Below, piece after piece: positions 1 to 64,000 of a stretch of DNA of 64,000 nucleotides. Source of the stretch: Paraglaciecola sp. (GTDB lineage: Bacteria > Pseudomonadota > Gammaproteobacteria > Enterobacterales > Alteromonadaceae); NCBI RefSeq assembly GCF_030730205.1, contig NZ_JANQVQ010000331.1:1-64000 (forward strand), read 5' to 3'. Each line of letters starts with the position of its first letter. The first letter of the stretch is position 1. Below the pieces are notes generated by a model that was given only the letters and a program-made list of their open reading frames with translations, ran no database searches and had not been told where the DNA came from. The position numbers and the translations under genes were made by a program.

Positions 1-425
1 ACTGCAATCGCGATGCGATTGAGTTTTGTGTTTCTTAACATTGTGTGCTTCCTAAGTGTTGTGGTTATCTTATTAGTTTAAGTGCTGCGTATTATTTGTT
101 GTTTTTATTTCATTTATATTACTTTGCTGGTCAACAAACAACCAGTAGTACCCAATCAGCGAAAAAACTTTTATTCGTCATTAAACACTTACGGAACTTA
201 TCTACAAAATTCGGACCGAAGGATTGGCTTGTTTACGACGATTCAAATTTTCTCACAGCTAGTCTGCAGATCCCACGCTAAATAAAAACTATTTATTGAT
301 ATTCATAACTACTTATCAATAGTCTTTATTTATCAAACAATTAGCCATCTTAAATAAACTTATCTATTGCAATAAGTAAGACTAAATGGTCAAATTATCT
401 TAACTGGTAAAAACATAAAAAAGTC
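1..425. other. Left-edge region without a convincing gene
   Basis: Frame 1 is open from the window edge to a TAA at 79-81 and encodes about 26 mostly hydrophobic residues. This may be the C-terminal membrane segment of a gene lying mainly to the left. A GTG at 82 directly after that stop opens a 67-codon frame to 285 with a hydrophobic start, and a 78-codon frame at 45-281 overlaps it in another phase. Neither has a ribosome binding site or a recognisable family. From about 286 to 425 the DNA is very AT-rich and probably carries the promoter of the next gene. Confidence 0.3.
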
Positions 426-1331
426 ATGCCGTTTAAAATAGTTTATCTAAGCAAAAACAGTTTGTTACTTGTGACCATATTTTTAACCTTGCTAAGTGGT
501 TATATGGGTTACCTGAATAAAGAAAAAATAATTGTTGAAATACCCAATTTAATTACTGAATCACTGTCCTGTAAGACCCAATCCTCTACAAATAACGAAA
601 AGTTCGAAGCATTTATTACCGATCAACCCATGGCACAGCAATTATTAACCAACCTTTGCACTAACCCCGTCATTAACCGGCAGTACGGTAAAGTTGAGGT
701 TCATTGGAGCCACAACGAGCAAGAAATCTCTCAATACGTAGGTAAAGGCATCGCCAATTTAGCCTTGGTAAAAGAAAACGTCATGCAGGCTTTTGCGACG
801 CAAGTTACGCACGGTTATAAAATTATTGCTCAATATAAAGACTACTCGGCGTACTTCTTTTCATTGAAAGAAAAGCCTCTTTTAACTAAAGAGTACCTAT
901 GGGGCAAAAGACTGGGGCTACTAGACTATCCAAGTAGCCGCTCAGGTCACATTGTACCAAAAAGATTGCTGACAGAGTTAGGCATCGGCGATAACAATAT
1001 GCAAATCACTTACGTAAAATCCCATGAGGCGCTAAGAGAATTATTAGCAGCAGGAAAGGTAGATATCATTTCAAGTTTTTGGCAAGAGCAAGACAAAGAG
1101 CGTTTTTCGGCTAACTATATCACGCCAATCGAAACCCAAGTGAGTGGCAGCAAATGGTATTTAAAAATGGAGACCAACAATACCGATTTACTGTGCGCGC
1201 TACAGCAATCCTTATTTGAGCTATCTAACGAAATACATTCGCAATATTACAGTACCTTAAAGCTCGACTCGTATGGCTGCAATACGACCACTGATGCTCA
1301 ACCTGTGGAGCATAGTAACGATGAACCGTAA
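426..1331 (+). CDS. PhnD-like periplasmic substrate-binding protein, probably membrane-anchored
   Basis: The 301-residue protein has one hydrophobic segment at about residues 12-28, with no clear cleavage site, followed by a soluble periplasmic domain. The body resembles PhnD-type type-2 binding proteins: a stretch on being available to ligand (around NLALVKENV), then the typical GKRLGLLDYPSSRSG segment at about 160-174, and an AAGKVDIISSF segment near 213. No ABC permease or ATPase gene is nearby. The stop overlaps the start of the next gene, so the two are probably translated together. This suggests a sensory or assembly partner rather than a classical importer. The ligand is unknown. Confidence 0.7.
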   Translation: MPFKIVYLSKNSLLLVTIFLTLLSGYMGYLNKEKIIVEIPNLITESLSCKTQSSTNNEKFEAFITDQPMAQQLLTNLCTNPVINRQYGKVEVHWSHNEQEISQYVGKGIANLALVKENVMQAFATQVTHGYKIIAQYKDYSAYFFSLKEKPLLTKEYLWGKRLGLLDYPSSRSGHIVPKRLLTELGIGDNNMQITYVKSHEALRELLAAGKVDIISSFWQEQDKERFSANYITPIETQVSGSKWYLKMETNNTDLLCALQQSLFELSNEIHSQYYSTLKLDSYGCNTTTDAQPVEHSNDEP

Positions 1332-2262
1332 GCTATCACTATCTTTATTGTTTTTGGCTCTTTGGCTGCTATTTCAAACGGCTTTTACCCTAGGTCAGCT
1401 TTATCAAAATAAATTAAACAATGAGCGATTTATTGCCAGCATTGAAACTCGGGTGGCTTTAGATCTGTCTCGACTGAAATTAGCCAACGAAAAGTTTCGC
1501 ACCGCTGCTGATCCTGATTCGATAGAACAATATATGGCACAAATGAACGAGAATTTAGCACGGCTTAATTCTTCTGCTCTAATCGTTAGTTTGCAAAATA
1601 TAGACTTAGCGACCTTAGAACCATCTAATAATGTGCAAAAACGTGTGTTAAAAAGTCCTGAACAAAGCGTTGAAATTGCGATTCAATTATTGCCGATCAA
1701 TTGGCGGGACGGTTTGACCCTTATCGCACCTCTCTTTGCCTTAATGATTGCAGGTTGGCGTTATCTCACCCCGCCCGCTAAAAGAAGTAGATACAGATTG
1801 CCACAAAACACATCTCCTGAACTCGAAGCTGAAATTCAAAAACTCATTATCAATCTCAAAGATAAATCTATTCAATTCGGTTCAGACGGCCCTGCTATTT
1901 TGCTACCCAATAAACCATTTTGTTTTTATGCAGCACTTGTGGATTATTGTATTCAAACGGATGCGCCAAATCTAAAACACAATATTGACGTTCCAAATGA
2001 ACTTATATTGATCGCTAACAAGTATTTTTATCGCTTAATTGAATTGGGTCACACAAAGCGTAAAAGACCTGACTTTGGCGCAAACTTAGACAAAACCTTA
2101 AGTGAAATCCGCTCGGCCCTAGACGAAGCTTTTAAACATAATTCAGATATGAAAGACTTATTTTATCCGCCCAAAGCCCAAGGAGAGGGGTCGCGCTCAA
2201 AAATGCATAACTACGCTATTACGAATGATCATCCGGAATTAGTAGAGTTTATTGGTAAGTAG
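1321..2262 (+). CDS. Two-span membrane protein of unknown function coupled to the PhnD-like gene
   Basis: The ATG at 1321 lies inside the end of the upstream gene. I prefer it to an in-frame ATG at 1273, because it gives a normal N-terminus (MNRKLSLSLLFLALW) and an 11-base overlap. The 313-residue product has a membrane span at about 6-24, a periplasmic part of roughly 105 residues that looks helical, a second span at about 131-149, and a cytoplasmic domain of about 160 residues rich in charged helices. This topology is like a small receptor: a periplasmic sensor next to a binding protein, with a cytoplasmic output. No kinase, GGDEF, HAMP or other known output motif is visible. Confidence 0.6.
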   Translation: MNRKLSLSLLFLALWLLFQTAFTLGQLYQNKLNNERFIASIETRVALDLSRLKLANEKFRTAADPDSIEQYMAQMNENLARLNSSALIVSLQNIDLATLEPSNNVQKRVLKSPEQSVEIAIQLLPINWRDGLTLIAPLFALMIAGWRYLTPPAKRSRYRLPQNTSPELEAEIQKLIINLKDKSIQFGSDGPAILLPNKPFCFYAALVDYCIQTDAPNLKHNIDVPNELILIANKYFYRLIELGHTKRKRPDFGANLDKTLSEIRSALDEAFKHNSDMKDLFYPPKAQGEGSRSKMHNYAITNDHPELVEFIGK

Positions 2263-2490
2263 CCTTAAGCAGAGTAACTCAACATTTTTACACTTTATCC
2301 ACTCGTCTTTTCTTGACCAAATGGTCCATTAATCGTAATGTGACTTTCAGAGGTCACCTGAAACCACTGAGACGTATTTAAAATTCAATTTAATGCGCCT
2401 TATTGCAGCATAATTTCTACTCTTAAACTGACTTTTATGCCGTTCACTGGTATCTTTCGTGCAATTTCTAAATTTACATTTTGGAGTGGT

Positions 2491-3114
2491 ATGTCTACCC
2501 CTTTAGTTATTGCAATATCAGGCGCTTCAGGCTCTGGAAAATCGTTATTTACAGAAAATTTACTCAAAGAATTTTCGGAAGAAGGCAAACAAGTGCAGAT
2601 CTTGCGTGAAGATCATTACTATCGTGCACAAGATCATTTGCCCATGGCGGAGCGTGAAAAGAATAACTACGATCACCCAAAAGCCTTCGAACATGAGTTA
2701 TTAGTTGAGCATTTGAAAGCCTTAAAGTTGTGGCAACCTATTCAGTATCCACACTACTGCTATAAGACCCACACTCGTTTGCAGGAAACGGAAACACTTA
2801 TATCGGCCCCAGTAATTATTATTGAAGGCATTATGTTGTTAGCAAGCCCACCCCTGCTTGAGTTGTTTGATATAAAGATATTTGTCGATACCCCACTAGA
2901 CATCTGCTTACTGCGCAGAATGAAACGGGATATTGCAGAAAGAGGCAGAACATTAGATTCAGTAGCTAAACAATATGAATCAACGGTTAAACCCATGTAC
3001 CACCAATTTATCGCTCCAAGTCGATTCACTGCTGATGTGATTGTGACTCAGGGTGGTAAAAATAGAATTGCTTTGGATGTCATAAAATCTCACATCCAAC
3101 AAAGCTTGTTATAA
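2491..3114 (+). CDS. udk: Uridine kinase-like P-loop phosphotransferase
   Basis: The protein would phosphorylate uridine or cytidine with a nucleoside triphosphate in pyrimidine salvage. The ATG at 2491 is chosen because a GGAG lies just upstream (2483-2486) and the P-loop GASGSGKS then starts about 10 residues in, as in the uridine kinase family. An in-frame upstream ATG at 2437 would add 18 unlikely residues. Other family signs are the DHYYR segment near residue 41, IIIEGIMLLASP near 110, and a lid-like RRMKRDIAERGR near 140. At 207 residues it is close to the usual length. The next gene is a nucleoside transporter, which supports a salvage role. Other PRK/UK-family substrates cannot be excluded. 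Confidence 0.8.
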   Translation: MSTPLVIAISGASGSGKSLFTENLLKEFSEEGKQVQILREDHYYRAQDHLPMAEREKNNYDHPKAFEHELLVEHLKALKLWQPIQYPHYCYKTHTRLQETETLISAPVIIIEGIMLLASPPLLELFDIKIFVDTPLDICLLRRMKRDIAERGRTLDSVAKQYESTVKPMYHQFIAPSRFTADVIVTQGGKNRIALDVIKSHIQQSLL

Positions 3115-3161
3115 ACACAATAAAAATAAACCTAAAATTAGAATTATAAAAAGGACCCCTA

Positions 3162-4370
3162 ATGATCAGCTTAATCGGTGTTGCACTACTCCTCCTTATT
3201 GCGTATTTGCTATCAGCACATCGCAAATCGATTAATTGGCGCACAGTAGGTGGAGCATTTGCAATCCAAGCAGTCATTGGGGCCTTTGTTCTTTATTTCC
3301 CGCCTGGTATAAAGATGCTACTCGCACTCACTGAGTACGTGAAAAACATCCTCGCCTACAGTCAAGAAGGCATCAACTTTATCTTTGGCCCTGTTGGTAA
3401 TAAATCGTTGGGATTTATATTTGCCTTTAATGTACTGCCCGTTATCGTATTTTTCTCTTCCTTAATTACCGTTTTATATCATTTAGGCATTATGTCGTGG
3501 GTGATAAGATTGATTGGCGGCTTTTTACAATTTGCCCTTAAAACCAGTCGTCCTGAATCAATGTCTGCTGCAGCAAACATCTTTGTTGGACAAACAGAAG
3601 CACCTCTCGTGGTTAAACCTTTTATTCCCCATATGACTAAGTCTGAGCTGTTTGCCATCATGGTAGGGGGGTTAGCCTCTATTGCGGGATCTGTTATGGC
3701 GGGATACGCTGGCATGGGCGTTGAAATCAAATATTTGTTGGCCGCTAGCTTTATGGCAGCTCCCGGTGGATTATTAATGGCTAAAATAATTATGCCTGAA
3801 ACAAAGCAGTTCAAAAATGAATTGACCGAGTTAGAAGGTAAAGATGAGAAATACGCCAATATTTTTGATGCAGCTGCCAGTGGCGCGGCATCAGGTATGA
3901 ATTTAGCTCTAAATGTCGGGGCAATGTTATTGGCGTTTATCGCTTTAATTGCCTTGTTAAACGGGATCATTGGTTGGGCCGGCGGCTTATTTGGTATGGA
4001 TGACCTTACCTTTCAAGTTATTTTGGGCTATGTCTTTCAACCCATCGCTTGGGCCTTAGGTGTTCCATGGGACGAAGCCAATATTGCAGGCAGCTTTATC
4101 GGGCAAAAAATGGTGGTGAACGAGTTTGTCGCTTACTTAGACTTTTTAAAGTACCAGGCTGATTTGTCGCCGCAAACTCAAGCGATTGTCATCTTTGCAC
4201 TATGCGGTTTTGCCAACTTTTCGTCCATCGCCATTTTAATGGGGGGCATAGGAGCCTTGGCGCCAACCCGCCGTAAAGAGATAGCTCAACTCGGATTAAA
4301 AGCAGTATTAGCGGCCACCTTAGCAAATTTAATGAGCGCCGCCCTAGCCGGACTTTTCTTAAGTTTGTAA
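3162..4370 (+). CDS. nupC: Concentrative nucleoside transporter, NupC/CNT family
   Basis: The 402-residue integral membrane protein belongs to the CNT family, which imports nucleosides with H+ or Na+. The family pattern is clear: a G[13 protein letters not shown] entry segment, a VFFSSL segment, the [13 protein letters not shown] motif near residue 148, and the downstream [19 protein letters not shown] and NEFVAY motifs. A good ribosome binding site (AAGGA) precedes the ATG. It follows the uridine-kinase-like gene by 47 bases, so the pair likely forms a nucleoside uptake and phosphorylation unit. Confidence 0.93.
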
Positions 4371-4403
4371 ACATTTAGACATTTGAACAACAGGTAACGA
4401 AAT

Positions 4404-5246
4404 ATGTTGGAACTAGTAGCAATAGATTATAGAGACCCTGACGCAGATAAAAAATTTGTTGAATCACTGCATCAAACAGGGTTCGGGGTGTTGAAAAACC
4501 ACCCTATTGAGCAACAAATGGTGTCACAAATTTATAAAGACTGGCAGGCATTTTTTAATAGTGAAGAAAAACACAATTTTGCCTACGACAAAGCAACCCA
4601 TGATGGTTTTTTTTCAACCCAAGTATCAGAAACAGCTAAGGGCTTTAAGAAAAAAGACATCAAAGAGTATTTTCATTATTACCCTTGGGGTAGATGCCCT
4701 GAAGCATTGAAGCAACAAGCGGTCGATTACTATAAAGCGGCAACTGACCTTGCATCAGAATTGCTATCTTGGGTTGAGAAATACTCACCGGAAACGGTCT
4801 CTGCGCTTTATTCACAGTCACTGTCTTCTATGGCTGAAAATAGCGAACAAACCTTATTACGTATTTTACACTACCCACCGCTAACTGGCTCAGAAGAACC
4901 TGATGCCATTAGAGCTGCTGCGCACGAAGACATTAACTTGCTTACTATCTTGCCTGCAGCTAATGAGCCTGGATTGCAAGTGAAGGGAACGGGCGATAGC
5001 TGGATTGATGTTCCATGTGATTTTGGTAACTTAATTGTAAACATCGGAGACATGTTACAAGAAGCATCAGGCGGGTATTTCCCGTCCACAACCCACCGAG
5101 TGATTAACCCTGAGGGAAGCGATCAAAGCAAATCGCGTATTTCTTTACCGCTATTTTTGCATCCTAATCCACAGGTTGTTTTGTCCGAGAGACATACGGC
5201 GAAAAGCTATTTACAAGAAAGATTGCGAGAGCTTGGAGTAGCATAA
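4404..5246 (+). CDS. Isopenicillin N synthase-like Fe(II)/2-oxoglutarate-dependent oxygenase
   Basis: The 280-residue soluble enzyme has the double-stranded beta-helix signature of this family. The iron ligands appear as H174-x-D176 (in AAHEDINLLT) and H231 (in STTHRVINP), and the co-substrate binding pair is R245-x-S247 (SRISLPLF). The N-terminal DIOX_N-like part (GFGVLKNHPI) is also present. The reaction is unknown; relatives oxidise amino acids, nucleobases or small metabolites. It lies 33 bases after nupC on the same strand, so a nucleoside- or base-related substrate is conceivable, but this is inference. Confidence 0.85.
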   Translation: MLELVAIDYRDPDADKKFVESLHQTGFGVLKNHPIEQQMVSQIYKDWQAFFNSEEKHNFAYDKATHDGFFSTQVSETAKGFKKKDIKEYFHYYPWGRCPEALKQQAVDYYKAATDLASELLSWVEKYSPETVSALYSQSLSSMAENSEQTLLRILHYPPLTGSEEPDAIRAAAHEDINLLTILPAANEPGLQVKGTGDSWIDVPCDFGNLIVNIGDMLQEASGGYFPSTTHRVINPEGSDQSKSRISLPLFLHPNPQVVLSERHTAKSYLQERLRELGVA

Positions 5247-5258
5247 GTAATAATACGA

Positions 5259-5293
5259 CGATAACGCCGACATTTGCTTCGTCGGCGTTATCG
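5259..5293. terminator. Bidirectional hairpin terminator
   Basis: A perfect 13-base inverted repeat (CGATAACGCCGAC) with a 9-base loop lies between two convergent genes. A short T-rich stretch follows on the plus side. It probably ends transcripts from both sides. Confidence 0.75.
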
Positions 5294-5360
5294 TTTATCA
5301 GTACATATTAATAAGCAAGTAAACAACTCAACTTAACGCATCCACAGCCAAATTTGGATG

Positions 5361-6551
5361 TTAGTGCAAAATAGAGTTTTCATTGAATTCAGTTAAAAAA
5401 CGTAATTTACTTTCATAACGTCTCTCGTCATTGACACTAACGGAAAAATCTTTGGCCAATTGCAAATAGTGCTCAGTTAGGTCCAACTCGCCTAATTCAA
5501 AATAGACTTGCGCCAAACCAAAATACACTTCATGTCTTTTTCGATCTAATGCCATCGCGTCTTTGAAATAACTTATCGCCTCTTTGTAATCGCCAGATTC
5601 AAGTTTTTGTTCGCCTAAGTTAATGTAAAAATAGGGATTGCTCGCGCGTTTTTCCTCTACCTTAGCGAGTATCCTATTGGCTTGCTCTTCTCGCCCAGAA
5701 GAAAGATACAAATAAGACAGATTTTCCCAGGCCGTTAAATTATCTGGATTAAGATCTAGGGCATACCGATAGCTCTCTTCTGCTTGTTTTATATAGCCTT
5801 TTAAACGGTATAAAAAGCCCAGATTACCAGCGGTCGACTCAAATGATTCATCCACTAACAAGGCTTTGCGAAAATAGGCATACGCTTCGTCTAATCGGTC
5901 ATTAATCAGAGCATCAGCGCCTTTATTATTGTAAAACATCGCCATTACAGTGGACTTACTAAGCAGACGTTTTTTAAAATGATTACGAGAAGAAAGTGGG
6001 TCAAAGTCCACTAAGAAACCTTTGTTAACAAAAGGATGTTCCGTTTGCGCTGACTTCGGCGATAGACGCAAATTTATGTGTCCATTGAGCATGCTAAATC
6101 CTTGGTTGCGCGTCCAGTATTCAGGAATATCGATATCTTGAAACTGCGCCTTAAACCCCGCCTCTTCTGCCAAAGCATAAGTCATGATGGATAAAGAAAG
6201 GCAGTTTGCCGCTTTTAATGTAAATGTATCATTGGCCACAGTGTTTGCGTTACCGTCGTACAGAATGTTAAAGTCGGCACGGTCAAATAAGGCGTAAACT
6301 AAGGCCTTTATCTGCTCTAAAGGCTCTTGTTGCTCACTGGTAGCACGTTTAACAAAAGCCTTCGCTTCCTCTTCTAATTTAAAAATATCTGTTTCACTTT
6401 CAATGATAATTTGATCTGAATGAGTGAAGCCTTCATCATACAAAATAGTATGCACATCAAGCGGGGCACGACTGACAGATTGACAAGCGGTTAACAAAAC
6501 AGCAAAGCTAAAATGTATCAAATAGAAACTAGCGCGGTTAATAGACGCCAT
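5361..6551 (-). CDS. Lipoprotein with transglutaminase-like domain and TPR repeats (copy 1)
   Basis: The 396-residue protein begins with a lipoprotein signal ending in LTAC, so Cys23 would be lipidated. Residues about 75-185 look like a papain/transglutaminase-type fold: Cys117 in AANCLSLS, His158 in NGHINL and Asp182 in VDFDP would form a triad. From about residue 205 to 370 there are TPR-type helical repeats (NNKGADAL, GNLGFLYRLKGY, ENLSYLYLSSGR, FGLAQVYFELGE). The next gene upstream is a clear paralogue in the same orientation, separated by 83 bases. Substrate and partners are unknown. The triad assignment rests on pattern only. Confidence 0.75.
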   Translation of the reverse strand: MASINRASFYLIHFSFAVLLTACQSVSRAPLDVHTILYDEGFTHSDQIIIESETDIFKLEEEAKAFVKRATSEQQEPLEQIKALVYALFDRADFNILYDGNANTVANDTFTLKAANCLSLSIMTYALAEEAGFKAQFQDIDIPEYWTRNQGFSMLNGHINLRLSPKSAQTEHPFVNKGFLVDFDPLSSRNHFKKRLLSKSTVMAMFYNNKGADALINDRLDEAYAYFRKALLVDESFESTAGNLGFLYRLKGYIKQAEESYRYALDLNPDNLTAWENLSYLYLSSGREEQANRILAKVEEKRASNPYFYINLGEQKLESGDYKEAISYFKDAMALDRKRHEVYFGLAQVYFELGELDLTEHYLQLAKDFSVSVNDERRYESKLRFLTEFNENSILH

Positions 6552-6634
6552 AACAACCCCCTTCTGAACAAAGCCAAAAATCTAGTATCGAAACAGCTTA
6601 TTAGCGAATGTACTCGTCGCAAGAAACCGCTCAC

Positions 6635-7804
6635 TCAACTTGTTGTTGCTGACAACATCTGACGGCGTAAAAACTCAATTTTAGCAGCGTAGACATTGGC
6701 CTCTTCCTGATAACGTGACTTTTGATAAGCTAATTGTAAAAAGTGCTCACTGCGCTTCAACTTACCCAATTCGTAATATGTTTTGGCTAAACCAAAAAAT
6801 ACTTCGTGCAAAGTTTTGTCGAGGGACAGGGCTTTTCTATAGTGGTCAAGGGCAGAATCCCAATTGTGTTTTTCAAACGCGGTCTCTCCCAAACTTAGGT
6901 GGTAGAAAGGATTATTTGCACGCTTGCGCTCTAAGCGAGTGAGTATTTCGGCTGCTTTTTCTTCTTGTTGAACATGTTTATACAATAAAGCCAAATTTTG
7001 CCAGACAGTTAAATTGTTCGTATCAATATGTAAAGCTAATTGATAAGCCTTTTCAGCCTTTGCATAGTGACCGTTCAGACGATATAAGTAGCCTAAATTT
7101 GCCAGTAAATGCGCCTGTCTGGGATCAGCCAAGTAACTCGCGCGAAAATAAGCATAAGCCCTTAAATCGTCTCGGCGCAGCAGCGCATCACTGCCCTTAT
7201 TGTTGTAAAACAGCGCGATCACCTGCGACTCACTGAGCAAGCTTCGTTTATCGTGCTTTCGCGTTGCTTGCGCATCAAAATCCACTTCAAATCCTTGCCT
7301 AGTTAACTCCACATAGGCTCTGTTTTGTTTGGGCACTATTTGCAAATTGATGTGTGAGTTAAGAATACGCTGCCCCTCTCTGCGGGTCCAATATTCAGGA
7401 ATTTCAACATGCTGAAAGCGCGCACCAAAGCCAAGGTGACGAGCCAAGGCGTAGGTCATGATGGACAAAGATAGACAATTTGCCGCCCTATTTTCAAAAG
7501 TCGTCTGGGCTACAGTATTGGCATCAGCTCGATACAACAGATTAAAATCAGAATGATCGAAAATAGCGCGAACCATCGATTTAATCTGCTCTTGAGGGTT
7601 AGGAATATTTTTTACAGATTGTTTTGCAAATCCTTTTGCATCATCAGCTAGAAAAAAAATCTCATCGGGACTTTCAATTTTTATTTTTTCAAAATGTAAA
7701 TATTTGTCATCGACTAACACAACGCTCGCTTGTGTAAATTGAGGGCTTATTGAAGCGCACCCAGACAGCAAGATAAGTAATAAAACACATAGCGCTATAC
7801 GCAT
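6635..7804 (-). CDS. Lipoprotein with transglutaminase-like domain and TPR repeats (copy 2)
   Basis: The 389-residue paralogue of the downstream gene begins with a lipoprotein signal ending in LSGC (Cys16). The putative triad is kept: Cys110 in AANCLSLS, His151 in NSHINL, Asp175 in VDFDA. TPR repeats fill about residues 195-365. Both copies share the NTVA, IPEYWTR and FYNNKGSDALL/FYNNKGADALI segments, so they come from a tandem duplication followed by clear divergence. It is the first gene of the pair, facing away from mtnN across a 142-base spacer. Confidence 0.75.
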   Translation of the reverse strand: MRIALCVLLLILLSGCASISPQFTQASVVLVDDKYLHFEKIKIESPDEIFFLADDAKGFAKQSVKNIPNPQEQIKSMVRAIFDHSDFNLLYRADANTVAQTTFENRAANCLSLSIMTYALARHLGFGARFQHVEIPEYWTRREGQRILNSHINLQIVPKQNRAYVELTRQGFEVDFDAQATRKHDKRSLLSESQVIALFYNNKGSDALLRRDDLRAYAYFRASYLADPRQAHLLANLGYLYRLNGHYAKAEKAYQLALHIDTNNLTVWQNLALLYKHVQQEEKAAEILTRLERKRANNPFYHLSLGETAFEKHNWDSALDHYRKALSLDKTLHEVFFGLAKTYYELGKLKRSEHFLQLAYQKSRYQEEANVYAAKIEFLRRQMLSATTS

Positions 7805-7946
7805 AATAACTGGCCCGTTAAGTGCGCTCCTTAACCAGCAGTTTTACTCCCAAAACGGGCCGGCAAAATGGCGCATGACATATGGTTTATAAAAATGTCG
7901 TTTCGTAATAAACTAAGGTCAAACAAATTTGACTCATTGAGTGTAG

Positions 7947-8651
7947 ATGAAAATTGCAATTCTTGGTGCGATGGATGAAGAAATCAGTCTTTTACGCGCT
8001 TCACTAACAAACGTTACTGAAAGAAAAATAGCCCATTTGACGGTATATTTTGGTGAGCTTAACAATACCGAAGTTGCCTTAGTAAAATGCGGAATTGGAA
8101 AAGTTGCGGCTGCGGTTTCGACCACCTTATTGGTGATGAACTTTCAACCAGACTATGTGATTAATACTGGCTCTGCTGGCGGCTTTTCCAAAGAGAGAGT
8201 GATTGGAGATATCGTTATTGCAACTGAGTTACGCCACTATGATGCGGATCTGACTTTTTTTGGTTACGAGTTAGGACAATGTGCGGGCATGCCTGCTAAA
8301 TATGAATGTGACACAAAGCTAATTACTTGTGCACAACAAGCAATGCAAAGCTTAGATCACATTGGATATGAATTGGGTTTGATCTGTTCAGGCGATTCTT
8401 TTGTGGGCAGCGATGAAGGAGCCGAGAAAATTCGACAAAATTTCCCCTCTATTAGTGCCGTGGAAATGGAAGGTGTGGCAATTGGCCAAACTTGTCATTT
8501 GTTGAATGTACCTTTTCTTGTCATTCGCTCATTGTCTGATATTGCAGGTGTCACCTCAACGGTGTCTTTCCAAACCTATTTGGAAACTGCCGGCAAACAC
8601 TCAGCACAAATTGTAATGCAAACCCTTGCTTTACTGGCTAAGCAAAACTAA
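7947..8651 (+). CDS. mtnN: 5'-methylthioadenosine/S-adenosylhomocysteine nucleosidase
   Basis: The enzyme hydrolyses MTA and SAH to adenine and the thio-ribose, serving methionine salvage and removing SAH. At 234 residues it is full length. The catalytic acid near residue 12 (GAMDEEISLL), the NTGSAGG segment, the VEMEGVAIGQ motif and RSLSDIAG with the catalytic Asp are all present. It heads a run with the CbiB-like gene and btuF; mtnN next to btuF is also known in enterobacteria. Confidence 0.95.
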   Translation: MKIAILGAMDEEISLLRASLTNVTERKIAHLTVYFGELNNTEVALVKCGIGKVAAAVSTTLLVMNFQPDYVINTGSAGGFSKERVIGDIVIATELRHYDADLTFFGYELGQCAGMPAKYECDTKLITCAQQAMQSLDHIGYELGLICSGDSFVGSDEGAEKIRQNFPSISAVEMEGVAIGQTCHLLNVPFLVIRSLSDIAGVTSTVSFQTYLETAGKHSAQIVMQTLALLAKQN

Positions 8652-8667
8652 TAGAATGATATCTTGA

Positions 8668-9627
8668 TTGAATTTATTAATTGATCAATTTGGCAGCATT
8701 AACTTGCTGCCTTTGTATTCCGTTTTAATTGTGGTTTTAATAGAAAGACACCTTAGATTAGCGGATAAATTTCACCCCTTAACCTTTGCTAAACTTGTTG
8801 CTTTGCGTGTAGCATATAAAGTTCATAGTAAAAATCCTGGCACACCCTTACAGCAGATGATAGCAGGCACACTAGCTCCTATTGTGCTACTTTCCCCATT
8901 TATGCTTTTGCTAGCTGTACTCATTTATTTATCAGAATACCCCATCTTTTTTGATAGCTTATTACTACTGCTTGCGCTGAGATTTACGCCGGTAATGATG
9001 AGGATTAAAAAAGTTGAACGCTGCCTAAAAACCAACAAGAAAACCTTGGCCAAACAACATTTACAGACATTGGTGTTAAGAGAAACCGCACAACTCTCTC
9101 CCTTTGGCATAGCAAAAGCAGCCATTGAATCCTTAATGTTGAGATTTGCAGCGCAATTTTGCTGCGTCATTGTTTTATATTTAGTTGGAGGCGGCTTGTT
9201 GGCACTCAGTTATCGCCTGCTATTTGAGTTTTCACAATGCTGGCATACTAAACAAGGTAGTTATGCTTATTTTGGCAAACCCATTCGCTTGTGCTTGGCC
9301 CTTATTCTATGGCTACCAGCCAGAATTACAGCCCTGTGCTTCATTATAGGGCAAAACATTTCACAAGGGCTCAGAGCGCTCACTCAAGGCAAAAACCTAT
9401 TATGCAGCCGTTATTTTGTTTTAAGCTTGCAAGGCGCCGCCCTAGGTGTTGAACTCGGTGGTCCAGTATTTTATGGTGATAATAAAGTTCGATTAGCAAA
9501 ATGTGGAGGCACACGCCCCATCGCCTTAGAGGATATAAACAGAGCACTTAATGGGATTAAAAAAGCCCAATGGGTTTTTCTGACCTTGTGTTTTATCGCT
9601 TGCCTGTTACTCAATATAGGGACTTAG
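8668..9627 (+). CDS. CbiB/CobD-like membrane protein lacking the usual catalytic motifs
   Basis: The 319-residue polytopic membrane protein aligns along its length with CbiB/CobD, the adenosylcobinamide-phosphate synthase of cobalamin assembly: HPLTFAKL near the start, SPFGIAKAAIES in the middle, LPARITAL, and a C-terminal LGVELGGPVFYG with a following DINRAL segment. As I recall the active family, it carries ENTxDG, NTLDSM and a D-D-x-x-NYxPAR motif. None of these is visible here: the matching positions read ESLMLRF, LFEFSQC and ILWLPAR. It is thus probably not a working synthase. The start is a TTG 16 bases after mtnN with no strong ribosome site. Next to btuF it may have a role in corrinoid salvage, but this is unproven. 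Confidence 0.72.
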   Translation: MNLLIDQFGSINLLPLYSVLIVVLIERHLRLADKFHPLTFAKLVALRVAYKVHSKNPGTPLQQMIAGTLAPIVLLSPFMLLLAVLIYLSEYPIFFDSLLLLLALRFTPVMMRIKKVERCLKTNKKTLAKQHLQTLVLRETAQLSPFGIAKAAIESLMLRFAAQFCCVIVLYLVGGGLLALSYRLLFEFSQCWHTKQGSYAYFGKPIRLCLALILWLPARITALCFIIGQNISQGLRALTQGKNLLCSRYFVLSLQGAALGVELGGPVFYGDNKVRLAKCGGTRPIALEDINRALNGIKKAQWVFLTLCFIACLLLNIGT

Positions 9628-9632
9628 CCGCA

Positions 9633-10454
9633 TTGTTTACTATTAAAAAGAATGCTTTGTCATTCATTATCATCATAAGTGCCATGTTTCACTTTTCTGT
9701 ACAAGCTACTGCGCAACGAATAATAAGTTTAGCGCCACATACTACTGAATTAATTTACGCACTTGGCATGGGAGAGCATCTCGTTGGGGTGAGTGATTAC
9801 AGTAATTATCCGCCTCAAGCAGAACAACTCCCCTCTGTAGCAAACTACAATGGCCTCGACTTTGAAGCCATTATGCAACTTAAGCCTGATTTAATAGTGG
9901 CTTGGCAAGGCGGTAATAAGCCTCAAGATATTGCCCGCTTGAGTTCGTTAGGCTTTAGCGTTTATTCATCAGCGCCTCAATCCCCAGATGATATCAGTAA
10001 AGACATTGTGAAATTAGGTGAAACACTGGGACGGAGTGAGCAGGCTTTAATATTAGCTAATCAGTTTCAGGCTGAACTCGACCAGTTAAAGCAGCGTTAT
10101 CTAACGCAAGCTAAAATCCGAGTTTTTTACTACATGTGGACCGCACCATTGATGACAATAGGAGCTGACGCTTGGGCGACTAAGTTACTTGATATTTGCG
10201 GAGCGACTCAAATATTTAACGATTCCATGGTTGCCTATCCTGAAGTCAGTAAAGAACAGGTCATATCACGTCAGCCCACCCTGTTAATTGCCGCGATGAA
10301 AATTAAAGAGTTAGATGCCCAACAATTCTGGCAGCCAACACATTCGTTGTTAAAGGCACCTGTTGTTGTGGTTAATCCTGATGAACTTCATCGATTTACG
10401 CCACGATTAATCAATGGGTTAACTTCCATGTGCAAACAAATAAATGGTTTCTAA
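9633..10454 (+). CDS. btuF: Cobalamin-binding periplasmic protein BtuF-like
   Basis: The protein would bind vitamin B12 in the periplasm and deliver it to the BtuCD importer, which is not in this window. I choose the TTG at 9633, 5 bases after the previous stop, giving a 273-residue protein with a signal peptide (hydrophobic LSFIIIISAMF, cleavage near VQATAQ). An in-frame ATG at 9570 would overlap the previous gene by 58 bases. The mature part starts with RIISLAPHTTELIYALG, typical of BtuF, followed by GVSDYSNYP and LKPDLIVAW segments. Confidence 0.88.
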   Translation: MFTIKKNALSFIIIISAMFHFSVQATAQRIISLAPHTTELIYALGMGEHLVGVSDYSNYPPQAEQLPSVANYNGLDFEAIMQLKPDLIVAWQGGNKPQDIARLSSLGFSVYSSAPQSPDDISKDIVKLGETLGRSEQALILANQFQAELDQLKQRYLTQAKIRVFYYMWTAPLMTIGADAWATKLLDICGATQIFNDSMVAYPEVSKEQVISRQPTLLIAAMKIKELDAQQFWQPTHSLLKAPVVVVNPDELHRFTPRLINGLTSMCKQINGF

Positions 10455-10535
10455 ATAGAAATCTGTGCTATTTATCAATGGAGTGATTAAATTCAATTAG
10501 CATGACAACGCTAGCAATTTGAAACTGGAGGCTTT

Positions 10536-10964
10536 ATGCGAGGTAATCTCAGTTATCATGATAAGTTTGGCCAATACTCTATGTGGATCGAAGGTAAAAT
10601 TTTGTTTTGTATTGTCCATGGCGCAATTGGCGAAACCGTCGCGAAACATTTTCATCTTCATTTTTGTCAATTGGCCGATAAATTAGCGCCAAACCCTTGG
10701 GCCTATTGTGCCGACTTGTCCGCCTGTGAAGGCTATACTCCAGAAGCGGCAAATCGAGTAAAAGCATCGCACCAATATGGTATTAGTCGGGGTTGCATCG
10801 TTGATGCTTACCAAATTTCATCGCCATTACTGATAAATCAGTCACAGAAATTCCGCGAGGCACTTGGCCTAGATACGCATATTAATGATAGGATCTTCAG
10901 TAATGATAAAAGCTGCATAGCGTTTCTTACTGCTGAGCTGTCAAAAACCCGAGATCATATTTGA
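10536..10964 (+). CDS. Small protein of unknown function
   Basis: The 142-residue soluble protein has a strong ribosome binding site (GGAGG, 6 bases before the ATG). It is moderately rich in Cys and His and has no signal peptide. Its overall pattern (an acting strand, a helix with HFHLHF, then WAYCADLSACEGYTPEA) recalls STAS/SpoIIAA-like proteins, but I cannot assign a family. Its TGA overlaps a TTG that may start the next gene, so they are likely cotranscribed. Confidence 0.6.
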   Translation: MRGNLSYHDKFGQYSMWIEGKILFCIVHGAIGETVAKHFHLHFCQLADKLAPNPWAYCADLSACEGYTPEAANRVKASHQYGISRGCIVDAYQISSPLLINQSQKFREALGLDTHINDRIFSNDKSCIAFLTAELSKTRDHI

Positions 10965-11371
10965 GCCAAATGAATATTACCCTAACCACACCAGCTATGT
11001 TATTTCCTGCAATATCCTTGCTACTTCTTGCCTACACCAACCGTTTTTTAACCTTGGCATCGGTGATCAGAAACTTTGATTTAAGCCATCAAACCGACAA
11101 TGCTCAAGCGCAAATTGCTAATTTACGCTCTCGTATTTTATTGATTAAACGTATGCAAGAAGCTGGTGCCGGTAGTTTCTTTTTGTGTGTTTTGTCGATG
11201 TTAGCGGTTTATGCAGACTATCAAGCGATTGGAAGCTCAATTTTTGCCTTTAGCTTAGTTTTGTTGCTGTATTCGCTTTGGCTCTCGGTAAGAGAAATTA
11301 GGATATCGGTAGAGGCTTTAGACATGCATTTAAGTTATGTAAATATTCCCATCGGGAAAAAATCAAAATAA
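10961..11371 (+). CDS. DUF2721 family membrane protein
   Basis: The 136-residue protein matches the DUF2721 pattern: the N-terminal TPAMLFPAISLLLLAYTNR span, then LASVIR, a central polar helix (LRSRILLIKRMQEAGAG), and two further spans. The function is not known for this family. The TTG at 10961 overlaps the previous stop by four bases; an ATG at 10970 is an alternative start that shortens it by three residues. A terminator follows directly. Confidence 0.8.
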   Translation: MSQMNITLTTPAMLFPAISLLLLAYTNRFLTLASVIRNFDLSHQTDNAQAQIANLRSRILLIKRMQEAGAGSFFLCVLSMLAVYADYQAIGSSIFAFSLVLLLYSLWLSVREIRISVEALDMHLSYVNIPIGKKSK

Positions 11372-11377
11372 CTCTTT

Positions 11378-11412
11378 GTTTTGGGTCTAGTCGTAATAAC
11401 TAGACCCAAAAC
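11378..11412. terminator. Bidirectional hairpin terminator
   Basis: A perfect 14-base inverted repeat (GTTTTGGGTCTAGT) with a 7-base loop separates the convergent DUF2721 and tyrS genes. The arms carry T runs at both outer ends, so it can work for both strands. Confidence 0.82.
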
Positions 11413-11429
11413 CACATTAATAAGCTAAA

Positions 11430-12629
11430 TTAGCTAAGCGTTACCCGAGCGAATTTGCGTTTACCCACTTGGAAAACATACTCAGCAGCATCTTGATAAA
11501 CCAATTTGCTATCTTGCACTTTTTCACCGTCTTGTTTTACTGCGCCTTGTTTGATCATTCGCATAGCTTCAGACGTGGAAGCAACCAATCCAGCGTCTTT
11601 TAATAGATTAGCGACCGGCAAACCAGCAGTACCAAGAGCAAGAGTAAACTCAGGCATTTCATCTGGAATAACATTTTTTTGGAAACGTTGAACAAATTCT
11701 TCATGAGCCGATTCGGCGTCAGTGTCAGAATGGAAACGAGCGATAATTTCTTTCGCTAGCGCGATTTTATAATCTCTTGGGTTGCTACCCCCAGCAACTT
11801 CCTGTTTAAACTCATTGATGGTGTCTTTGGGCAAAAAACTAAGTAAGTCATAATAACGCCACATCAAGTCATCAGAGATTGACATGATTTTTCCGAACAT
11901 ATCATTAGGCGCATCGGTAATACCGATATAATTACCCAAAGATTTAGACATTTTTTGCACACCATCAAGCCCTTCCAACAAGGGCATCATTAATACTGTT
12001 TGCTGACGCTGCCCTTCTGATTTTTGTAGTTCGCGGCCCATCAATAAATTAAAACGTTGGTCGGTACCACCTAATTCGACATCGGCCTTAAGTGCTACAG
12101 AGTCCCACCCTTGAACTAATGGATATAAAAATTCATGAATAGCAATGGGCTGATTATTAGCATATCGCTTTTTAAAATCGTCACGCTCTAACATTCGAGC
12201 AACTGTCTGGTTGGCCGCTAACTTTATCATCCCAGCCGCCCCCAGTTGCTCCATCCATTCTGAGTTAAAGCGAATGGTTGTTAATTTAGGATCCAGAATT
12301 TTGAAAACTTGCTCTTTATACGTTTCAGCATTTGCCAACACATCTTCCTTGGTTAAGGGCTTGCGTGTCACATTTTTGCCAGTTGGATCACCGATCATCC
12401 CAGTAAAATCACCGATTAAAAAGATAACCTCATGACCTAGCTGCTGAAACGTTCGAAGTTTATTAATTAAAACAGTATGTCCTAAATGCAAATCAGGTGC
12501 GGTGGGATCAAAGCCTGCTTTTATTTTTAAAGGCTTGCCTTCTTTTAATTTAGCAATAAGCTCATCAAGCAAAAGAATATCATCTGCACCTCGTTGAATT
12601 TCCGCTATCGCACTCTGCCAATCAACCAT
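11430..12629 (-). CDS. tyrS: Tyrosyl-tRNA synthetase
   Basis: The enzyme charges tRNA-Tyr with tyrosine. At 399 residues it fits the TyrZ-type bacterial form. The class I signatures are visible: HLGHT near residue 47 (HIGH motif) in the context [14 protein letters not shown], and KMSKS near residue 229. An S4-type RNA-binding domain occupies roughly the last 70 residues ([13 protein letters not shown] through KRKFARV). It is divergent from the M23 peptidase gene, an arrangement known in many gammaproteobacteria. Confidence 0.97.
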
Positions 12630-12840
12630 CGTTTACAACCTTGCCATTTCATCGTACTTTAAAATTAGCCGCGCATTTTACGTGTCAACCTTTAGCATTG
12701 AAAGGGTTGAAACACTTTTTATGTGTTAATTGCTCAGATACCAACAAAAGATAAACTGTTCAAAAAACAAGCAACACCTAGAAAACAATTTCATTTCAGT
12801 ATATTCTGCAGGGATTCAGTTAGTTTGAGCAGTATTCTTC

Positions 12841-14139
12841 GTGGCTAAAATCTCCTTAAAGCACTTACCCAAACCCCACAAATGGACAATTTCAGCCCTT
12901 GCTGGTGTGTTGTTAGTTCTCATCCTTTTTCCATCTGACCCTGTCAGCGCTTACAAAAACACGCCAGTTCCTACCTTAGAAATTGGTAAACGTTACGACT
13001 TAGCTGTTGATTTTAATAACTTACCTGAGGCGGAAATAAGTGCCTTTGATAATGCGATAGAGCGCAAAACTTATAAAGTAAAAAAGGGCGATAACTTAGC
13101 CAAAATATTTAACCGCGCCGGACTTACTCCGCAAGAAACCTATCGAGTATCCAAAGTAGAAGATCACGCCAGTAAGTTACTCAGTTTGATGCCGGGTGAA
13201 TCATTGGGCTTAGAAATTGATGACGAGGGCAAATTAAAATCTCTTAGTTACATGTATTCTCCTACCGAGACCTTATTACTTGAGATTAACGCCGACAACA
13301 GCTTTTCAGGTCATATTGAATCTAAGCAAGTAGAAACCCGCTTAAATTACGCCCAAGGTGAAGTATCTAGCAGTTTTTGGAACGCAGGTATTAAAGCGAA
13401 CTTAAGTGAAAATCAGATCATGAGCCTAGCTGGTATTTTTGGTTGGGATATCGACTTTGCTTTAGAACTGCGAGCGGGTGATAGCTTTTATGTAATGTAT
13501 GAAGAACACTTTATTGATGGCGAATACATCGAAAACGGCGACATAGTGGCGGCTCAATTTGTCAATCAAGGTGAAACGTACACCGCAATTCGCCATTCTG
13601 ATGGTAATTTTTATACGCCTGACGGGCGTAGCTTGCGCAAAAGCTTTTTACGCGCACCTGTGAACTTTAAGTATATTAGTTCAAATTTTAACCCCAACCG
13701 TTTTCATCCAATTCAGAAACGCTACAAACCACACAATGGTATCGATTATCGAGCAGCAAAAGGCACGCCCGTAGTGGCTGCCGGCGACGGTAAAGTGATC
13801 GAAGCGGGATATAATCGTTTTAACGGAAACTATGTGTTTATCCAACATGGTGAAAACTATACGACCAAATACTTACACTTTTCTAAATCTGCTGTAAAAA
13901 ATGGCGCAAAGGTCAAACAAGGCCAAGTGATTGGTTATGTGGGCGCAACAGGGATGGCAGAAGCGCCTCACTTACATTACGAATTTTTAGTCGATGGTGT
14001 ACATCGTAACCCTCGCACAGTAGCCTTACCCAAGGCACAGCCAATTGATAAAGCAGAAGCTAAAGCTTTTGCAAGTATCTCTGCACAAAGACTGACGCAG
14101 CTAAATAATAATAAACGTATTATGTTGGCGATGAACTAA
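12841..14139 (+). CDS. M23 family murein endopeptidase, MepM-like
   Basis: The 432-residue envelope protein begins with a GTG, has an N-terminal membrane span at about residues 16-32, a LysM-like/OapA-type region (YKVKKGDNLAKIF near 80) and a C-terminal LytM/peptidase M23 domain. The zinc ligands fit H-x3-D (HNGIDYR near 299-303) and H-x-H (APHLHYEF near 378-380), so it should be active in cutting peptidoglycan cross-links. The position between tyrS and anmK is the usual one for MepM homologues and links cell-wall opening with anhydroMurNAc recycling. A near-identical family member is E. coli MepM (YebA). Confidence 0.9.
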   Translation: MAKISLKHLPKPHKWTISALAGVLLVLILFPSDPVSAYKNTPVPTLEIGKRYDLAVDFNNLPEAEISAFDNAIERKTYKVKKGDNLAKIFNRAGLTPQETYRVSKVEDHASKLLSLMPGESLGLEIDDEGKLKSLSYMYSPTETLLLEINADNSFSGHIESKQVETRLNYAQGEVSSSFWNAGIKANLSENQIMSLAGIFGWDIDFALELRAGDSFYVMYEEHFIDGEYIENGDIVAAQFVNQGETYTAIRHSDGNFYTPDGRSLRKSFLRAPVNFKYISSNFNPNRFHPIQKRYKPHNGIDYRAAKGTPVVAAGDGKVIEAGYNRFNGNYVFIQHGENYTTKYLHFSKSAVKNGAKVKQGQVIGYVGATGMAEAPHLHYEFLVDGVHRNPRTVALPKAQPIDKAEAKAFASISAQRLTQLNNNKRIMLAMN

Positions 14140-14152
14140 CAGGAGAGAGTTT

Positions 14153-15271
14153 GTGTCGCAGTTGTATGTTGGCCTTATGTCAGGCACCAGTATGGACGGT
14201 GTTGATGTGGCTTTGGTGGATTTCTCTGGCCTTCATCCTCACCTCCTAGATTGCCAAACATTTCCTTATCCTAAACCGTTGCTGGAGGAGCTCCATCAAC
14301 TTTGTGGCTCAAGTAGTGACGAAATAGTCTTAATGGGGCATGCTGATAGGGCGATTGCAGAAGTCTTTGCTCAGGCGAGTCTGCAAGTCCTCAGAGACAA
14401 CTATATTCGTCCTGATCAAGTTACAGCCATTGGCTCCCACGGCCAAACTATTCGTCACTTCCCAGCAGGAAACCATGGTTTTAGCTTACAAATTGGCGAT
14501 CCTAATACTTTAGCCGTAATAACCGGTATCGATGTTATTGCTGATTTTCGGCGTAAAGACATTGCGCTTGGCGGACAAGGCGCCCCACTCGTTCCTGCAT
14601 TCCACAAAGCAGTTTTTGCTCATCCTAAGCAATCTCGCATCGTCATTAATATTGGCGGCATCGCTAACCTTACCTATTTACCTAAAGATGGCTTGGGCAA
14701 GGTATTAGGCTACGATACCGGACCAGGCAATACCCTGATGGACTTATGGTGTAATAAACACACAGGTCAAGCGTATGACTTTAAAGGTGAATGGGCAGCA
14801 CAAAGTACGGTCTCAGGCAGTTTGTTAGACAGCTTGAGTAAACATGACTATTTTTCACTTTCGCCACCTAAAAGTACTGGCCGAGAATTGTTCAACTTGC
14901 CTTGGTTAGAGCAACACATTTCAAAGAGTGCTAAAACCTATAGCCCACAAGAGGTGCAAGCCACCCTAGCGATGTTAACAGCGCAAACTATTGCCCAAGA
15001 AATATTACGTTTCCCAGATGTTGAGCAAGTTTATGTATGTGGCGGCGGGGCAAAAAACGAATTTTTAATGGAATGTTTAGAGTCGCTGTTACATGAGTGT
15101 GAGTTAAGCACTACTGAGTCTTTGGGCATTGATCCAGATGCTGTGGAAGCCATGGCCTTTGCATGGCTAGCTTACGCCCATAAGCATAAGATAGTGGGAA
15201 GCCTAGCAAGTGTGACTGGAGCAAGTCGAGATGCTGTGTTAGGCACATTTTGCCCGGGCCACGAGTCATGA
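14153..15271 (+). CDS. anmK: Anhydro-N-acetylmuramic acid kinase
   Basis: The enzyme opens and phosphorylates 1,6-anhydroMurNAc, giving MurNAc-6-phosphate during peptidoglycan recycling. At 372 residues it is full length. The start GLMSGTSMDGVDVALVDF, the GSHGQTIRH segment and the DTGPGNTLMD motif are typical. The GTG start at 14153 has a good AGGAGAG site and lies 13 bases after the peptidase gene, so both form an operon. Confidence 0.96.
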   Translation: MSQLYVGLMSGTSMDGVDVALVDFSGLHPHLLDCQTFPYPKPLLEELHQLCGSSSDEIVLMGHADRAIAEVFAQASLQVLRDNYIRPDQVTAIGSHGQTIRHFPAGNHGFSLQIGDPNTLAVITGIDVIADFRRKDIALGGQGAPLVPAFHKAVFAHPKQSRIVINIGGIANLTYLPKDGLGKVLGYDTGPGNTLMDLWCNKHTGQAYDFKGEWAAQSTVSGSLLDSLSKHDYFSLSPPKSTGRELFNLPWLEQHISKSAKTYSPQEVQATLAMLTAQTIAQEILRFPDVEQVYVCGGGAKNEFLMECLESLLHECELSTTESLGIDPDAVEAMAFAWLAYAHKHKIVGSLASVTGASRDAVLGTFCPGHES

Positions 15272-15738
15272 ATCAGCGCCGCATATTAGACACTACCGAT
15301 TTAGCTATTTTGGCACTTTTGTATGAAGATGCTCGATTAAATAATAAGGATATCGCCGAACAAGTAGGACTGGCACCTTCGTCGTGTTTGGAGCGTATAA
15401 AAAAATTACAAGCAGACAATGTTATTTTAGGCTCAAACCTAGAAGTAAACTTGCAACTGCTTGGCGGTAATATTCAAGCGATGATTTCTGTTAAGCTATC
15501 TGATCACAATCGCGCTACGGTGGTTAATTTACAGCAAAAGTGGTTAGCCTTACCTGAGGTGTTGAGCCTTTTTCACATGGGCGGCGACATTGATTTTTTT
15601 GTTCACGTCAGCGTGGCAGACACCTCACATCTGCGGGACTTTGTATTTAATCAAATCACTGCGTTTAACGAAGTCAGTCATGTCGAAACGGCTCTTGTTT
15701 ACGAACATACTAAGAGTATCACCTTGCCCAGTGTTTAA
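15268..15738 (+). CDS. Lrp/AsnC family transcriptional regulator
   Basis: I choose the ATG at 15268, which overlaps the anmK stop as ATGA, giving 156 residues. An ATG 18 bases further upstream is in frame but less likely. The N-terminal helix-turn-helix is clear (LDTTDLAILALLYEDARL, then AEQVGLAPSSCLERIKKL), followed by the RAM effector domain with a GGDIDFFVHV segment. The effector and targets are unknown. The neighbouring aspartoacylase-like gene converges on it and overlaps its end by four bases. Confidence 0.9.
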   Translation: MNQRRILDTTDLAILALLYEDARLNNKDIAEQVGLAPSSCLERIKKLQADNVILGSNLEVNLQLLGGNIQAMISVKLSDHNRATVVNLQQKWLALPEVLSLFHMGGDIDFFVHVSVADTSHLRDFVFNQITAFNEVSHVETALVYEHTKSITLPSV

Positions 15739-16862
15739 GGGCTTGCTTCAAGTTCGAAAAACTCAGTAAAGCATTTATATAACTGAGTACCGCTCAGCAC
15801 TGAAGCTGAAGGAAAATGCAGAATAGCAATCACATCACAAGGTGCAACGATATCAGTTGTAGCGCGCTCATCTTCTAGCGTATCGACATTTAACACCCGC
15901 GCTAATACTTGTCCTTTTTTAATGAGTTCACCAGGTTGTGCAAGGTATTCAACTATACCGCCTTGCTGGGTATATAAAATCTTATAATTATTTAAGGTTA
16001 CAGCAATGCGTCGCATCAATTCAGGTTCAAAGCTATGACTTAAAAAACTTCCTTTAGCACTTAAAAAAGCCATGATACTTTTAGCATCGTATTCGCCATC
16101 ATTAAAACTAATCACCTCTTGGCTGCCCATTTCTAAGGTAAATGCTTCAACGCCAAAATCGATAGAGGTTTGACGCTTCGCAGACAGTAATTCCTGTAAT
16201 GTCCACCATGGGCAAAACGTTGCTTCGTCTAAAGCACCAGAGAATACATTAGGGATTAAAATGACATGAGGGATATTAAACGACATAGCTGCTTTTCTAG
16301 CATATTCAGGCACATAGATATGACGAGTCGATACAGGTCCATTGTGTAAATCCAACACAAAATCAGCGTCAAATGCCAATTGCTGCAACTTTAAATTTAA
16401 ACGTTGAGCCAAACCTAGGCCCCACTCCTGCTCAAGTTTTTGTTGAATTTGCTGTTTTATCTGCTGACGAAATTTACATTTAATATCAGGGATAGTCTCA
16501 TCATTGGTCACCTCCTGAGCAAATTGCTGAACGAGTTTTTCATCAAAAAAATACCCCCTGTTCCAATTCGTCCCGTTGACGGGATCAAATCGTCCAAGGG
16601 TGTACTCACCCGCTTTGATATTGGTGCCAACCGGATTACAATTTGGCACTAAGATAATTTCCCCACAAATAGGCAGGGTCTTTAGCCACTGCACCAAATG
16701 GTAAATCACCACATTTCCCTGCACTTCAGCGCCATGTATAGAACTTTGGATATACACTTTAGGACCAGGCAGCGTCCCAATAAATCGATAAAGCGGCACG
16801 TTCATGTTGCGGCCAGAGGCATTCTGCGCCACAACTAAGTATTCTTTGATAAATTTATTCAT
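15735..16862 (-). CDS. Succinylglutamate desuccinylase/aspartoacylase family hydrolase
   Basis: The 375-residue zinc enzyme is of the M14-like AstE/aspartoacylase group. Zinc ligands are His43 and Glu46 in SIHGAEVQGN and a later His in LDLHNGPVS; an ITLEMGSQ-like segment (FTLEMGSQE) provides the catalytic Glu. The last 80 residues look like a barrel-shaped, lipoyl-like domain (GGIVEYLAQPGELIKKGQVL). The substrate is unknown; relatives remove acyl groups from amino acids. Its 3' end overlaps the Lrp-type gene by four bases, leaving no room for a terminator. Confidence 0.85.
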   Translation of the reverse strand: MNKFIKEYLVVAQNASGRNMNVPLYRFIGTLPGPKVYIQSSIHGAEVQGNVVIYHLVQWLKTLPICGEIILVPNCNPVGTNIKAGEYTLGRFDPVNGTNWNRGYFFDEKLVQQFAQEVTNDETIPDIKCKFRQQIKQQIQQKLEQEWGLGLAQRLNLKLQQLAFDADFVLDLHNGPVSTRHIYVPEYARKAAMSFNIPHVILIPNVFSGALDEATFCPWWTLQELLSAKRQTSIDFGVEAFTLEMGSQEVISFNDGEYDAKSIMAFLSAKGSFLSHSFEPELMRRIAVTLNNYKILYTQQGGIVEYLAQPGELIKKGQVLARVLNVDTLEDERATTDIVAPCDVIAILHFPSASVLSGTQLYKCFTEFFELEASP

Positions 16863-16899
16863 GTTTTGGCCTGCTCACCATCAGGTGATCTGAAGGCGT

Positions 16900-18141
16900 T
16901 TACGCTTTGCTTTCGGGAAAGTGTGGCGATATGGATTTTCTGACACCGTTGCCCCAGACTATCGCTTCATTGAACAAGCTATGTAAACGTTTTTGGTCAA
17001 TTTCTAGTATTTTGGCAATACGAATGACCTTCAGCCAATTACCGCTTTCAAAAGCTTTGACCAATAGTAGATACATCGACAAGTCATTTTGACCACCACA
17101 CAGAGCCACTTTGACGTCTTCAACCAAGGGCAATTTATCAACCAATACCTTCATTTCCTGATTAAGTAAGGCATCCAATAACGAAAATAACCCCACTAAA
17201 AAACCCAGAGGCGGGTTAGATCCCAGTTTTTTCTCTGTGCCCACAAGATCACAGAATTTTGCCCTGACTAATGACAAGTGAATGAGCTCACTTGGTTTAT
17301 CGCTACTCAAATTAGCAATGGCTAACAAAGCGATAAACTTCTTAATCTCGACTTCGCCCATGTAATTTAATGCATGGCGTAAAGACGTAATTTTATATCG
17401 CTTATTAATTGTCGGATTATTAATAAACCGCAATAACATGTATGACAAACCAACATCGTGTTCTATCACACTGTTGATACTATCAATATCAAATGAGGCG
17501 CTTGAACTTGCCCCCATAAGCTCCACTAACGTTAGCTGAGAGGTAGGAATGTTCTTCTGAGCAATGGCTTCTGGTCTGGCAAAGAAATAGCCCTGAAAAT
17601 AATCAAAACCCATCTCGCGATAAATAGCAAAATCCTGTTGCGTCTCTATTTTTTCTGCAATCAGTTGTACGCCGGAGTCTTTATATAAACTGAGCGTTTT
17701 GGCCACGCCCTCATAATCATCTTTAACTGTGTTCACTTTAACCATATCGATATATGGCACAAAGTCGCCCCACTTTTGGTCAAGTCGGTGGCCTTCAACA
17801 GCTAACTTAAAACCCATGTTTTTTACATGTTTGCAAACCGATAACAGGGTGTCATGGCTAAAAGCGCCATCATAAATTTCAACAATAACATTTTCGGGAT
17901 CTAGGGAAGAAGGAAAGCCGTTTAACACGGTTTCTGCTTGGAAATTGATGAACGATTTTTTACTGCATGATATGTCGTCAAGGCCTAAAGTAAGATAATT
18001 TCTGGCAATTAGCTGGGCTGTAGCTTCATCACGGACAATATCAGGGTAGCAGTTATTCTTCCCATCGCGAAAAAATAGCTCGTAAGCAAAAACTTCTTTT
18101 TCTCTATCTAAAACAGGTTGCCGGGCGATAAACGCAAACAT
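16900..18141 (-). CDS. EAL-HDOD signalling protein, EAL domain likely inactive
   Basis: The 413-residue protein combines an N-terminal EAL-type domain (about 1-200) with a C-terminal HDOD domain (about 205-400), the YuxH-like layout. Comparison with the upstream paralogue shows that Glu21, Asn66, Glu88, Lys135 and Glu163 are kept, but the acidic pair at 116-117 is Glu-Gly instead of Asp-Asp and residue 137 is Asn instead of Asp. These positions hold metal in active c-di-GMP phosphodiesterases, so this copy probably binds or senses rather than hydrolyses. The YFQGYFFARP segment is conserved. Downstream of its paralogue by 171 bases. Confidence 0.85.
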   Translation of the reverse strand: MFAFIARQPVLDREKEVFAYELFFRDGKNNCYPDIVRDEATAQLIARNYLTLGLDDISCSKKSFINFQAETVLNGFPSSLDPENVIVEIYDGAFSHDTLLSVCKHVKNMGFKLAVEGHRLDQKWGDFVPYIDMVKVNTVKDDYEGVAKTLSLYKDSGVQLIAEKIETQQDFAIYREMGFDYFQGYFFARPEAIAQKNIPTSQLTLVELMGASSSASFDIDSINSVIEHDVGLSYMLLRFINNPTINKRYKITSLRHALNYMGEVEIKKFIALLAIANLSSDKPSELIHLSLVRAKFCDLVGTEKKLGSNPPLGFLVGLFSLLDALLNQEMKVLVDKLPLVEDVKVALCGGQNDLSMYLLLVKAFESGNWLKVIRIAKILEIDQKRLHSLFNEAIVWGNGVRKSISPHFPESKA

Positions 18142-18312
18142 GAATATCCTATGAAATAGTTATAGTTATTTTAATGTAGACCGATAATCGAATAAGGGTA
18201 AAATTTTCCAGAACCGCAACGACTTAACAAGTGAAGAAGTCGCGTAACTTAGTCGACTAAATACACAAACTGACCAATAAACACACTCATAATCTAACAT
18301 CTAGGTCAGCGA

Positions 18313-19533
18313 TTAGTCACTAATTAATTGTTTCATTGCATGGCCCCACTTGATTGCTTCATTGTAAAAGCTCTGCGTCATGGCGAGATGAATATCCAAC
18401 TCTTTGGAGTAGCGGGCGACATTTTGCCAGTGGCCAACTTCGTAAGCTCTTATTAGATTAAGATAACCTTGCAATTCATTCTTTTCACCACAAAGAGCGG
18501 CTTTCAATTCATCGCCTAAGGGCAATTTTTCAACAACCGAGCGCATGCTTGAATCTAAAATTGCATCTAGCAAAGAGAACAAACCGAGCAAGAAACCTGT
18601 AGGCGGATTTTTAGCCAATTTCATTGCTTGTCCGATAAGCTCGCAAAATTTTGCCCGAACTAAAGACATGTGCAACAACTCAATGGTTTTGCTGTCTCCC
18701 AAATTTGCTAAAGCCACCAGCGCGATAAACTTTTTCACTTCAATTTCGCCCATGTAATTTAATGCATGGCGTAAACTACTGATACTATTGCTCTTGTTTA
18801 TTAACGGGTTATTGATAAAACGTAATAGTTTATAAGACAAAGAGACATCTCGTTCGATAATATCGTTTACCCTACCAAGGTTGAAGTCGGTAGCGGCACT
18901 GACACTAATTAAATCGAGTAAGGCAAGTTGGCTTGTAGGTATTCTTTTTTGTTTCACGATCTCAGGACGTGCAAAAAAGTAACCTTGAAAGTAATCAAAG
19001 CCTAAGGCCTTGTATTCTTCGAATTCTTCGTGAGTTTCTATTTTTTCTGCAACGAGTTTTATATTAGCTAACTTGAGTTTTTCTATATTACTGCGCATTA
19101 GTTGTTGATCGCACTCTACGATGTCAACTTTCACGATATCTGCGTAAGGCAACAGTACGTCCCATTTCGGATCAAACGCGAAATCGTCGAGCGCTAACTT
19201 ATAACCCATCTCTTTAATATTGATGCAGGCCTGAATAAGTTTTTCACTAAGATTCACTGTTTCAACCACTTCTATAACGACAAGCTTTTGATCAAGGGAA
19301 GTAGGAAAGCGATATTCTAATGTGTCTTGGTGAAAATTTATAAACGCTAGCTTTCCACCAGTAATTTCATCAAGACCCATATCGAGATGGTTGTTAGTTA
19401 AAATCTTGGATGTTGCTTCATCTGGACAAATATTTGGAAAAAAGTTTTGCTCACCCTCGCGAAAAAGAAGCTCGTAAGCATACAACTCTTTTTTATCATC
19501 TAAAATCGCTTGGCGCGCAACATAGCTAAACAT
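18313..19533 (-). CDS. EAL-HDOD signalling protein
   Basis: The 406-residue paralogue of the next gene has an EAL-type domain with Glu21 (YELLFR), Asn66 (FINF), Glu88 (VIEVVE), Asp116-Asp117 (LALDDFAFD), Lys135-x-Asp137 (KVDIV) and Glu163 (AEKIE), followed by an HDOD domain (about 205-395) with the LRHALNYMGE segment. It keeps the main acidic residues, although the motifs differ from a canonical EAL enzyme, so activity on c-di-GMP is possible but not certain. It is divergent from rpoH across 232 bases. Confidence 0.87.
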   Translation of the reverse strand: MFSYVARQAILDDKKELYAYELLFREGEQNFFPNICPDEATSKILTNNHLDMGLDEITGGKLAFINFHQDTLEYRFPTSLDQKLVVIEVVETVNLSEKLIQACINIKEMGYKLALDDFAFDPKWDVLLPYADIVKVDIVECDQQLMRSNIEKLKLANIKLVAEKIETHEEFEEYKALGFDYFQGYFFARPEIVKQKRIPTSQLALLDLISVSAATDFNLGRVNDIIERDVSLSYKLLRFINNPLINKSNSISSLRHALNYMGEIEVKKFIALVALANLGDSKTIELLHMSLVRAKFCELIGQAMKLAKNPPTGFLLGLFSLLDAILDSSMRSVVEKLPLGDELKAALCGEKNELQGYLNLIRAYEVGHWQNVARYSKELDIHLAMTQSFYNEAIKWGHAMKQLISD

Positions 19534-19765
19534 AGAAGGTCCGTTACAAAGTGAACTAATAGAGCAGATTAACGTAAAACAGATACTATTAGAATTTTAT
19601 ATTTAACATCAATCATTGATAATAATTTTTTAAGCACTATTTATCACCACTGATGCAATTTTTTACAAATTGTCTGGTCTATTACGTTAGGAAACGATAG
19701 ATTTATGGTCGCAAAATTAGCATATTTTTGATAAACTTGCTTCCATTGTGTAATACGAGGTTACT

Positions 19766-20626
19766 ATGAGTACAGATTTACGCACATTGACATTGACCGT
19801 CCCACAAACTGGGAGCATCGAGACTTACATACAAGCTGTAAGTGGCATCAGCATGCTCAGTGCAGACGAAGAGCGTAGCTTAGCCGAACGTCTTCAACAA
19901 GATGATGACTTACAAGCCGCTAGAAAACTGATTATGTCTCACCTACGTTTTGTAGTGCATATCGCTAAATCCTATTCAGGTTATGGTTTGCCTCAAGCAG
20001 ACCTAATCCAAGAAGGTAATATCGGTCTGATGAAAGCGGTAAAACGCTTTGATCCTACCATGGGTGTTAGATTGGTTTCTTTCGCGGTGCATTGGATCAA
20101 AGCGGAAATTCACGAATTTGTGTTACGTAATTGGCGTATTGTGAAAGTGGCTACAACCAAAGCACAGCGTAAATTATTCTTCAATCTACGCAAAAATAAA
20201 AAACGTTTGGGTTGGTTTACCCATGCAGAAGTGCAAAAGGTCGCTGAGGAGTTGGGCGTTAGCACAAAAGAAGTGTTGCAGATGGAAGCTCGAATGAGCA
20301 GCCAAGATCAGGCGTTTGACTTGTCAGCTGACGAAGATGAAAGCAGCACTTTTGCGCCAGTTCAATATTTAGAAGACAAATCTGCAGATGTTGAAAGCGG
20401 TGTAGTAAATGCCAATTGGGATTCTAACGCTTCTGACAAACTATACTCTGCTATTAAAACCCTAGATGAGCGTAGCCAATACATCATTCAAACTCGTTGG
20501 TTGTCTGATGATAAAATTACTCTGCAAGATTTGGCTGAAAAATATCAAGTTTCTGCTGAACGAGTTCGCCAAATTGAAAAAAATGCAATGAAAAAATTGC
20601 AGAGCGCCATGACTGCCGCCGCTTAG
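19766..20626 (+). CDS. rpoH: RNA polymerase heat-shock sigma factor, sigma-32
   Basis: The 286-residue protein has the RpoH order of sigma-70 regions: region 1.2 ([20 protein letters not shown]), region 2 with the [16 protein letters not shown] core motif, the [15 protein letters not shown] RpoH-box region near 130-145, which is specific for heat-shock sigma factors, and region 4 with a helix-turn-helix ([26 protein letters not shown]). A GAGG lies just before the ATG. The usual ftsEX neighbours are absent; a strong terminator follows. Confidence 0.96.
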
Positions 20627-20643
20627 TTGCAAAATTAGGTAAC

Positions 20644-20671
20644 AAAAAAGCACGCTATGCGTGCTTTTTTT
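20644..20671 (+). terminator. Rho-independent terminator of rpoH
   Basis: A 12-base stem (AAAAAAGCACGC with GCGTGCTTTTTT) with a TAT loop ends in a run of seven T. It lies 17 bases after the rpoH stop and could also serve the opposite strand. Confidence 0.92.
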
Positions 20672-20724
20672 ATGTTTATACCTATCAAATTGGATAGTTA
20701 AACCCATTCGCAATGATAATAGGG

Positions 20725-21648
20725 TTAACTTAGCTGTTCTTCAGCATCTTCAGAAATAGGTAATACTCCAAATAATCCGGAAAACTCTGCGACTGGTGTA
20801 TCACCGTCTAATATGGCCACTTGTAATTTAATAAAACACTTTTTATTTTTGAGCAGACCGTCAAATTTGCCATTAAAAGATTCAATGTTACATAAGGCTC
20901 GTGGTTGCATGGTAATAGGCTTGTGAAAGTGGATGTTGCCATCACCTAAAACAATATCACCGACCAAGCCTTTTTCTTTGAGCTGTAAAAAGATCATGCC
21001 CCAGCCAGTTAACGTTGCCAAAGAAAAAATACTGCCAGCAAACATGGTACCGTGTAAGTTGATGTTTTTATTTAAAGACGCTCTAGTTTCTAAGGTTCGG
21101 CCTGAATATTGATAAATCTTAATACCCATTTGTTCACTAATAGGAATGGTCTCATACCAAGTATCTTGCAGTGTTTTACACCACTTGGGATGCAAAAGAA
21201 TGGTGTTAGGACTGCTTAGCCTTTTAACCATTTGTTGGCGTTTTAGCTTGCCAAATTCATTGGGTGCTTCTTTTTCAATTTCAAAACCAGCACTTTCAAA
21301 AAATGGTATTGATATTTGACGACTATTCGTGACTAACCTAATCGCTCCTTCTTCTCGCGCAACCGATTCAAGGGCTGCTAAAATTAATTTAGCTAAACCC
21401 TTACCCTGATATTCTTTATCAACAGCAATATGACGGACTTGCGCCTCGTCTGACGAATTCATGTGAATACGACCAACTGCAACAACATCGCCATTGTGAT
21501 TGCGGATCATTCGATGCTGACTTACCTGCTCGTATTCATCTTTTTCTGAACCTAAGGGGTAATTCCAAGGTTGCCGCAACATTTTCCAGCGCATCTCAAA
21601 GTACTGTGCAAAATCTTGTTCGCTAATTGGCGTATCAATTTTATACAT
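20725..21648 (-). CDS. GNAT acetyltransferase fused to YiiD-type hot-dog domain
   Basis: The 307-residue protein joins an N-terminal GNAT domain (about 1-145; acetyl-CoA loop VRHIAVDKEYQGKGLAKLIL near 71-90) to a C-terminal thioesterase-like hot-dog domain (about 160-300; NLHGTMFAGSIFSLATL near 196-212). This is the build of E. coli YiiD (also named FabY/MadA), linked in the literature to starting fatty acid synthesis through malonyl-ACP. It lies beside dtd, as in E. coli. The substrate here is not shown by the sequence. Confidence 0.87.
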   Translation of the reverse strand: MYKIDTPISEQDFAQYFEMRWKMLRQPWNYPLGSEKDEYEQVSQHRMIRNHNGDVVAVGRIHMNSSDEAQVRHIAVDKEYQGKGLAKLILAALESVAREEGAIRLVTNSRQISIPFFESAGFEIEKEAPNEFGKLKRQQMVKRLSSPNTILLHPKWCKTLQDTWYETIPISEQMGIKIYQYSGRTLETRASLNKNINLHGTMFAGSIFSLATLTGWGMIFLQLKEKGLVGDIVLGDGNIHFHKPITMQPRALCNIESFNGKFDGLLKNKKCFIKLQVAILDGDTPVAEFSGLFGVLPISEDAEEQLS

Positions 21649-21739
21649 AGTTCCTATTTTCTCTTAAGTGGCTACCTACAACACTTCACAAAGGCGAAGC
21701 TAGCCGACTATTAAATCCTATTAATGCAGGCTCGGCAAT

Positions 21740-22177
21740 TTATACTTGTAACATGAAGGTCACTGGACCATCGTTTTGCAACGACACCTGCATGTCAGCC
21801 GCGTATATCCCTGTTTGGCAAGGCACTGACGACTGCTTCGCTAAATACACGAAATGGTTATACAACTCTTTCCCAAGCGCTGCAGGCGCCCCGCAAGAAA
21901 AACTTGGGCGATTACCGCTTTGGGTGTCTGCGACCAAGGTAAATTGCGATACGATCAACAGCTGCCCTTGCACCTGCTGGACATTGAGATTCATCTTGCC
22001 ATTTTCATCCGAAAACACCCGATAATTAAGAATTTTCTTACACAGTTTTTCAGCACTCAGTTGGCTATCTTGCTGTTCAACGCCCAACAACACCAATAGT
22101 CCTTGGTTTATTTCACCAACAACCTCCCCTTCTACCTCCACTTTGGCGTGCTTGACACGCTGAATTAACCCTTTCAC
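21740..22177 (-). CDS. dtd: D-aminoacyl-tRNA deacylase
   Basis: The enzyme removes D-amino acids wrongly attached to tRNA. It is 145 residues, the family length. The [17 protein letters not shown] motif near residue 80 and the GPVTFML motif (cis-proline loop) near the C-terminus are present. Its ATG overlaps the stop of the pip gene by four bases (ATGA), so it is translated after pip in the same transcript. Confidence 0.96.
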
Positions 22178-23142
22178 GTTGTCTCCTGTAAAAATTTTGC
22201 CATGGCTTTAGTTGCCAGACTTAATGCCGCCGCTATCTTGCTTTCAAATGCACTGTGGCCAGATTCAGGAACAATAGTCAGCTGACTGTTTTTCATCACC
22301 TGATGCAGGCTATAAGCTGCCTCAAGCTTGCAAACACTATCGTAACGTCCGTGGATTATATTGGTGGGAATATCTTTAATTTTATCGATTTGCTCGATGA
22401 TAAAATTTTCGGGAATAAAACACTGATTTTTTACGTAGTGACATTCTAAAATCGCCAAACTGATGGCATTGTGCACGTCACCCACCAATTTATCTTCGTC
22501 AAATTGAGCATGCAGACGGCTAATACGGGTTTCCCATAAGTACCAAGATTTGATCGCATGCATCTTACTAATTTCATCATCGCTGATAAATAAGTCATGG
22601 TAAGCATCAACCAAGGTTTTACGATTTAGTTGGGATTTCACCGGTTCAACAAAATCTTGATAATAGTCGGCAAAAAGCTGTGCTGCACCACCGTCATCAG
22701 CGAGAAACCAATCATAATCTTGTTGTCGAGCTAGAAAGATCCCCCTTAGTATTAAGCCGCTTACCGTATCTGGTTGGTCAATCGCAGCTAATAAGGCCAA
22801 GGTCGAGCCCCAAGAGCCACCGAATAGTAGCCACTTTTTAATAGCAAAATGTTCACGAATGGCTGAAATATCAGCTAATAAATCTTGGCTAGTATTGTGA
22901 GTGATCGCGCCAAAAGGAATGGATTGGCCACAACCCCGTTGATCGAAGCCAATTATCCGGTACAACTGGGGATCAAAAAAACGTCGATAGTCTTGACCTA
23001 TGCCAGCGCCTGGCCCGCCATGAAGAAACAAAACAGGGATCCCTTTTGGATTTCCGGTTTGTTCAATATACAGGGTATGTCCATTCCGTACAGGCAACAT
23101 TTGGCTGTCATAAGGCTTAATTGCTGGATATAGCTCACTCAT
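22174..23142 (-). CDS. pip: Proline iminopeptidase
   Basis: The 322-residue alpha/beta-hydrolase cleaves N-terminal proline from peptides. The HGGPGAG oxyanion segment near residue 41, the nucleophile in [10 protein letters not shown] near 110, Asp in [12 protein letters not shown] and His in ESGHSAFE complete the family pattern. No signal peptide, so it is cytoplasmic. First gene of a minus-strand run with dtd. Confidence 0.93.
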
Positions 23143-23231
23143 AGGTATTTACACTTCCGGTTTGTCAATTACACAATTATGATTTAACTTAGCTGATGAA
23201 TACCAGCCCCAAAATACATTAGGAGTTAAAA

Positions 23232-23456
23232 ATGGCAGGACAAGGTTCAGGTGGAAATGTATTAGCCGCTATTTGCAGCTTTTTTATCCCAGGTTTAGGC
23301 CAGCTCGTACAAGGCAGAATATTAGCGGCAATACTGTTTTTTATTTTTGCGGGTATATCTGTTGCATTATTTATTCTTTTAGTTGGCTATGTTTTGTACC
23401 CCATTATTTGGCTGTGGGGAATCATTGATGCCGCACGTTATAAGGGTAGCCTATGA
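23232..23456 (+). CDS. Small two-span membrane protein
   Basis: The 74-residue protein has a Gly-rich start and two hydrophobic segments (about 9-21 and 28-50 extended to 65) with the PGLGQLVQGR turn found in TM2-like small proteins. A TAGGAG site lies 9 bases ahead of the ATG. Its stop overlaps the start of the following DUF2959 gene (ATGA), so both probably act in the envelope. The function is unknown. Confidence 0.78.
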   Translation: MAGQGSGGNVLAAICSFFIPGLGQLVQGRILAAILFFIFAGISVALFILLVGYVLYPIIWLWGIIDAARYKGSL

Positions 23457-24091
23457 AAAAGTTAATTTTAGTTAGCCTGATAATTTTAGTCAGTGCATGC
23501 CAAAGTGCCTATTATGCGGCGTGGGAAAAAGTGGGGGTTGAAAAGCGCGATATCTTGGTTGACCGTGTTGAAAATGCGAAAGACTCTCAAGAAGAGGCAC
23601 AAGAACAATTTACCTCCGCACTTGAACAACTGAGCGTTTTAATTAATTTTGATGGCGGAGAACTACAAGACGTATATGACGCCTTAAAAAATGAATTTGA
23701 AGCCAGTGAGAAGTCTGCAGAAGAGGTCAGTGCACGTATTAATAAAGTTGAAAGTGTGGCAGAGGCCTTATTTGACGAATGGCAAGACGAGCTAGACCAA
23801 TATACTAACGCCAGCTTAAAACGTGATAGTCAAGCCAAGTTACGAGATACACAAAAACGCTACAAAACATTGTTAGCGGCCATGCGCAAAGCTGAATCTA
23901 AAATGCCCCCCGTACTCGATGCATTGCGCGATAATGTGCTATATCTCAAGCATAACCTGAATGCTAACGCGATTGGTGCATTGCAAGCCGAATTTAAAGG
24001 TATTAAAAATGATATTGGAAAACTGATTGTAGATATGAATAAAGCAATCAAAGAATCGAATACGTTTATTGCAAATATGCAAACTGAATAA
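23453..24091 (+). CDS. DUF2959 family lipoprotein
   Basis: The 212-residue protein starts with a lipoprotein signal ending in VSAC (Cys16), followed by the family-typical YYAAWEKVGVEKRDILVDRV segment and long charged helices that should form coiled coils. Only a domain of unknown function (DUF2959) is known for this family. It is coupled with the small membrane protein just upstream. Confidence 0.85.
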   Translation: MKKLILVSLIILVSACQSAYYAAWEKVGVEKRDILVDRVENAKDSQEEAQEQFTSALEQLSVLINFDGGELQDVYDALKNEFEASEKSAEEVSARINKVESVAEALFDEWQDELDQYTNASLKRDSQAKLRDTQKRYKTLLAAMRKAESKMPPVLDALRDNVLYLKHNLNANAIGALQAEFKGIKNDIGKLIVDMNKAIKESNTFIANMQTE

Positions 24092-24119
24092 GCCTTACTA
24101 TTACATGAGAGAGTAGAGC

Positions 24120-25004
24120 CTAGCCTTTGCTCTCTTGTTCAAACATCTCTTCTGGCTCTTCGTACAAGTACACCTCTAATACGTGGGTAAATTCTGCCCC
24201 CAGTAGCACCACAACCCAAGATAAATACACCCAAACAAATAGAATAGGAATAACTGCTAAAGCGCCATAAATAAGCTGGTAAGAAGGAAAACTGGTTATA
24301 TAAAAAGCGAAGGCTTTTTTCGATAATTCAAACAACAAAGCGGCAACAAAAGCCCCAGCAATAGCGTACTGGGGTTTTATTCTTTTATTAGGCACAAGCA
24401 TATAGACCAAAAAGAAGGCGCTAATAGAAGCTAATAGCGGCACTGCTTTTAATAAAAGCGTCGCTAAGCCGGGCGTATATTCATGGGCATAACTGGCTAA
24501 GCTCACCAAATAGGAACTCACCAATACGCTTGAGCCAATCAACAGAGGTCCCAAGGTCAATACCATCCAATAAATCGCAAAGGTGAATATCATTGGCCGC
24601 TCGCTCTTAGCCTGCCAAATTCGATTCAGTGTTTTGTCGATATTTGATATGAGTAACAAAGCGACCACCACCAGCGATGCAATACCCACTGCGCCCATTC
24701 CGGATGCGTTACCGATAAAGGTTGTCATGTACTGTTGCAGTTGCTCACTGGATTGAGGCACTAAATTACCAAAAATTAAGGCCTCTAGTTCACCTCGCGC
24801 TTCTGAAAATGCAGGGAATGCCGATAATATCGTGAAAAACACCATAATAAACGGCACCAAAGACAATAGTGAGACATAGGCCAAGTGACCCGCTGAAACC
24901 GTAATACGGTCCTGGCTACAATGATCAACAAATAAACGGCCAAACGCCCACGCATGTTTGCTCGCCCCGATACATTTACTTTGCCATTGCATTATTGTCG
25001 TCAT
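24120..25004 (-). CDS. YihY/BrkB family inner membrane protein
   Basis: The 294-residue protein has about six membrane spans and the YihY marks: AGHLAYVSLLSLVPFIMVFF near 38-57, NRIWQA after LLISNIDKTL, and the final LSWVVVLLGAEFTHVLE. The family is often called ribonuclease BN by mistake; its function is not settled. It is in convergent orientation with the DUF2959 gene. Confidence 0.88.
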   Translation of the reverse strand: MTTIMQWQSKCIGASKHAWAFGRLFVDHCSQDRITVSAGHLAYVSLLSLVPFIMVFFTILSAFPAFSEARGELEALIFGNLVPQSSEQLQQYMTTFIGNASGMGAVGIASLVVVALLLISNIDKTLNRIWQAKSERPMIFTFAIYWMVLTLGPLLIGSSVLVSSYLVSLASYAHEYTPGLATLLLKAVPLLASISAFFLVYMLVPNKRIKPQYAIAGAFVAALLFELSKKAFAFYITSFPSYQLIYGALAVIPILFVWVYLSWVVVLLGAEFTHVLEVYLYEEPEEMFEQESKG

Positions 25005-25075
25005 GACTTGTTTTACTTAGCTCTATTTGGAAGCAGTAAAGCACTGCTTGATTGTCAATTAGCAAGCTAGTTTAC

Positions 25076-26044
<969 letters not shown>

Positions 26045-26109
26045 ATCATTGACCTTTAGCCCGTATTAGTTAGAATTTCGGCGTATAAGAAAGATAAAAG
26101 CGAGTAATA

Positions 26110-26436
26110 ATGGCAAATTCAACAAAATGGAATGGCGAATATATTCATCCCTACGCCGACCATGGTAAAAAAAGTGAGTTAGTTAAAAAAGTTACGGTAT
26201 CTATTCCACTGAAAGTACTTAAAGTATTAACTGATGAACGCACGCGGCGTCAGGTAAATAATTTGCGTCATGCCACTAATTCTGAATTATTGTGTGAAGC
26301 TTTCTTGCACGCATTTACTGGCCAACCTTTGCCAGATGATGGAGATCTCGATAAAGATAACGATCTGCATATCCCCAAAGAGGCACGTCGCCAAATGCGT
26401 GAGATGGGGCTTGAGATTGAGGACGAAAAAGAATAA
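26110..26436 (+). CDS. metJ: Methionine repressor MetJ
   Basis: The 108-residue ribbon-helix-helix repressor uses S-adenosylmethionine as corepressor and controls methionine genes. The motif [18 protein letters not shown] near residue 28 and the [19 protein letters not shown] helix are typical. Length is near the E. coli 105 residues. Met boxes lie in its upstream spacer. Confidence 0.97.
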
Positions 26437-26443
26437 ACCTACC

Positions 26444-26477
26444 CTAGCTGCATTATCACTTACGATAATGCAGCTAG
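26444..26477. terminator. Bidirectional hairpin between metJ and the GST gene
   Basis: A perfect 14-base inverted repeat (CTAGCTGCATTATC) with a 6-base loop lies between the convergent genes. There is no long T run, so efficiency is uncertain. Confidence 0.6.
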
Positions 26478-26519
26478 AATTATGCTAATTAACACTTACA
26501 CTGCCAGCAAAAACCCCTT

Positions 26520-27185
26520 TTAAGCGTAATCGTATTTACCTCCCCTCGCCAACGCCGCTTGATACGCAGCTCTGTCATGCACCTTTTTAACAAAGGCAGC
26601 AATATGAGGGAATTGCTGAGCAGCTCCGCGCGACACAGCTGCTTCCAATGGAAAACTCATCTGAACATCTGCCCCCGACATCTGCTCGCCAGCAAACCAT
26701 GTGTGGCTTGCCAAGTGTTGTTCAATAAACTGCATGTTAGCCGTAATGTTGGGTCCAAAATATCCGCCCATGACCTTATCTGCAATTTTGTTAGCAATGA
26801 TTTTAACAAAAAATGGTTTTGCATTTGCACGCACCTTATCAAACACCAATTTAGCAACCATCGGTGGCATTAAGGTACCTTCAGCAAAATGCAACCAATA
26901 GCTGTATTGTCTATGCGCTTCTGTCCCCATTGGCGGTAACATACTTTCTTTGCCATAGGTGTACGCTAAATATTCAATGATAGCGCCTGATTCTGCGATG
27001 GTAATAGCACCATCCGTAATCACTGGAGACTTACCGAGGGGGTGAACTTGCTTCAGCTCTTTGGGCGCTAAATTCGTTTGTGCATCTCTTTGATAAGATT
27101 TGATTTCGTAAGGCACACCAAGCTCTTCCAACATCCATAAAATACGTTGTGAGCGAGAGTTATTTAAATGATGAACAATGACCAT
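26520..27185 (-). CDS. Glutathione S-transferase family protein
   Basis: The 221-residue protein has a thioredoxin-like N-terminal domain (IVHHLNNSRSQRILWMLEEL, then KSPVITDGAITIAESGAIIEYL, with Glu-Ser for glutathione binding) and an all-helical C-terminal domain. The substrate is unknown. Convergent to metJ and cotranscribed, perhaps, with nothing obvious upstream: the next gene on this strand begins 67 bases away. Confidence 0.9.
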   Translation of the reverse strand: MVIVHHLNNSRSQRILWMLEELGVPYEIKSYQRDAQTNLAPKELKQVHPLGKSPVITDGAITIAESGAIIEYLAYTYGKESMLPPMGTEAHRQYSYWLHFAEGTLMPPMVAKLVFDKVRANAKPFFVKIIANKIADKVMGGYFGPNITANMQFIEQHLASHTWFAGEQMSGADVQMSFPLEAAVSRGAAQQFPHIAAFVKKVHDRAAYQAALARGGKYDYA

Positions 27186-27252
27186 AGGACTTCCTTTTTA
27201 TGTCTGATGTGGGTGCTTACGCATTTGTCGATAAATTAGACCATGGCAAAGG

Positions 27253-27843
27253 CTATTCAATGTCGAGACCAACCGCTAAAGCTTTTTCCATTACTTGTTC
27301 TTTTACCCAAGCCCATAAAGCAGGATTTGCTTTTTCGATTGCTGCATTTTTGCTTAAAATTTGCTTGACGCTCACGTTGTGACTCAACCAGCTTTGGCAA
27401 CCATTCTGCAGGTTTTGCAAAATCGGCATCAAACGGTCTATCGCCTTAGCAAACTGTGCTTCGGGGCTTTTCGCCTCTTCAAACTCTTCCCACAAAGCCA
27501 AAAACTCATCACCTAAAGGCGCTGGCAATAAGGCAAATAAGCGTACTGCTGCTGCATGTTCATTGGCGTAATCATCATGATTTGCATCATAAGCAAACTT
27601 ATCGCCCGTATCGATTTCCACCACATCGTGCAGTAGCAGCATAGTGACAACTTTCAGTTCGTTAACCGACTGACTGGCATAGCGGCTTAAGGTCAGAGCG
27701 AGCAAGGCAATCTGCCAACTGTGTTCGGCACTGTTTTCAAAACGTGATAAACCTGCGGGCTTAATCCGTCTTTCAACATTTTTTAGTTTTTCAAGCTCAA
27801 CAATAAACGCGATGATGGCTTTAAATTCTGCTATCTGTTGCAT
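27253..27843 (-). CDS. HD-domain hydrolase, YfbR/5'-nucleotidase-like
   Basis: The 196-residue protein is an HD-fold metal-dependent phosphohydrolase. The metal-binding residues appear as His in NSAEHSWQIAL near 38-41, His-Asp in LLLHDVVEIDTGD near 71-72, and Asp in KAIDRLMPIL near 136. Such proteins often act on deoxynucleoside monophosphates or related small substrates, but the substrate here is not shown. Confidence 0.85.
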   Translation of the reverse strand: MQQIAEFKAIIAFIVELEKLKNVERRIKPAGLSRFENSAEHSWQIALLALTLSRYASQSVNELKVVTMLLLHDVVEIDTGDKFAYDANHDDYANEHAAAVRLFALLPAPLGDEFLALWEEFEEAKSPEAQFAKAIDRLMPILQNLQNGCQSWLSHNVSVKQILSKNAAIEKANPALWAWVKEQVMEKALAVGLDIE

Positions 27844-27853
27844 AAAAGCCCTA

Positions 27854-28180
27854 CTATTTTCCTGAAGGATCGAGGCTTGCGTAATAAGCTGCTAAGTTTT
27901 CAATGTCAGTGTCAGTTAAGCCAGATACCATAGGCGACATCAGCATATTTTTTCTTTCACCATCCCTAAACGCTTTTAATTGAAGCACTAAATACTGCGC
28001 TTTTTGTCCTGCTAAATTAGGATACATTGGGATCATTGAAACCCCTTTGCTACCATGACACGCATTACAGCTAACGGATTTCGCTTTTCCTGCCTCAATA
28101 TCGGCCGACCAAACAGAAAAATGCAAGCCAGAGGTGACTGCGATACTGAAGATGAAAATTGTTTTTTTTAATAATGACAT
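27854..28180 (-). CDS. Periplasmic c-type cytochrome
   Basis: The 108-residue protein has a signal peptide of about 26 residues, one haem-binding CNACH motif near residue 38-42 and a likely axial Met (in MSPM near 81-84). It resembles the small class I cytochrome c5/c553 type. It would carry electrons in the periplasm. It lies 10 bases after the HD gene stop in the same direction. Confidence 0.9.
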   Translation of the reverse strand: MSLLKKTIFIFSIAVTSGLHFSVWSADIEAGKAKSVSCNACHGSKGVSMIPMYPNLAGQKAQYLVLQLKAFRDGERKNMLMSPMVSGLTDTDIENLAAYYASLDPSGK

Positions 28181-28240
28181 CGTGACTCCCTATCTAATGA
28201 TATTAACAACGGATAACTTTACTTTGGAACGTGTAATTTA

Positions 28241-29677
28241 ATGATCTTAGACCATTCATATGCTAATGAACTCAATGAATTAGTGACGCACCTTAAACCC
28301 CAATCGCTAAAGAATGCGCGAGTCGTCGCGATAAATCAATCTTTACGAAGTCAACTAAATCTGCCGTGGGAAACTCAAGACGCATGGCTTAAGGCGCTCT
28401 TTTCAGTTAATAGTCCCTTGACCCAACACTCTGTTGCGCAAAAATATGGTGGTCATCAATTTGGACATTGGAATCCCGACCTCGGAGACGGTAGAGGCTT
28501 ATTACTCAGTGAAGTGGTAACGCCTGAGGGCAAACGATTTGACCTGCACTTAAAAGGCTCAGGGCCTACACCCTACTCTCGGTTTGCCGATGGTCGCGCA
28601 GTATTGCGCTCAACAATTCGAGAATACTTGGCGAGTGAAGCCCTGTTTCACTTAGGTATTCCAAGCTCCAGAGCTTTATGCTTGTTAACAAGTGATGAGA
28701 TGGTTTACCGTGAAAAGTCTGAAAAAGCAGCAATGTTAATCAGAGTAAGTCAGAGCCATCTGCGCTTTGGTCACTTTGAATATTATTTTCACAGCCAGCA
28801 ACTTGAAAAACTGCAATCTTTGTTTGATTACAGCTTTAAATACCATTTTAGCGAGTATGCTGACCAAGCAAATCCATATGCTTTAATGCTAAGTAAAATT
28901 GTCCACGATACCGCGACGATGATCGCCAAGTGGCAAGCCTATGGTTTTAATCATGGCGTAATGAATACCGATAATATGTCGATTCATGGCATTACCTTTG
29001 ACTTCGGTCCTTATGCCTTTTTAGATGACTTTGACCCTCGCTTTATTTGCAATCACTCTGATCCTCAGGGTCGCTATTCCTTTGACAGTCAACCCGGGAT
29101 TGGTTTGTGGAATCTCAATGCCTTAGCAATGGCCTTTACTCCTTACTTAAGTCGGCAAGAAATAACCAACATTCTGCAAGAGTACGAACAACAACTGCTC
29201 AAAGAGTACGCCAAGATAATGCGCGCTAAATGCGGTTTGATCGAATTTGGCGCCCATAATTCAACTATTATTAACGAATGGTTAGACATGTTGGCGAGCG
29301 AAAAAAAGGATTACAGTCAATACTTTAGGTTTTTATGTGATTTTGATCCTACGCTTAAGGATACATCTCTGCGGGATAGCTTCATCGACCGTCCACGCTT
29401 TGAACGATGGGCAGAAAGGCTATCCCAATCAATCGCCGAGCAAGATTGGACAAATGAACAACGAAGCGCCAGTATGAAAAAACACAATCCTAATTATATT
29501 TTGCGCAACTATTTAGCACAGCAAGTTATCGACCGAGCTGAAGAAGGGGATTTTAGTCTTTTTGATGCTTACTTAACGGCCTTATCTTGCCCTTTTAACG
29601 AGCATCCTGAATACGCTAAGTTTGCTGCACCGCCGCCAGATTGGGGTAAAAAAATTGAAATATCGTGCAGTAGTTAA
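28241..29677 (+). CDS. selO: SelO/YdiU family protein adenylyltransferase
   Basis: The 478-residue pseudokinase-fold enzyme transfers AMP to protein Ser, Thr or Tyr residues, as shown for SelO. The family motifs GGHQFGHWNPDLGDGRG, KGSGPTPYSRFADGRAVLRS (starting with the ATP-binding Lys), NTDNMSIHGITFDFGPY and DPLGRY-like SDPQGRYSFDSQPGI are present. The protein ends in CSS: Cys stands at the third-last place, where some SelO proteins have selenocysteine. Confidence 0.93.
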   Translation: MILDHSYANELNELVTHLKPQSLKNARVVAINQSLRSQLNLPWETQDAWLKALFSVNSPLTQHSVAQKYGGHQFGHWNPDLGDGRGLLLSEVVTPEGKRFDLHLKGSGPTPYSRFADGRAVLRSTIREYLASEALFHLGIPSSRALCLLTSDEMVYREKSEKAAMLIRVSQSHLRFGHFEYYFHSQQLEKLQSLFDYSFKYHFSEYADQANPYALMLSKIVHDTATMIAKWQAYGFNHGVMNTDNMSIHGITFDFGPYAFLDDFDPRFICNHSDPQGRYSFDSQPGIGLWNLNALAMAFTPYLSRQEITNILQEYEQQLLKEYAKIMRAKCGLIEFGAHNSTIINEWLDMLASEKKDYSQYFRFLCDFDPTLKDTSLRDSFIDRPRFERWAERLSQSIAEQDWTNEQRSASMKKHNPNYILRNYLAQQVIDRAEEGDFSLFDAYLTALSCPFNEHPEYAKFAAPPPDWGKKIEISCSS

Positions 29678-29791
29678 GCTAATGAGCAACATCTTATCAT
29701 TACCATTTTGCGTATCCTGCTTATGTTTCACAACACATTTTAGAATTAATGCGATAATGTTGTCGCGTATCGCTTATCCATCGGAAAAATA

Positions 29792-32650
29792 ATGCAGCCC
29801 AAAAGCCAATTTTTATTCTTGTATCTTTTGTTGATGACTCTGTTTTCAGCCCCCTTGTACGCTGAAAACAAGCAGTCAATAGTACAAATAAGCCACAGCG
29901 ATAGCCGCCTTAACTTACTTAACCGCATGAGTTGGATGGTGACAGATAGTCACATTCAGTTGTCCGACACACAATTGCTTGAAAATTGGCAGCAAACCTT
30001 GCCTAAAGGGCCGCTGGCTTCACATCAGAGCATTTGGGGAAGATTAGAGCTCGATTTTAATTATAGCAGTCAACATAGCTACTTTTTCACCATAGGTAAT
30101 CCACAACTAGACTACGTGGATTTATACCTATTAGATGATAAAAACCGTATTTTGAGCTCCTACCTATTGGGGGCAAATCGTGAATTTGATAAACGCCCGA
30201 TTAATCATCGATTGTTTGTTGTGCCACTGACGCCTAGTCAACAGGGTCGAGTGAAAGTTTATATTAAAATCACCGATGACGGCCCCTTGGTAGTTCCCAT
30301 AGAATTATCAACTCAAGCATCGACCTTAGCCAAAGAACAATTGGTATTAGTAGCCATCGGGTATCTGGGTGGTGGACTGAGTCTTTTGGCCGCATATTTT
30401 CTACTTACCTATATCTTTTTACGCAGCCCCATCCGTTTTTGGTTTGCTATCTCGTGTGGTTTGTATTTGTTACTGTCGCTGAATATCTCTGGCTTTATCG
30501 CGCAATTGATTGGGGTCAGTGCTTACATATCCCACACCAATAACGCTTTATTTGGTTTGTTGCTGCTTTCTACCGCTAAAGTCTGCTTTGTCATACTTGA
30601 ACGGGTACCAACGTTTTGGCGCTACTGCTCTTACCTTATCGGTTTTTTGACTATTTTTTCGAGCTTAATACAAAACAGCTATCAGCAAATTACCGGGGCT
30701 AGCTTTTTAGCTTTGCTAGAGGGTTTTCTACTGATAGTTTTAGCTCTGTTTTATCATAAAAAAGATAAGGCTTTACCTAACTTGGTTGGCCTAATCGCGT
30801 TAACTATTATTTCAACAATCAGCATCATTCAAGTCAGCCTATTTATTTCTGGCACAGTAATAAGCAATTCGGTTACGTGGTTTTTTACCCTAGCGTCGGT
30901 GGGCGCCATTATGATGATCGCCTTAGCAATCGAAGCCCATGAACGAGTGTTGGTTAAACGCCAGCAAATTAAACAACAATCCGCTATTACTGACCTTCAA
31001 CACTTTTATGATTTGTTTCGCAATTCAGCAGAAGGCCTTTATACCTCAACCTTGGATGGTAAATTAATTTCAGTTAATCCTGCTATGTGCAATTTGTTTG
31101 GTTATGACAGTGAAGAACAATTGATTGAAAGCGTAACTAATACCAGTCAATTTTACGCTGAACCACGAGACCGAGAGTTACTCCTAGGAGAGCTGTATCA
31201 AAACGGCAAAGTCATCGGTAAAGAGCTACGAGGATTGCGCAAGGACGGCAGTGAGTTTTGGTTTTGTATCTCTACCCAAATTAAGCAAGAGAACACCACT
31301 AAGTATATGTTTGGCTCAATTTTTGATATTACCGAACGTAAACAATCTAACATTAGCCTCGAGTTTTTGGCCACCCATGATTCGTTAACGGGGGTGTTTA
31401 ACCGCCGTGAATTTGAAAAACGATTGAGCAATGGCTTACAAGAAGCTCAAAAAAACAACAGTGAATTAACGTTGCTTTACATGGACTTAGATCAATTTAA
31501 AGTGGTGAATGACACCTGCGGCCATAAAGCGGGTGATGTACTGATTAAACAGCTCGCACAAAAATTACAAGATGTGGTGCAAGACAAAGGATTGCTGGCG
31601 CGGCTAGGTGGCGATGAATTTGGTGTATTACTCTTAGGTGATAATGCCCAAATGGCCTACCTATTAGCGAACAAATTATTGAATACCGTCAAAGAATTTC
31701 GTTTTATTTGGGAAAATCGCATTTTTACCTTAGGTGTCAGTATTGGACAGGTGCCTTGGTTTCAAGATATCAAAACCCCCGAACAGCTGTTGAGCATGGC
31801 TGATTCTGCTTGTTATTTAGCTAAAGAAATGGGCCGAAACCAAATTCATACTTATTCTTTTCACGACAAGCAAATGCAACGTTATGAATCAGAAATTACT
31901 TGGGTTTCAGACATAAACTACGCCTTACAACATGACTGTTTTGTACTGTATTACCAGCACTATCAGTCTTTACAAAAGTCTGCGAGCGGTCATCATTATG
32001 AGATATTACTGCGCATGCTTGACCAAGATAACAACATTATTGCGCCCAACGCTTTTTTACCGGCAGCTGAACGCTATAACTTGACCTCTAAAATTGATCG
32101 CTGGGTGGTTGAACACTATTTCTCTTGGTTGCAAGCAAACCCCGAACATCAAGAACAGCTAACTCGCTGTAACATTAACCTAAGTGGGCACTCACTCGCT
32201 GACAAAGACTTAAAATTATTTATATTAAATGCCTTTGAAAAACATTCGATTCCGTATCATAAAATTTGTTTCGAGATTACAGAGAGCATGGCCATTGTCA
32301 AAATGGATGAAACGTTGGAGTTTATTAATACCTTCCATCGTCTGGGTTGCCAGTTTTCACTTGACGACTTTGGCAGTGGCTTTTCATCGTATTCTTACTT
32401 AAAAACGTTACCGGTAGACCAAGTTAAGATTGACGGCAGTTTTGTAAAAGATATCTTGCTTGATCCCATTGACATGGCCATGGTGAACTCAATAAATGAT
32501 GTAGCTAAGGCGATGGGAATGGAAACCGTAGCCGAATTTGTTGAGTCTTCAGAAATTCTGGTTGAATTAGGTAAGATGGGCGTAGATTATGCGCAAGGAT
32601 ATGGAGTAGCCAAACCTACGTCCCTGAGCGAATTTAGCAGCTTAAGCTAA
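29792..32650 (+). CDS. 7TM-receptor-type PAS-GGDEF-EAL protein
   Basis: The 952-residue protein begins with a signal peptide (cleavage after PLYA), then a periplasmic 7TMR-DISMED2-like domain (about 35-170), a seven-span membrane block (about 185-380), a PAS domain (about 400-520), a GGDEF domain (intact RLGGDEF near 605-611) and an EAL domain (EILLRM near 737, LDDFGSGFSS near 856-865, QGYG near the end). It may make and/or break c-di-GMP in response to a periplasmic signal. The GGDEF and EAL motifs appear intact, so both activities are possible. It is transcribed alone. Confidence 0.93.
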   Translation: MQPKSQFLFLYLLLMTLFSAPLYAENKQSIVQISHSDSRLNLLNRMSWMVTDSHIQLSDTQLLENWQQTLPKGPLASHQSIWGRLELDFNYSSQHSYFFTIGNPQLDYVDLYLLDDKNRILSSYLLGANREFDKRPINHRLFVVPLTPSQQGRVKVYIKITDDGPLVVPIELSTQASTLAKEQLVLVAIGYLGGGLSLLAAYFLLTYIFLRSPIRFWFAISCGLYLLLSLNISGFIAQLIGVSAYISHTNNALFGLLLLSTAKVCFVILERVPTFWRYCSYLIGFLTIFSSLIQNSYQQITGASFLALLEGFLLIVLALFYHKKDKALPNLVGLIALTIISTISIIQVSLFISGTVISNSVTWFFTLASVGAIMMIALAIEAHERVLVKRQQIKQQSAITDLQHFYDLFRNSAEGLYTSTLDGKLISVNPAMCNLFGYDSEEQLIESVTNTSQFYAEPRDRELLLGELYQNGKVIGKELRGLRKDGSEFWFCISTQIKQENTTKYMFGSIFDITERKQSNISLEFLATHDSLTGVFNRREFEKRLSNGLQEAQKNNSELTLLYMDLDQFKVVNDTCGHKAGDVLIKQLAQKLQDVVQDKGLLARLGGDEFGVLLLGDNAQMAYLLANKLLNTVKEFRFIWENRIFTLGVSIGQVPWFQDIKTPEQLLSMADSACYLAKEMGRNQIHTYSFHDKQMQRYESEITWVSDINYALQHDCFVLYYQHYQSLQKSASGHHYEILLRMLDQDNNIIAPNAFLPAAERYNLTSKIDRWVVEHYFSWLQANPEHQEQLTRCNINLSGHSLADKDLKLFILNAFEKHSIPYHKICFEITESMAIVKMDETLEFINTFHRLGCQFSLDDFGSGFSSYSYLKTLPVDQVKIDGSFVKDILLDPIDMAMVNSINDVAKAMGMETVAEFVESSEILVELGKMGVDYAQGYGVAKPTSLSEFSSLS

Positions 32651-32742
32651 TTCGGCGGAAAAATTGCCTTGTAAAATGGCTAAATATGCCCATATCTGGT
32701 CAATCAAAGTATCGGTATATTTTTACTTAAGAGTCTAATTTT

Positions 32743-33363
32743 TTGAATACTACAACGTCCTCACTTTATCAGTATGTCAGTTCGGCCAAATTACCCACGC
32801 GTTGGGGATTATTTTATATTCATGGTTTTGTCGAAACCGCCACGGCTCAAGAGCATGTTGCTTTGTCTTTTGGTGAATGGCAGTCTGATGAAGTTATTCC
32901 TATTCGTATCCACTCTGAGTGCTTAACCGGGGACGCATTATTTAGCACCCGTTGTGATTGCGGCACCCAATTAGAAAAAGGCTTACAAAATATTGTGGCT
33001 AACGGTAAAGGCGTACTATTGTATTTGCGTCAAGAGGGTCGTGGTATTGGCCTCTTAAACAAAATCCGAGCGTATAAGCTGCAAGATAGTGGCATGGACA
33101 CCGTAGAGGCCAACGAACATTTAGGTTTTGATGCCGATATGCGTGACTATGGTATTTGCAAACTGATGCTTGAAAAATTACAGGTTAAAAAAGTCAACTT
33201 GATGACGAATAATCCTAAGAAACTCAAAGCCTTGGAGTCATTAGGAATAGAAGTCGTTAAACGTACCCCGATTGATCACGGAATTACTGATGACAATCGT
33301 CACTATATTCGCACCAAAACAGAAAAATTGGGTCATGAGTTTGACCCCCATTTATTGAAATAA
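32743..33363 (+). CDS. ribA: GTP cyclohydrolase II
   Basis: The enzyme starts riboflavin synthesis by opening GTP. The 206-residue protein is about the usual length and has [18 protein letters not shown] with the three zinc-binding Cys, [13 protein letters not shown] and the TNNPKK loop. The start is a TTG at 32743. No other rib genes are in the window. Confidence 0.95.
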
Positions 33364-33494
33364 GCGGCTTGTTTCTTTCCAATACAGTTATGATTGTGTA
33401 AGGCCTTATCTGCTGAGATCTGGCCTTTCATAATATTTAATGTTCTATTCAGTTTTGGTTAAGGCCATTGGGTTTATAACTTAACTTAATGATT

Positions 33495-33518
33495 GTTATG
33501 CAAACCTCCTTGCATAAC
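33495..33518. repeat. Perfect inverted repeat ahead of the DUF3300 gene
   Basis: GTTATGCAA and TTGCATAAC flank the six bases ACCTCC. The palindrome ends 20 bases before the DUF3300 start. It may be an operator or an mRNA hairpin; it also sequesters a CCTCC segment rather than the ribosome site itself. Function is unproven. Confidence 0.4.
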
Positions 33519-33538
33519 ACCTTGATTAGGAAACTGAT

Positions 33539-35008
33539 ATGTCACACCCCAAAAGCAATATTAAACATTACCTATCGCTAATACCCATGCTTGTGGCTTT
33601 AAACATTCAGCCAAGTACTGCCCAAACTCAAGTCATTCAATTGAAAGGGCCGGATGCAACAACTCTTGCAAATACCGATGAAACAGCAGTAGAACTCAAT
33701 CAAGCTGAGCTTGACCAGTTGCTTGCACCTATTGCACTTTACCCAGACACTTTATTATCTCATATCCTTGTTGCAGCAACTTATCCTTTAGAAGTTATTC
33801 AAGCCGCTCGGTGGCGTGCAGCCAATGAAGAGTTTGACGAAGACCAAGCTTTAAATGCAGTTGAAGATAAAGATTGGGACCCTAGTGTAAAAGCACTTAT
33901 CCCTTTTAACGAACTATTACAAAAATTCAGTGACGATTTGGATTGGCTGCAATCATTAGGTGATGCATTTTTAAATAATGAAGGACAAGTGTTAAGCACC
34001 GTGCAAAACCTGCGTCAAAAAGCCTATGCCCAAGGTAATTTGAATAACAACGATTACCTTGAAGTGAATCAAGAGAACGATCAAATCACTATTCAACCGG
34101 TAAATAGAGAAGTTATTTATGTGCCTTACTACGATACCAGAGTGGTTTACGGTCCTTGGTGGTGGGATACATACCAACCCTATTATTGGACTCGACCTGC
34201 TTCGTATGTTTGGCATTCTGGTTTCTATTGGAGTCATCGTTATACCATTACTCCAACATTCTATTTTGGTGGTTTTAGATGGCGCGAGCGTTATGTTTAC
34301 GCTGATTATAACTACCGAAGCCGTGGTTACAGAAACTGGTCACACAGTAATCGCCAAGTTGTATTAAATAGAGAATATTCAAAATGGCAACACAACCAAG
34401 TGCATCGCCGTGGTGTGCACTACACCACTGCGGGTAAAGCCAGCAGTCGAGACTATCGAAATTTAAAAACCAACCCAAATCGCTATGTTACGCACTCTAC
34501 TGAATATTCAGGACCAAAGCGTCAGCAACTCGATAAACAACGGGTGCTTGACATTAATGAACATAAAAAAGAAAGAACTTATCGAACGGAACACGCCCTA
34601 CATGATGAAAAGCGAGCGCAAAAAGTTCAACGAGATTTACAGACCAAAAAGTACGATAGCCACGACAGACAGCGTTCGGACAGTAACGCCACCCAGCAAC
34701 AATGGAATCAAAAACGGGAGAATAAACAACGAGATATATCAGCGAACGCACAACAACAGCGTTTCGAGAAACAAGAGAAAAAAACGAACTGGCAATCTGC
34801 TAATACTCAAAAACAACAGAAAACAGATAATCAAAGAACAGAAAAAGCCCAAAATAACAGACAAGAGCAAAGCCACTATCGCGACACGAATAAAACCAAC
34901 CGTCAGCGAGAATCGTCGCAAAATAACGATCGCAGCCAACGAGGTCATAGGAGTGAAAGTGCCCAACGGAGTAAATCTAACCACGCTGAACGTCGTTCCA
35001 AAGAATAA
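33539..35008 (+). CDS. DUF3300 domain envelope protein with a long charged tail
   Basis: The 489-residue protein has a signal peptide (cleavage near STAQ), then a DUF3300 domain (LAPIALYPDTLLSHILVAATYPLEV, WDPSVKALIPF, IYVPYYDTRVVYGPWWW, up to about 230). The last 190 residues are highly polar, rich in Gln, Lys, Arg, Asn and His with very few hydrophobic residues, and are presumably disordered. The function of DUF3300 proteins is unknown. The tail is codon-repeat rich and may vary between strains. It stands alone. Confidence 0.85.
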   Translation: MSHPKSNIKHYLSLIPMLVALNIQPSTAQTQVIQLKGPDATTLANTDETAVELNQAELDQLLAPIALYPDTLLSHILVAATYPLEVIQAARWRAANEEFDEDQALNAVEDKDWDPSVKALIPFNELLQKFSDDLDWLQSLGDAFLNNEGQVLSTVQNLRQKAYAQGNLNNNDYLEVNQENDQITIQPVNREVIYVPYYDTRVVYGPWWWDTYQPYYWTRPASYVWHSGFYWSHRYTITPTFYFGGFRWRERYVYADYNYRSRGYRNWSHSNRQVVLNREYSKWQHNQVHRRGVHYTTAGKASSRDYRNLKTNPNRYVTHSTEYSGPKRQQLDKQRVLDINEHKKERTYRTEHALHDEKRAQKVQRDLQTKKYDSHDRQRSDSNATQQQWNQKRENKQRDISANAQQQRFEKQEKKTNWQSANTQKQQKTDNQRTEKAQNNRQEQSHYRDTNKTNRQRESSQNNDRSQRGHRSESAQRSKSNHAERRSKE

Positions 35009-35323
35009 GCAATCAGTTAGGATTTTTTAAGCCAATACTTCTTACTAATAGGTGTTAACACCCTCACACACCTTTTAGTATGAATCTTTTTGATAAATGC
35101 TATTGTGCAGCCTGCGGTGTATCGTACGTAACTTGCTTCAAATAACGCAACCAATCTAAGCGTGCTCGCAAAAAAATGCAGTAAAAACAGGCACAAAGCT
35201 AGCAACCTCAAGTTCAAATATAGGCAACTCACTCTTCGCAACAAATAAGTGCTAAAAGCTCATATTTTCTCTCCACTGCTCACTGAACTTTGCTAAAATA
35301 CCCAACACTTTTTACCCAATGGT
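35009..35323. other. 315-base spacer between the DUF3300 gene and pyrB
   Basis: No convincing gene is seen; a 75-codon reverse frame lacks a ribosome site and family similarity. The notable item is a perfect 12-base palindrome, GGTGTTAACACC, at 35051-35062. No clear terminator follows the DUF3300 gene. The AT-rich part before 35324 probably holds the pyrB promoter, and no PyrR or UTP-attenuator hairpin is evident. Confidence 0.5.
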
Positions 35324-35335
35324 ATGTGCGAATTT

Positions 35336-36340
35336 ATGAAGTTTGAAGGCAGTCATATTCTCTCCGTCAATCAATTTGACCGCGAAGCAATTGAAAAAGT
35401 GTTCAGTATTGCCAATCAGATGTTGCCTTATGCAAAACGTGAAAAGCGCACCACAGTATTAGATGGTGCCATACTTGGTAACTTGTTCTTTGAGCCCAGT
35501 ACACGAACTCGTGTCAGTTTTGGTTCTGCCTTCAATTTACTTGGTGGCGATGTACGCGAAACCACCGGAATGAGCAATTCGGCGCTAGCCAAGGGTGAAT
35601 CATTGTATGATACAGCCAGAGTGTTGAGTGGATATTCAGATATTATTGCCATGCGCCACCCGGACTCTGGTTCTGTGGCGGAGTTTGCCGAAGGAAGTCG
35701 CGTTCCGGTTATTAACGGCGGTGATGGCGCCAACGAACACCCAACCCAAGCTTTATTGGATTTATATACGATTCAAAAAGAGTTGACCTATCATGGCGCT
35801 AACATTGATGGTATGCATATCGCGATGATTGGTGATTTAAAATATGGGCGTACAGTTCATTCACTTTCTAAACTTTTATGTTTGTTTAAAAATGTACGCT
35901 TTACTTTAATTTCACCCAAAGAATTAGCTATGCCCACAGCGATTATTGATGCAATCGATAAAGCTGGGCATAAGTACACGATCACTGAACAGCTTGAAGG
36001 CTATTTAGACGCCGACATTTGTTATCAAACCCGAATTCAGGAAGAACGCTTCCCCTCGCAGCAAGAAGCCAATTTATATCGGGGTAAGTTTCGCTTAAAT
36101 CAGTCTATTTATACCAAACATTTTCAGTCTAAGACCGTTATCATGCATCCATTGCCTCGTGATTCTCGAGCAGAAGCGAACGAATTAGACAATGACTTAA
36201 ATATCAATCCTAATCTCGCGATTTTTAGACAAACAGACAATGGCATATTGGTAAGAATGGCACTGTTTGCCTTAACACTAGGTGTACAAGATATTGTGCA
36301 CAAATTTGATCGTGACGTGCATTGGCACGTAAAGAATTAA
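35336..36340 (+). CDS. pyrB: Aspartate carbamoyltransferase catalytic subunit
   Basis: The enzyme joins carbamoyl phosphate and aspartate in pyrimidine synthesis. I prefer the ATG at 35336, which gives the usual N-terminus MKFEGSHILSVNQF and 334 residues; an in-frame ATG at 35324 adds four. The carbamoyl-phosphate loop STRTRVSF at about 55-62, GDGANEHPTQALLDLYT near 133 and HPLPR near 274 are present. No pyrI regulatory gene follows, so the holoenzyme may be unregulated or pyrI may be elsewhere. Confidence 0.95.
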   Translation: MKFEGSHILSVNQFDREAIEKVFSIANQMLPYAKREKRTTVLDGAILGNLFFEPSTRTRVSFGSAFNLLGGDVRETTGMSNSALAKGESLYDTARVLSGYSDIIAMRHPDSGSVAEFAEGSRVPVINGGDGANEHPTQALLDLYTIQKELTYHGANIDGMHIAMIGDLKYGRTVHSLSKLLCLFKNVRFTLISPKELAMPTAIIDAIDKAGHKYTITEQLEGYLDADICYQTRIQEERFPSQQEANLYRGKFRLNQSIYTKHFQSKTVIMHPLPRDSRAEANELDNDLNINPNLAIFRQTDNGILVRMALFALTLGVQDIVHKFDRDVHWHVKN

Positions 36341-36349
36341 CTGTTGTGG

Positions 36350-36388
36350 GTTATGCCACGTTAGAAACACACTGGCATAACACTATTT
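36350..36388 (+). terminator. Hairpin after pyrB
   Basis: GTTATGCCA and TGGCATAAC form a perfect 9-base stem with a 14-base loop, followed by ACTATTTTT. It lies 9 bases after the pyrB stop and may be a modest terminator. Confidence 0.5.
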
Positions 36389-36421
36389 TTAATGGCCTTA
36401 GGGCTTTGTTAAGAAGTAATT

Positions 36422-37714
36422 ATGCAAAAATCAATCGACTTATTTCATCGTGCGCAAAACCATATTCCCGGTGGCGTTAATTCACCAGTGAGAGCATTCA
36501 AAGCGGTAGGTGGCACGCCCCCCTTTATCAGCAAGGCTGACGGCCCTTATATCTTCGACGTCGACCAGAAACGTTATATTGACTACGTGCAATCATGGGG
36601 ACCAATGGTACTTGGCCATAACCATCCTGAGATCCGCAATGCACTAATAGAGGCGGCTCACAAAGGTTTAAGTTTTGGCGCCCCGACTGAAGCGGAAGTC
36701 AACATGGCTGAGTTGGTCAACAAGTTAGTCCCCTCTATGGAAATGCTGCGTATGGTCAACTCTGGCACTGAAGCTACCATGAGTGCCATACGCTTAGCCC
36801 GTGGTTACACCAATCGCAATAAAATTTTGAAATTTGAAGGCTGTTATCACGGCCACGCGGATTCCTTATTGGTCAAAGCGGGCTCAGGTGCATTAACATT
36901 TGGCGTGCCCAGTTCGCCTGGCGTTCCGGCAGATTTTGCTCAACACACCTTAACAGTAGAATTTAACAATCTCGACTCAGTGGCAGAAGCCTTCGCTCAG
37001 CACCCTGACGATATCGCGTGTATTATTGTTGAACCTGTCGCAGGCAATATGAACTGCATCCCGCCAGTAGACGGATTTTTAAGTGGCTTACGGGATATCT
37101 GTAATCAATATGGCGCCTTACTCATTTTTGACGAAGTGATGACAGGCTTTCGTGTTGCCCTAGGTGGCGCACAGCAAAAATACGCCATCACCCCAGATTT
37201 AACCTGCTTAGGGAAGGTAATTGGTGGCGGTATGCCAGTAGGCGCTTTTGGTGGGAAACGTGAAATTATGGAACGTTTAGCACCCGTTGGGCCTGTTTAT
37301 CAAGCGGGGACTTTATCGGGTAATCCGGTCGCTATGGCGGCAGGTTTAGCGGCGTTAACGGCTATTCAGCAAAATGGACTGTACGAACAACTGACTGAAA
37401 ATACTAAAATGTTAGCGGAAGGCTTTAAAAGCATGGCCCACAAGCACGGTATTCCAATGACAGTGAATTATGCTGGTAGCATGTTCGGTTTGTTTTTTAC
37501 CGACGTAGAACGCGTAACGAACTACCAACAAGCGATAAACTGCAATACCAAGCAATTTAATCAGTTTTATCACGGTATGTTAGAAAATGGCGTTTACTTA
37601 GCCCCAGCATCATATGAGGCGGGATTTGTATCTGCTGCCCATACAGCTGATATCATCGAGCAAACCTTGCTTATAGCTGATAAAGTGCTAGCTGAAGTGG
37701 CTGCCACTAAGTAG
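36422..37714 (+). CDS. hemL: Glutamate-1-semialdehyde 2,1-aminomutase
   Basis: The PLP enzyme makes 5-aminolevulinate for haem and other tetrapyrroles by the C5 route. The 430-residue protein matches the family: [18 protein letters not shown] at the start, [16 protein letters not shown] near 113, CYHGHAD near 141, [13 protein letters not shown] near 237, and PLP-binding Lys265 in [17 protein letters not shown]. Confidence 0.97.
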
Positions 37715-37727
37715 TATCAGTCAAATC

Positions 37728-37760
37728 GGCCTACCAAACCTCGTTTTGTAGGCCATTTTC
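37728..37760 (+). terminator. Terminator after hemL
   Basis: GGCCTAC pairs with GTAGGCC, with a 13-base loop that could pair further, and is followed by ATTTTC. It starts 13 bases after the hemL stop. Confidence 0.65.
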
Positions 37761-37797
37761 CTCATTGCTTAAGGGCACATTACATGACCAGTATTGC

Positions 37798-38889
37798 ATG
37801 CTAGCTCAGTTGACTCAGCCACTGCCCCTAAGCTTGTTGGTCATCATCGTGGTATATACGCTGCTACTGATCCTTATGTGGCGCAAACTACCACGCCCCG
37901 AAAAACAAATGTTTCCTTTACTGAGTGCATCATCGAGCAAAGTAGATGAGCATCAAGATGCTGAAGCCATTCAACGCTTCAAAGAAAAAGCCGATGAATC
38001 CATGCGCTTAACTCAGACCTTCCGAAAGTTTGTGCCCAAACAGTTTGTCGATCATTTTGCCAAACACGGTTCTTCATCTCTTGAACTAGGCCGCGCTGAT
38101 GAAGACGAACTAGCGATCTTATTTTGTGATATTCGCGGCTTTACTGGCCTGTCTGAAAAAATGAGCCCACAAGAATTAATGAATTTTCTCAATTCTTACT
38201 TTTTGCGGATGAACGACCCCATTCATCAAAATGGGGGCTTTATCGATAAATTTATTGGTGACGCCATTATGGCTTTGTTTGATCGTCCGGAAGGCGAAAA
38301 CTCCGACAAAGCGCAAGACGCCATTCGGGCGGCACTTGATTTACGTTATGCCATCAATATTTATAACCAACATCGGAGTAACTCAAATTATCCGCCGATC
38401 AATATTGGCATAGGAATTCACTTTGGCCCTGTCATCATTGGTACCGTTGGGTCTGATGATCGCATGGATACCACTGTCATTGGTGATAGCGTGAATATTG
38501 CATTTCGCTTAGAAGCCTTAGCGCCACTTTACCAAACAGATATCGTAGTGAGTGCCGCAACCCTTGACGTTGCAGAAGCCAAGGCGCACTTTAGTTTTCG
38601 AGTATTAGATCTGGTGAGGGTAAAAGGTCGTCGTTCACCTATAGAAATTTATGAAATCATTGATCACTTACCCATTGAAACCCAGCGTTTGAAATTAGCC
38701 AATTCAGACTTAATCGCCAAGGGCTTACGCAATCGTATTAAACAAAACTGGCCTAAAGCGCTAGGGTATTTTGAACAAGCACGGCAGATCAATCCACACG
38801 ACTCATTGGTAAGACATCACTTAGAACAATGCAAAAAATTACAGCAACTCGAGTTAGGCACTGATTGGGATGGCGCGGTTTTACTGTAA
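37798..38889 (+). CDS. Class III adenylate/guanylate cyclase with one membrane span
   Basis: I choose the ATG at 37798 (363 residues); a TTG upstream at 37765 is in frame. One span at about residues 9-27 is followed by a short linker and a class III cyclase domain (about 100-295). Metal-binding Asp111 (LFCDIRGFTGLSE) and Asp155 (FIDKFIGDAIMAL), Lys151 for purine recognition and the Asn-x3-Arg pair in DSVNIAFRLE are all present, so it should be active and most likely makes cAMP. A TPR-like helical part (ALGYFEQARQINP) closes the protein. No signal input domain is seen beyond the span. Confidence 0.92.
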   Translation: MLAQLTQPLPLSLLVIIVVYTLLLILMWRKLPRPEKQMFPLLSASSSKVDEHQDAEAIQRFKEKADESMRLTQTFRKFVPKQFVDHFAKHGSSSLELGRADEDELAILFCDIRGFTGLSEKMSPQELMNFLNSYFLRMNDPIHQNGGFIDKFIGDAIMALFDRPEGENSDKAQDAIRAALDLRYAINIYNQHRSNSNYPPINIGIGIHFGPVIIGTVGSDDRMDTTVIGDSVNIAFRLEALAPLYQTDIVVSAATLDVAEAKAHFSFRVLDLVRVKGRRSPIEIYEIIDHLPIETQRLKLANSDLIAKGLRNRIKQNWPKALGYFEQARQINPHDSLVRHHLEQCKKLQQLELGTDWDGAVLL

Positions 38890-38905
38890 TAGTAAAGAAC
38901 AGCGT

Positions 38906-39832
38906 TTATTGATTTTTGGCGTGTTGCTTAATAAAGTTTACCGATGGCGCAAAAAAAGCACCGCCAGTTTGGGCATTCATATAATCCAGTAATCTGTCGT
39001 ACATACCTTGTTCTGTTCCAAATATCATGCTGCGCAACATCTTTTTAAAGGGTTGTGGACTGCTTGCACAACTAACAAACATACTGCCTTGCACCGACAT
39101 ATCCCCAAAAGGCATACTGTGGCGTAATAACTCAATTTTTTCTAGATTATCAGCGCTATGGTGACTGCGCTTGGCGTGCGAGTAGTCAGCCATTTCGTCA
39201 GTATCAAAGGGGACATTGGCACTCTTACTGCAGCCCATAATGTCCTCTTGCGTGGACTCATGCAGTAATTGCCAGCTTTGCATATTAATTTGATAGCGTT
39301 GCACGTGCACATAGCTGCCACCAGCAAAATCAGGATCCTTGTCACCCACAACTGCAATAGCAAATTTCTGCATGCCCTTGGGATTAGAAACCGACTCCAT
39401 AAAACCGGTTAATTCACGCCCATCTAAATAGCGAAAACCTCTCACCTCCTCCACTAAATCTACATGAGGTTTAAGTAACTGACAAATTTCGACGCCTAAG
39501 GCATGGCATACATCGAGTCTATCGGCGCGAATTTGCACGAATAGGTCGCCAGGTGAAACTGGGGCATTGCGATCTTCGCAATGCATATCAGGAAATGGCG
39601 CTAACTCTTGAGGAATCAAACCAGGATACAGCTCGTGCCAATAATGCGCGCCAATGGCGATAATGCCAGACACCATGGCCTCATAATATTCGTCATCAAA
39701 ATGGGTAAACAATTCCAAAATGTAAGCCAGCTTCGTGCGTATAGCTTCATCTTCATCGTCGACAACGTTGAAGATTAAGTACAAAGAGTGCAAATTCGGC
39801 TCTGCACAAATGCCTTTCTGGGCTTGGGTCAT
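38906..39832 (-). CDS. Dyp-type peroxidase with altered GXXDG motif
   Basis: The 308-residue haem peroxidase is of the YfeX/TyrA-like class. Landmarks are LFVQIRADRLDVCHAL, GFRYLDGREL, GGSYVHVQRYQINMQSW and a likely proximal His219 (SHAKRSHH). The usual GXXDG motif reads GFMES at 143-147, so the catalytic Asp is replaced by Glu146 and the following Gly by Ser. Whether this keeps peroxide activity is open. No signal peptide is present. Convergent with the cyclase gene. Confidence 0.88.
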   Translation of the reverse strand: MTQAQKGICAEPNLHSLYLIFNVVDDEDEAIRTKLAYILELFTHFDDEYYEAMVSGIIAIGAHYWHELYPGLIPQELAPFPDMHCEDRNAPVSPGDLFVQIRADRLDVCHALGVEICQLLKPHVDLVEEVRGFRYLDGRELTGFMESVSNPKGMQKFAIAVVGDKDPDFAGGSYVHVQRYQINMQSWQLLHESTQEDIMGCSKSANVPFDTDEMADYSHAKRSHHSADNLEKIELLRHSMPFGDMSVQGSMFVSCASSPQPFKKMLRSMIFGTEQGMYDRLLDYMNAQTGGAFFAPSVNFIKQHAKNQ

Positions 39833-39917
39833 ATAACCAATAGTCGCTTAAATTTCTTAAGCTAACTATACGTTATTATTGAATTTATTGAAGTTTTTAG
39901 TGGCAATTTTGCGCCAT

Positions 39918-39941
39918 AAAAAAACCCCGCTATTTGCGGGG
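39918..39941 (-). terminator. Rho-independent terminator of amtB
   Basis: CCCCGC and GCGGGG with a TATTT loop form a six-pair stem followed, on the minus strand, by seven T. A second 8-base inverted repeat (CGAGAGAT, 39968-39988) lies between it and the amtB stop. Confidence 0.85.
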
Positions 39942-40035
39942 TTATGGCCTTCCTGGCTTAGGTATACGAGAGATTTTTAATCTCTCGGCCCCATGGTGCT
40001 TTTATTATTTTTATACCATTTAACTCTTTGAAAAA

Positions 40036-41283
40036 TTAACCGCGTTGGCTAGTGAAATCAGGATAGGCTTCTAAGCCACACTCGCTAATGTCAACACCTT
40101 CGAACTCTTCTTCTTCACTGACGCGGATACCGATGACTGCTTTGATAATGGCCCAAACAATTAAGCTCACTACAAATACCCAAACAAAGATGGTAGCAGC
40201 GCCAATAAGTTGACCAGAGAAGCTTACGCCGTCGTTAGTCACTGGCACGAGTAATAGACCTAATAAGCCGACTACACCGTGAACCGAAATCGCACCAACA
40301 GGATCATCAATTTTTAATTTATCTAAACCTAGAATACTTAATACAACCAAGATACCACCCAAAGCGCCAAACAAGGTTGCTTCTAATGGAGAAGGTGTTA
40401 AAGGCTCTGCAGTGATTGCCACTAAACCAGCTAAAGCGCCGTTTAATGCCATGGTTAAGTCCGCTTTTTTGAATAAGATACGCGCTAAAATAAGAGCGGC
40501 AACTAAACCACCAGCAGCAGCTGCATTAGTGTTTAAGAATACTAATGCGACTGAGTTAGCACTTTCAACACTGGCAAGGGCTAATACTGAACCACCGTTA
40601 AAACCAAACCAGCCCATCCATAAGATAAACGTACCTAGCGTTGCTAAAGGTAGGTTAGAACCAGGAATAGCATGAGTTTTTCCATCAGCGCTATATTTAC
40701 CTTTACGAGCACCAAGTAATAACACACCGGCTAAGGCTGCAGCAGCACCTGCCATGTGGACGATACCTGAACCTGCGAAGTCAGAAAATCCTAAATCACC
40801 AAGAGTGTACATACCAAATACAGACTGTCCGCCCCACGTCCAGCTACCTTCCATTGGATAGATGAATGCTGTCATGACAACTGCGAAAGCTAAGAATGCC
40901 CATAACTTCATACGCTCAGCGACCGCGCCAGATACAATTGACATTGCGGTAGCAACAAAAACAACTTGGAAAAAGAAGTCTGAAGCAGGTGAGTACGTAG
41001 CTGGCTCTTCGGCTACGCCAGTTGCACCATCCGCAGCGATACCTGATAAGAACATAACAAACTCATCGCCACCGTACATGATTGAGTAACCACAAACCAT
41101 GAACATGATGCAAGAAATCGCATACAACGCGACGTTTTTAGTTAAAATTTCAGTGGTGTTTTTAGCACGGACTAAGCCCGCTTCTAACATGGTGAAACCA
41201 GCAGCCATCCACATGACTAAGGCACCACAGATTAAAAAGTAAAATGTATCGAGGGCATAGCCCAATTCAAATGTAATTTCCAT
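40036..41283 (-). CDS. amtB: Ammonium transporter AmtB
   Basis: The 415-residue channel imports ammonium. It has about eleven spans, the FTMLEAGLVRAKNT segment near 31-44, the two pore His residues in GSGIVHMAGA and GAISVHGVVG, and the Asp-rich end AYPDFTSQRG. It lies 17 bases behind glnK in a glnK-amtB operon; GlnK closes the channel when nitrogen is sufficient. Confidence 0.96.
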   Translation of the reverse strand: MEITFELGYALDTFYFLICGALVMWMAAGFTMLEAGLVRAKNTTEILTKNVALYAISCIMFMVCGYSIMYGGDEFVMFLSGIAADGATGVAEEPATYSPASDFFFQVVFVATAMSIVSGAVAERMKLWAFLAFAVVMTAFIYPMEGSWTWGGQSVFGMYTLGDLGFSDFAGSGIVHMAGAAAALAGVLLLGARKGKYSADGKTHAIPGSNLPLATLGTFILWMGWFGFNGGSVLALASVESANSVALVFLNTNAAAAGGLVAALILARILFKKADLTMALNGALAGLVAITAEPLTPSPLEATLFGALGGILVVLSILGLDKLKIDDPVGAISVHGVVGLLGLLLVPVTNDGVSFSGQLIGAATIFVWVFVVSLIVWAIIKAVIGIRVSEEEEFEGVDISECGLEAYPDFTSQRG

Positions 41284-41300
41284 TGTTCTCTCCTAAGCTA

Positions 41301-41657
<357 letters not shown>

Positions 41658-41694
41658 TTATTGATTTTGTATTGCAAGTCGCTGAACAACACAT

Positions 41695-41710
41695 AACAAG
41701 TCCTATGCCA
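41695..41710 (-). promoter_or_regulatory. Sigma-54-like promoter of glnK-amtB
   Basis: On the minus strand the sequence TGGCAT-AGGAC-TTGTT matches the -24/-12 consensus TGGCAC-N5-TTGCW in 5 of 6 and most of the second half; the -12 pair is GT instead of GC. Transcription would start about 45-50 bases before the glnK start. Two NtrC-like sites lie at the usual distance upstream. Confidence 0.6.
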
Positions 41711-41773
41711 CAAACAAAAAACATTATATTTCAATGTGTTAATCAAATTACGACCCCAAAAACATGTTTTTTT

Positions 41774-41821
41774 TGCACACAATTGGTTCGCAAAACGGTT
41801 TTCGACCCACTTTGGTGCATC
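41774..41821 (-). promoter_or_regulatory. Two NtrC-like binding sites upstream of glnK
   Basis: The NtrC consensus is TGCACC-N5-GGTGCA. Site 1 (41805-41821, minus strand TGCACC-AAAGT-GGGTCG) and site 2 (41774-41790, plus strand TGCACA-CAATT-GGTTCG) each match 9 of 12 positions. They lie about 90-130 bases upstream of the expected start, the normal place for NtrC enhancers. The assignment is by eye. Confidence 0.5.
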
Positions 41822-41968
41822 AAAGCGTTTTGCTGGCCCTGATGAGTAACAAGATAAACAGTCGTCAAAGAAAATTGCTTCCCTTATAATCACTTATCAT
41901 CATCTCACTTGGTAAACTTTTCTCTGAGCCGGTGAAGCCACACTGTTTCAGCCTAAAAAGGAGCGCGT

Positions 41969-42337
41969 ATGCAATATGAAATAAGTACTGTTAACGACAC
42001 CGTTACGGTTAAATTTGAGGGGACCCTTAGCGCATTAGATTTAATTTTTATGAATCAAGATCCAAGCTATCGACAAGCGCTGAATCACAACACTAAGTTG
42101 TTTTTAGACTTCAGCCAAATTGTTGGCTCAACGCTCACTGCCGAAGATACTACTGGTTTAGCATTATTAGGCAAACGGGATGCCGAAAAAGCCACCAACA
42201 TCCATTTGGTGATATTGCTTGGGTATGCTGAAGCTGAAAGTATTGGTATGGTTTTAAAAACTATTTTTGCCGGGAGCACTTGGAAAGTAACGGTTGCAGA
42301 AACTCGAGACGAAGCTCGACAAGCACTGCAACAATAG
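41969..42337 (+). CDS. STAS-like small protein
   Basis: The 122-residue soluble protein has an AGGAG site and a beta-alpha pattern (VTVKFEGTLSALD, KLFLDFSQIVGSTLTAEDTTGLALLG, IHLVILLGYAE) resembling STAS/SpoIIAA-like domains. No further function can be given. It is divergent from glnK. Confidence 0.65.
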   Translation: MQYEISTVNDTVTVKFEGTLSALDLIFMNQDPSYRQALNHNTKLFLDFSQIVGSTLTAEDTTGLALLGKRDAEKATNIHLVILLGYAEAESIGMVLKTIFAGSTWKVTVAETRDEARQALQQ

Positions 42338-42418
42338 AACCTGAGGGGCGAAGGGAACTTTATGCTTTTTATAGGCTCTACGCTTGACGCAAATAAAATG
42401 GATAGGTCGATTCGATAA

Positions 42419-43240
42419 GTGCTAAAAAATCAAAATAGTCGATTGGGCATTATCGTAGTTGCTTCCATTTTAATCCATGCTGTTCTCATTGCCGCGCTTT
42501 ATTTTGGCAAAAAAGCTCCGATTGCCCTCCCTGAGACGCCGTCAATAATTCAAGCCGAATTGCTGTTTGTAGATACGGCAAGCTTTTTACCTGCCGAAGC
42601 ATCACAAGCTCAAGAAGAGGAACTGCCCGCTCCCGAGCCAGAACCTGAACCTGAACCTGAACCTGAGAAACCTAAACCAAGCCCAGCGACGACTGAAGAA
42701 AAAACGCGAGCACAGGCGATTATTTCTGAGCCGAATGAGCCGACTCCTCTACCAAAGCCAGAGGTAGAAGAACAGCAAGAAGACCAAGAATTGACAGATG
42801 ACGTCGTGCCTAATGAAACACAAGAGCCTTTTGCCAACGATACCATCTTGTCTGCAACTGAAGCTGTAAAAAGCTCAGAAAACACGATTTATCAACAACC
42901 CATACAGGACGTTGCAAAAAGTCAGCTGCATTCACTCCAACAACGTCAGTTAAATAGCTTAGCTGCGCAAGCAGCGAGTGAGTACCGGCAACAGCGTGAT
43001 CATCCAACAATAGGTGCGCCAGAAGGGGATTCATTCTTAACTGAGGAAGAACGATTTACGCAAAAAATCACAACCAGTGTTGATTGCAGCTCAACCACTA
43101 ATCAAACGCTAGCGGTTGTGATGGGAATAATGGGCGGTCGAGTAAAATGCAGTGAACCGCCCCCTTTTGATTCATTTATTCAAAAGCGCTTAAACAAACG
43201 CGCAGAGTTACCCGCATTGCAAGATAAAAACAAGCCGTAA
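42419..43240 (+). CDS. TonB/TolA-like N-anchored protein with Pro-Glu repeat
   Basis: The 273-residue protein starts with a GTG, has a single N-terminal span (IIVVASILIHAVLIAALYFG near 9-28), and then a Pro-Glu linker made of tandem GAACCT units (42641-42664). This is the build of TonB or TolA. The C-terminus is not a recognisable TonB domain, but holds a conserved-looking Cys pair (VDCSSTTNQ, GRVKCSEPPPF). It may span the periplasm. Function unknown. Ends 32 bases from the PBP gene, convergent. Confidence 0.65.
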   Translation: MLKNQNSRLGIIVVASILIHAVLIAALYFGKKAPIALPETPSIIQAELLFVDTASFLPAEASQAQEEELPAPEPEPEPEPEPEKPKPSPATTEEKTRAQAIISEPNEPTPLPKPEVEEQQEDQELTDDVVPNETQEPFANDTILSATEAVKSSENTIYQQPIQDVAKSQLHSLQQRQLNSLAAQAASEYRQQRDHPTIGAPEGDSFLTEEERFTQKITTSVDCSSTTNQTLAVVMGIMGGRVKCSEPPPFDSFIQKRLNKRAELPALQDKNKP

Positions 43241-43272
43241 AACGGGTAGCCCTGGCATCACGCTCTTTGCGA

Positions 43273-45630
43273 TTATCCGAACAATCGTTCCCACAGGCTT
43301 TTGGATTTTTCTGGCTTGTTTGACTCACCGATGCAGTTTTTCGGTGCCTTAGGTAAGGCAGCGCTAATGGCAGGCAAGCTCATGGTATTTTTACACCCTG
43401 CCTGACTGACCATACCGCTAGCAATGTCAAAATGCGCAATACTGAGGCCCTCAGGAAAACGTCTTACAAACGATTTGGGCGCTTGGCGCTTTTGATAATC
43501 GATAAAGATTTGCATTGCGCCGCTGGCACCACTTAGGTTGACCGGTTGATTGTTGTCTTTGCCAATCCATGTTGTCACCAAAATATTATTATCATAACCA
43601 CTGAACCAGCTATCACGATAATCATCCGTTGTACCGGTTTTACCCGCCATATTGATGTCAGCAAACTGCTGATGAACTTGTTTAGCCGTACCTTCTAACG
43701 TTACTTTATGTAGCGCATAATTTAGAAGATAGGTGGCTTGTTCGTCCACCCTTTGCTCGGCCGCTTCAGTAAAGCGCCATAACAAATCGTTATCTGGCGA
43801 CATGATGTTAGTAATGCTATGCAAGGGTAGATAACGGCCATGATTCGCGATAGTTTGAAACATTTGATTGACTTGTATAGGCGAGAAATTTACCGCGCCT
43901 AAGGTCAAAGCAGGATACAAATCAATATCCTCTTCAACGCCTAGCCGCCAAATTGTATCGCTTATCGCGCCTAATCCGAGTTGCATACCTAGCGACACGG
44001 TAGGAACATTTAAAGACTGCACCAAAGCCGTCATCAAAGGCACTTGCCCTCTAAAGGTTTTGTCAGAGTTCAGCGGCTCCCACACCTTTCCTTGACTACT
44101 CTTTAGGGTGATGGGTTCGTCGGTAAGCAAGGTCGCTAAGTTATACTCAGCAGATTGCTCGAGTGCAGTAAGATAAATGGCTGGCTTGACTAAAGAACCA
44201 ATGGCGCGCTTCGCATCGATGGCACGATTAAAGCCAGCATAATTAAAGTCTTTGCCTCCCACCAAGGCACGAATTTCACCTCTGGCAATATCCGTTACTA
44301 CCATCGCACCTTCAAATTCTGTTTTTCCTAAGCGCTTCTCTTGTTTCGCCACGCCTTCTGAAAGAGCAAGCTCGGCCTTAATTTGTGCATTGGTATCTAG
44401 GGTAGTAAACACCTTCAAACCCGACTGGCGAATGTCAGGATTAATCAACACTGTATTGAGTTCACGGCGTACCTTATCCATGAAGGCAGGGTGTTTGTCT
44501 TTTTTCAAACTCGCACCAGAGGCGAGTTGCAGATTATTGGCGACCGAATTTTTGTAATCCTTAGGCGTCAATAGGTTATTTTCCAACATGATGCGCAACA
44601 CCAGATCACGGCGTTCTTTAACACGTTCAGGGTGTTTACGTGGATTGTAGTAAGAGGGCCCTTTGATAATACCCACTAACATTGCCATTTCTTCCACACT
44701 TAATTCATTGATTGGGCGATCAAAATAAAAGAAACTGGCTAAACCAAAACCGAATACACCATTATTGCCGTTTTGACCAAGGAATACCTCATTTAGATAG
44801 GTTTCAAGAATTTCATTTTTGCTGTATTTCGCATCAATGATAATCGCCATGTAGGCCTCTTTTACTTTTCTAGATAAGGATTTTTCATTGGTAAGAAATA
44901 GGTTTTTAACGAGTTGCTGTGTAAGGGTACTGGCGCCCTGTACCGCTCTACCCGCTGCAATATTGGCTAACAAAGCCCGCATGATAGACATAGGAGCCAC
45001 GCCATGGTGTTGATAAAAATCATTATCTTCAACTAACACCAAGGCTTGTAAAAATGCCGGAGGAACATCCTCTAAACGCACTAACATACGGTCTTCGCGG
45101 CCCCCACTGACAAGGCGCGTGACGAGCCACGGCTCGAGATCAATTTGTTGCAGGGCATTACCCACGGGCAACTCACTAATTTGGCTCACTCTACCCGAAG
45201 TTATAGCAAGTTCGATATGACGAATGTCTTCAGCACCGTGAGGGAAATCAAATTTTCGCCTGACAAAACGAATCTTATTTTGCCCAAGAAGCTGGTACTC
45301 TCCCGAACTGTCTGCTCGATTTACCTTGCGATATCCTAGTAACTTAAGCTCTTCGATGATTTCAGACATGCTGATTTCTTGTTTGAGCTCTAAATGTAAG
45401 GGACGAGCAAAAATTTGAGCTGGGACCTGCCATTTATTACCACCAAACTTGGCTGAAATTTGGGTATTGAGGTAAAAGCCATAGGCGGTAAATACGACCA
45501 GACATACGAGAGTCAATTTCCACCAATGGCGCATCAACCATGCAAATGGATTTAACTTTTGCCACAGTGAACGTTTTTGAGTCGTTGCTGCGCTTGCTTT
45601 TGACGTGTTAGATTTTGTGGATTTGCTCAT
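43273..45630 (-). CDS. mrcB: Bifunctional penicillin-binding protein 1b
   Basis: The 785-residue class A PBP polymerises and cross-links peptidoglycan. One cytoplasmic N-terminal span (about 35-53) precedes a UB2H-like region, the glycosyltransferase domain (EDNDFYQHHGV with the catalytic Glu near 212) and the transpeptidase domain with the catalytic Ser in GSLVKPAIY near 480, SLN near 540 and KTGT near 665. The start overlaps the hrpB stop by one base (TGATG), so both are cotranscribed. Its homologue MrcB has this neighbour also in E. coli. Confidence 0.95.
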   Translation of the reverse strand: MSKSTKSNTSKASAATTQKRSLWQKLNPFAWLMRHWWKLTLVCLVVFTAYGFYLNTQISAKFGGNKWQVPAQIFARPLHLELKQEISMSEIIEELKLLGYRKVNRADSSGEYQLLGQNKIRFVRRKFDFPHGAEDIRHIELAITSGRVSQISELPVGNALQQIDLEPWLVTRLVSGGREDRMLVRLEDVPPAFLQALVLVEDNDFYQHHGVAPMSIMRALLANIAAGRAVQGASTLTQQLVKNLFLTNEKSLSRKVKEAYMAIIIDAKYSKNEILETYLNEVFLGQNGNNGVFGFGLASFFYFDRPINELSVEEMAMLVGIIKGPSYYNPRKHPERVKERRDLVLRIMLENNLLTPKDYKNSVANNLQLASGASLKKDKHPAFMDKVRRELNTVLINPDIRQSGLKVFTTLDTNAQIKAELALSEGVAKQEKRLGKTEFEGAMVVTDIARGEIRALVGGKDFNYAGFNRAIDAKRAIGSLVKPAIYLTALEQSAEYNLATLLTDEPITLKSSQGKVWEPLNSDKTFRGQVPLMTALVQSLNVPTVSLGMQLGLGAISDTIWRLGVEEDIDLYPALTLGAVNFSPIQVNQMFQTIANHGRYLPLHSITNIMSPDNDLLWRFTEAAEQRVDEQATYLLNYALHKVTLEGTAKQVHQQFADINMAGKTGTTDDYRDSWFSGYDNNILVTTWIGKDNNQPVNLSGASGAMQIFIDYQKRQAPKSFVRRFPEGLSIAHFDIASGMVSQAGCKNTMSLPAISAALPKAPKNCIGESNKPEKSKSLWERLFG

Positions 45631-48089
45631 CAGGATAAATTCATTTTCTTTTTAGTGGTGGTGGTCGCAGGAGAACTAGCTGGCTCGTCTGGCCAGAAAT
45701 GACGAGGATAACGACCTTTCATTTCTTTTTGAACCTGTTTGTAACTTCCTTGCCAAAAACCCACTAAATCTTGGGTTGTTTGCAAGGGCCGATGTGCCGG
45801 TGAGAGTATTTCTAAGGTTATCGGGATCAGACCTCGCGCCACTTTTGGGTGTTGTTGCAAGCCATACAGTTCTTGCATACGCACGGCGAGTGTCACCTCT
45901 GAATTTTCACCATACGACAAAGGATGATGACGACCACTTGGCAACATTAACTGGGCTGGTAATAATTGCTCAATAGTTTGCCACTGTTGCCAATCAAATT
46001 GATTTTTAAGCAAGGCATAAAAGTCAACCTTAGTTAATTGCGCCCAGGTGGTGAGTTGCTCAATAAACGGCAGCAGCCAGGTGTCTAGATCAGATAATAG
46101 TGCCGAATTAGACATATCTGGTAAGGGCTCTTGCGGTAACAAACGTTGAGCAAGAGCGACTTTGTGCTGCAGGGATAAACACGCCTCGTTGAAACCAAGC
46201 GCTGCAATACCGCGATCTTCAATAATAGTCCGCCAAATTTGTTGTATTTGCTCCGCTGAGGGTTTCGCTAAATTGTCTTTTTGCAGGACTATTTTCCCTA
46301 TTCTGACTTCTCGAACTGCAGAAATTCTTTCAGCCGATTTATCCCAACTGAGTACGTCTTTACGTTCAATTGTTTCAGCAAAAATAGCCATCACTAAATT
46401 GGTACTCAAAGGTTCTGCATAGCGAATTTGCGCGTCATCTTTTTGCTGGTCGGTGATCATCATATTGGCCACAATGAGCCACTCAGCGCCAACCAGAGAG
46501 TCATCTGCTTGTAATTTTACGCCAGAGCCTGAGGCTAACAAGTAACGATCGTTTTGCCGACGCTTGGCCAGCCATTGAGGAAAAGCAAAGGACAATATTA
46601 AAGACACATCCTCTAAAGGCCATATCGACAATGTAATCTTGAACTTTTTATGCCATTGATGAATTTGCTGCCATACAACATGCTGTTTATTTGCCAGTAA
46701 AAAATTAAGACGTGCACTGAACTGTGCGCCTGCTTGTAAGCCCAAGGGATCTTTGTGTTCGAGTAAGGATGCAATAGCACAGGCTAAGCTTAAATGGGCA
46801 TCACTTTTAACGGCACTTTTTAATAGCATATTGGCCATACTCGGATGACAGCCAATTTGATGCGCTTGGCGTCCTTTTTCAGTGAGCTTTAGTTGCTCAT
46901 CAACAAACCCTAAACTCTGTAATAACGCCTGTGCCTGCTGTATTTGCGCCACGCTAGGATAGTCTAATAAGGTGAGTTGTCTGATATCCGTACCCCACAC
47001 AGCCACTTCTAAAACAAACGAAGCCATATCACTTTGCAAGATTTCAGGGCTCGATTGTTGACTTAGGCGTTGCTGCTGCTCTTGACTCCATAAACGATAA
47101 CATACCCCTGGACCCAGTCGTCCCGCTCGCCCAGCACGCTGCGTGGCGGAGGCTTGAGAGATTTTTTGCAAAGATAACTGACTGATCCCTCGGTTTAAAT
47201 GAAAAACAGCACGTTTTTCAATGCCACTATCAATAACGACCTCGATGCCTTCAATAGTTAAACTGGTTTCAGCAATATTGGTTGCTAATACAATTTTACG
47301 TTTACCCGCGGGACTGGGTTGTAACGCTCGTTGTTGCTGCTGACTACTAAGATCACCATACAAGCTATGAATTTCAACCTGCTCAGCAAAGCGCAGTATT
47401 AAACCTTGAGCCACTCGTTTTATGTCTGCAATACCCGGTAGAAATACTAGGACATCTTTTTGATGTTTCGGGAACACCTCTGTGACTAATTTAGTTACTT
47501 TGTCAGCCAAGGATGTTTTGCCAGTGTCAGGGCGATAATGAAGGTCAACCGGAAAGCTTCTACCGAGTGATTCTAATACCCGTGCGTCAGGTAATATTTG
47601 TTGTAAAGCAGTGACATCCATAGTGGCAGACATTACTAACAAGCGTAAATCTTCCCTCAGACCTTGTTGTACCTCTAAACAGAGTGCCAACGAAAAATCA
47701 GCATGCACACTACGCTCATGAAATTCATCAAAAATGATTAACGCTACTTCTGGTAAGTCAGGTTCGTGTTGAAGCATCCGAGTAAGTATGCCTTCAGTAA
47801 CAATTTCAAGCTTGGTGTTAGCACTTACTTTTACTTCACCTTTTATTCTATAGCCAATGGTTTGACCCACTTGCTCATTTAGTTGTTCTGCTAAGAACTG
47901 TGCAATGTTTCGTACCGCAATACGTCTGGGTTGGAGCATAATGATTTTTTGGTCTGCAAATAACGCTGAACGCAACAAACTCAAGGGCAATTCGGTTGAC
48001 TTACCTGCACCAGGCGGCGCAACAACAATAGCATTGCCCCGTGTAAGTTGAATATGCAACTGCGGCAAAATGGACGTAATAGGTAACAA
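45630..48089 (-). CDS. hrpB: ATP-dependent helicase HrpB
   Basis: The 819-residue DEAH-box helicase has Walker A in PPGAGKSTELPL near 25-36, DEFHERS as the DEAH-like box near 119, SAT near 153, TNIAETSLTIEGI and the QRAGRAGR motif VI near 320, followed by the HrpB-specific C-terminal region. The start is a TTG at 48089. Cellular role is unclear even in E. coli. Confidence 0.93.
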   Translation of the reverse strand: MLPITSILPQLHIQLTRGNAIVVAPPGAGKSTELPLSLLRSALFADQKIIMLQPRRIAVRNIAQFLAEQLNEQVGQTIGYRIKGEVKVSANTKLEIVTEGILTRMLQHEPDLPEVALIIFDEFHERSVHADFSLALCLEVQQGLREDLRLLVMSATMDVTALQQILPDARVLESLGRSFPVDLHYRPDTGKTSLADKVTKLVTEVFPKHQKDVLVFLPGIADIKRVAQGLILRFAEQVEIHSLYGDLSSQQQQRALQPSPAGKRKIVLATNIAETSLTIEGIEVVIDSGIEKRAVFHLNRGISQLSLQKISQASATQRAGRAGRLGPGVCYRLWSQEQQQRLSQQSSPEILQSDMASFVLEVAVWGTDIRQLTLLDYPSVAQIQQAQALLQSLGFVDEQLKLTEKGRQAHQIGCHPSMANMLLKSAVKSDAHLSLACAIASLLEHKDPLGLQAGAQFSARLNFLLANKQHVVWQQIHQWHKKFKITLSIWPLEDVSLILSFAFPQWLAKRRQNDRYLLASGSGVKLQADDSLVGAEWLIVANMMITDQQKDDAQIRYAEPLSTNLVMAIFAETIERKDVLSWDKSAERISAVREVRIGKIVLQKDNLAKPSAEQIQQIWRTIIEDRGIAALGFNEACLSLQHKVALAQRLLPQEPLPDMSNSALLSDLDTWLLPFIEQLTTWAQLTKVDFYALLKNQFDWQQWQTIEQLLPAQLMLPSGRHHPLSYGENSEVTLAVRMQELYGLQQHPKVARGLIPITLEILSPAHRPLQTTQDLVGFWQGSYKQVQKEMKGRYPRHFWPDEPASSPATTTTKKKMNLS

Positions 48090-48160
48090 ATAGAATCTCG
48101 TTGAACTATAAAGTAAGTGGGGTAAGCTAGCCCTATGATAACAAAATATTGGTAAACCGT

Positions 48161-48703
48161 ATGCGTGCTTTTTTAGGACTTGAGCCTGATGTATCCACTA
48201 AACTTGCTATCGACAATTGGCGCACCACATCCCTTCCCCCCTATCCAACTGCAGTACCTGCCGCAAATTTCCACGTGACTTTAGCGTTTTTAGGCACCAT
48301 CAACCTTGAACAACAAGACAAACTACAACAACAAATTGCGGTGATGGAAGATATTTCAGAATTTAGTGTGAATCTCGATATAGCAGGCTACTGGGCTAAA
48401 CCCAAAGCCTTCTGGATTGGCTGCTCAAACCATGCTTCAGCGCATCTGCAATTAGTAAAAAAGCTCACTACTGCAGCCCACAGTGCCGATATTGCTACGC
48501 AAAAAAATGCTTATCAAGCCCATGTAACGCTAATCAGAAAATGTACTGAAAATCCCCCAGCACCACTGGTCACACCTAATTTTACGTGGCGTTCGCAAGC
48601 GTTTCACCTATACGAATCACTTTCAACCGCGAAAGGCGTAGTGTATGCCATCAGACAGTCATGGCCCTTAATGCCTGAGTTAGCTGTGCGTAAAAGAATA
48701 TAA
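48161..48703 (+). CDS. thpR: RNA 2',3'-cyclic phosphodiesterase
   Basis: The 2H-family enzyme opens 2',3'-cyclic phosphates in RNA. I choose the ATG at 48161 (180 residues, MRAFLGLEP), as in ThpR/LigT proteins; a TTG at 48149 is in frame. The two catalytic HxTx motifs are HVTLAFLG near 50 and HVTLIRK near 131. Divergent from hrpB. Confidence 0.92.
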   Translation: MRAFLGLEPDVSTKLAIDNWRTTSLPPYPTAVPAANFHVTLAFLGTINLEQQDKLQQQIAVMEDISEFSVNLDIAGYWAKPKAFWIGCSNHASAHLQLVKKLTTAAHSADIATQKNAYQAHVTLIRKCTENPPAPLVTPNFTWRSQAFHLYESLSTAKGVVYAIRQSWPLMPELAVRKRI

Positions 48704-48932
48704 TCACTGTCTGTGAGCGCATCATTCAAGCGAGTGATGCCGATAGAAAGACAACAAATCTTAGACTTAATCTTATCGGCAAATGAAGAAGACTAAAAAT
48801 GAAGCGATTTACGAGCTATTTTGTGCAACTAACATTAAATGCTTCTTCTTTAGTCTTTTTCATTCTTTACCCACGGCTGAATGTAGGGTCAAATTGGTGT
48901 ATCTACGACAAGTTTCAGTTCTGAGAATGTAA

Positions 48933-49787
48933 ATGCAGCAAACCTTTAGATTAGTCATCGATTGTCCTGATCAAGTTGGCTTAGTAGCGAACGTGAGTCA
49001 GTTTTTAGCTTCACACAATGCCACGATTGTGGAAGCCAATCATCATACGGACTTACAAACTGGACGCTTTTTTATGCGTCATGAAATTCGTGCTGATTCT
49101 GTCAGTATGAGTATTGAAAAAATAAAGCTGGCTTTTGCGCCAATTGCTGAACAATTTTCAATGAATTGGAAATTAAGCGATTCGATGCAAAAACAAAAAG
49201 TGGTTATGTTAGCTAGCCATGAATCACATTGTTTGATGGATATATTACACCGCTGGCATAGCGGTGAGTTGTATTGCGATATACCCTGCATCATCGCGAA
49301 TCACCCTCAAATGAAACAATTTGCCGATTGGCATAACATTCCTTTTCATTGGGTTGATTTTAAAGACCAATCCAAAGAGCAAGCCTTTGCCGAGATTGAA
49401 AGATTAATTGTTGCTTATCAGGCTGACTTAACGGTATTAGCCCGATTTATGCAGATCATTCCCGATCATCTTTGCCAAAAGTTAGCGGGTAAAGCAATTA
49501 ATATTCATCATAGCTTTTTACCCTCATTTGCGGGAGCCAAGCCTTACCAACAAGCTTATGACCGGGGGGTAAAACTGATTGGTGCAACATGCCATTATGT
49601 GACTAGCGATCTCGATGAAGGACCAATTATTGAGCAAGAAGTGATGCGAATTAGCCACAGCGATAGTTCAGCTGATATGGTTAGAAAAGGGAAAAATTGT
49701 GAAAAAACGGCCTTAGCTAATGGTCTTCGTTATCATCTAGAAGACCGTGTTATCATTCACAAACACAAAACAGTTGTGTTTGCTTAA
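48933..49787 (+). CDS. purU: Formyltetrahydrofolate deformylase
   Basis: The enzyme releases formate from 10-formyl-THF for purine synthesis and balances one-carbon units. The 284-residue protein has an N-terminal ACT domain (VIDCPDQVGLVANVSQFL) and a formyltransferase domain with the AINIHHSFLPSFAGAKPYQQAY motif and a catalytic Asp in SDLDEGPIIEQ. Its stop overlaps the next start by one base. Confidence 0.95.
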   Translation: MQQTFRLVIDCPDQVGLVANVSQFLASHNATIVEANHHTDLQTGRFFMRHEIRADSVSMSIEKIKLAFAPIAEQFSMNWKLSDSMQKQKVVMLASHESHCLMDILHRWHSGELYCDIPCIIANHPQMKQFADWHNIPFHWVDFKDQSKEQAFAEIERLIVAYQADLTVLARFMQIIPDHLCQKLAGKAINIHHSFLPSFAGAKPYQQAYDRGVKLIGATCHYVTSDLDEGPIIEQEVMRISHSDSSADMVRKGKNCEKTALANGLRYHLEDRVIIHKHKTVVFA

Positions 49788-50395
49788 TGTCCTTATTTTT
49801 AATTCGTCACGGTGAAACAAACAGTAACCGTGACAAAATTATCCAAACGCCTGACACAGAACTGTCAGATCTGGGACATCAACAAGCTTATAAATTAGCC
49901 CAGCGCTTTAATATGAATGACGTTGAACATATCTTGTGTAGCGATTACTTGCGCACTAAGCAAACGGCTTCTCCCTTGATTGAGGCGCTAGGTTGCAAGA
50001 TAAGTTACAGTTCTCTTCTACGAGAGCGAAACTTTGGTGATATTAGAGGCTTATCTTACGATGAGGTTGGTCATGATTTTCATCAAACTGACTATCGACC
50101 GGTAAATGGGGAAAGTATCGAGCAGTTCAGCGAACGCACTACTCAAGCTTGGCATTATATTTGTGAACAAAGTCTTAACGCTAAGGGGCATATTCTGGTT
50201 ATAACCCACGGTCTGGTGCTTAGAGAACTCGTTAAACATCAACTCGACTTAACATTGCATCCCAATTGGCGTATGGCTGAATACGCCAATACCAGTATAA
50301 TTGAAGTTGATCTGAAGGATTTAAAAACCGTTTATTTACTCTGTGATACCGAGCATTTGAATAATGAAGAGATAAATCAAGGGGGAGTCGTTTAA
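49787..50395 (+). CDS. Histidine phosphatase family protein
   Basis: The 202-residue protein has the RHG phosphohistidine motif (LIRHGETNSNRDK near 6-18), an acidic residue in LLRERNFGDIRG near 80, and the second His in VITHGLVLREL near 142. It could be a broad-specificity phosphatase or phosphoglycerate-mutase-like enzyme. The overlap with purU shows cotranslation; a direct link to folate metabolism is possible but unproven. Confidence 0.88.
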   Translation: MSLFLIRHGETNSNRDKIIQTPDTELSDLGHQQAYKLAQRFNMNDVEHILCSDYLRTKQTASPLIEALGCKISYSSLLRERNFGDIRGLSYDEVGHDFHQTDYRPVNGESIEQFSERTTQAWHYICEQSLNAKGHILVITHGLVLRELVKHQLDLTLHPNWRMAEYANTSIIEVDLKDLKTVYLLCDTEHLNNEEINQGGVV

Positions 50396-50421
50396 ATTCC
50401 TAAGTAAACACTTCACTCCGA

Positions 50422-51015
50422 CTAAAAAGACCCATTATAAGACAACGTGAGCTTGTTATCAGCGAGTCCTCTTTCAAACCAGTTTCCGTACGACTGATTT
50501 GTCTGCCACTTTTTACTAGATACCATCAATTCCCAATAGTGGCCTTCTTCTATTCCGTGAATACGAGATGAAGCAAGCCATTCCTGACTACTAGGTAAAT
50601 CAAATTCGAGCCCTTGGGTTGTTTTAAATTTAACGTCAGACTGGCTGACCATACCAAAGCCAAGGCTCAGTCGTTCAGATACTTGATAACGTGGCACTAA
50701 AGAAAGTTCGTAGACTGATACTTTTTGGCTAAATACGCCCCACTGAAGTTGACCTTTCGAATATCCGAGAGACGTTTCAATAGAAAATTGCGGATTAATA
50801 GGCTGAGTGATGCGCATTTGGTAATCACGGTGTTTGCAGCCTGAAAACTTTAAGCCATCTGAGGCTACATCGAACATGGTATCCTCAGGCAAGGCGTCCA
50901 CAACCCACTTAACCGAACGGGTAAGCAATGAATTCTCAGCCAAGCAAGAAAAACTCGATATGAAAATAATTGTAAACAGAATACTTTTCACTGAGATGAC
51001 CACAAAAAACAACAT
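50422..51015 (-). CDS. Probable outer membrane beta-barrel protein
   Basis: The 197-residue protein has a signal peptide (about 1-27; an alternative GTG at 50991 also leaves a good signal). The rest has alternating hydrophobic strands, e.g. FSIETSLGYSKGQLQWGVF and LSLGFGMVSQSD, and ends in aromatic Phe, as many outer membrane barrels do. No family is recognised. Convergent with the phosphatase gene. Confidence 0.6.
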   Translation of the reverse strand: MLFFVVISVKSILFTIIFISSFSCLAENSLLTRSVKWVVDALPEDTMFDVASDGLKFSGCKHRDYQMRITQPINPQFSIETSLGYSKGQLQWGVFSQKVSVYELSLVPRYQVSERLSLGFGMVSQSDVKFKTTQGLEFDLPSSQEWLASSRIHGIEEGHYWELMVSSKKWQTNQSYGNWFERGLADNKLTLSYNGSF

Positions 51016-51192
51016 GACGCTAGTGTAGCTGTTGTAGAATTTTTAAACGTATTACCGATGGCCAATAGGTATTTGATAAAATACCTTTATTTAATGAATG
51101 GTGACAAATGATTATTTATTACATTTTTATGCTGCAATTCACAAATTAAGCCTTTAATCTGTCAAGCAAATACACATCTTACTATCCACTGC

Positions 51193-51765
51193 ATGTATAA
51201 AAAACATTTAGGTTTCGCCTTTAATATATTGTCTTTAGGCTTATTTTTCCCCGGTATATTACTCACTATGTTTATGCTTGATATGAGTATGCTCGTTGAT
51301 CTCAGCGGTTCTAGTTTGTCTTCAGCCCTCGTGAATAAAGAGTTATCAATCATAGATACTATTCAAGAATTGTGGCAAGACGATAGAATACTCGTGGCTA
51401 GTCTAATTTTTATGTTTACGGTTTGTATTCCGCTCTTAAAGACCATGGTGATGACTGTGGCTTATTTTACTAAAAACCTGATTATGGAACGTCGTTTAGT
51501 TAACTTTGTTAATAACATCAGTAAGTGGTCAATGGCTGACGTCTTCGTAGTGGCAGTTTTTTTAGCTATTTTGTCTACTAACCATGCAGACACCGTGAAT
51601 ACCCAACAACTTTCAATATTTGGCTTTAAAATAGTATTTGAAGTCAGTACACAAACATTTTCAGCTGCTGGGGAAGGCTTCTATTATTTCACAGCCTACT
51701 GTTTTTTATCCATGTTGGGGACCCAGTTTGCGTCGTCCTATATTCAAAGCAAACAGTGTAGATAG
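51193..51765 (+). CDS. PqiA family membrane protein (single domain)
   Basis: The 190-residue protein has four membrane spans and the PqiA signature SKWSMADVFVVAVFLA near 112-127. It lacks a zinc ribbon and is half the length of PqiA, so it is a single PqiA module. Members act with MCE-type lipid-transport proteins, but no pqiB is nearby. Confidence 0.82.
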   Translation: MYKKHLGFAFNILSLGLFFPGILLTMFMLDMSMLVDLSGSSLSSALVNKELSIIDTIQELWQDDRILVASLIFMFTVCIPLLKTMVMTVAYFTKNLIMERRLVNFVNNISKWSMADVFVVAVFLAILSTNHADTVNTQQLSIFGFKIVFEVSTQTFSAAGEGFYYFTAYCFLSMLGTQFASSYIQSKQCR

Positions 51766-51770
51766 CGCTT

Positions 51771-52568
51771 TTATTCATAAGAGCTAAGTCTGTCTTGGTG
51801 ATTTGTGTAATGCAGTAGAATTCTTTGAATCTCGCCGTTTTGCTTTAAGGAATTTATCGCCTTATTTATATCAGGGACTAAATGACTGTATTCGGCCCTT
51901 AATCTCATCACCATATACCCCTGAGTATGAATACTTCCTAAACTGATAGGCACATGATGTTTAGCCGACCAATACCTAGCGGCGAATTGTTCCATAATCG
52001 CAACGTCGTAACGTTTTTTCGCCAAGCCTAAAATGACTTCACTTTCAGAACGAAAATCTACCCGTTTAAAATGCTCATCATCATAATAGTAATAACCTGA
52101 AACCGTGCCGACGGGTTTACCATAAGCAGAAGAAGCCTGTAAATACGACTTAGCATGTACGGGTAAACTGATAAAATATTCACTGATTTGAAATAAGGCA
52201 TCACTAAAAACAAATCGCTCCTTATCATCGGGAGATAACCAATCAGGATTTACAAAATCGAAGTCTAGTTCATCAGCATATAAGGCCTTCACGGCGCGCT
52301 TGGTCGGCATGTAAGAGTAGACAAAATCAATTTTTGCTCGCTGAAACAACAGAGGAGTGAGTTCGATAAAGATGCCTGGATTATTCGGATCGTCAGTAAT
52401 ATCAAATGGCACCCAGGTGCCCTCTATATCACGGTTTCCTCTTAACGTTTGAGAATGCTGTGCATGACAAAAAGGAGTGAGAATAATTATAATCAAACAC
52501 AGCCTTAGCAAGATATTTTTGACCTTTAGGGCTTGAGCCAGATTTCTTTTATTTTGAGATTGGCACAA
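51771..52568 (-). CDS. Periplasmic solute-binding protein, SBP family 3-like
   Basis: The 265-residue protein has a signal peptide (LRLCLIIIILTPFCHAQ) and a type-2 binding fold suggested by DIEGTWVPFDI, YADELDFDFVN near 100, GKPVGTVSGYYYYDD near 155 and KRYDVAIMEQFAARYW near 185. No ABC genes are nearby, so it may be a sensor-type protein. The start is a TTG at 52568; a TTG about 19 codons in is also plausible. The C-terminal part keeps a family-like repeated helix before the end. Confidence 0.7.
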   Translation of the reverse strand: MCQSQNKRNLAQALKVKNILLRLCLIIIILTPFCHAQHSQTLRGNRDIEGTWVPFDITDDPNNPGIFIELTPLLFQRAKIDFVYSYMPTKRAVKALYADELDFDFVNPDWLSPDDKERFVFSDALFQISEYFISLPVHAKSYLQASSAYGKPVGTVSGYYYYDDEHFKRVDFRSESEVILGLAKKRYDVAIMEQFAARYWSAKHHVPISLGSIHTQGYMVMRLRAEYSHLVPDINKAINSLKQNGEIQRILLHYTNHQDRLSSYE

Positions 52569-52729
52569 ATATAGACTAGAAATAAATGTCTCTTCTGAAT
52601 AACAATGTCATCGAAAAGTAACAGAAATAAGGACGCTTGCACAAGAGAAAATTTTTCAAGCAATCATCAAGACAAGTGTGGATTGATAGGCATTAAAATC
52701 AGCCACAGTGAAAACAACGACGCAAACAA

Positions 52730-52761
52730 AAAAGGCACAGTTCTCACGAACTGTGCCTTTT
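52730..52761 (-). terminator. Terminator of the S10 operon after rpsQ
   Basis: A perfect 14-base stem (AAAAGGCACAGTTC) with a TCAC loop and T runs on its outer side on the minus strand. It lies 19 bases after rpsQ, so the operon ends there. Confidence 0.9.
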
Positions 52762-52779
52762 AGCATTCAAAACTATCGC

Positions 52780-53034
52780 TTATTGAGCTTTAGTTACGAT
52801 TTCTACCAATGTCCAATTTTTGGATTTAGACAAAGGACGGCATTCACGTACTGTGACTACGTCGCCTTCGCTACATTGATTAGTTTCATCGTGAGCGTGT
52901 AGCTTAGTAGTACGCTTAATGAACTTCCCATAAATAGGGTGTTTTACTTTACGTTCTACCGCAACAGTAATGGTTTTATCCATTTTGTTGCTAACCACAC
53001 GACCTTGTACTGTACGAATAGTTTGTTCAGTCAT
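52780..53034 (-). CDS. rpsQ: 30S ribosomal protein S17
   Basis: The 84-residue protein binds 16S rRNA. The start [24 protein letters not shown] and the segment [22 protein letters not shown] are typical. Last gene of the S10 operon, overlapping rpmC by one base. In most relatives rplN of the spc operon follows soon; here a terminator and unrelated genes follow. Confidence 0.98.
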
Positions 53035-53225
53035 TACGCATCAGCCTTTTCAGTCAGAATGGTTTTAACACGCGCAATATTACGACGCACTTTACGAAGA
53101 CCATCAGTTTTTTCAAGCTGACCAGTACTCGCTTGCATACGCAAGTTGAATTGTTCACGTAATAAACTTAAAAGTTCTGTGTTCAATTCTTCAACGCTTT
53201 TTTCTTTCAGTTCTGTCGCTTTCAT
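53034..53225 (-). CDS. rpmC: 50S ribosomal protein L29
   Basis: The 63-residue protein is a small alpha-helical 50S protein near the exit tunnel; [14 protein letters not shown] at the start and [15 protein letters not shown] are typical. Its ATG overlaps the rplP stop. Confidence 0.98.
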
Positions 53226-53635
53226 TACATCACCGTCCGAGTTACAAAGGTGGTTTTAAACGGCAGTTTCGCAGCTGCCAATTCAAATGCTTCGCGAGCT
53301 AATGCTTCTGGAACACCGTCCATTTCATATAACACACGACCAGGTTGAATTTGGCATACCCAGTACTCAACGCTACCTTTACCTTTACCTTGACGCACTT
53401 CGAGAGGCTTCTGAGTAATTGGTTTGTCAGGGAAAACCCGAATCCAGATTTTACCTTGACGTTTAACAGCACGAGTCATGGCACGACGAGCCGATTCGAT
53501 TTGGCGAGCAGTCATACGACCACGGCCAACTGCTTTAAGAGCGTAAGTTCCGAAACTTACGTTGCAACCAGTGGCTAAACCACGGTTACGACCCTTATGC
53601 ATTTTACGGAACTTCATACGTTTAGGTTGTAACAT
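53225..53635 (-). CDS. rplP: 50S ribosomal protein L16
   Basis: The 136-residue protein starts with [17 protein letters not shown] and has the [21 protein letters not shown] segment. Located 5 bases behind rpsC. Binds 23S rRNA near the A site. Confidence 0.98.
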
Positions 53636-53640
53636 AATTA

Positions 53641-54348
53641 TTAGCCCTCACGCTTAGCAGTACGAGGCTTCTTCTTAGGTGCAGGGGCAGCAGCTGGCTG
53701 CTCATGAGTAAGAGGCATTCCGCCTAATACTTCACCTTTAAAGATCCATACTTTTACGCCAATGATACCGTAAGTAGTTAAAGCTTCTGACGTTGCATAG
53801 TCGATGTCGGCACGGAAAGTGTGTAATGGTACACGGCCTTCACGATACCATTCAGTACGTGCAATTTCAGCGCCGCCTAGACGACCGCTTACTTCAACTT
53901 TAATACCTTTGGCTCCAATTCGCATTGCGTTTTGAACCGCGCGCTTCATAGCACGACGGAACATAACACGGCGTTCTAACTGGCTTGCGATGCTATCAGC
54001 AACCAATTGGCCATCTAGTTCTGGCTTACGCACTTCAGCGATGTTGATCTGAGCTGGCACACCGGCTAACTTAGAAACATGCTTGCGGATCTTCTCAACG
54101 TCTTCACCTTTTTTACCGATAACTACACCTGGACGAGCAGTGTGAATAGTCACACGGATCGCTTTTGCAGGACGCTCGATAATGATTTTAGACAAAGAAG
54201 CCGCTTTAAGCGCTTTAGTCAGATACTGACGTACCTGATGGTCGTTAAAAAGGTTATTTGCATAATCTGCAGTATTCGCGTACCAGGTAGATGTCCATGG
54301 TTTGCTGATACCCAGGCGTATACCTGTAGGATGTACCTTCTGTCCCAT
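53641..54348 (-). CDS. rpsC: 30S ribosomal protein S3
   Basis: The 235-residue protein has the N-terminal [13 protein letters not shown], the KH-type [18 protein letters not shown] segment and the C-terminal [12 protein letters not shown]. The end is Ala-Pro-Lys rich, as is common in gammaproteobacteria. Confidence 0.98.
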
Positions 54349-54357
54349 TATCTTCTC

Positions 54358-54690
54358 CTAGTTATCAGACACAACAACAGTGATGTGACTGCTACGCTTA
54401 AATATACGATCAGCACGGCCTTTGGCTCTTGGCTTAATACGCTTCATAGTTGGACCTTCGTCAACGAAGATTTGTGAGACAGTCAATTCATCGATGTCTG
54501 CACCTTCGTTATGTTCGGCGTTCGCAATCGCTGATTCTAATACTTTTTTGATTAGATCGGCGCCTTTCTTCGGACTATAAGTCAAAAGTTCTAGTGCCTT
54601 TTCAACGTGTAAACCACGAATTTGATCTGCTACCAAGCGTGCTTTCTGAGCCGAAGTACGGGCATGACAATGTTTAGCTAAAGCTTGCAT
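54358..54690 (-). CDS. rplV: 50S ribosomal protein L22
   Basis: The 110-residue protein has the [11 protein letters not shown] and [24 protein letters not shown] segments; its long loop lines the peptide exit tunnel and is known to carry macrolide resistance changes, but nothing unusual is seen here. Confidence 0.98.
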
Positions 54691-54701
54691 TTTTATCTCC
54701 C

Positions 54702-54977
54702 TTATCTCTTGGCTTTCTTATCCGCGACATGGCCGCGGTAAGTACGCGTTGGCGCAAATTCGCCCAACTTATGGCCGACCATTTCGTCAGAGACGAATAC
54801 TGGAACATGTTGGCGACCGTTATGGACCGCAATGGTCAACCCAATCATATCTGGGATGATCATAGAACGACGAGACCAAGTTTTGATTGGCTTCTTGTCG
54901 TTCTTTTCCACTGCAGCCTCAACCTTCTTCAACAAGTGTAGGTCTATGAAAGGACCCTTCTTGAGAGAACGTGGCAT
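54702..54977 (-). CDS. rpsS: 30S ribosomal protein S19
   Basis: The 91-residue protein shows [18 protein letters not shown] at the start and [16 protein letters not shown] near the end. It binds the 30S head with S13. Confidence 0.98.
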
Positions 54978-54992
54978 GGTGAATCCTCGCTA

Positions 54993-55817
54993 TTACTTAT
55001 TACGACGACGTACGATAAGTTTATCGGTACGCTTGTTACTACGTGTTTTCTTACCCTTAGTAGGAATACCCCAAGGTGTAACAGGATGACGGCCACCAGA
55101 GGTACGACCTTCACCACCACCATGTGGGTGATCTACAGGGTTCATGGCAACACCGCGCACTGTTGGGCGAACACCGCGCCAACGAGTTGCACCAGCTTTA
55201 CCAAGTGAACGTAGCATATGTTCTGCATTACCGATTTCACCTACGGTGGCACGGCAATCTGCCAATACTCGACGAACTTCACCAGAACGTAAACGAAGAG
55301 TTATATAACCTTCGGCACGAGCTAGAATTTGCGCGTAAGTACCTGCTGAACGAGCAATTTGTGCGCCTTTACCCGGCTTCATTTCAATGGCATGTACCGT
55401 AGTACCCACTGGCATGTTGCGCATTGGTAAAGTATTACCAGCTTTAATCGCTGCATCAGGACCAGATTGAATCTGATCACCGGCTTTTAAGCCTTTAGAC
55501 GCTAGGATATAACGACGCTCACCATCTGCATAAAGCACAAGTGCAATATTAGCAGAACGGTTAGGATCGTATTCTAAACGCTCAACAACAGCAGGAATGC
55601 CGTCTTTGTTACGTTTAAAATCGATTAAACGGTAATGCTGCTTGTGACCACCACCAATGTGACGCACGGTAATGCGACCATTGTTGTTACGACCACCAGA
55701 CTTGCTATTCTTTTCTAATAAAGGTGCATGAGGTGCGCCTTTATGTAAATCAGGGTTGGTTACCTGAACTACGTGACGACGACCAGGAGAAGTCGGTTTA
55801 GCTTTCAATAATGGCAT
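54993..55817 (-). CDS. rplB: 50S ribosomal protein L2
   Basis: The 274-residue protein includes [18 protein letters not shown], the conserved [20 protein letters not shown] loop at the peptidyl-transferase centre and the [16 protein letters not shown] end. Needed for subunit joining and peptide-bond formation. Confidence 0.99.
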
Positions 55818-55831
55818 ATCTAATCCCCTTC

Positions 55832-56134
55832 TTACTCTGCGCCGCCAGTGAAGTCGATGTCTTGACCTTCTTTAAGCACGACGTAGGCTTTTTTCCAGTC
55901 TTTACGCTTACCAAAAGATGCACCGTGACGTTTAGTTTTTCCCTTAACGTTTAAGGTACGAACAGAGGCGACTTCAACTTCAAACATTTTTTCAACTGCT
56001 TGCTTGATTTCTTCTTTGTTCGAATCTTTGGCTACTTTAAGTACAACAGTGTTGTTCTTTTCAGCAGCTAGCGTAGCTTTTTCAGAAACATGTGGTGCTA
56101 ATAACACCTTAAGTAGACGCTCTTCATTGATCAT
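55832..56134 (-). CDS. rplW: 50S ribosomal protein L23
   Basis: The 100-residue protein lies at the exit tunnel, where trigger factor and SRP dock. [19 protein letters not shown] and [20 protein letters not shown] are characteristic. The ATG overlaps the rplD stop by four bases. Confidence 0.98.
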
Positions 56135-56736
56135 GCTAACGCCTCCTCTAATTGCTTCACTGCAGCTGCAGTCATCAATACTTTCTCAAATGCAATAAGA
56201 CTTACTGGGTCAATGCCCTGAACATCACGTACGTCAACTTTATATAAGTTGCGAGCAGACAAGAATAAATTCTCATCAACTTCTGATGTCACAATAAGCA
56301 CATCTTTAAGTTCAAGAGCAGCTAATTTAGAAAGTAATTCTTTCGTCTTAGGGCTCTCAACTGAAAACTGTTCGACCACGATTAAACGGTCTTGACGTAC
56401 CAATTCAGACAAGATGCTTTGAATCGCACCACGGTACATCTTCTTGTTAACTTTTTGGCTATGATCTTGTGGCTTGGCAGCAAAAGCTACACCACCTGAA
56501 CGCCAAATTGGGCTACGGATTGTACCAGCACGGGCACGACCAGAACCTTTTTGTTTCCAAGGTTTTTTTCCACCACCGCGAACTTCAGAGCGTGTTTTTT
56601 GTGCTTTAGTACCCTGACGGGCGCCTGCACCGAATGCAACTACTACTTGATGTACTAGTGCTTCGTTAAATTCACGTCCAAAGGTTGCTTCGGATACTTC
56701 AAGAGCGCTTTGCGCATCTTTCAATACTAATTCCAT
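56131..56736 (-). CDS. rplD: 50S ribosomal protein L4, S10 operon autoregulator
   Basis: The ATG at 56736 gives 201 residues, as in E. coli; a GTG one codon upstream is the alternative start. [31 protein letters not shown] near 18 and [21 protein letters not shown] are typical (long conserved stretches). In E. coli, L4 binds the S10 leader and reduces transcription and translation. A matching leader is present here. Confidence 0.98.
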
Positions 56737-56754
56737 CACTTAACTCCCCAGACG

Positions 56755-57393
56755 TTACGCTTTAACTGCAGCTTTAATGATGACATCGCCACCCGGAGCT
56801 CCAGGAACGTTACCTTTCACTAATAAAAGGTTGTTCTCTAGATCAACACGTACTACATCCAAAGACTGAACGGTGATGCGCTTGTTACCAAGCTGACCAG
56901 CCATTTTTTTGCCTTTGAAAACTTTACCTGGACTTTGGTTTTGACCAATTGAACCAGGTGCACGGTGAGACAAAGAGTTACCGTGTGAGTTACGTTGATG
57001 ACTGAAATTCCAGCGTTTAATAACACCAGCAAAACCTTTACCTTTTGAGGTACCCGCTACGTCAACTAATTTAGTTTCAGCAAACATTTCAACAGTTAAT
57101 TCACTGCCTACTTCAATGCCTTCGCCTTCATTAGCGTCTAAACGGAATTCCCACAAACCGCGACCAGCATCAACACCCGCTTTAGCAAAATGACCTGCTT
57201 GAGCTTTGTTAACGCGGCTAGCTTTTTTATCGCCAGCAGTTACTTGTAGCGCTTTATAACCGTCTGTTTCTTCAGTACGTAACTGAGTCACACGATTAGG
57301 AGTTGCTTCAATAACAGTCACAGGGATTGAAACGCCATCTTCAGTGAAGATGCGAGTCATACCTACTTTACGACCGATAAGACCAATCGCCAT
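56755..57393 (-). CDS. rplC: 50S ribosomal protein L3
   Basis: The 212-residue protein begins with [18 protein letters not shown] and has the [17 protein letters not shown] and [21 protein letters not shown] segments. The Gln in this loop is methylated in E. coli by PrmB. Confidence 0.98.
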
Positions 57394-57410
57394 GTTAAAA
57401 CCCTCTCTTG

Positions 57411-57887
<477 letters not shown>

Positions 57888-57893
57888 GCGCGA

Positions 57894-57921
57894 ATTATAC
57901 ATGCGCTGATTTATTATGCAA
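57894..57921 (-). promoter_or_regulatory. Promoter of the S10 operon
   Basis: On the minus strand a perfect TATAAT (57894-57899) lies 16 bases behind a TTGCAT (57916-57921). Start would be near 57887. The -35 matches only half of the consensus; a strong alternative TTGACT further down at about 57855-57860 lacks a good -10. Confidence 0.65.
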
Positions 57922-58035
57922 TACCAATTAACAAAAATTGTAGTAATGATTGTGGCTATGATTCAGATCAAACTCTTCACCAGGTTACATACCTACAATG
58001 AGAACTTAAAGCAGGGGCTTTATGGTGGAGAAATA

Positions 58036-58308
58036 ATGAAAAATAAGCGTCTATTGTTATTATTAAAAATCTGCATGTTTACAGGAATGGGTTTAATTAC
58101 TCTAGGTCTGTATTTTCATTTATTCAACGACACTATCGAAACCATGGGGATCCGAGGAATTCTCATCAGTGCAGCATGTGTCGCTGTGGGCATGATATTA
58201 TCAATACCCACTAAAATGGTTCTGACCTTTATATTAGTCAATCGCGAAATTAAGCACGATTTAAAAGTCAAACAACTTCGCTCAAAACGGCAACGCACAA
58301 AAGCTTAA
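58036..58308 (+). CDS. Small two-span membrane protein
   Basis: The ATG at 58036 with GGAG 9 bases ahead gives 90 residues; a longer in-frame start at 57916 would run into the S10 promoter region and lacks a ribosome site. Two spans (about 9-27 and 40-59) are followed by a basic end (KVKQLRSKRQRTK). Unknown function; divergent from the S10 operon. Confidence 0.65.
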   Translation: MKNKRLLLLLKICMFTGMGLITLGLYFHLFNDTIETMGIRGILISAACVAVGMILSIPTKMVLTFILVNREIKHDLKVKQLRSKRQRTKA

Positions 58309-58509
58309 TGCAAAGTTGCAGGTCTCTGCACTCTGGTACTTGCCACATCTTTAACAGAGCTAAATCATCAAGCCTTACAGCGTCTTTGATATCTTAGTGT
58401 CAAAAGTGTTACTGCCTGATACCTATAGATAGTAAAAGCTATTTGCCTAAGATATTGGCTACGTTATAGTAGATGCTTGAATTAAAAAAGATTAAACATA
58501 AAAATAACG

Positions 58510-60732
58510 ATGACTAACCCTGACATTCACGCCGATAAACTGAAACATATTAACCAGCTCCTGGCGGCTCACCCATCGTTGATGGATGCCTATGGCAAGC
58601 TTGAGCCTTTCATTCTTGAGTTGTTTAATACCGAACGTATGAGTATTTTTCAACGTCGTCGCCAACATCAGGATTTAGTCGCACGTTTTAAAACAGGTAA
58701 AGAAACAAAAGAAATCAAGGTTCCTATTAGCCCCTTGTCTATTGCCGGGTATGTCGCACTGAGTCAAAGCCCACTACTTATTAACGACCCATATAGTAAA
58801 GAAGAACTTGCCGCTATCCACCAGCGCCTTAAATTCGCTGACCGTTTTGATAAAAACTCCACTTTTAAAACCCGAAATGTCATTTGCGTGCCCATACTTG
58901 ATTCGGGTGTATTGATGGGTGTTATGCAGATTATCAATAAAAAGGAAGGAGCCTTCGAACAAGCTGATCTGGATCTTGCTAATGCAGTGGCGGAGATAAT
59001 GGGCAAAAAGTTTCGCTATGAATTAGGGGGTACCAGTAAACCTTTTGATTATTTAGTGCATCGTAAACTCATCACTGAAGACCAATTAAGCAAAATTTGT
59101 GAAGCGAGTGGTGATAATCGACAAATTGTTCAACGCTTAACCTCTGAATATCGAATCCCAGACGAAGAATTAGGTAACGCTTTATCCGTGCACTTCCAAG
59201 TGCCATTTCTACCTTATTTACCCGACAAATATCATATGTTTCAAAGTGAGAGCCGACTTAACCTCTCGTATCTAAAACGTAACTTTGTCGCAGTGCTGGC
59301 AGACGTGGCTGAAAACCCCATTGTATTAATGGCTGAGCCCAATAATGCAGCCCTGCTAATGGAAATAGAAAGTGCACTGGGTATCGATAGCTATGAGATA
59401 TCAGTAAGTTTACCCAATATTGTATTGCAATATTTAGGTGAGGCTGTCGGTGGTGCAGGCCCGGGCGCTATGGATGAAATTCTCGATGAAATCAGTGGCA
59501 GTGCAGACGAGCTAGATGAAAGTACCGATGAAATGTCAGATGATGCGCCCGCAGTGGTGCGTTTGGTAAGCCGTGTTTTACATGATGCAAAACGACTGAA
59601 TGCTTCTGATATTCACATTGACCCTGAAAAGAACGCCCCCACTCGCGTCAGAATGCGTATAGACGGTGTATGTCGAGATATAACCCAAGTACCTGCCTCG
59701 CACCATAGCGCGGTAATTGCGCGTATCAAAATCATGTCCAATTTAAATATTGCCGAAAAACGGGTTCCACAGGATGGTAAATTATCCTTTCGCATGAGTG
59801 GCCAATTAATTGAAGTTCGGGTAGCAACCATTCCGACTGTGGCGGGTGAAGGCGTAGTTATGCGTATTCTTGCCTCTGGCGGCGCCCTACCCATTGGCAA
59901 AATGAATTTGTCTCCTAATAACTATGCCACCATAGAAACTATGGTTAAGAAACCCCATGGTATTTTGTTAGTGGTGGGCCCCACAGGTTCGGGTAAAACC
60001 ACCACACTGCACGCCATTCTTGGACACATTAATACGCCTGAGAAAAAAATCTGGACCGCAGAAGATCCGGTAGAAATAACCCAAGCTGGTCTGCAACAAG
60101 TACAAGTCAGTCCTAAAATTGGTTTCACCTTTGCTAACGCTTTGCGCGCTTTTTTGCGGGCCGACCCCGACGTAATTCTAATTGGTGAGATGCGGGACAA
60201 AGAAACTGCCCATGCGGGTATTGAAGCTTCACTGACCGGTCACTTGGTCTTTTCAACCTTGCACACTAACTCAGCACCAGAAACCATTACCCGTTTATTG
60301 GACTTAGGCCTTGACCCGGTAAACTTTTCAGATGCTTGTGTGGGCATTCTGGCTCAGCGTCTCGTGCGTACCATTTGCCCCAATTGTAAAGAGAAATATC
60401 CAGCCAGCGAAGTTGATACCGCCTTTATAAAACGCCAGTATGGCGAAGCTTATATTGCAGAATTGAACCTGCCGGAGCAAATCATGCTAACCCGTGGCAA
60501 AGGCTGTGATGAGTGTGGCAATACCGGTTATCGTGGACGTACTGGTGTCCATGAGTTATTAGCCATGACCGCCGAACTACGGGCACTGGTATATAAAGAA
60601 GCCTCAGTACATGAAATGAAAGCCCAAGCCATGAAAGACGGTATGCGCACTCTGACACAAGATGGCATATTAAAAGTGTTGAAAGGTGATACAGATATCG
60701 CGCAAGTACAGATTATTAGTGGTTTATCATAA
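58510..60732 (+). CDS. GspE/PulE/PilB-type secretion ATPase with N-terminal GAF domain
   Basis: The 740-residue protein has a GAF-like domain (about 15-175; VICVPILDSGVLMGVMQIIN), a MshEN/GspE_N-like part (about 180-310), an acidic linker, and the secretion ATPase domain: Walker A GPTGSGKTTT near 494, Asp box DPDVILIGEMRD, His box, and the CxxC zinc pair sets (CPNCKEK and CDECGNTGYRG). All active-site motifs seem intact. No other type II secretion or type IV pilus genes adjoin, so it is an orphan. A terminator follows. Confidence 0.9.
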   Translation: MTNPDIHADKLKHINQLLAAHPSLMDAYGKLEPFILELFNTERMSIFQRRRQHQDLVARFKTGKETKEIKVPISPLSIAGYVALSQSPLLINDPYSKEELAAIHQRLKFADRFDKNSTFKTRNVICVPILDSGVLMGVMQIINKKEGAFEQADLDLANAVAEIMGKKFRYELGGTSKPFDYLVHRKLITEDQLSKICEASGDNRQIVQRLTSEYRIPDEELGNALSVHFQVPFLPYLPDKYHMFQSESRLNLSYLKRNFVAVLADVAENPIVLMAEPNNAALLMEIESALGIDSYEISVSLPNIVLQYLGEAVGGAGPGAMDEILDEISGSADELDESTDEMSDDAPAVVRLVSRVLHDAKRLNASDIHIDPEKNAPTRVRMRIDGVCRDITQVPASHHSAVIARIKIMSNLNIAEKRVPQDGKLSFRMSGQLIEVRVATIPTVAGEGVVMRILASGGALPIGKMNLSPNNYATIETMVKKPHGILLVVGPTGSGKTTTLHAILGHINTPEKKIWTAEDPVEITQAGLQQVQVSPKIGFTFANALRAFLRADPDVILIGEMRDKETAHAGIEASLTGHLVFSTLHTNSAPETITRLLDLGLDPVNFSDACVGILAQRLVRTICPNCKEKYPASEVDTAFIKRQYGEAYIAELNLPEQIMLTRGKGCDECGNTGYRGRTGVHELLAMTAELRALVYKEASVHEMKAQAMKDGMRTLTQDGILKVLKGDTDIAQVQIISGLS

Positions 60733-60749
60733 TAGTTAGTGAATATCTG

Positions 60750-60775
60750 AACGCTCTATTTTGAGCGTTTTTTTT
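60750..60775 (+). terminator. Terminator of the secretion ATPase gene
   Basis: AACGCTC and GAGCGTT form a 7-base stem with a 6-base loop, ending in a run of eight T. Confidence 0.88.
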
Positions 60776-60909
60776 ACACTTTGCGTACACGCTTTTTTGC
60801 ATTGATATTAGTAAAGGTCGTACATCTTTATTAGACTCTCTAATCAGCTACGCTAGAGCAGTAAAAGTGCGTCAGCCATACTAAAAAATAAAATACGGCA
60901 GGAAAATCC

Positions 60910-63900
60910 ATGATTAAAATTAATACCACATTATTGGGCATGACCCTTGTTTGTGCTTTTGCGGCATGCAGCCACGTTTTTGCTGCCGAAGAAACAAAAG
61001 AAAAACCCAAATGGGATGTGCTTAACCCTCCCTTTCCTTTGCAAAGCTTACGCATTGAAACCGAACAAACGACATGGTCAAGCCTGGATATCACTCCAGA
61101 CGGTAAAACGATGGTGTTTGACATGTTGGGCGATTTATATGAAGTGCCCTTGTCTGGCGGTCAAGCCAAAGCCCTAACGCAAGATTTTGCGTGGAACATT
61201 CACCCAGCAGTTAGTCCTGATGGTAAGCACATTGCCTTTATTTCAGACAGAGGCGGTATTTCAAATCTTTGGGTAATGGATAAAGACGGAACAAACCTCA
61301 AACAACTCAGTAGTGAAAAGAACAATTTAATTCACTCACCTAAGTGGAGCCCTGACGGCGAATACATCGTCGTAACAAAAGGAATCATGTCTTCACGCAG
61401 TATTCCTGCAGGTGAGATCTGGCTTTATCATAAAAGTGGTGGTGACGGCTTAGCTTTAAAAGAGCGTGTGAATGGTAAAAAAGACCAAAAGAACATTGCT
61501 GATCCCGCATTTTCTGTTGATGGAAAATATGTGTATTTCACTCAAGATATCAGCGGTGGCAGCACATTTAGCTATAACCGAGATCCACTAAAGGGGCTTT
61601 TTGCTATTACCCGCTATGAGTTAGCCAACGGTGATGAAGAAACCTATATCAGTGGCACGGGCGGTGCAGTTGTGCCAACACCTTCGCCTGACGGAAAACA
61701 CATTGCTTTTATTCGACGTGTGCAAGAAAAAACCGTACTGTTCGTTAAAGAAATAAGCACCGGTATTGAGACCCCACTGTACTTCGATCTTGAAAGAGAC
61801 ATGCAAGAAGGGTTCGGGACAGAGGGCTACTTTGCCTATTTCGATTGGACTCCTGACTCGAAAAATATTGTATTTTGGACAGCAGGAAAGTTTCATCGTT
61901 TAGATGTGGAAGACGGTTCTGTAAATACGATTCCAGTCAAAGTAAACGCAGAGCTACATTATGCAGACGCTTTACGTTTTGATGTTGATGTGGCGCCCGA
62001 TACATTTAAGGTCAAAATGGCGCGCTGGACCCAACGCTCACAAGACGGCTCCACGTTGTTGTTTCAAGCCTTAGGTAAGCTGTACACCAAAGACATCAAA
62101 TCTGGCAAAATCAAACGCCTCACCAAACAAAACGAATACGATGAGCTTTACCCTCGCTACTCAAATGACGGAAAAAGCATTGTCTACACCACATGGAATG
62201 ATCAAAAGCTGGGAACTGTTCGCACAATCAGTGTTTCTGGTCGTAACGACAAAGTAGTCAGTACAACACCAGGTCACTATATAGAGCCGAGTTTCTCTAC
62301 TGACGATAAAATGATTACTTATCAAAAAGCCACTGGTGGTTATCTACTTAGCCCTAATTATTCAGTTGAACCTGGCGTTTACGTACTTGATTTAAAATCG
62401 GGCAAAAATATACGTGTCAGTCAATCAGGTTGGGCTCCACACTTTGCCGGAGATAATAGCCGTGTGTATCTGACCACCTCAGTTCCAGGCAGCAGTTATC
62501 CAGAAACACAATTAATCAGTGTTGATTTAAATGGGGAAGACAAACGAGAGCATTTATACGGTGCGGATAATGTGTCTGAATATCGTCTGTCTAATGACAA
62601 AAAGTGGGTTGCGTTTGTGAACCAATATAATGCTTATGTTGCTCCTTTTGTTGATACAGGTAAGCGAGTAAATATAGGCCCAAAATCTTCGGCTCTACCT
62701 GTTAAACAATTATCCAGTCATGCTGGTGAATACTTAACATGGCGGGCAGATAGCCAAGCAGTCAGTTGGTATCATGGTGCAAACTACTACGAGCGCGAAT
62801 TAAAAGATGCCTTTGATTTTATTGCGGGTGCACCTGAAACCCTTCCAGAGCCAGTCACTGAAGGTATTAGTGTGTCTTTTGAACAGCCAAGTGATAAACC
62901 TACTGGTTATAAAGCGATTGTGGGTGGCAATATCGTGACCATGCGAAACGCAAACAACGAGCAGGAAGTCATAGAAAATGGCGTTATCCTGATTAAGGAT
63001 AATCGCATCGAAAAAGTCGGTGGCGCAGATACGGTCAAAATACCTAAGGGTACGCTAATTGTTGACGCCAAAGGCAAAACAGTTGTGCCTGGACTGGTTG
63101 ACACCCATGCCCATGGCGCGCAGGGCAGCAATGAAATCATACCTCAACAAAATTGGGCGATGTATTCAAATGTCGCTTTTGGTGTCACCACCATTCACGA
63201 TCCTTCAAACGACACGACAGAGATATTTTCAGCAGCAGAATTACAAAAAGCTGGAAAAATCGTGGCACCACGAATTTATTCAACAGGTACTATTTTATAC
63301 GGCGCTGAGGCCTACGCTTACAAAGCCGTCATCAACACCTTAGAAGATGCGCTTTATCACGTGCAACGCCTCAAAGACACTGGCGCTATTTCAGTAAAAA
63401 GCTATAACCAACCTGCTCGCTCACAGCGTCAGCAAATTTTAGCTGCGGCAAAAGAGCTCGGTATGATGGTAGTACCTGAAGGCGGCGGTAAATTTCAGCA
63501 GAACATCAGTATGTTGGTGGATGGCCATACTGGACTTGAACACTCCTTACCTATCGCAACAGGCTACGGTGACTTAACGTCTTTATGGGCGGCAACTAAA
63601 TTTGGCTATACTCCCACGTTTGTCGTGTCTTATGGTGGCATGATGGGTGAAGAATACATGTACGATCGCAACGACGTATGGCTTAACCCCCGTTTGTTAC
63701 GCTATACACCAAGCTTTTTATTAGACGAACGTGCAATCGTAAGGCCCACAGCGCCAGATTCTCAATACAATCATCCTAGAGTGGCGGCCTATGCTAAAAC
63801 GCTACGAGATAAAGGTGTAAGCGTGCACATTGGTGCGCACGGTCAACGTGAGGGCTTAGCTGCGCACTGGGAACTCCAACTTATGACTCAAGGTGGCTTC

Positions 63901-64000
63901 ACCCCTTGGGAGGCATTGCGCGCGGCAACAATAGATGGCGCAACGCATTTAGGCATGGATAAACACATTGGTAGTATTGAAGAAGGCAAATTAGCTGATT
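60910..64000 (+). CDS. Amidohydrolase with TolB-like beta-propeller, partial at window end
   Basis: The frame is open from the ATG at 60910 to the window edge, over 1030 codons. A signal peptide (TLVCAFAACSHVFA, which could be a lipoprotein signal ending in FAAC) is followed by repeated TolB/WD40-like PD40 blades (SPDGKHIAFISD, SPKWSPDGEYI-type repeats) across about residues 45-600, and a metal-dependent amidohydrolase domain from about 665 on, with GLVDTHAHG (His-x-His), a Lys in SVKSYNQ, His in GHTGLEH, and HIGAHGQ. It is secreted and probably hydrolyses a cyclic amide or peptide-like substrate. The substrate is unknown. The last Asp-containing motif and the C-terminus are beyond the window. 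Confidence 0.88.
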   Translation, partial: MIKINTTLLGMTLVCAFAACSHVFAAEETKEKPKWDVLNPPFPLQSLRIETEQTTWSSLDITPDGKTMVFDMLGDLYEVPLSGGQAKALTQDFAWNIHPAVSPDGKHIAFISDRGGISNLWVMDKDGTNLKQLSSEKNNLIHSPKWSPDGEYIVVTKGIMSSRSIPAGEIWLYHKSGGDGLALKERVNGKKDQKNIADPAFSVDGKYVYFTQDISGGSTFSYNRDPLKGLFAITRYELANGDEETYISGTGGAVVPTPSPDGKHIAFIRRVQEKTVLFVKEISTGIETPLYFDLERDMQEGFGTEGYFAYFDWTPDSKNIVFWTAGKFHRLDVEDGSVNTIPVKVNAELHYADALRFDVDVAPDTFKVKMARWTQRSQDGSTLLFQALGKLYTKDIKSGKIKRLTKQNEYDELYPRYSNDGKSIVYTTWNDQKLGTVRTISVSGRNDKVVSTTPGHYIEPSFSTDDKMITYQKATGGYLLSPNYSVEPGVYVLDLKSGKNIRVSQSGWAPHFAGDNSRVYLTTSVPGSSYPETQLISVDLNGEDKREHLYGADNVSEYRLSNDKKWVAFVNQYNAYVAPFVDTGKRVNIGPKSSALPVKQLSSHAGEYLTWRADSQAVSWYHGANYYERELKDAFDFIAGAPETLPEPVTEGISVSFEQPSDKPTGYKAIVGGNIVTMRNANNEQEVIENGVILIKDNRIEKVGGADTVKIPKGTLIVDAKGKTVVPGLVDTHAHGAQGSNEIIPQQNWAMYSNVAFGVTTIHDPSNDTTEIFSAAELQKAGKIVAPRIYSTGTILYGAEAYAYKAVINTLEDALYHVQRLKDTGAISVKSYNQPARSQRQQILAAAKELGMMVVPEGGGKFQQNISMLVDGHTGLEHSLPIATGYGDLTSLWAATKFGYTPTFVVSYGGMMGEEYMYDRNDVWLNPRLLRYTPSFLLDERAIVRPTAPDSQYNHPRVAAYAKTLRDKGVSVHIGAHGQREGLAAHWELQLMTQGGFTPWEALRAATIDGATHLGMDKHIGSIEEGKLAD

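Follow-up and report, generated by a model that had tools for sequence, protein, structure and literature searches.

The locus

The window (the whole stretch of 64,000 nucleotides analysed here) carries a CbiB-type gene, here called X, between mtnN (pfs) and a btuF-like ORF (Table 1). The end of mtnN is 16 nt from the start of X, and the 3' end of X is overlapped by the long btuF-like ORF, whose actual start probably lies further inside. X matched the Pfam family PF03186 (CobD_Cbib) at 86.3 bits (cut-off 34.4) and was the only PF03186 match in the window's own 5.18-Mb genome. Together with the 319-aa ORF, this match bears out the intact, full-length gene with overall CbiB architecture that the first-pass annotation had described. 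The best NCBIfam profile was NF006476/PRK08878 (138.4 bits, below the curated cut-off of 322), followed by PRK07630 (NF005792, ‘CobD/CbiB family protein’) at 57.7 bits, far below its cut-off of 291. A second, weak NF006476 match in the same genome may be AmpE. The nearest named relative was Paraglaciecola hydrolytica (54% identity).

Two clearly related adjacent genes lie upstream of mtnN on the opposite strand (window positions 5361-6551 and 6635-7804, minus strand); judged by eye, both have tetratricopeptide-like repeats and lipoprotein-like starts. Downstream, a 142-aa protein without a Pfam or NCBIfam match is encoded between btuF and a DUF2721 protein (10536-10964, plus strand).

Table 1. 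Features of the X locus, in window positions; residue numbers are those of X.
Feature	Position	Strand	Basis
mtnN (pfs), MTA/SAH nucleosidase, stable upstream neighbour of X	7947..8651	+	TIGR01704, 272 bits (cut-off 73.8)
X, motif-less CbiB-type membrane protein, 319 aa	8668..9627	+	Intact ORF, TTG start
R138, common to X (101/103) and canonical CbiB (25/25)	9079..9081	+	
X signature LSxxGxxKAxxE, residues 143-154	9094..9129	+	G147 103/103, K150 102/103, E154 101/103, S144 95/103
Site of lost ENxxD (LRFAA, residues 158-162)	9139..9153	+	Alignment
Site of lost NTLD (FEFS, residues 186-189)	9223..9234	+	Alignment
Site of lost DD pair (L210-A211)	9295..9300	+	Alignment
PAR of motif 3, kept (residues 217-219)	9316..9324	+	Alignment
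LGGPVFY loop, kept (G265 in 103/103 and Y269 in 96/103 X rows)	9454..9474	+	Alignment of 103 X rows
btuF-like B12-binding protein ORF	9570..10454	+	PF01497, 95.8 bits; NF002894, 217.6 bits (below cut-off of 234)

Synthase residues

Eight marker residues (E, N and D of ENxxD; N, T and D of NTxD; both D of DD) were read off 191 aligned non-redundant CbiB-like proteins, counted after removal of copies identical over residues 41-200. At the three sites X of the window reads LRA, FES and LA and has none of the eight. Only the C-terminal LGGPxxY loop and the PAR of motif 3 remain. The earlier statement that all catalytic motifs are lost is slightly too strong, given this PAR and the shared scaffold residues H36, P37, R138, E154, G265 and Y269, which are kept. 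All eight markers were present in 58 canonical homologues, 35 of them from Pseudomonas. Annotated CbiB proteins of Leptospira and Marinobacter likewise had 8/8, and CobD/CbiB proteins of Sphingobium and Sphingomonas 7/8. With the CbiB equivalog profile TIGR00380, X scored 39.7 bits against a cut-off of 165.9, a cut-off that 8 of 18 canonical copies also missed somewhat.

Motifs at shifted positions, named beforehand in the first-pass annotation as evidence that would count against it, were sought and none was found: the alignments are co-linear, and the order of helices in AF2 models is alike in X and in a Pseudomonas protein. A decaying pseudogene was ruled out by the intact ORFs, the near-invariant columns of X and low dN/dS.

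Signature, tree and predicted fold

A signature was derived from 103 X rows (what remained of 148 after redundancy reduction) set against 25 canonical rows. X has its own pattern, R138...LSxxGxxKAxxE154, and X of the window carries R138, LSxxGxxKAxxE, G265 and Y269. Residues S144, G147 and K150 differ from the canonical majority (D in 11, T in 10 and S in 3 rows at position 144; D in 7, Q in 6 and E in 4 at 147; R in 21 at 150), as do the hydrophobic residues V52, L132 and A179. The canonical motif invariants E, D, N, T, D, D and D were each kept in 0-3 of the 103 X rows (the N of ENxxD was too variable in the 25 canonical rows to be listed), and the five acidic residues among them in 0-1 each. 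In a quick tree of 129 rows, a branch with support 100 parted the canonical copies from all other rows. The X rows required two label changes in this tree, in which long branches weaken the deep forks; X may have a single origin.

The AF2 model of X (mean pLDDT 92.6, pTM 0.90; alignment of 40 X and 4 canonical rows) is confident and mostly helical, with short strands before the last helix. That of a Pseudomonas CbiB (87.9 and 0.87; 13 canonical and 8 X rows) has the same order of helices, save an extra short first helix in X; the two models are not fully independent, each alignment having held some rows of the other kind. A Foldseek search of solved structures with the X model returned 102 matches with E <= 10 and none with E <= 0.001 (best E 1.1). 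A search of solved structures by sequence gave no significant match (best E 0.5).

Linkage to mtnN and downstream neighbours

Homologues were gathered by CbiB-type similarity only and not via mtnN, so the link to mtnN was not selected for. mtnN lay directly upstream on the same strand for 129 of the 191 proteins, and these had 0 (n = 123) or 1 (n = 6) of the eight motif residues; none of the 58 copies with 8/8 had mtnN directly upstream. The remaining four of the 191 belong to neither class: L046, and the AmpE-type L048 and L050 (by best profile) and L051 (by tree). Counting the AmpE-type proteins, 133 copies are motif-less, and 129 of them directly follow mtnN. The median distance from mtnN to X is 8 nt, and 116 of the 129 distances fall within +/-30 nt. 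X of the window, which directly follows mtnN on its strand, belongs to this mtnN-linked subfamily, which extends over 13 family-level groups; 19 genomes of the sample hold X and a canonical CbiB together. These classes and the tree support the earlier view of an intact non-synthase paralogue, apart from canonical CbiB and selected for another role.

Sixty relatives, including the window's own genome, were also compared. A motif-less copy not of AmpE type was found in 44, beside mtnN in 43 of them, the other being L046. The 17 relatives without mtnN-linked X had MtnN over the cut-off in 9 and not in 8. L046 (4998-5924, genome G057) encodes a very divergent CbiB-like protein with 0/8 residues; btuF follows this gene after 3 nt, mtnN is not adjacent, and a canonical CbiB copy is present in the same genome.

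Different genes occur downstream of X, among them btuF and those for rhodanese and Smr proteins. btuF followed X in at least 60 of the 129 mtnN-linked cases, a lower bound, as btuF was sought by phmmer with the BtuF of the window only. The first-pass annotation had X kept between mtnN and btuF and proposed as a check whether the proteins always lie next to btuF; mtnN is indeed the stable partner, whereas btuF is not constant and is absent beside X in 15 B12-marker-less genomes described below. A rhodanese-domain protein instead of btuF follows X at L069:6060-6449 and L054:4532-4954, in two different genera within the window's family. At L242:2660-3340 and L245:2696-3310, in f3 genomes (defined below) without B12 markers, the gene after mtnN-X encodes an Smr-domain protein. 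mtnN and btuF adjoin without X in E. coli K-12 (overlapping) and in G026 and G039 (close), so X is dispensable for the retention of both genes.

Retention of X and B12 use

MetH was found in 53 of the 60 relatives, and a BtuF-like protein (E <= 0.001) and a cobalamin riboswitch in 52 each. Overall, X is correlated with B12 use: 42 of the 43 X carriers have all three markers, and the exception, G037, has none of them. Its family-level group, f3, was represented by 20 genomes, 93-99% complete. This set was drawn from the genomes listed with NF006476 matches, 77 genomes without a match being left out, and the presence of X in 19 of the 20 (all but G064) is therefore not an unbiased frequency.

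The epoxyqueuosine reductase QueG (TIGR00276) needs cobalamin. Matches to QueG, to the B12-binding domain PF02310 and to the cobalamin riboswitch RF00174 occurred in the same four f3 genomes (G084, G118, G133 and G319), and the other 16 of the 20 had none of the three. X was present in 15 of these 16 and is thus not confined to genomes with signs of corrinoid use. All 19 f3 copies have mtnN directly upstream, 0-1/8 motif residues and intact R138, E154, G265 and Y269. The gene after X was btuF in all four B12-positive genomes and in 0 of the remaining 15 (Fisher p = 2.6e-4, without correction for shared descent). No btuF was found genome-wide in G037; in the other B12-marker-less f3 genomes it was sought beside X only. 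The simplest reading is that mtnN-X-btuF, probably the ancestral order, was reduced in f3 by loss of B12 use and of the adjoining btuF, while X stayed with mtnN.

For the three closest f3 pairs dN/dS was 0.07, 0.05 and 0.04 for X and 0.04, 0.04 and 0.06 for mtnN; these pairs come from three genomes, all without B12 markers, the dS of X is high (0.8-1.9) and wider pairs were mostly saturated. X is under purifying selection in f3 genomes without B12 markers.

A cobalamin riboswitch was located within 12 kb of 0/43 X loci and 13/18 canonical loci, counts in which 26 X loci and 2 canonical loci are on riboswitch-free contigs and the window's genus contributes 10 of the 18 canonical loci. The 12-kb limit was chosen after a first look (some canonical distances are about 10 kb), and the contrast does not depend on it, because no X locus has a riboswitch closer than 97 kb on its contig. 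The first-pass proposal of corrinoid handling at the membrane is not supported, given these riboswitch counts and the 15 B12-marker-less genomes that keep X.

MetH, the BtuF-like protein and the cobalamin riboswitch are all missing in five of the 60 relatives (G030, G037, G041, G056 and G058). With the 16 of 20 f3 genomes that lack markers, this makes loss of B12 use look frequent in this order.

Comparison with named systems

NF006476/PRK08878, ‘cobalamin biosynthesis family protein’, covers the same subfamily as X. It was matched by all 31 X proteins scanned, and a member from the family-level group f21 scored 551 bits. Among the matches listed, at least 198 genomes of the order had a match (106 have linked X in the sample), and 20 of 295 order genomes, all f21, exceeded the curated cut-off. 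The B12 role conveyed by this name finds no support in the genome comparison for X, and the name is misleading for the X subfamily.

CbiB/CobD (TIGR00380) shares with X the Pfam family, length, order of helices and R138, E154, G265 and Y269; X differs in having no ENxxD, NTLD or DD, in being linked to mtnN and in lying far from cobalamin riboswitches. AmpE (NF008219) resembles X as a motif-less CbiB-type protein encoded with the gene of a cytosolic hydrolase (ampD, with overlapping genes in E. coli). It differs in forming a separate tree branch, with long branches, and in not keeping R138, E154, G265 and Y269 in the alignment; that X is AmpE was ruled out by the NF008219 score (19.5 versus 238 bits) and by the tree. 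E. coli AmpE is encoded at L270:1782-2636, overlapping ampD, and AmpE-type proteins make up a second motif-less CbiB-type branch.

The pfs-cobD-btuF-yeiH operon of Vibrio (PMC11837498, a 2025 paper on Vibrio campbellii) has the gene order of L221, the single f21 locus checked (mtnN, X, btuF and a PF03458, YadS-type, protein). Gene order, genome layout and this paper suggest that f21 is Vibrionaceae. The available part of PMC11837498 names the second gene cobD and reads it as a functional synthase that enables remodelling. X rows of f21 (n = 20), in contrast, have 0-1/8 synthase motif residues, with btuF next in 18 of 20. A canonical copy with 8/8 residues (L214) occurs besides X in one f21 genome, G316. 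The name cobD, as used in that part of the paper, is unsupported for this gene, and the growth and AI-2 measurements given there are unaffected. A synthase for remodelling was ruled out by the missing residues and by retention of X without B12 markers. No functional study of an X gene appeared among the papers listed in literature searches.

Plasmids were searched by tblastn with an f21 X, and 19 records matched, 17 of them annotated there as cbiB or cobD and 2 without an annotated feature at that place. Four of these matches were inspected and had 7-8/8 motif residues. X of the window had no match in plasmids.

Possible roles of X

X is a broadly conserved, misnamed paralogue of CbiB whose stable partner is mtnN. 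MtnN is cytosolic and clears MTA, SAH and 5'-deoxyadenosine; 5-methylthioribose (MTR) and 5-deoxyribose are both among its products. We tentatively favour a role for X as a membrane partner of MtnN, neither a synthase nor dedicated to B12, in the handling of SAM by-products; it is gene order that points to the partnership. X is a paralogous CbiB-type protein of the inner membrane, with the acidic/Asn half of the conserved synthase site gone and the shared scaffold kept. It would work with the nucleosidase encoded just upstream, putatively in physical contact, and would bind a small polar ligand at the membrane. Such a ligand, handled without ATP or metal chemistry, fits half a CbiB-type site and the near-invariant S144, G147 and K150. 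It would probably be a substrate (MTA, SAH or 5'-deoxyadenosine) or a product (5-methylthioribose, S-ribosylhomocysteine or 5-deoxyribose) of MtnN, which X may help to dispose of or channel.

Excretion by E. coli is described in the available portions of the literature for MTR (PMC10986504, PMC6302742 and PMC3228920) and for 5-deoxyribose (PMC10986504). As far as these portions go, E. coli excretes MTR although it has no X, so MTR has at least one other exit route and X is not needed there. AmpE behind AmpD may be regarded as a parallel to X with MtnN, not as proof. It is unlikely, though conceivable, that motif-less CbiB-type proteins became, on at least two occasions, the membrane partner of a cytosolic hydrolase (AmpE for AmpD, X for MtnN) and that X acts as a membrane exit or sensor for SAM-derived 5-deoxypentose or nucleoside by-products (5-methylthioribose, 5-deoxyribose and S-ribosylhomocysteine).

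The partnership with MtnN was weighed against other readings. X could have a general or unrelated function at the membrane and simply be co-transcribed with mtnN, and the variable gene after X (a sign that gene order alone may mislead) and the 9 of 17 relatives that keep MtnN without linked X speak for this. We consider it unlikely, as mtnN-X is kept across the 13 family-level groups while the downstream gene changes, and as 43 of the 44 relatives with a motif-less non-AmpE copy have it beside mtnN. An enzyme that is still active and links other substrates by way of R138, K150, E154 and Y269 would account for a polar signature conserved almost as tightly as the motifs of canonical CbiB and for the purifying selection; it would also require a new site for the ATP/Mg-dependent ligase step, the acidic motif residues being kept in 0-1 of 103 rows, and the neighbours suggest no substrate except that of MtnN. 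Such an enzyme is rather improbable.

An aid to BtuF/BtuCD corrinoid uptake, or a tuner of remodelling at the membrane, is suggested by the CbiB ancestry of X, by the mtnN-X-btuF order in the window, by the presence of btuF after X in at least 60 of the 129 loci, by the MetH, BtuF-like protein and riboswitch of 42 of the 43 carriers, and by L046, which adjoins btuF without mtnN. Against these stand the 15 of 16 genomes that have X with none of the three B12 markers and no btuF found beside it, the purifying selection on X among such genomes, the X loci with no cobalamin riboswitch nearby (0/43), and the mtnN-btuF pair that persists without X in E. coli. We regard this role as quite improbable. 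That X is a true if unusual AdoCbi-P synthase is scarcely credible: the PF03186 match and the name cobD in the available part of PMC11837498 agree with it, and it is opposed by the 0/8 residues, the canonical copy alongside in 19 genomes and retention where B12 markers are missing.

Implications

X should be left out of B12 pathway reconstructions of these bacteria, because the defining synthase residues are missing and the genome comparison parts X from B12. Its operon is no ground for claiming a coupling of AI-2 synthesis to B12 acquisition, and the published Vibrio argument on B12 and AI-2, in the part of PMC11837498 that is available, rests in part on a wrong gene name. Should X prove to be an exit or sensor for SAM-derived by-products, it would be a new kind of transporter or sensor fold without a solved relative. 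A widely kept membrane protein beside the central nucleosidase for SAM by-products poses a testable question, that of its ligand.
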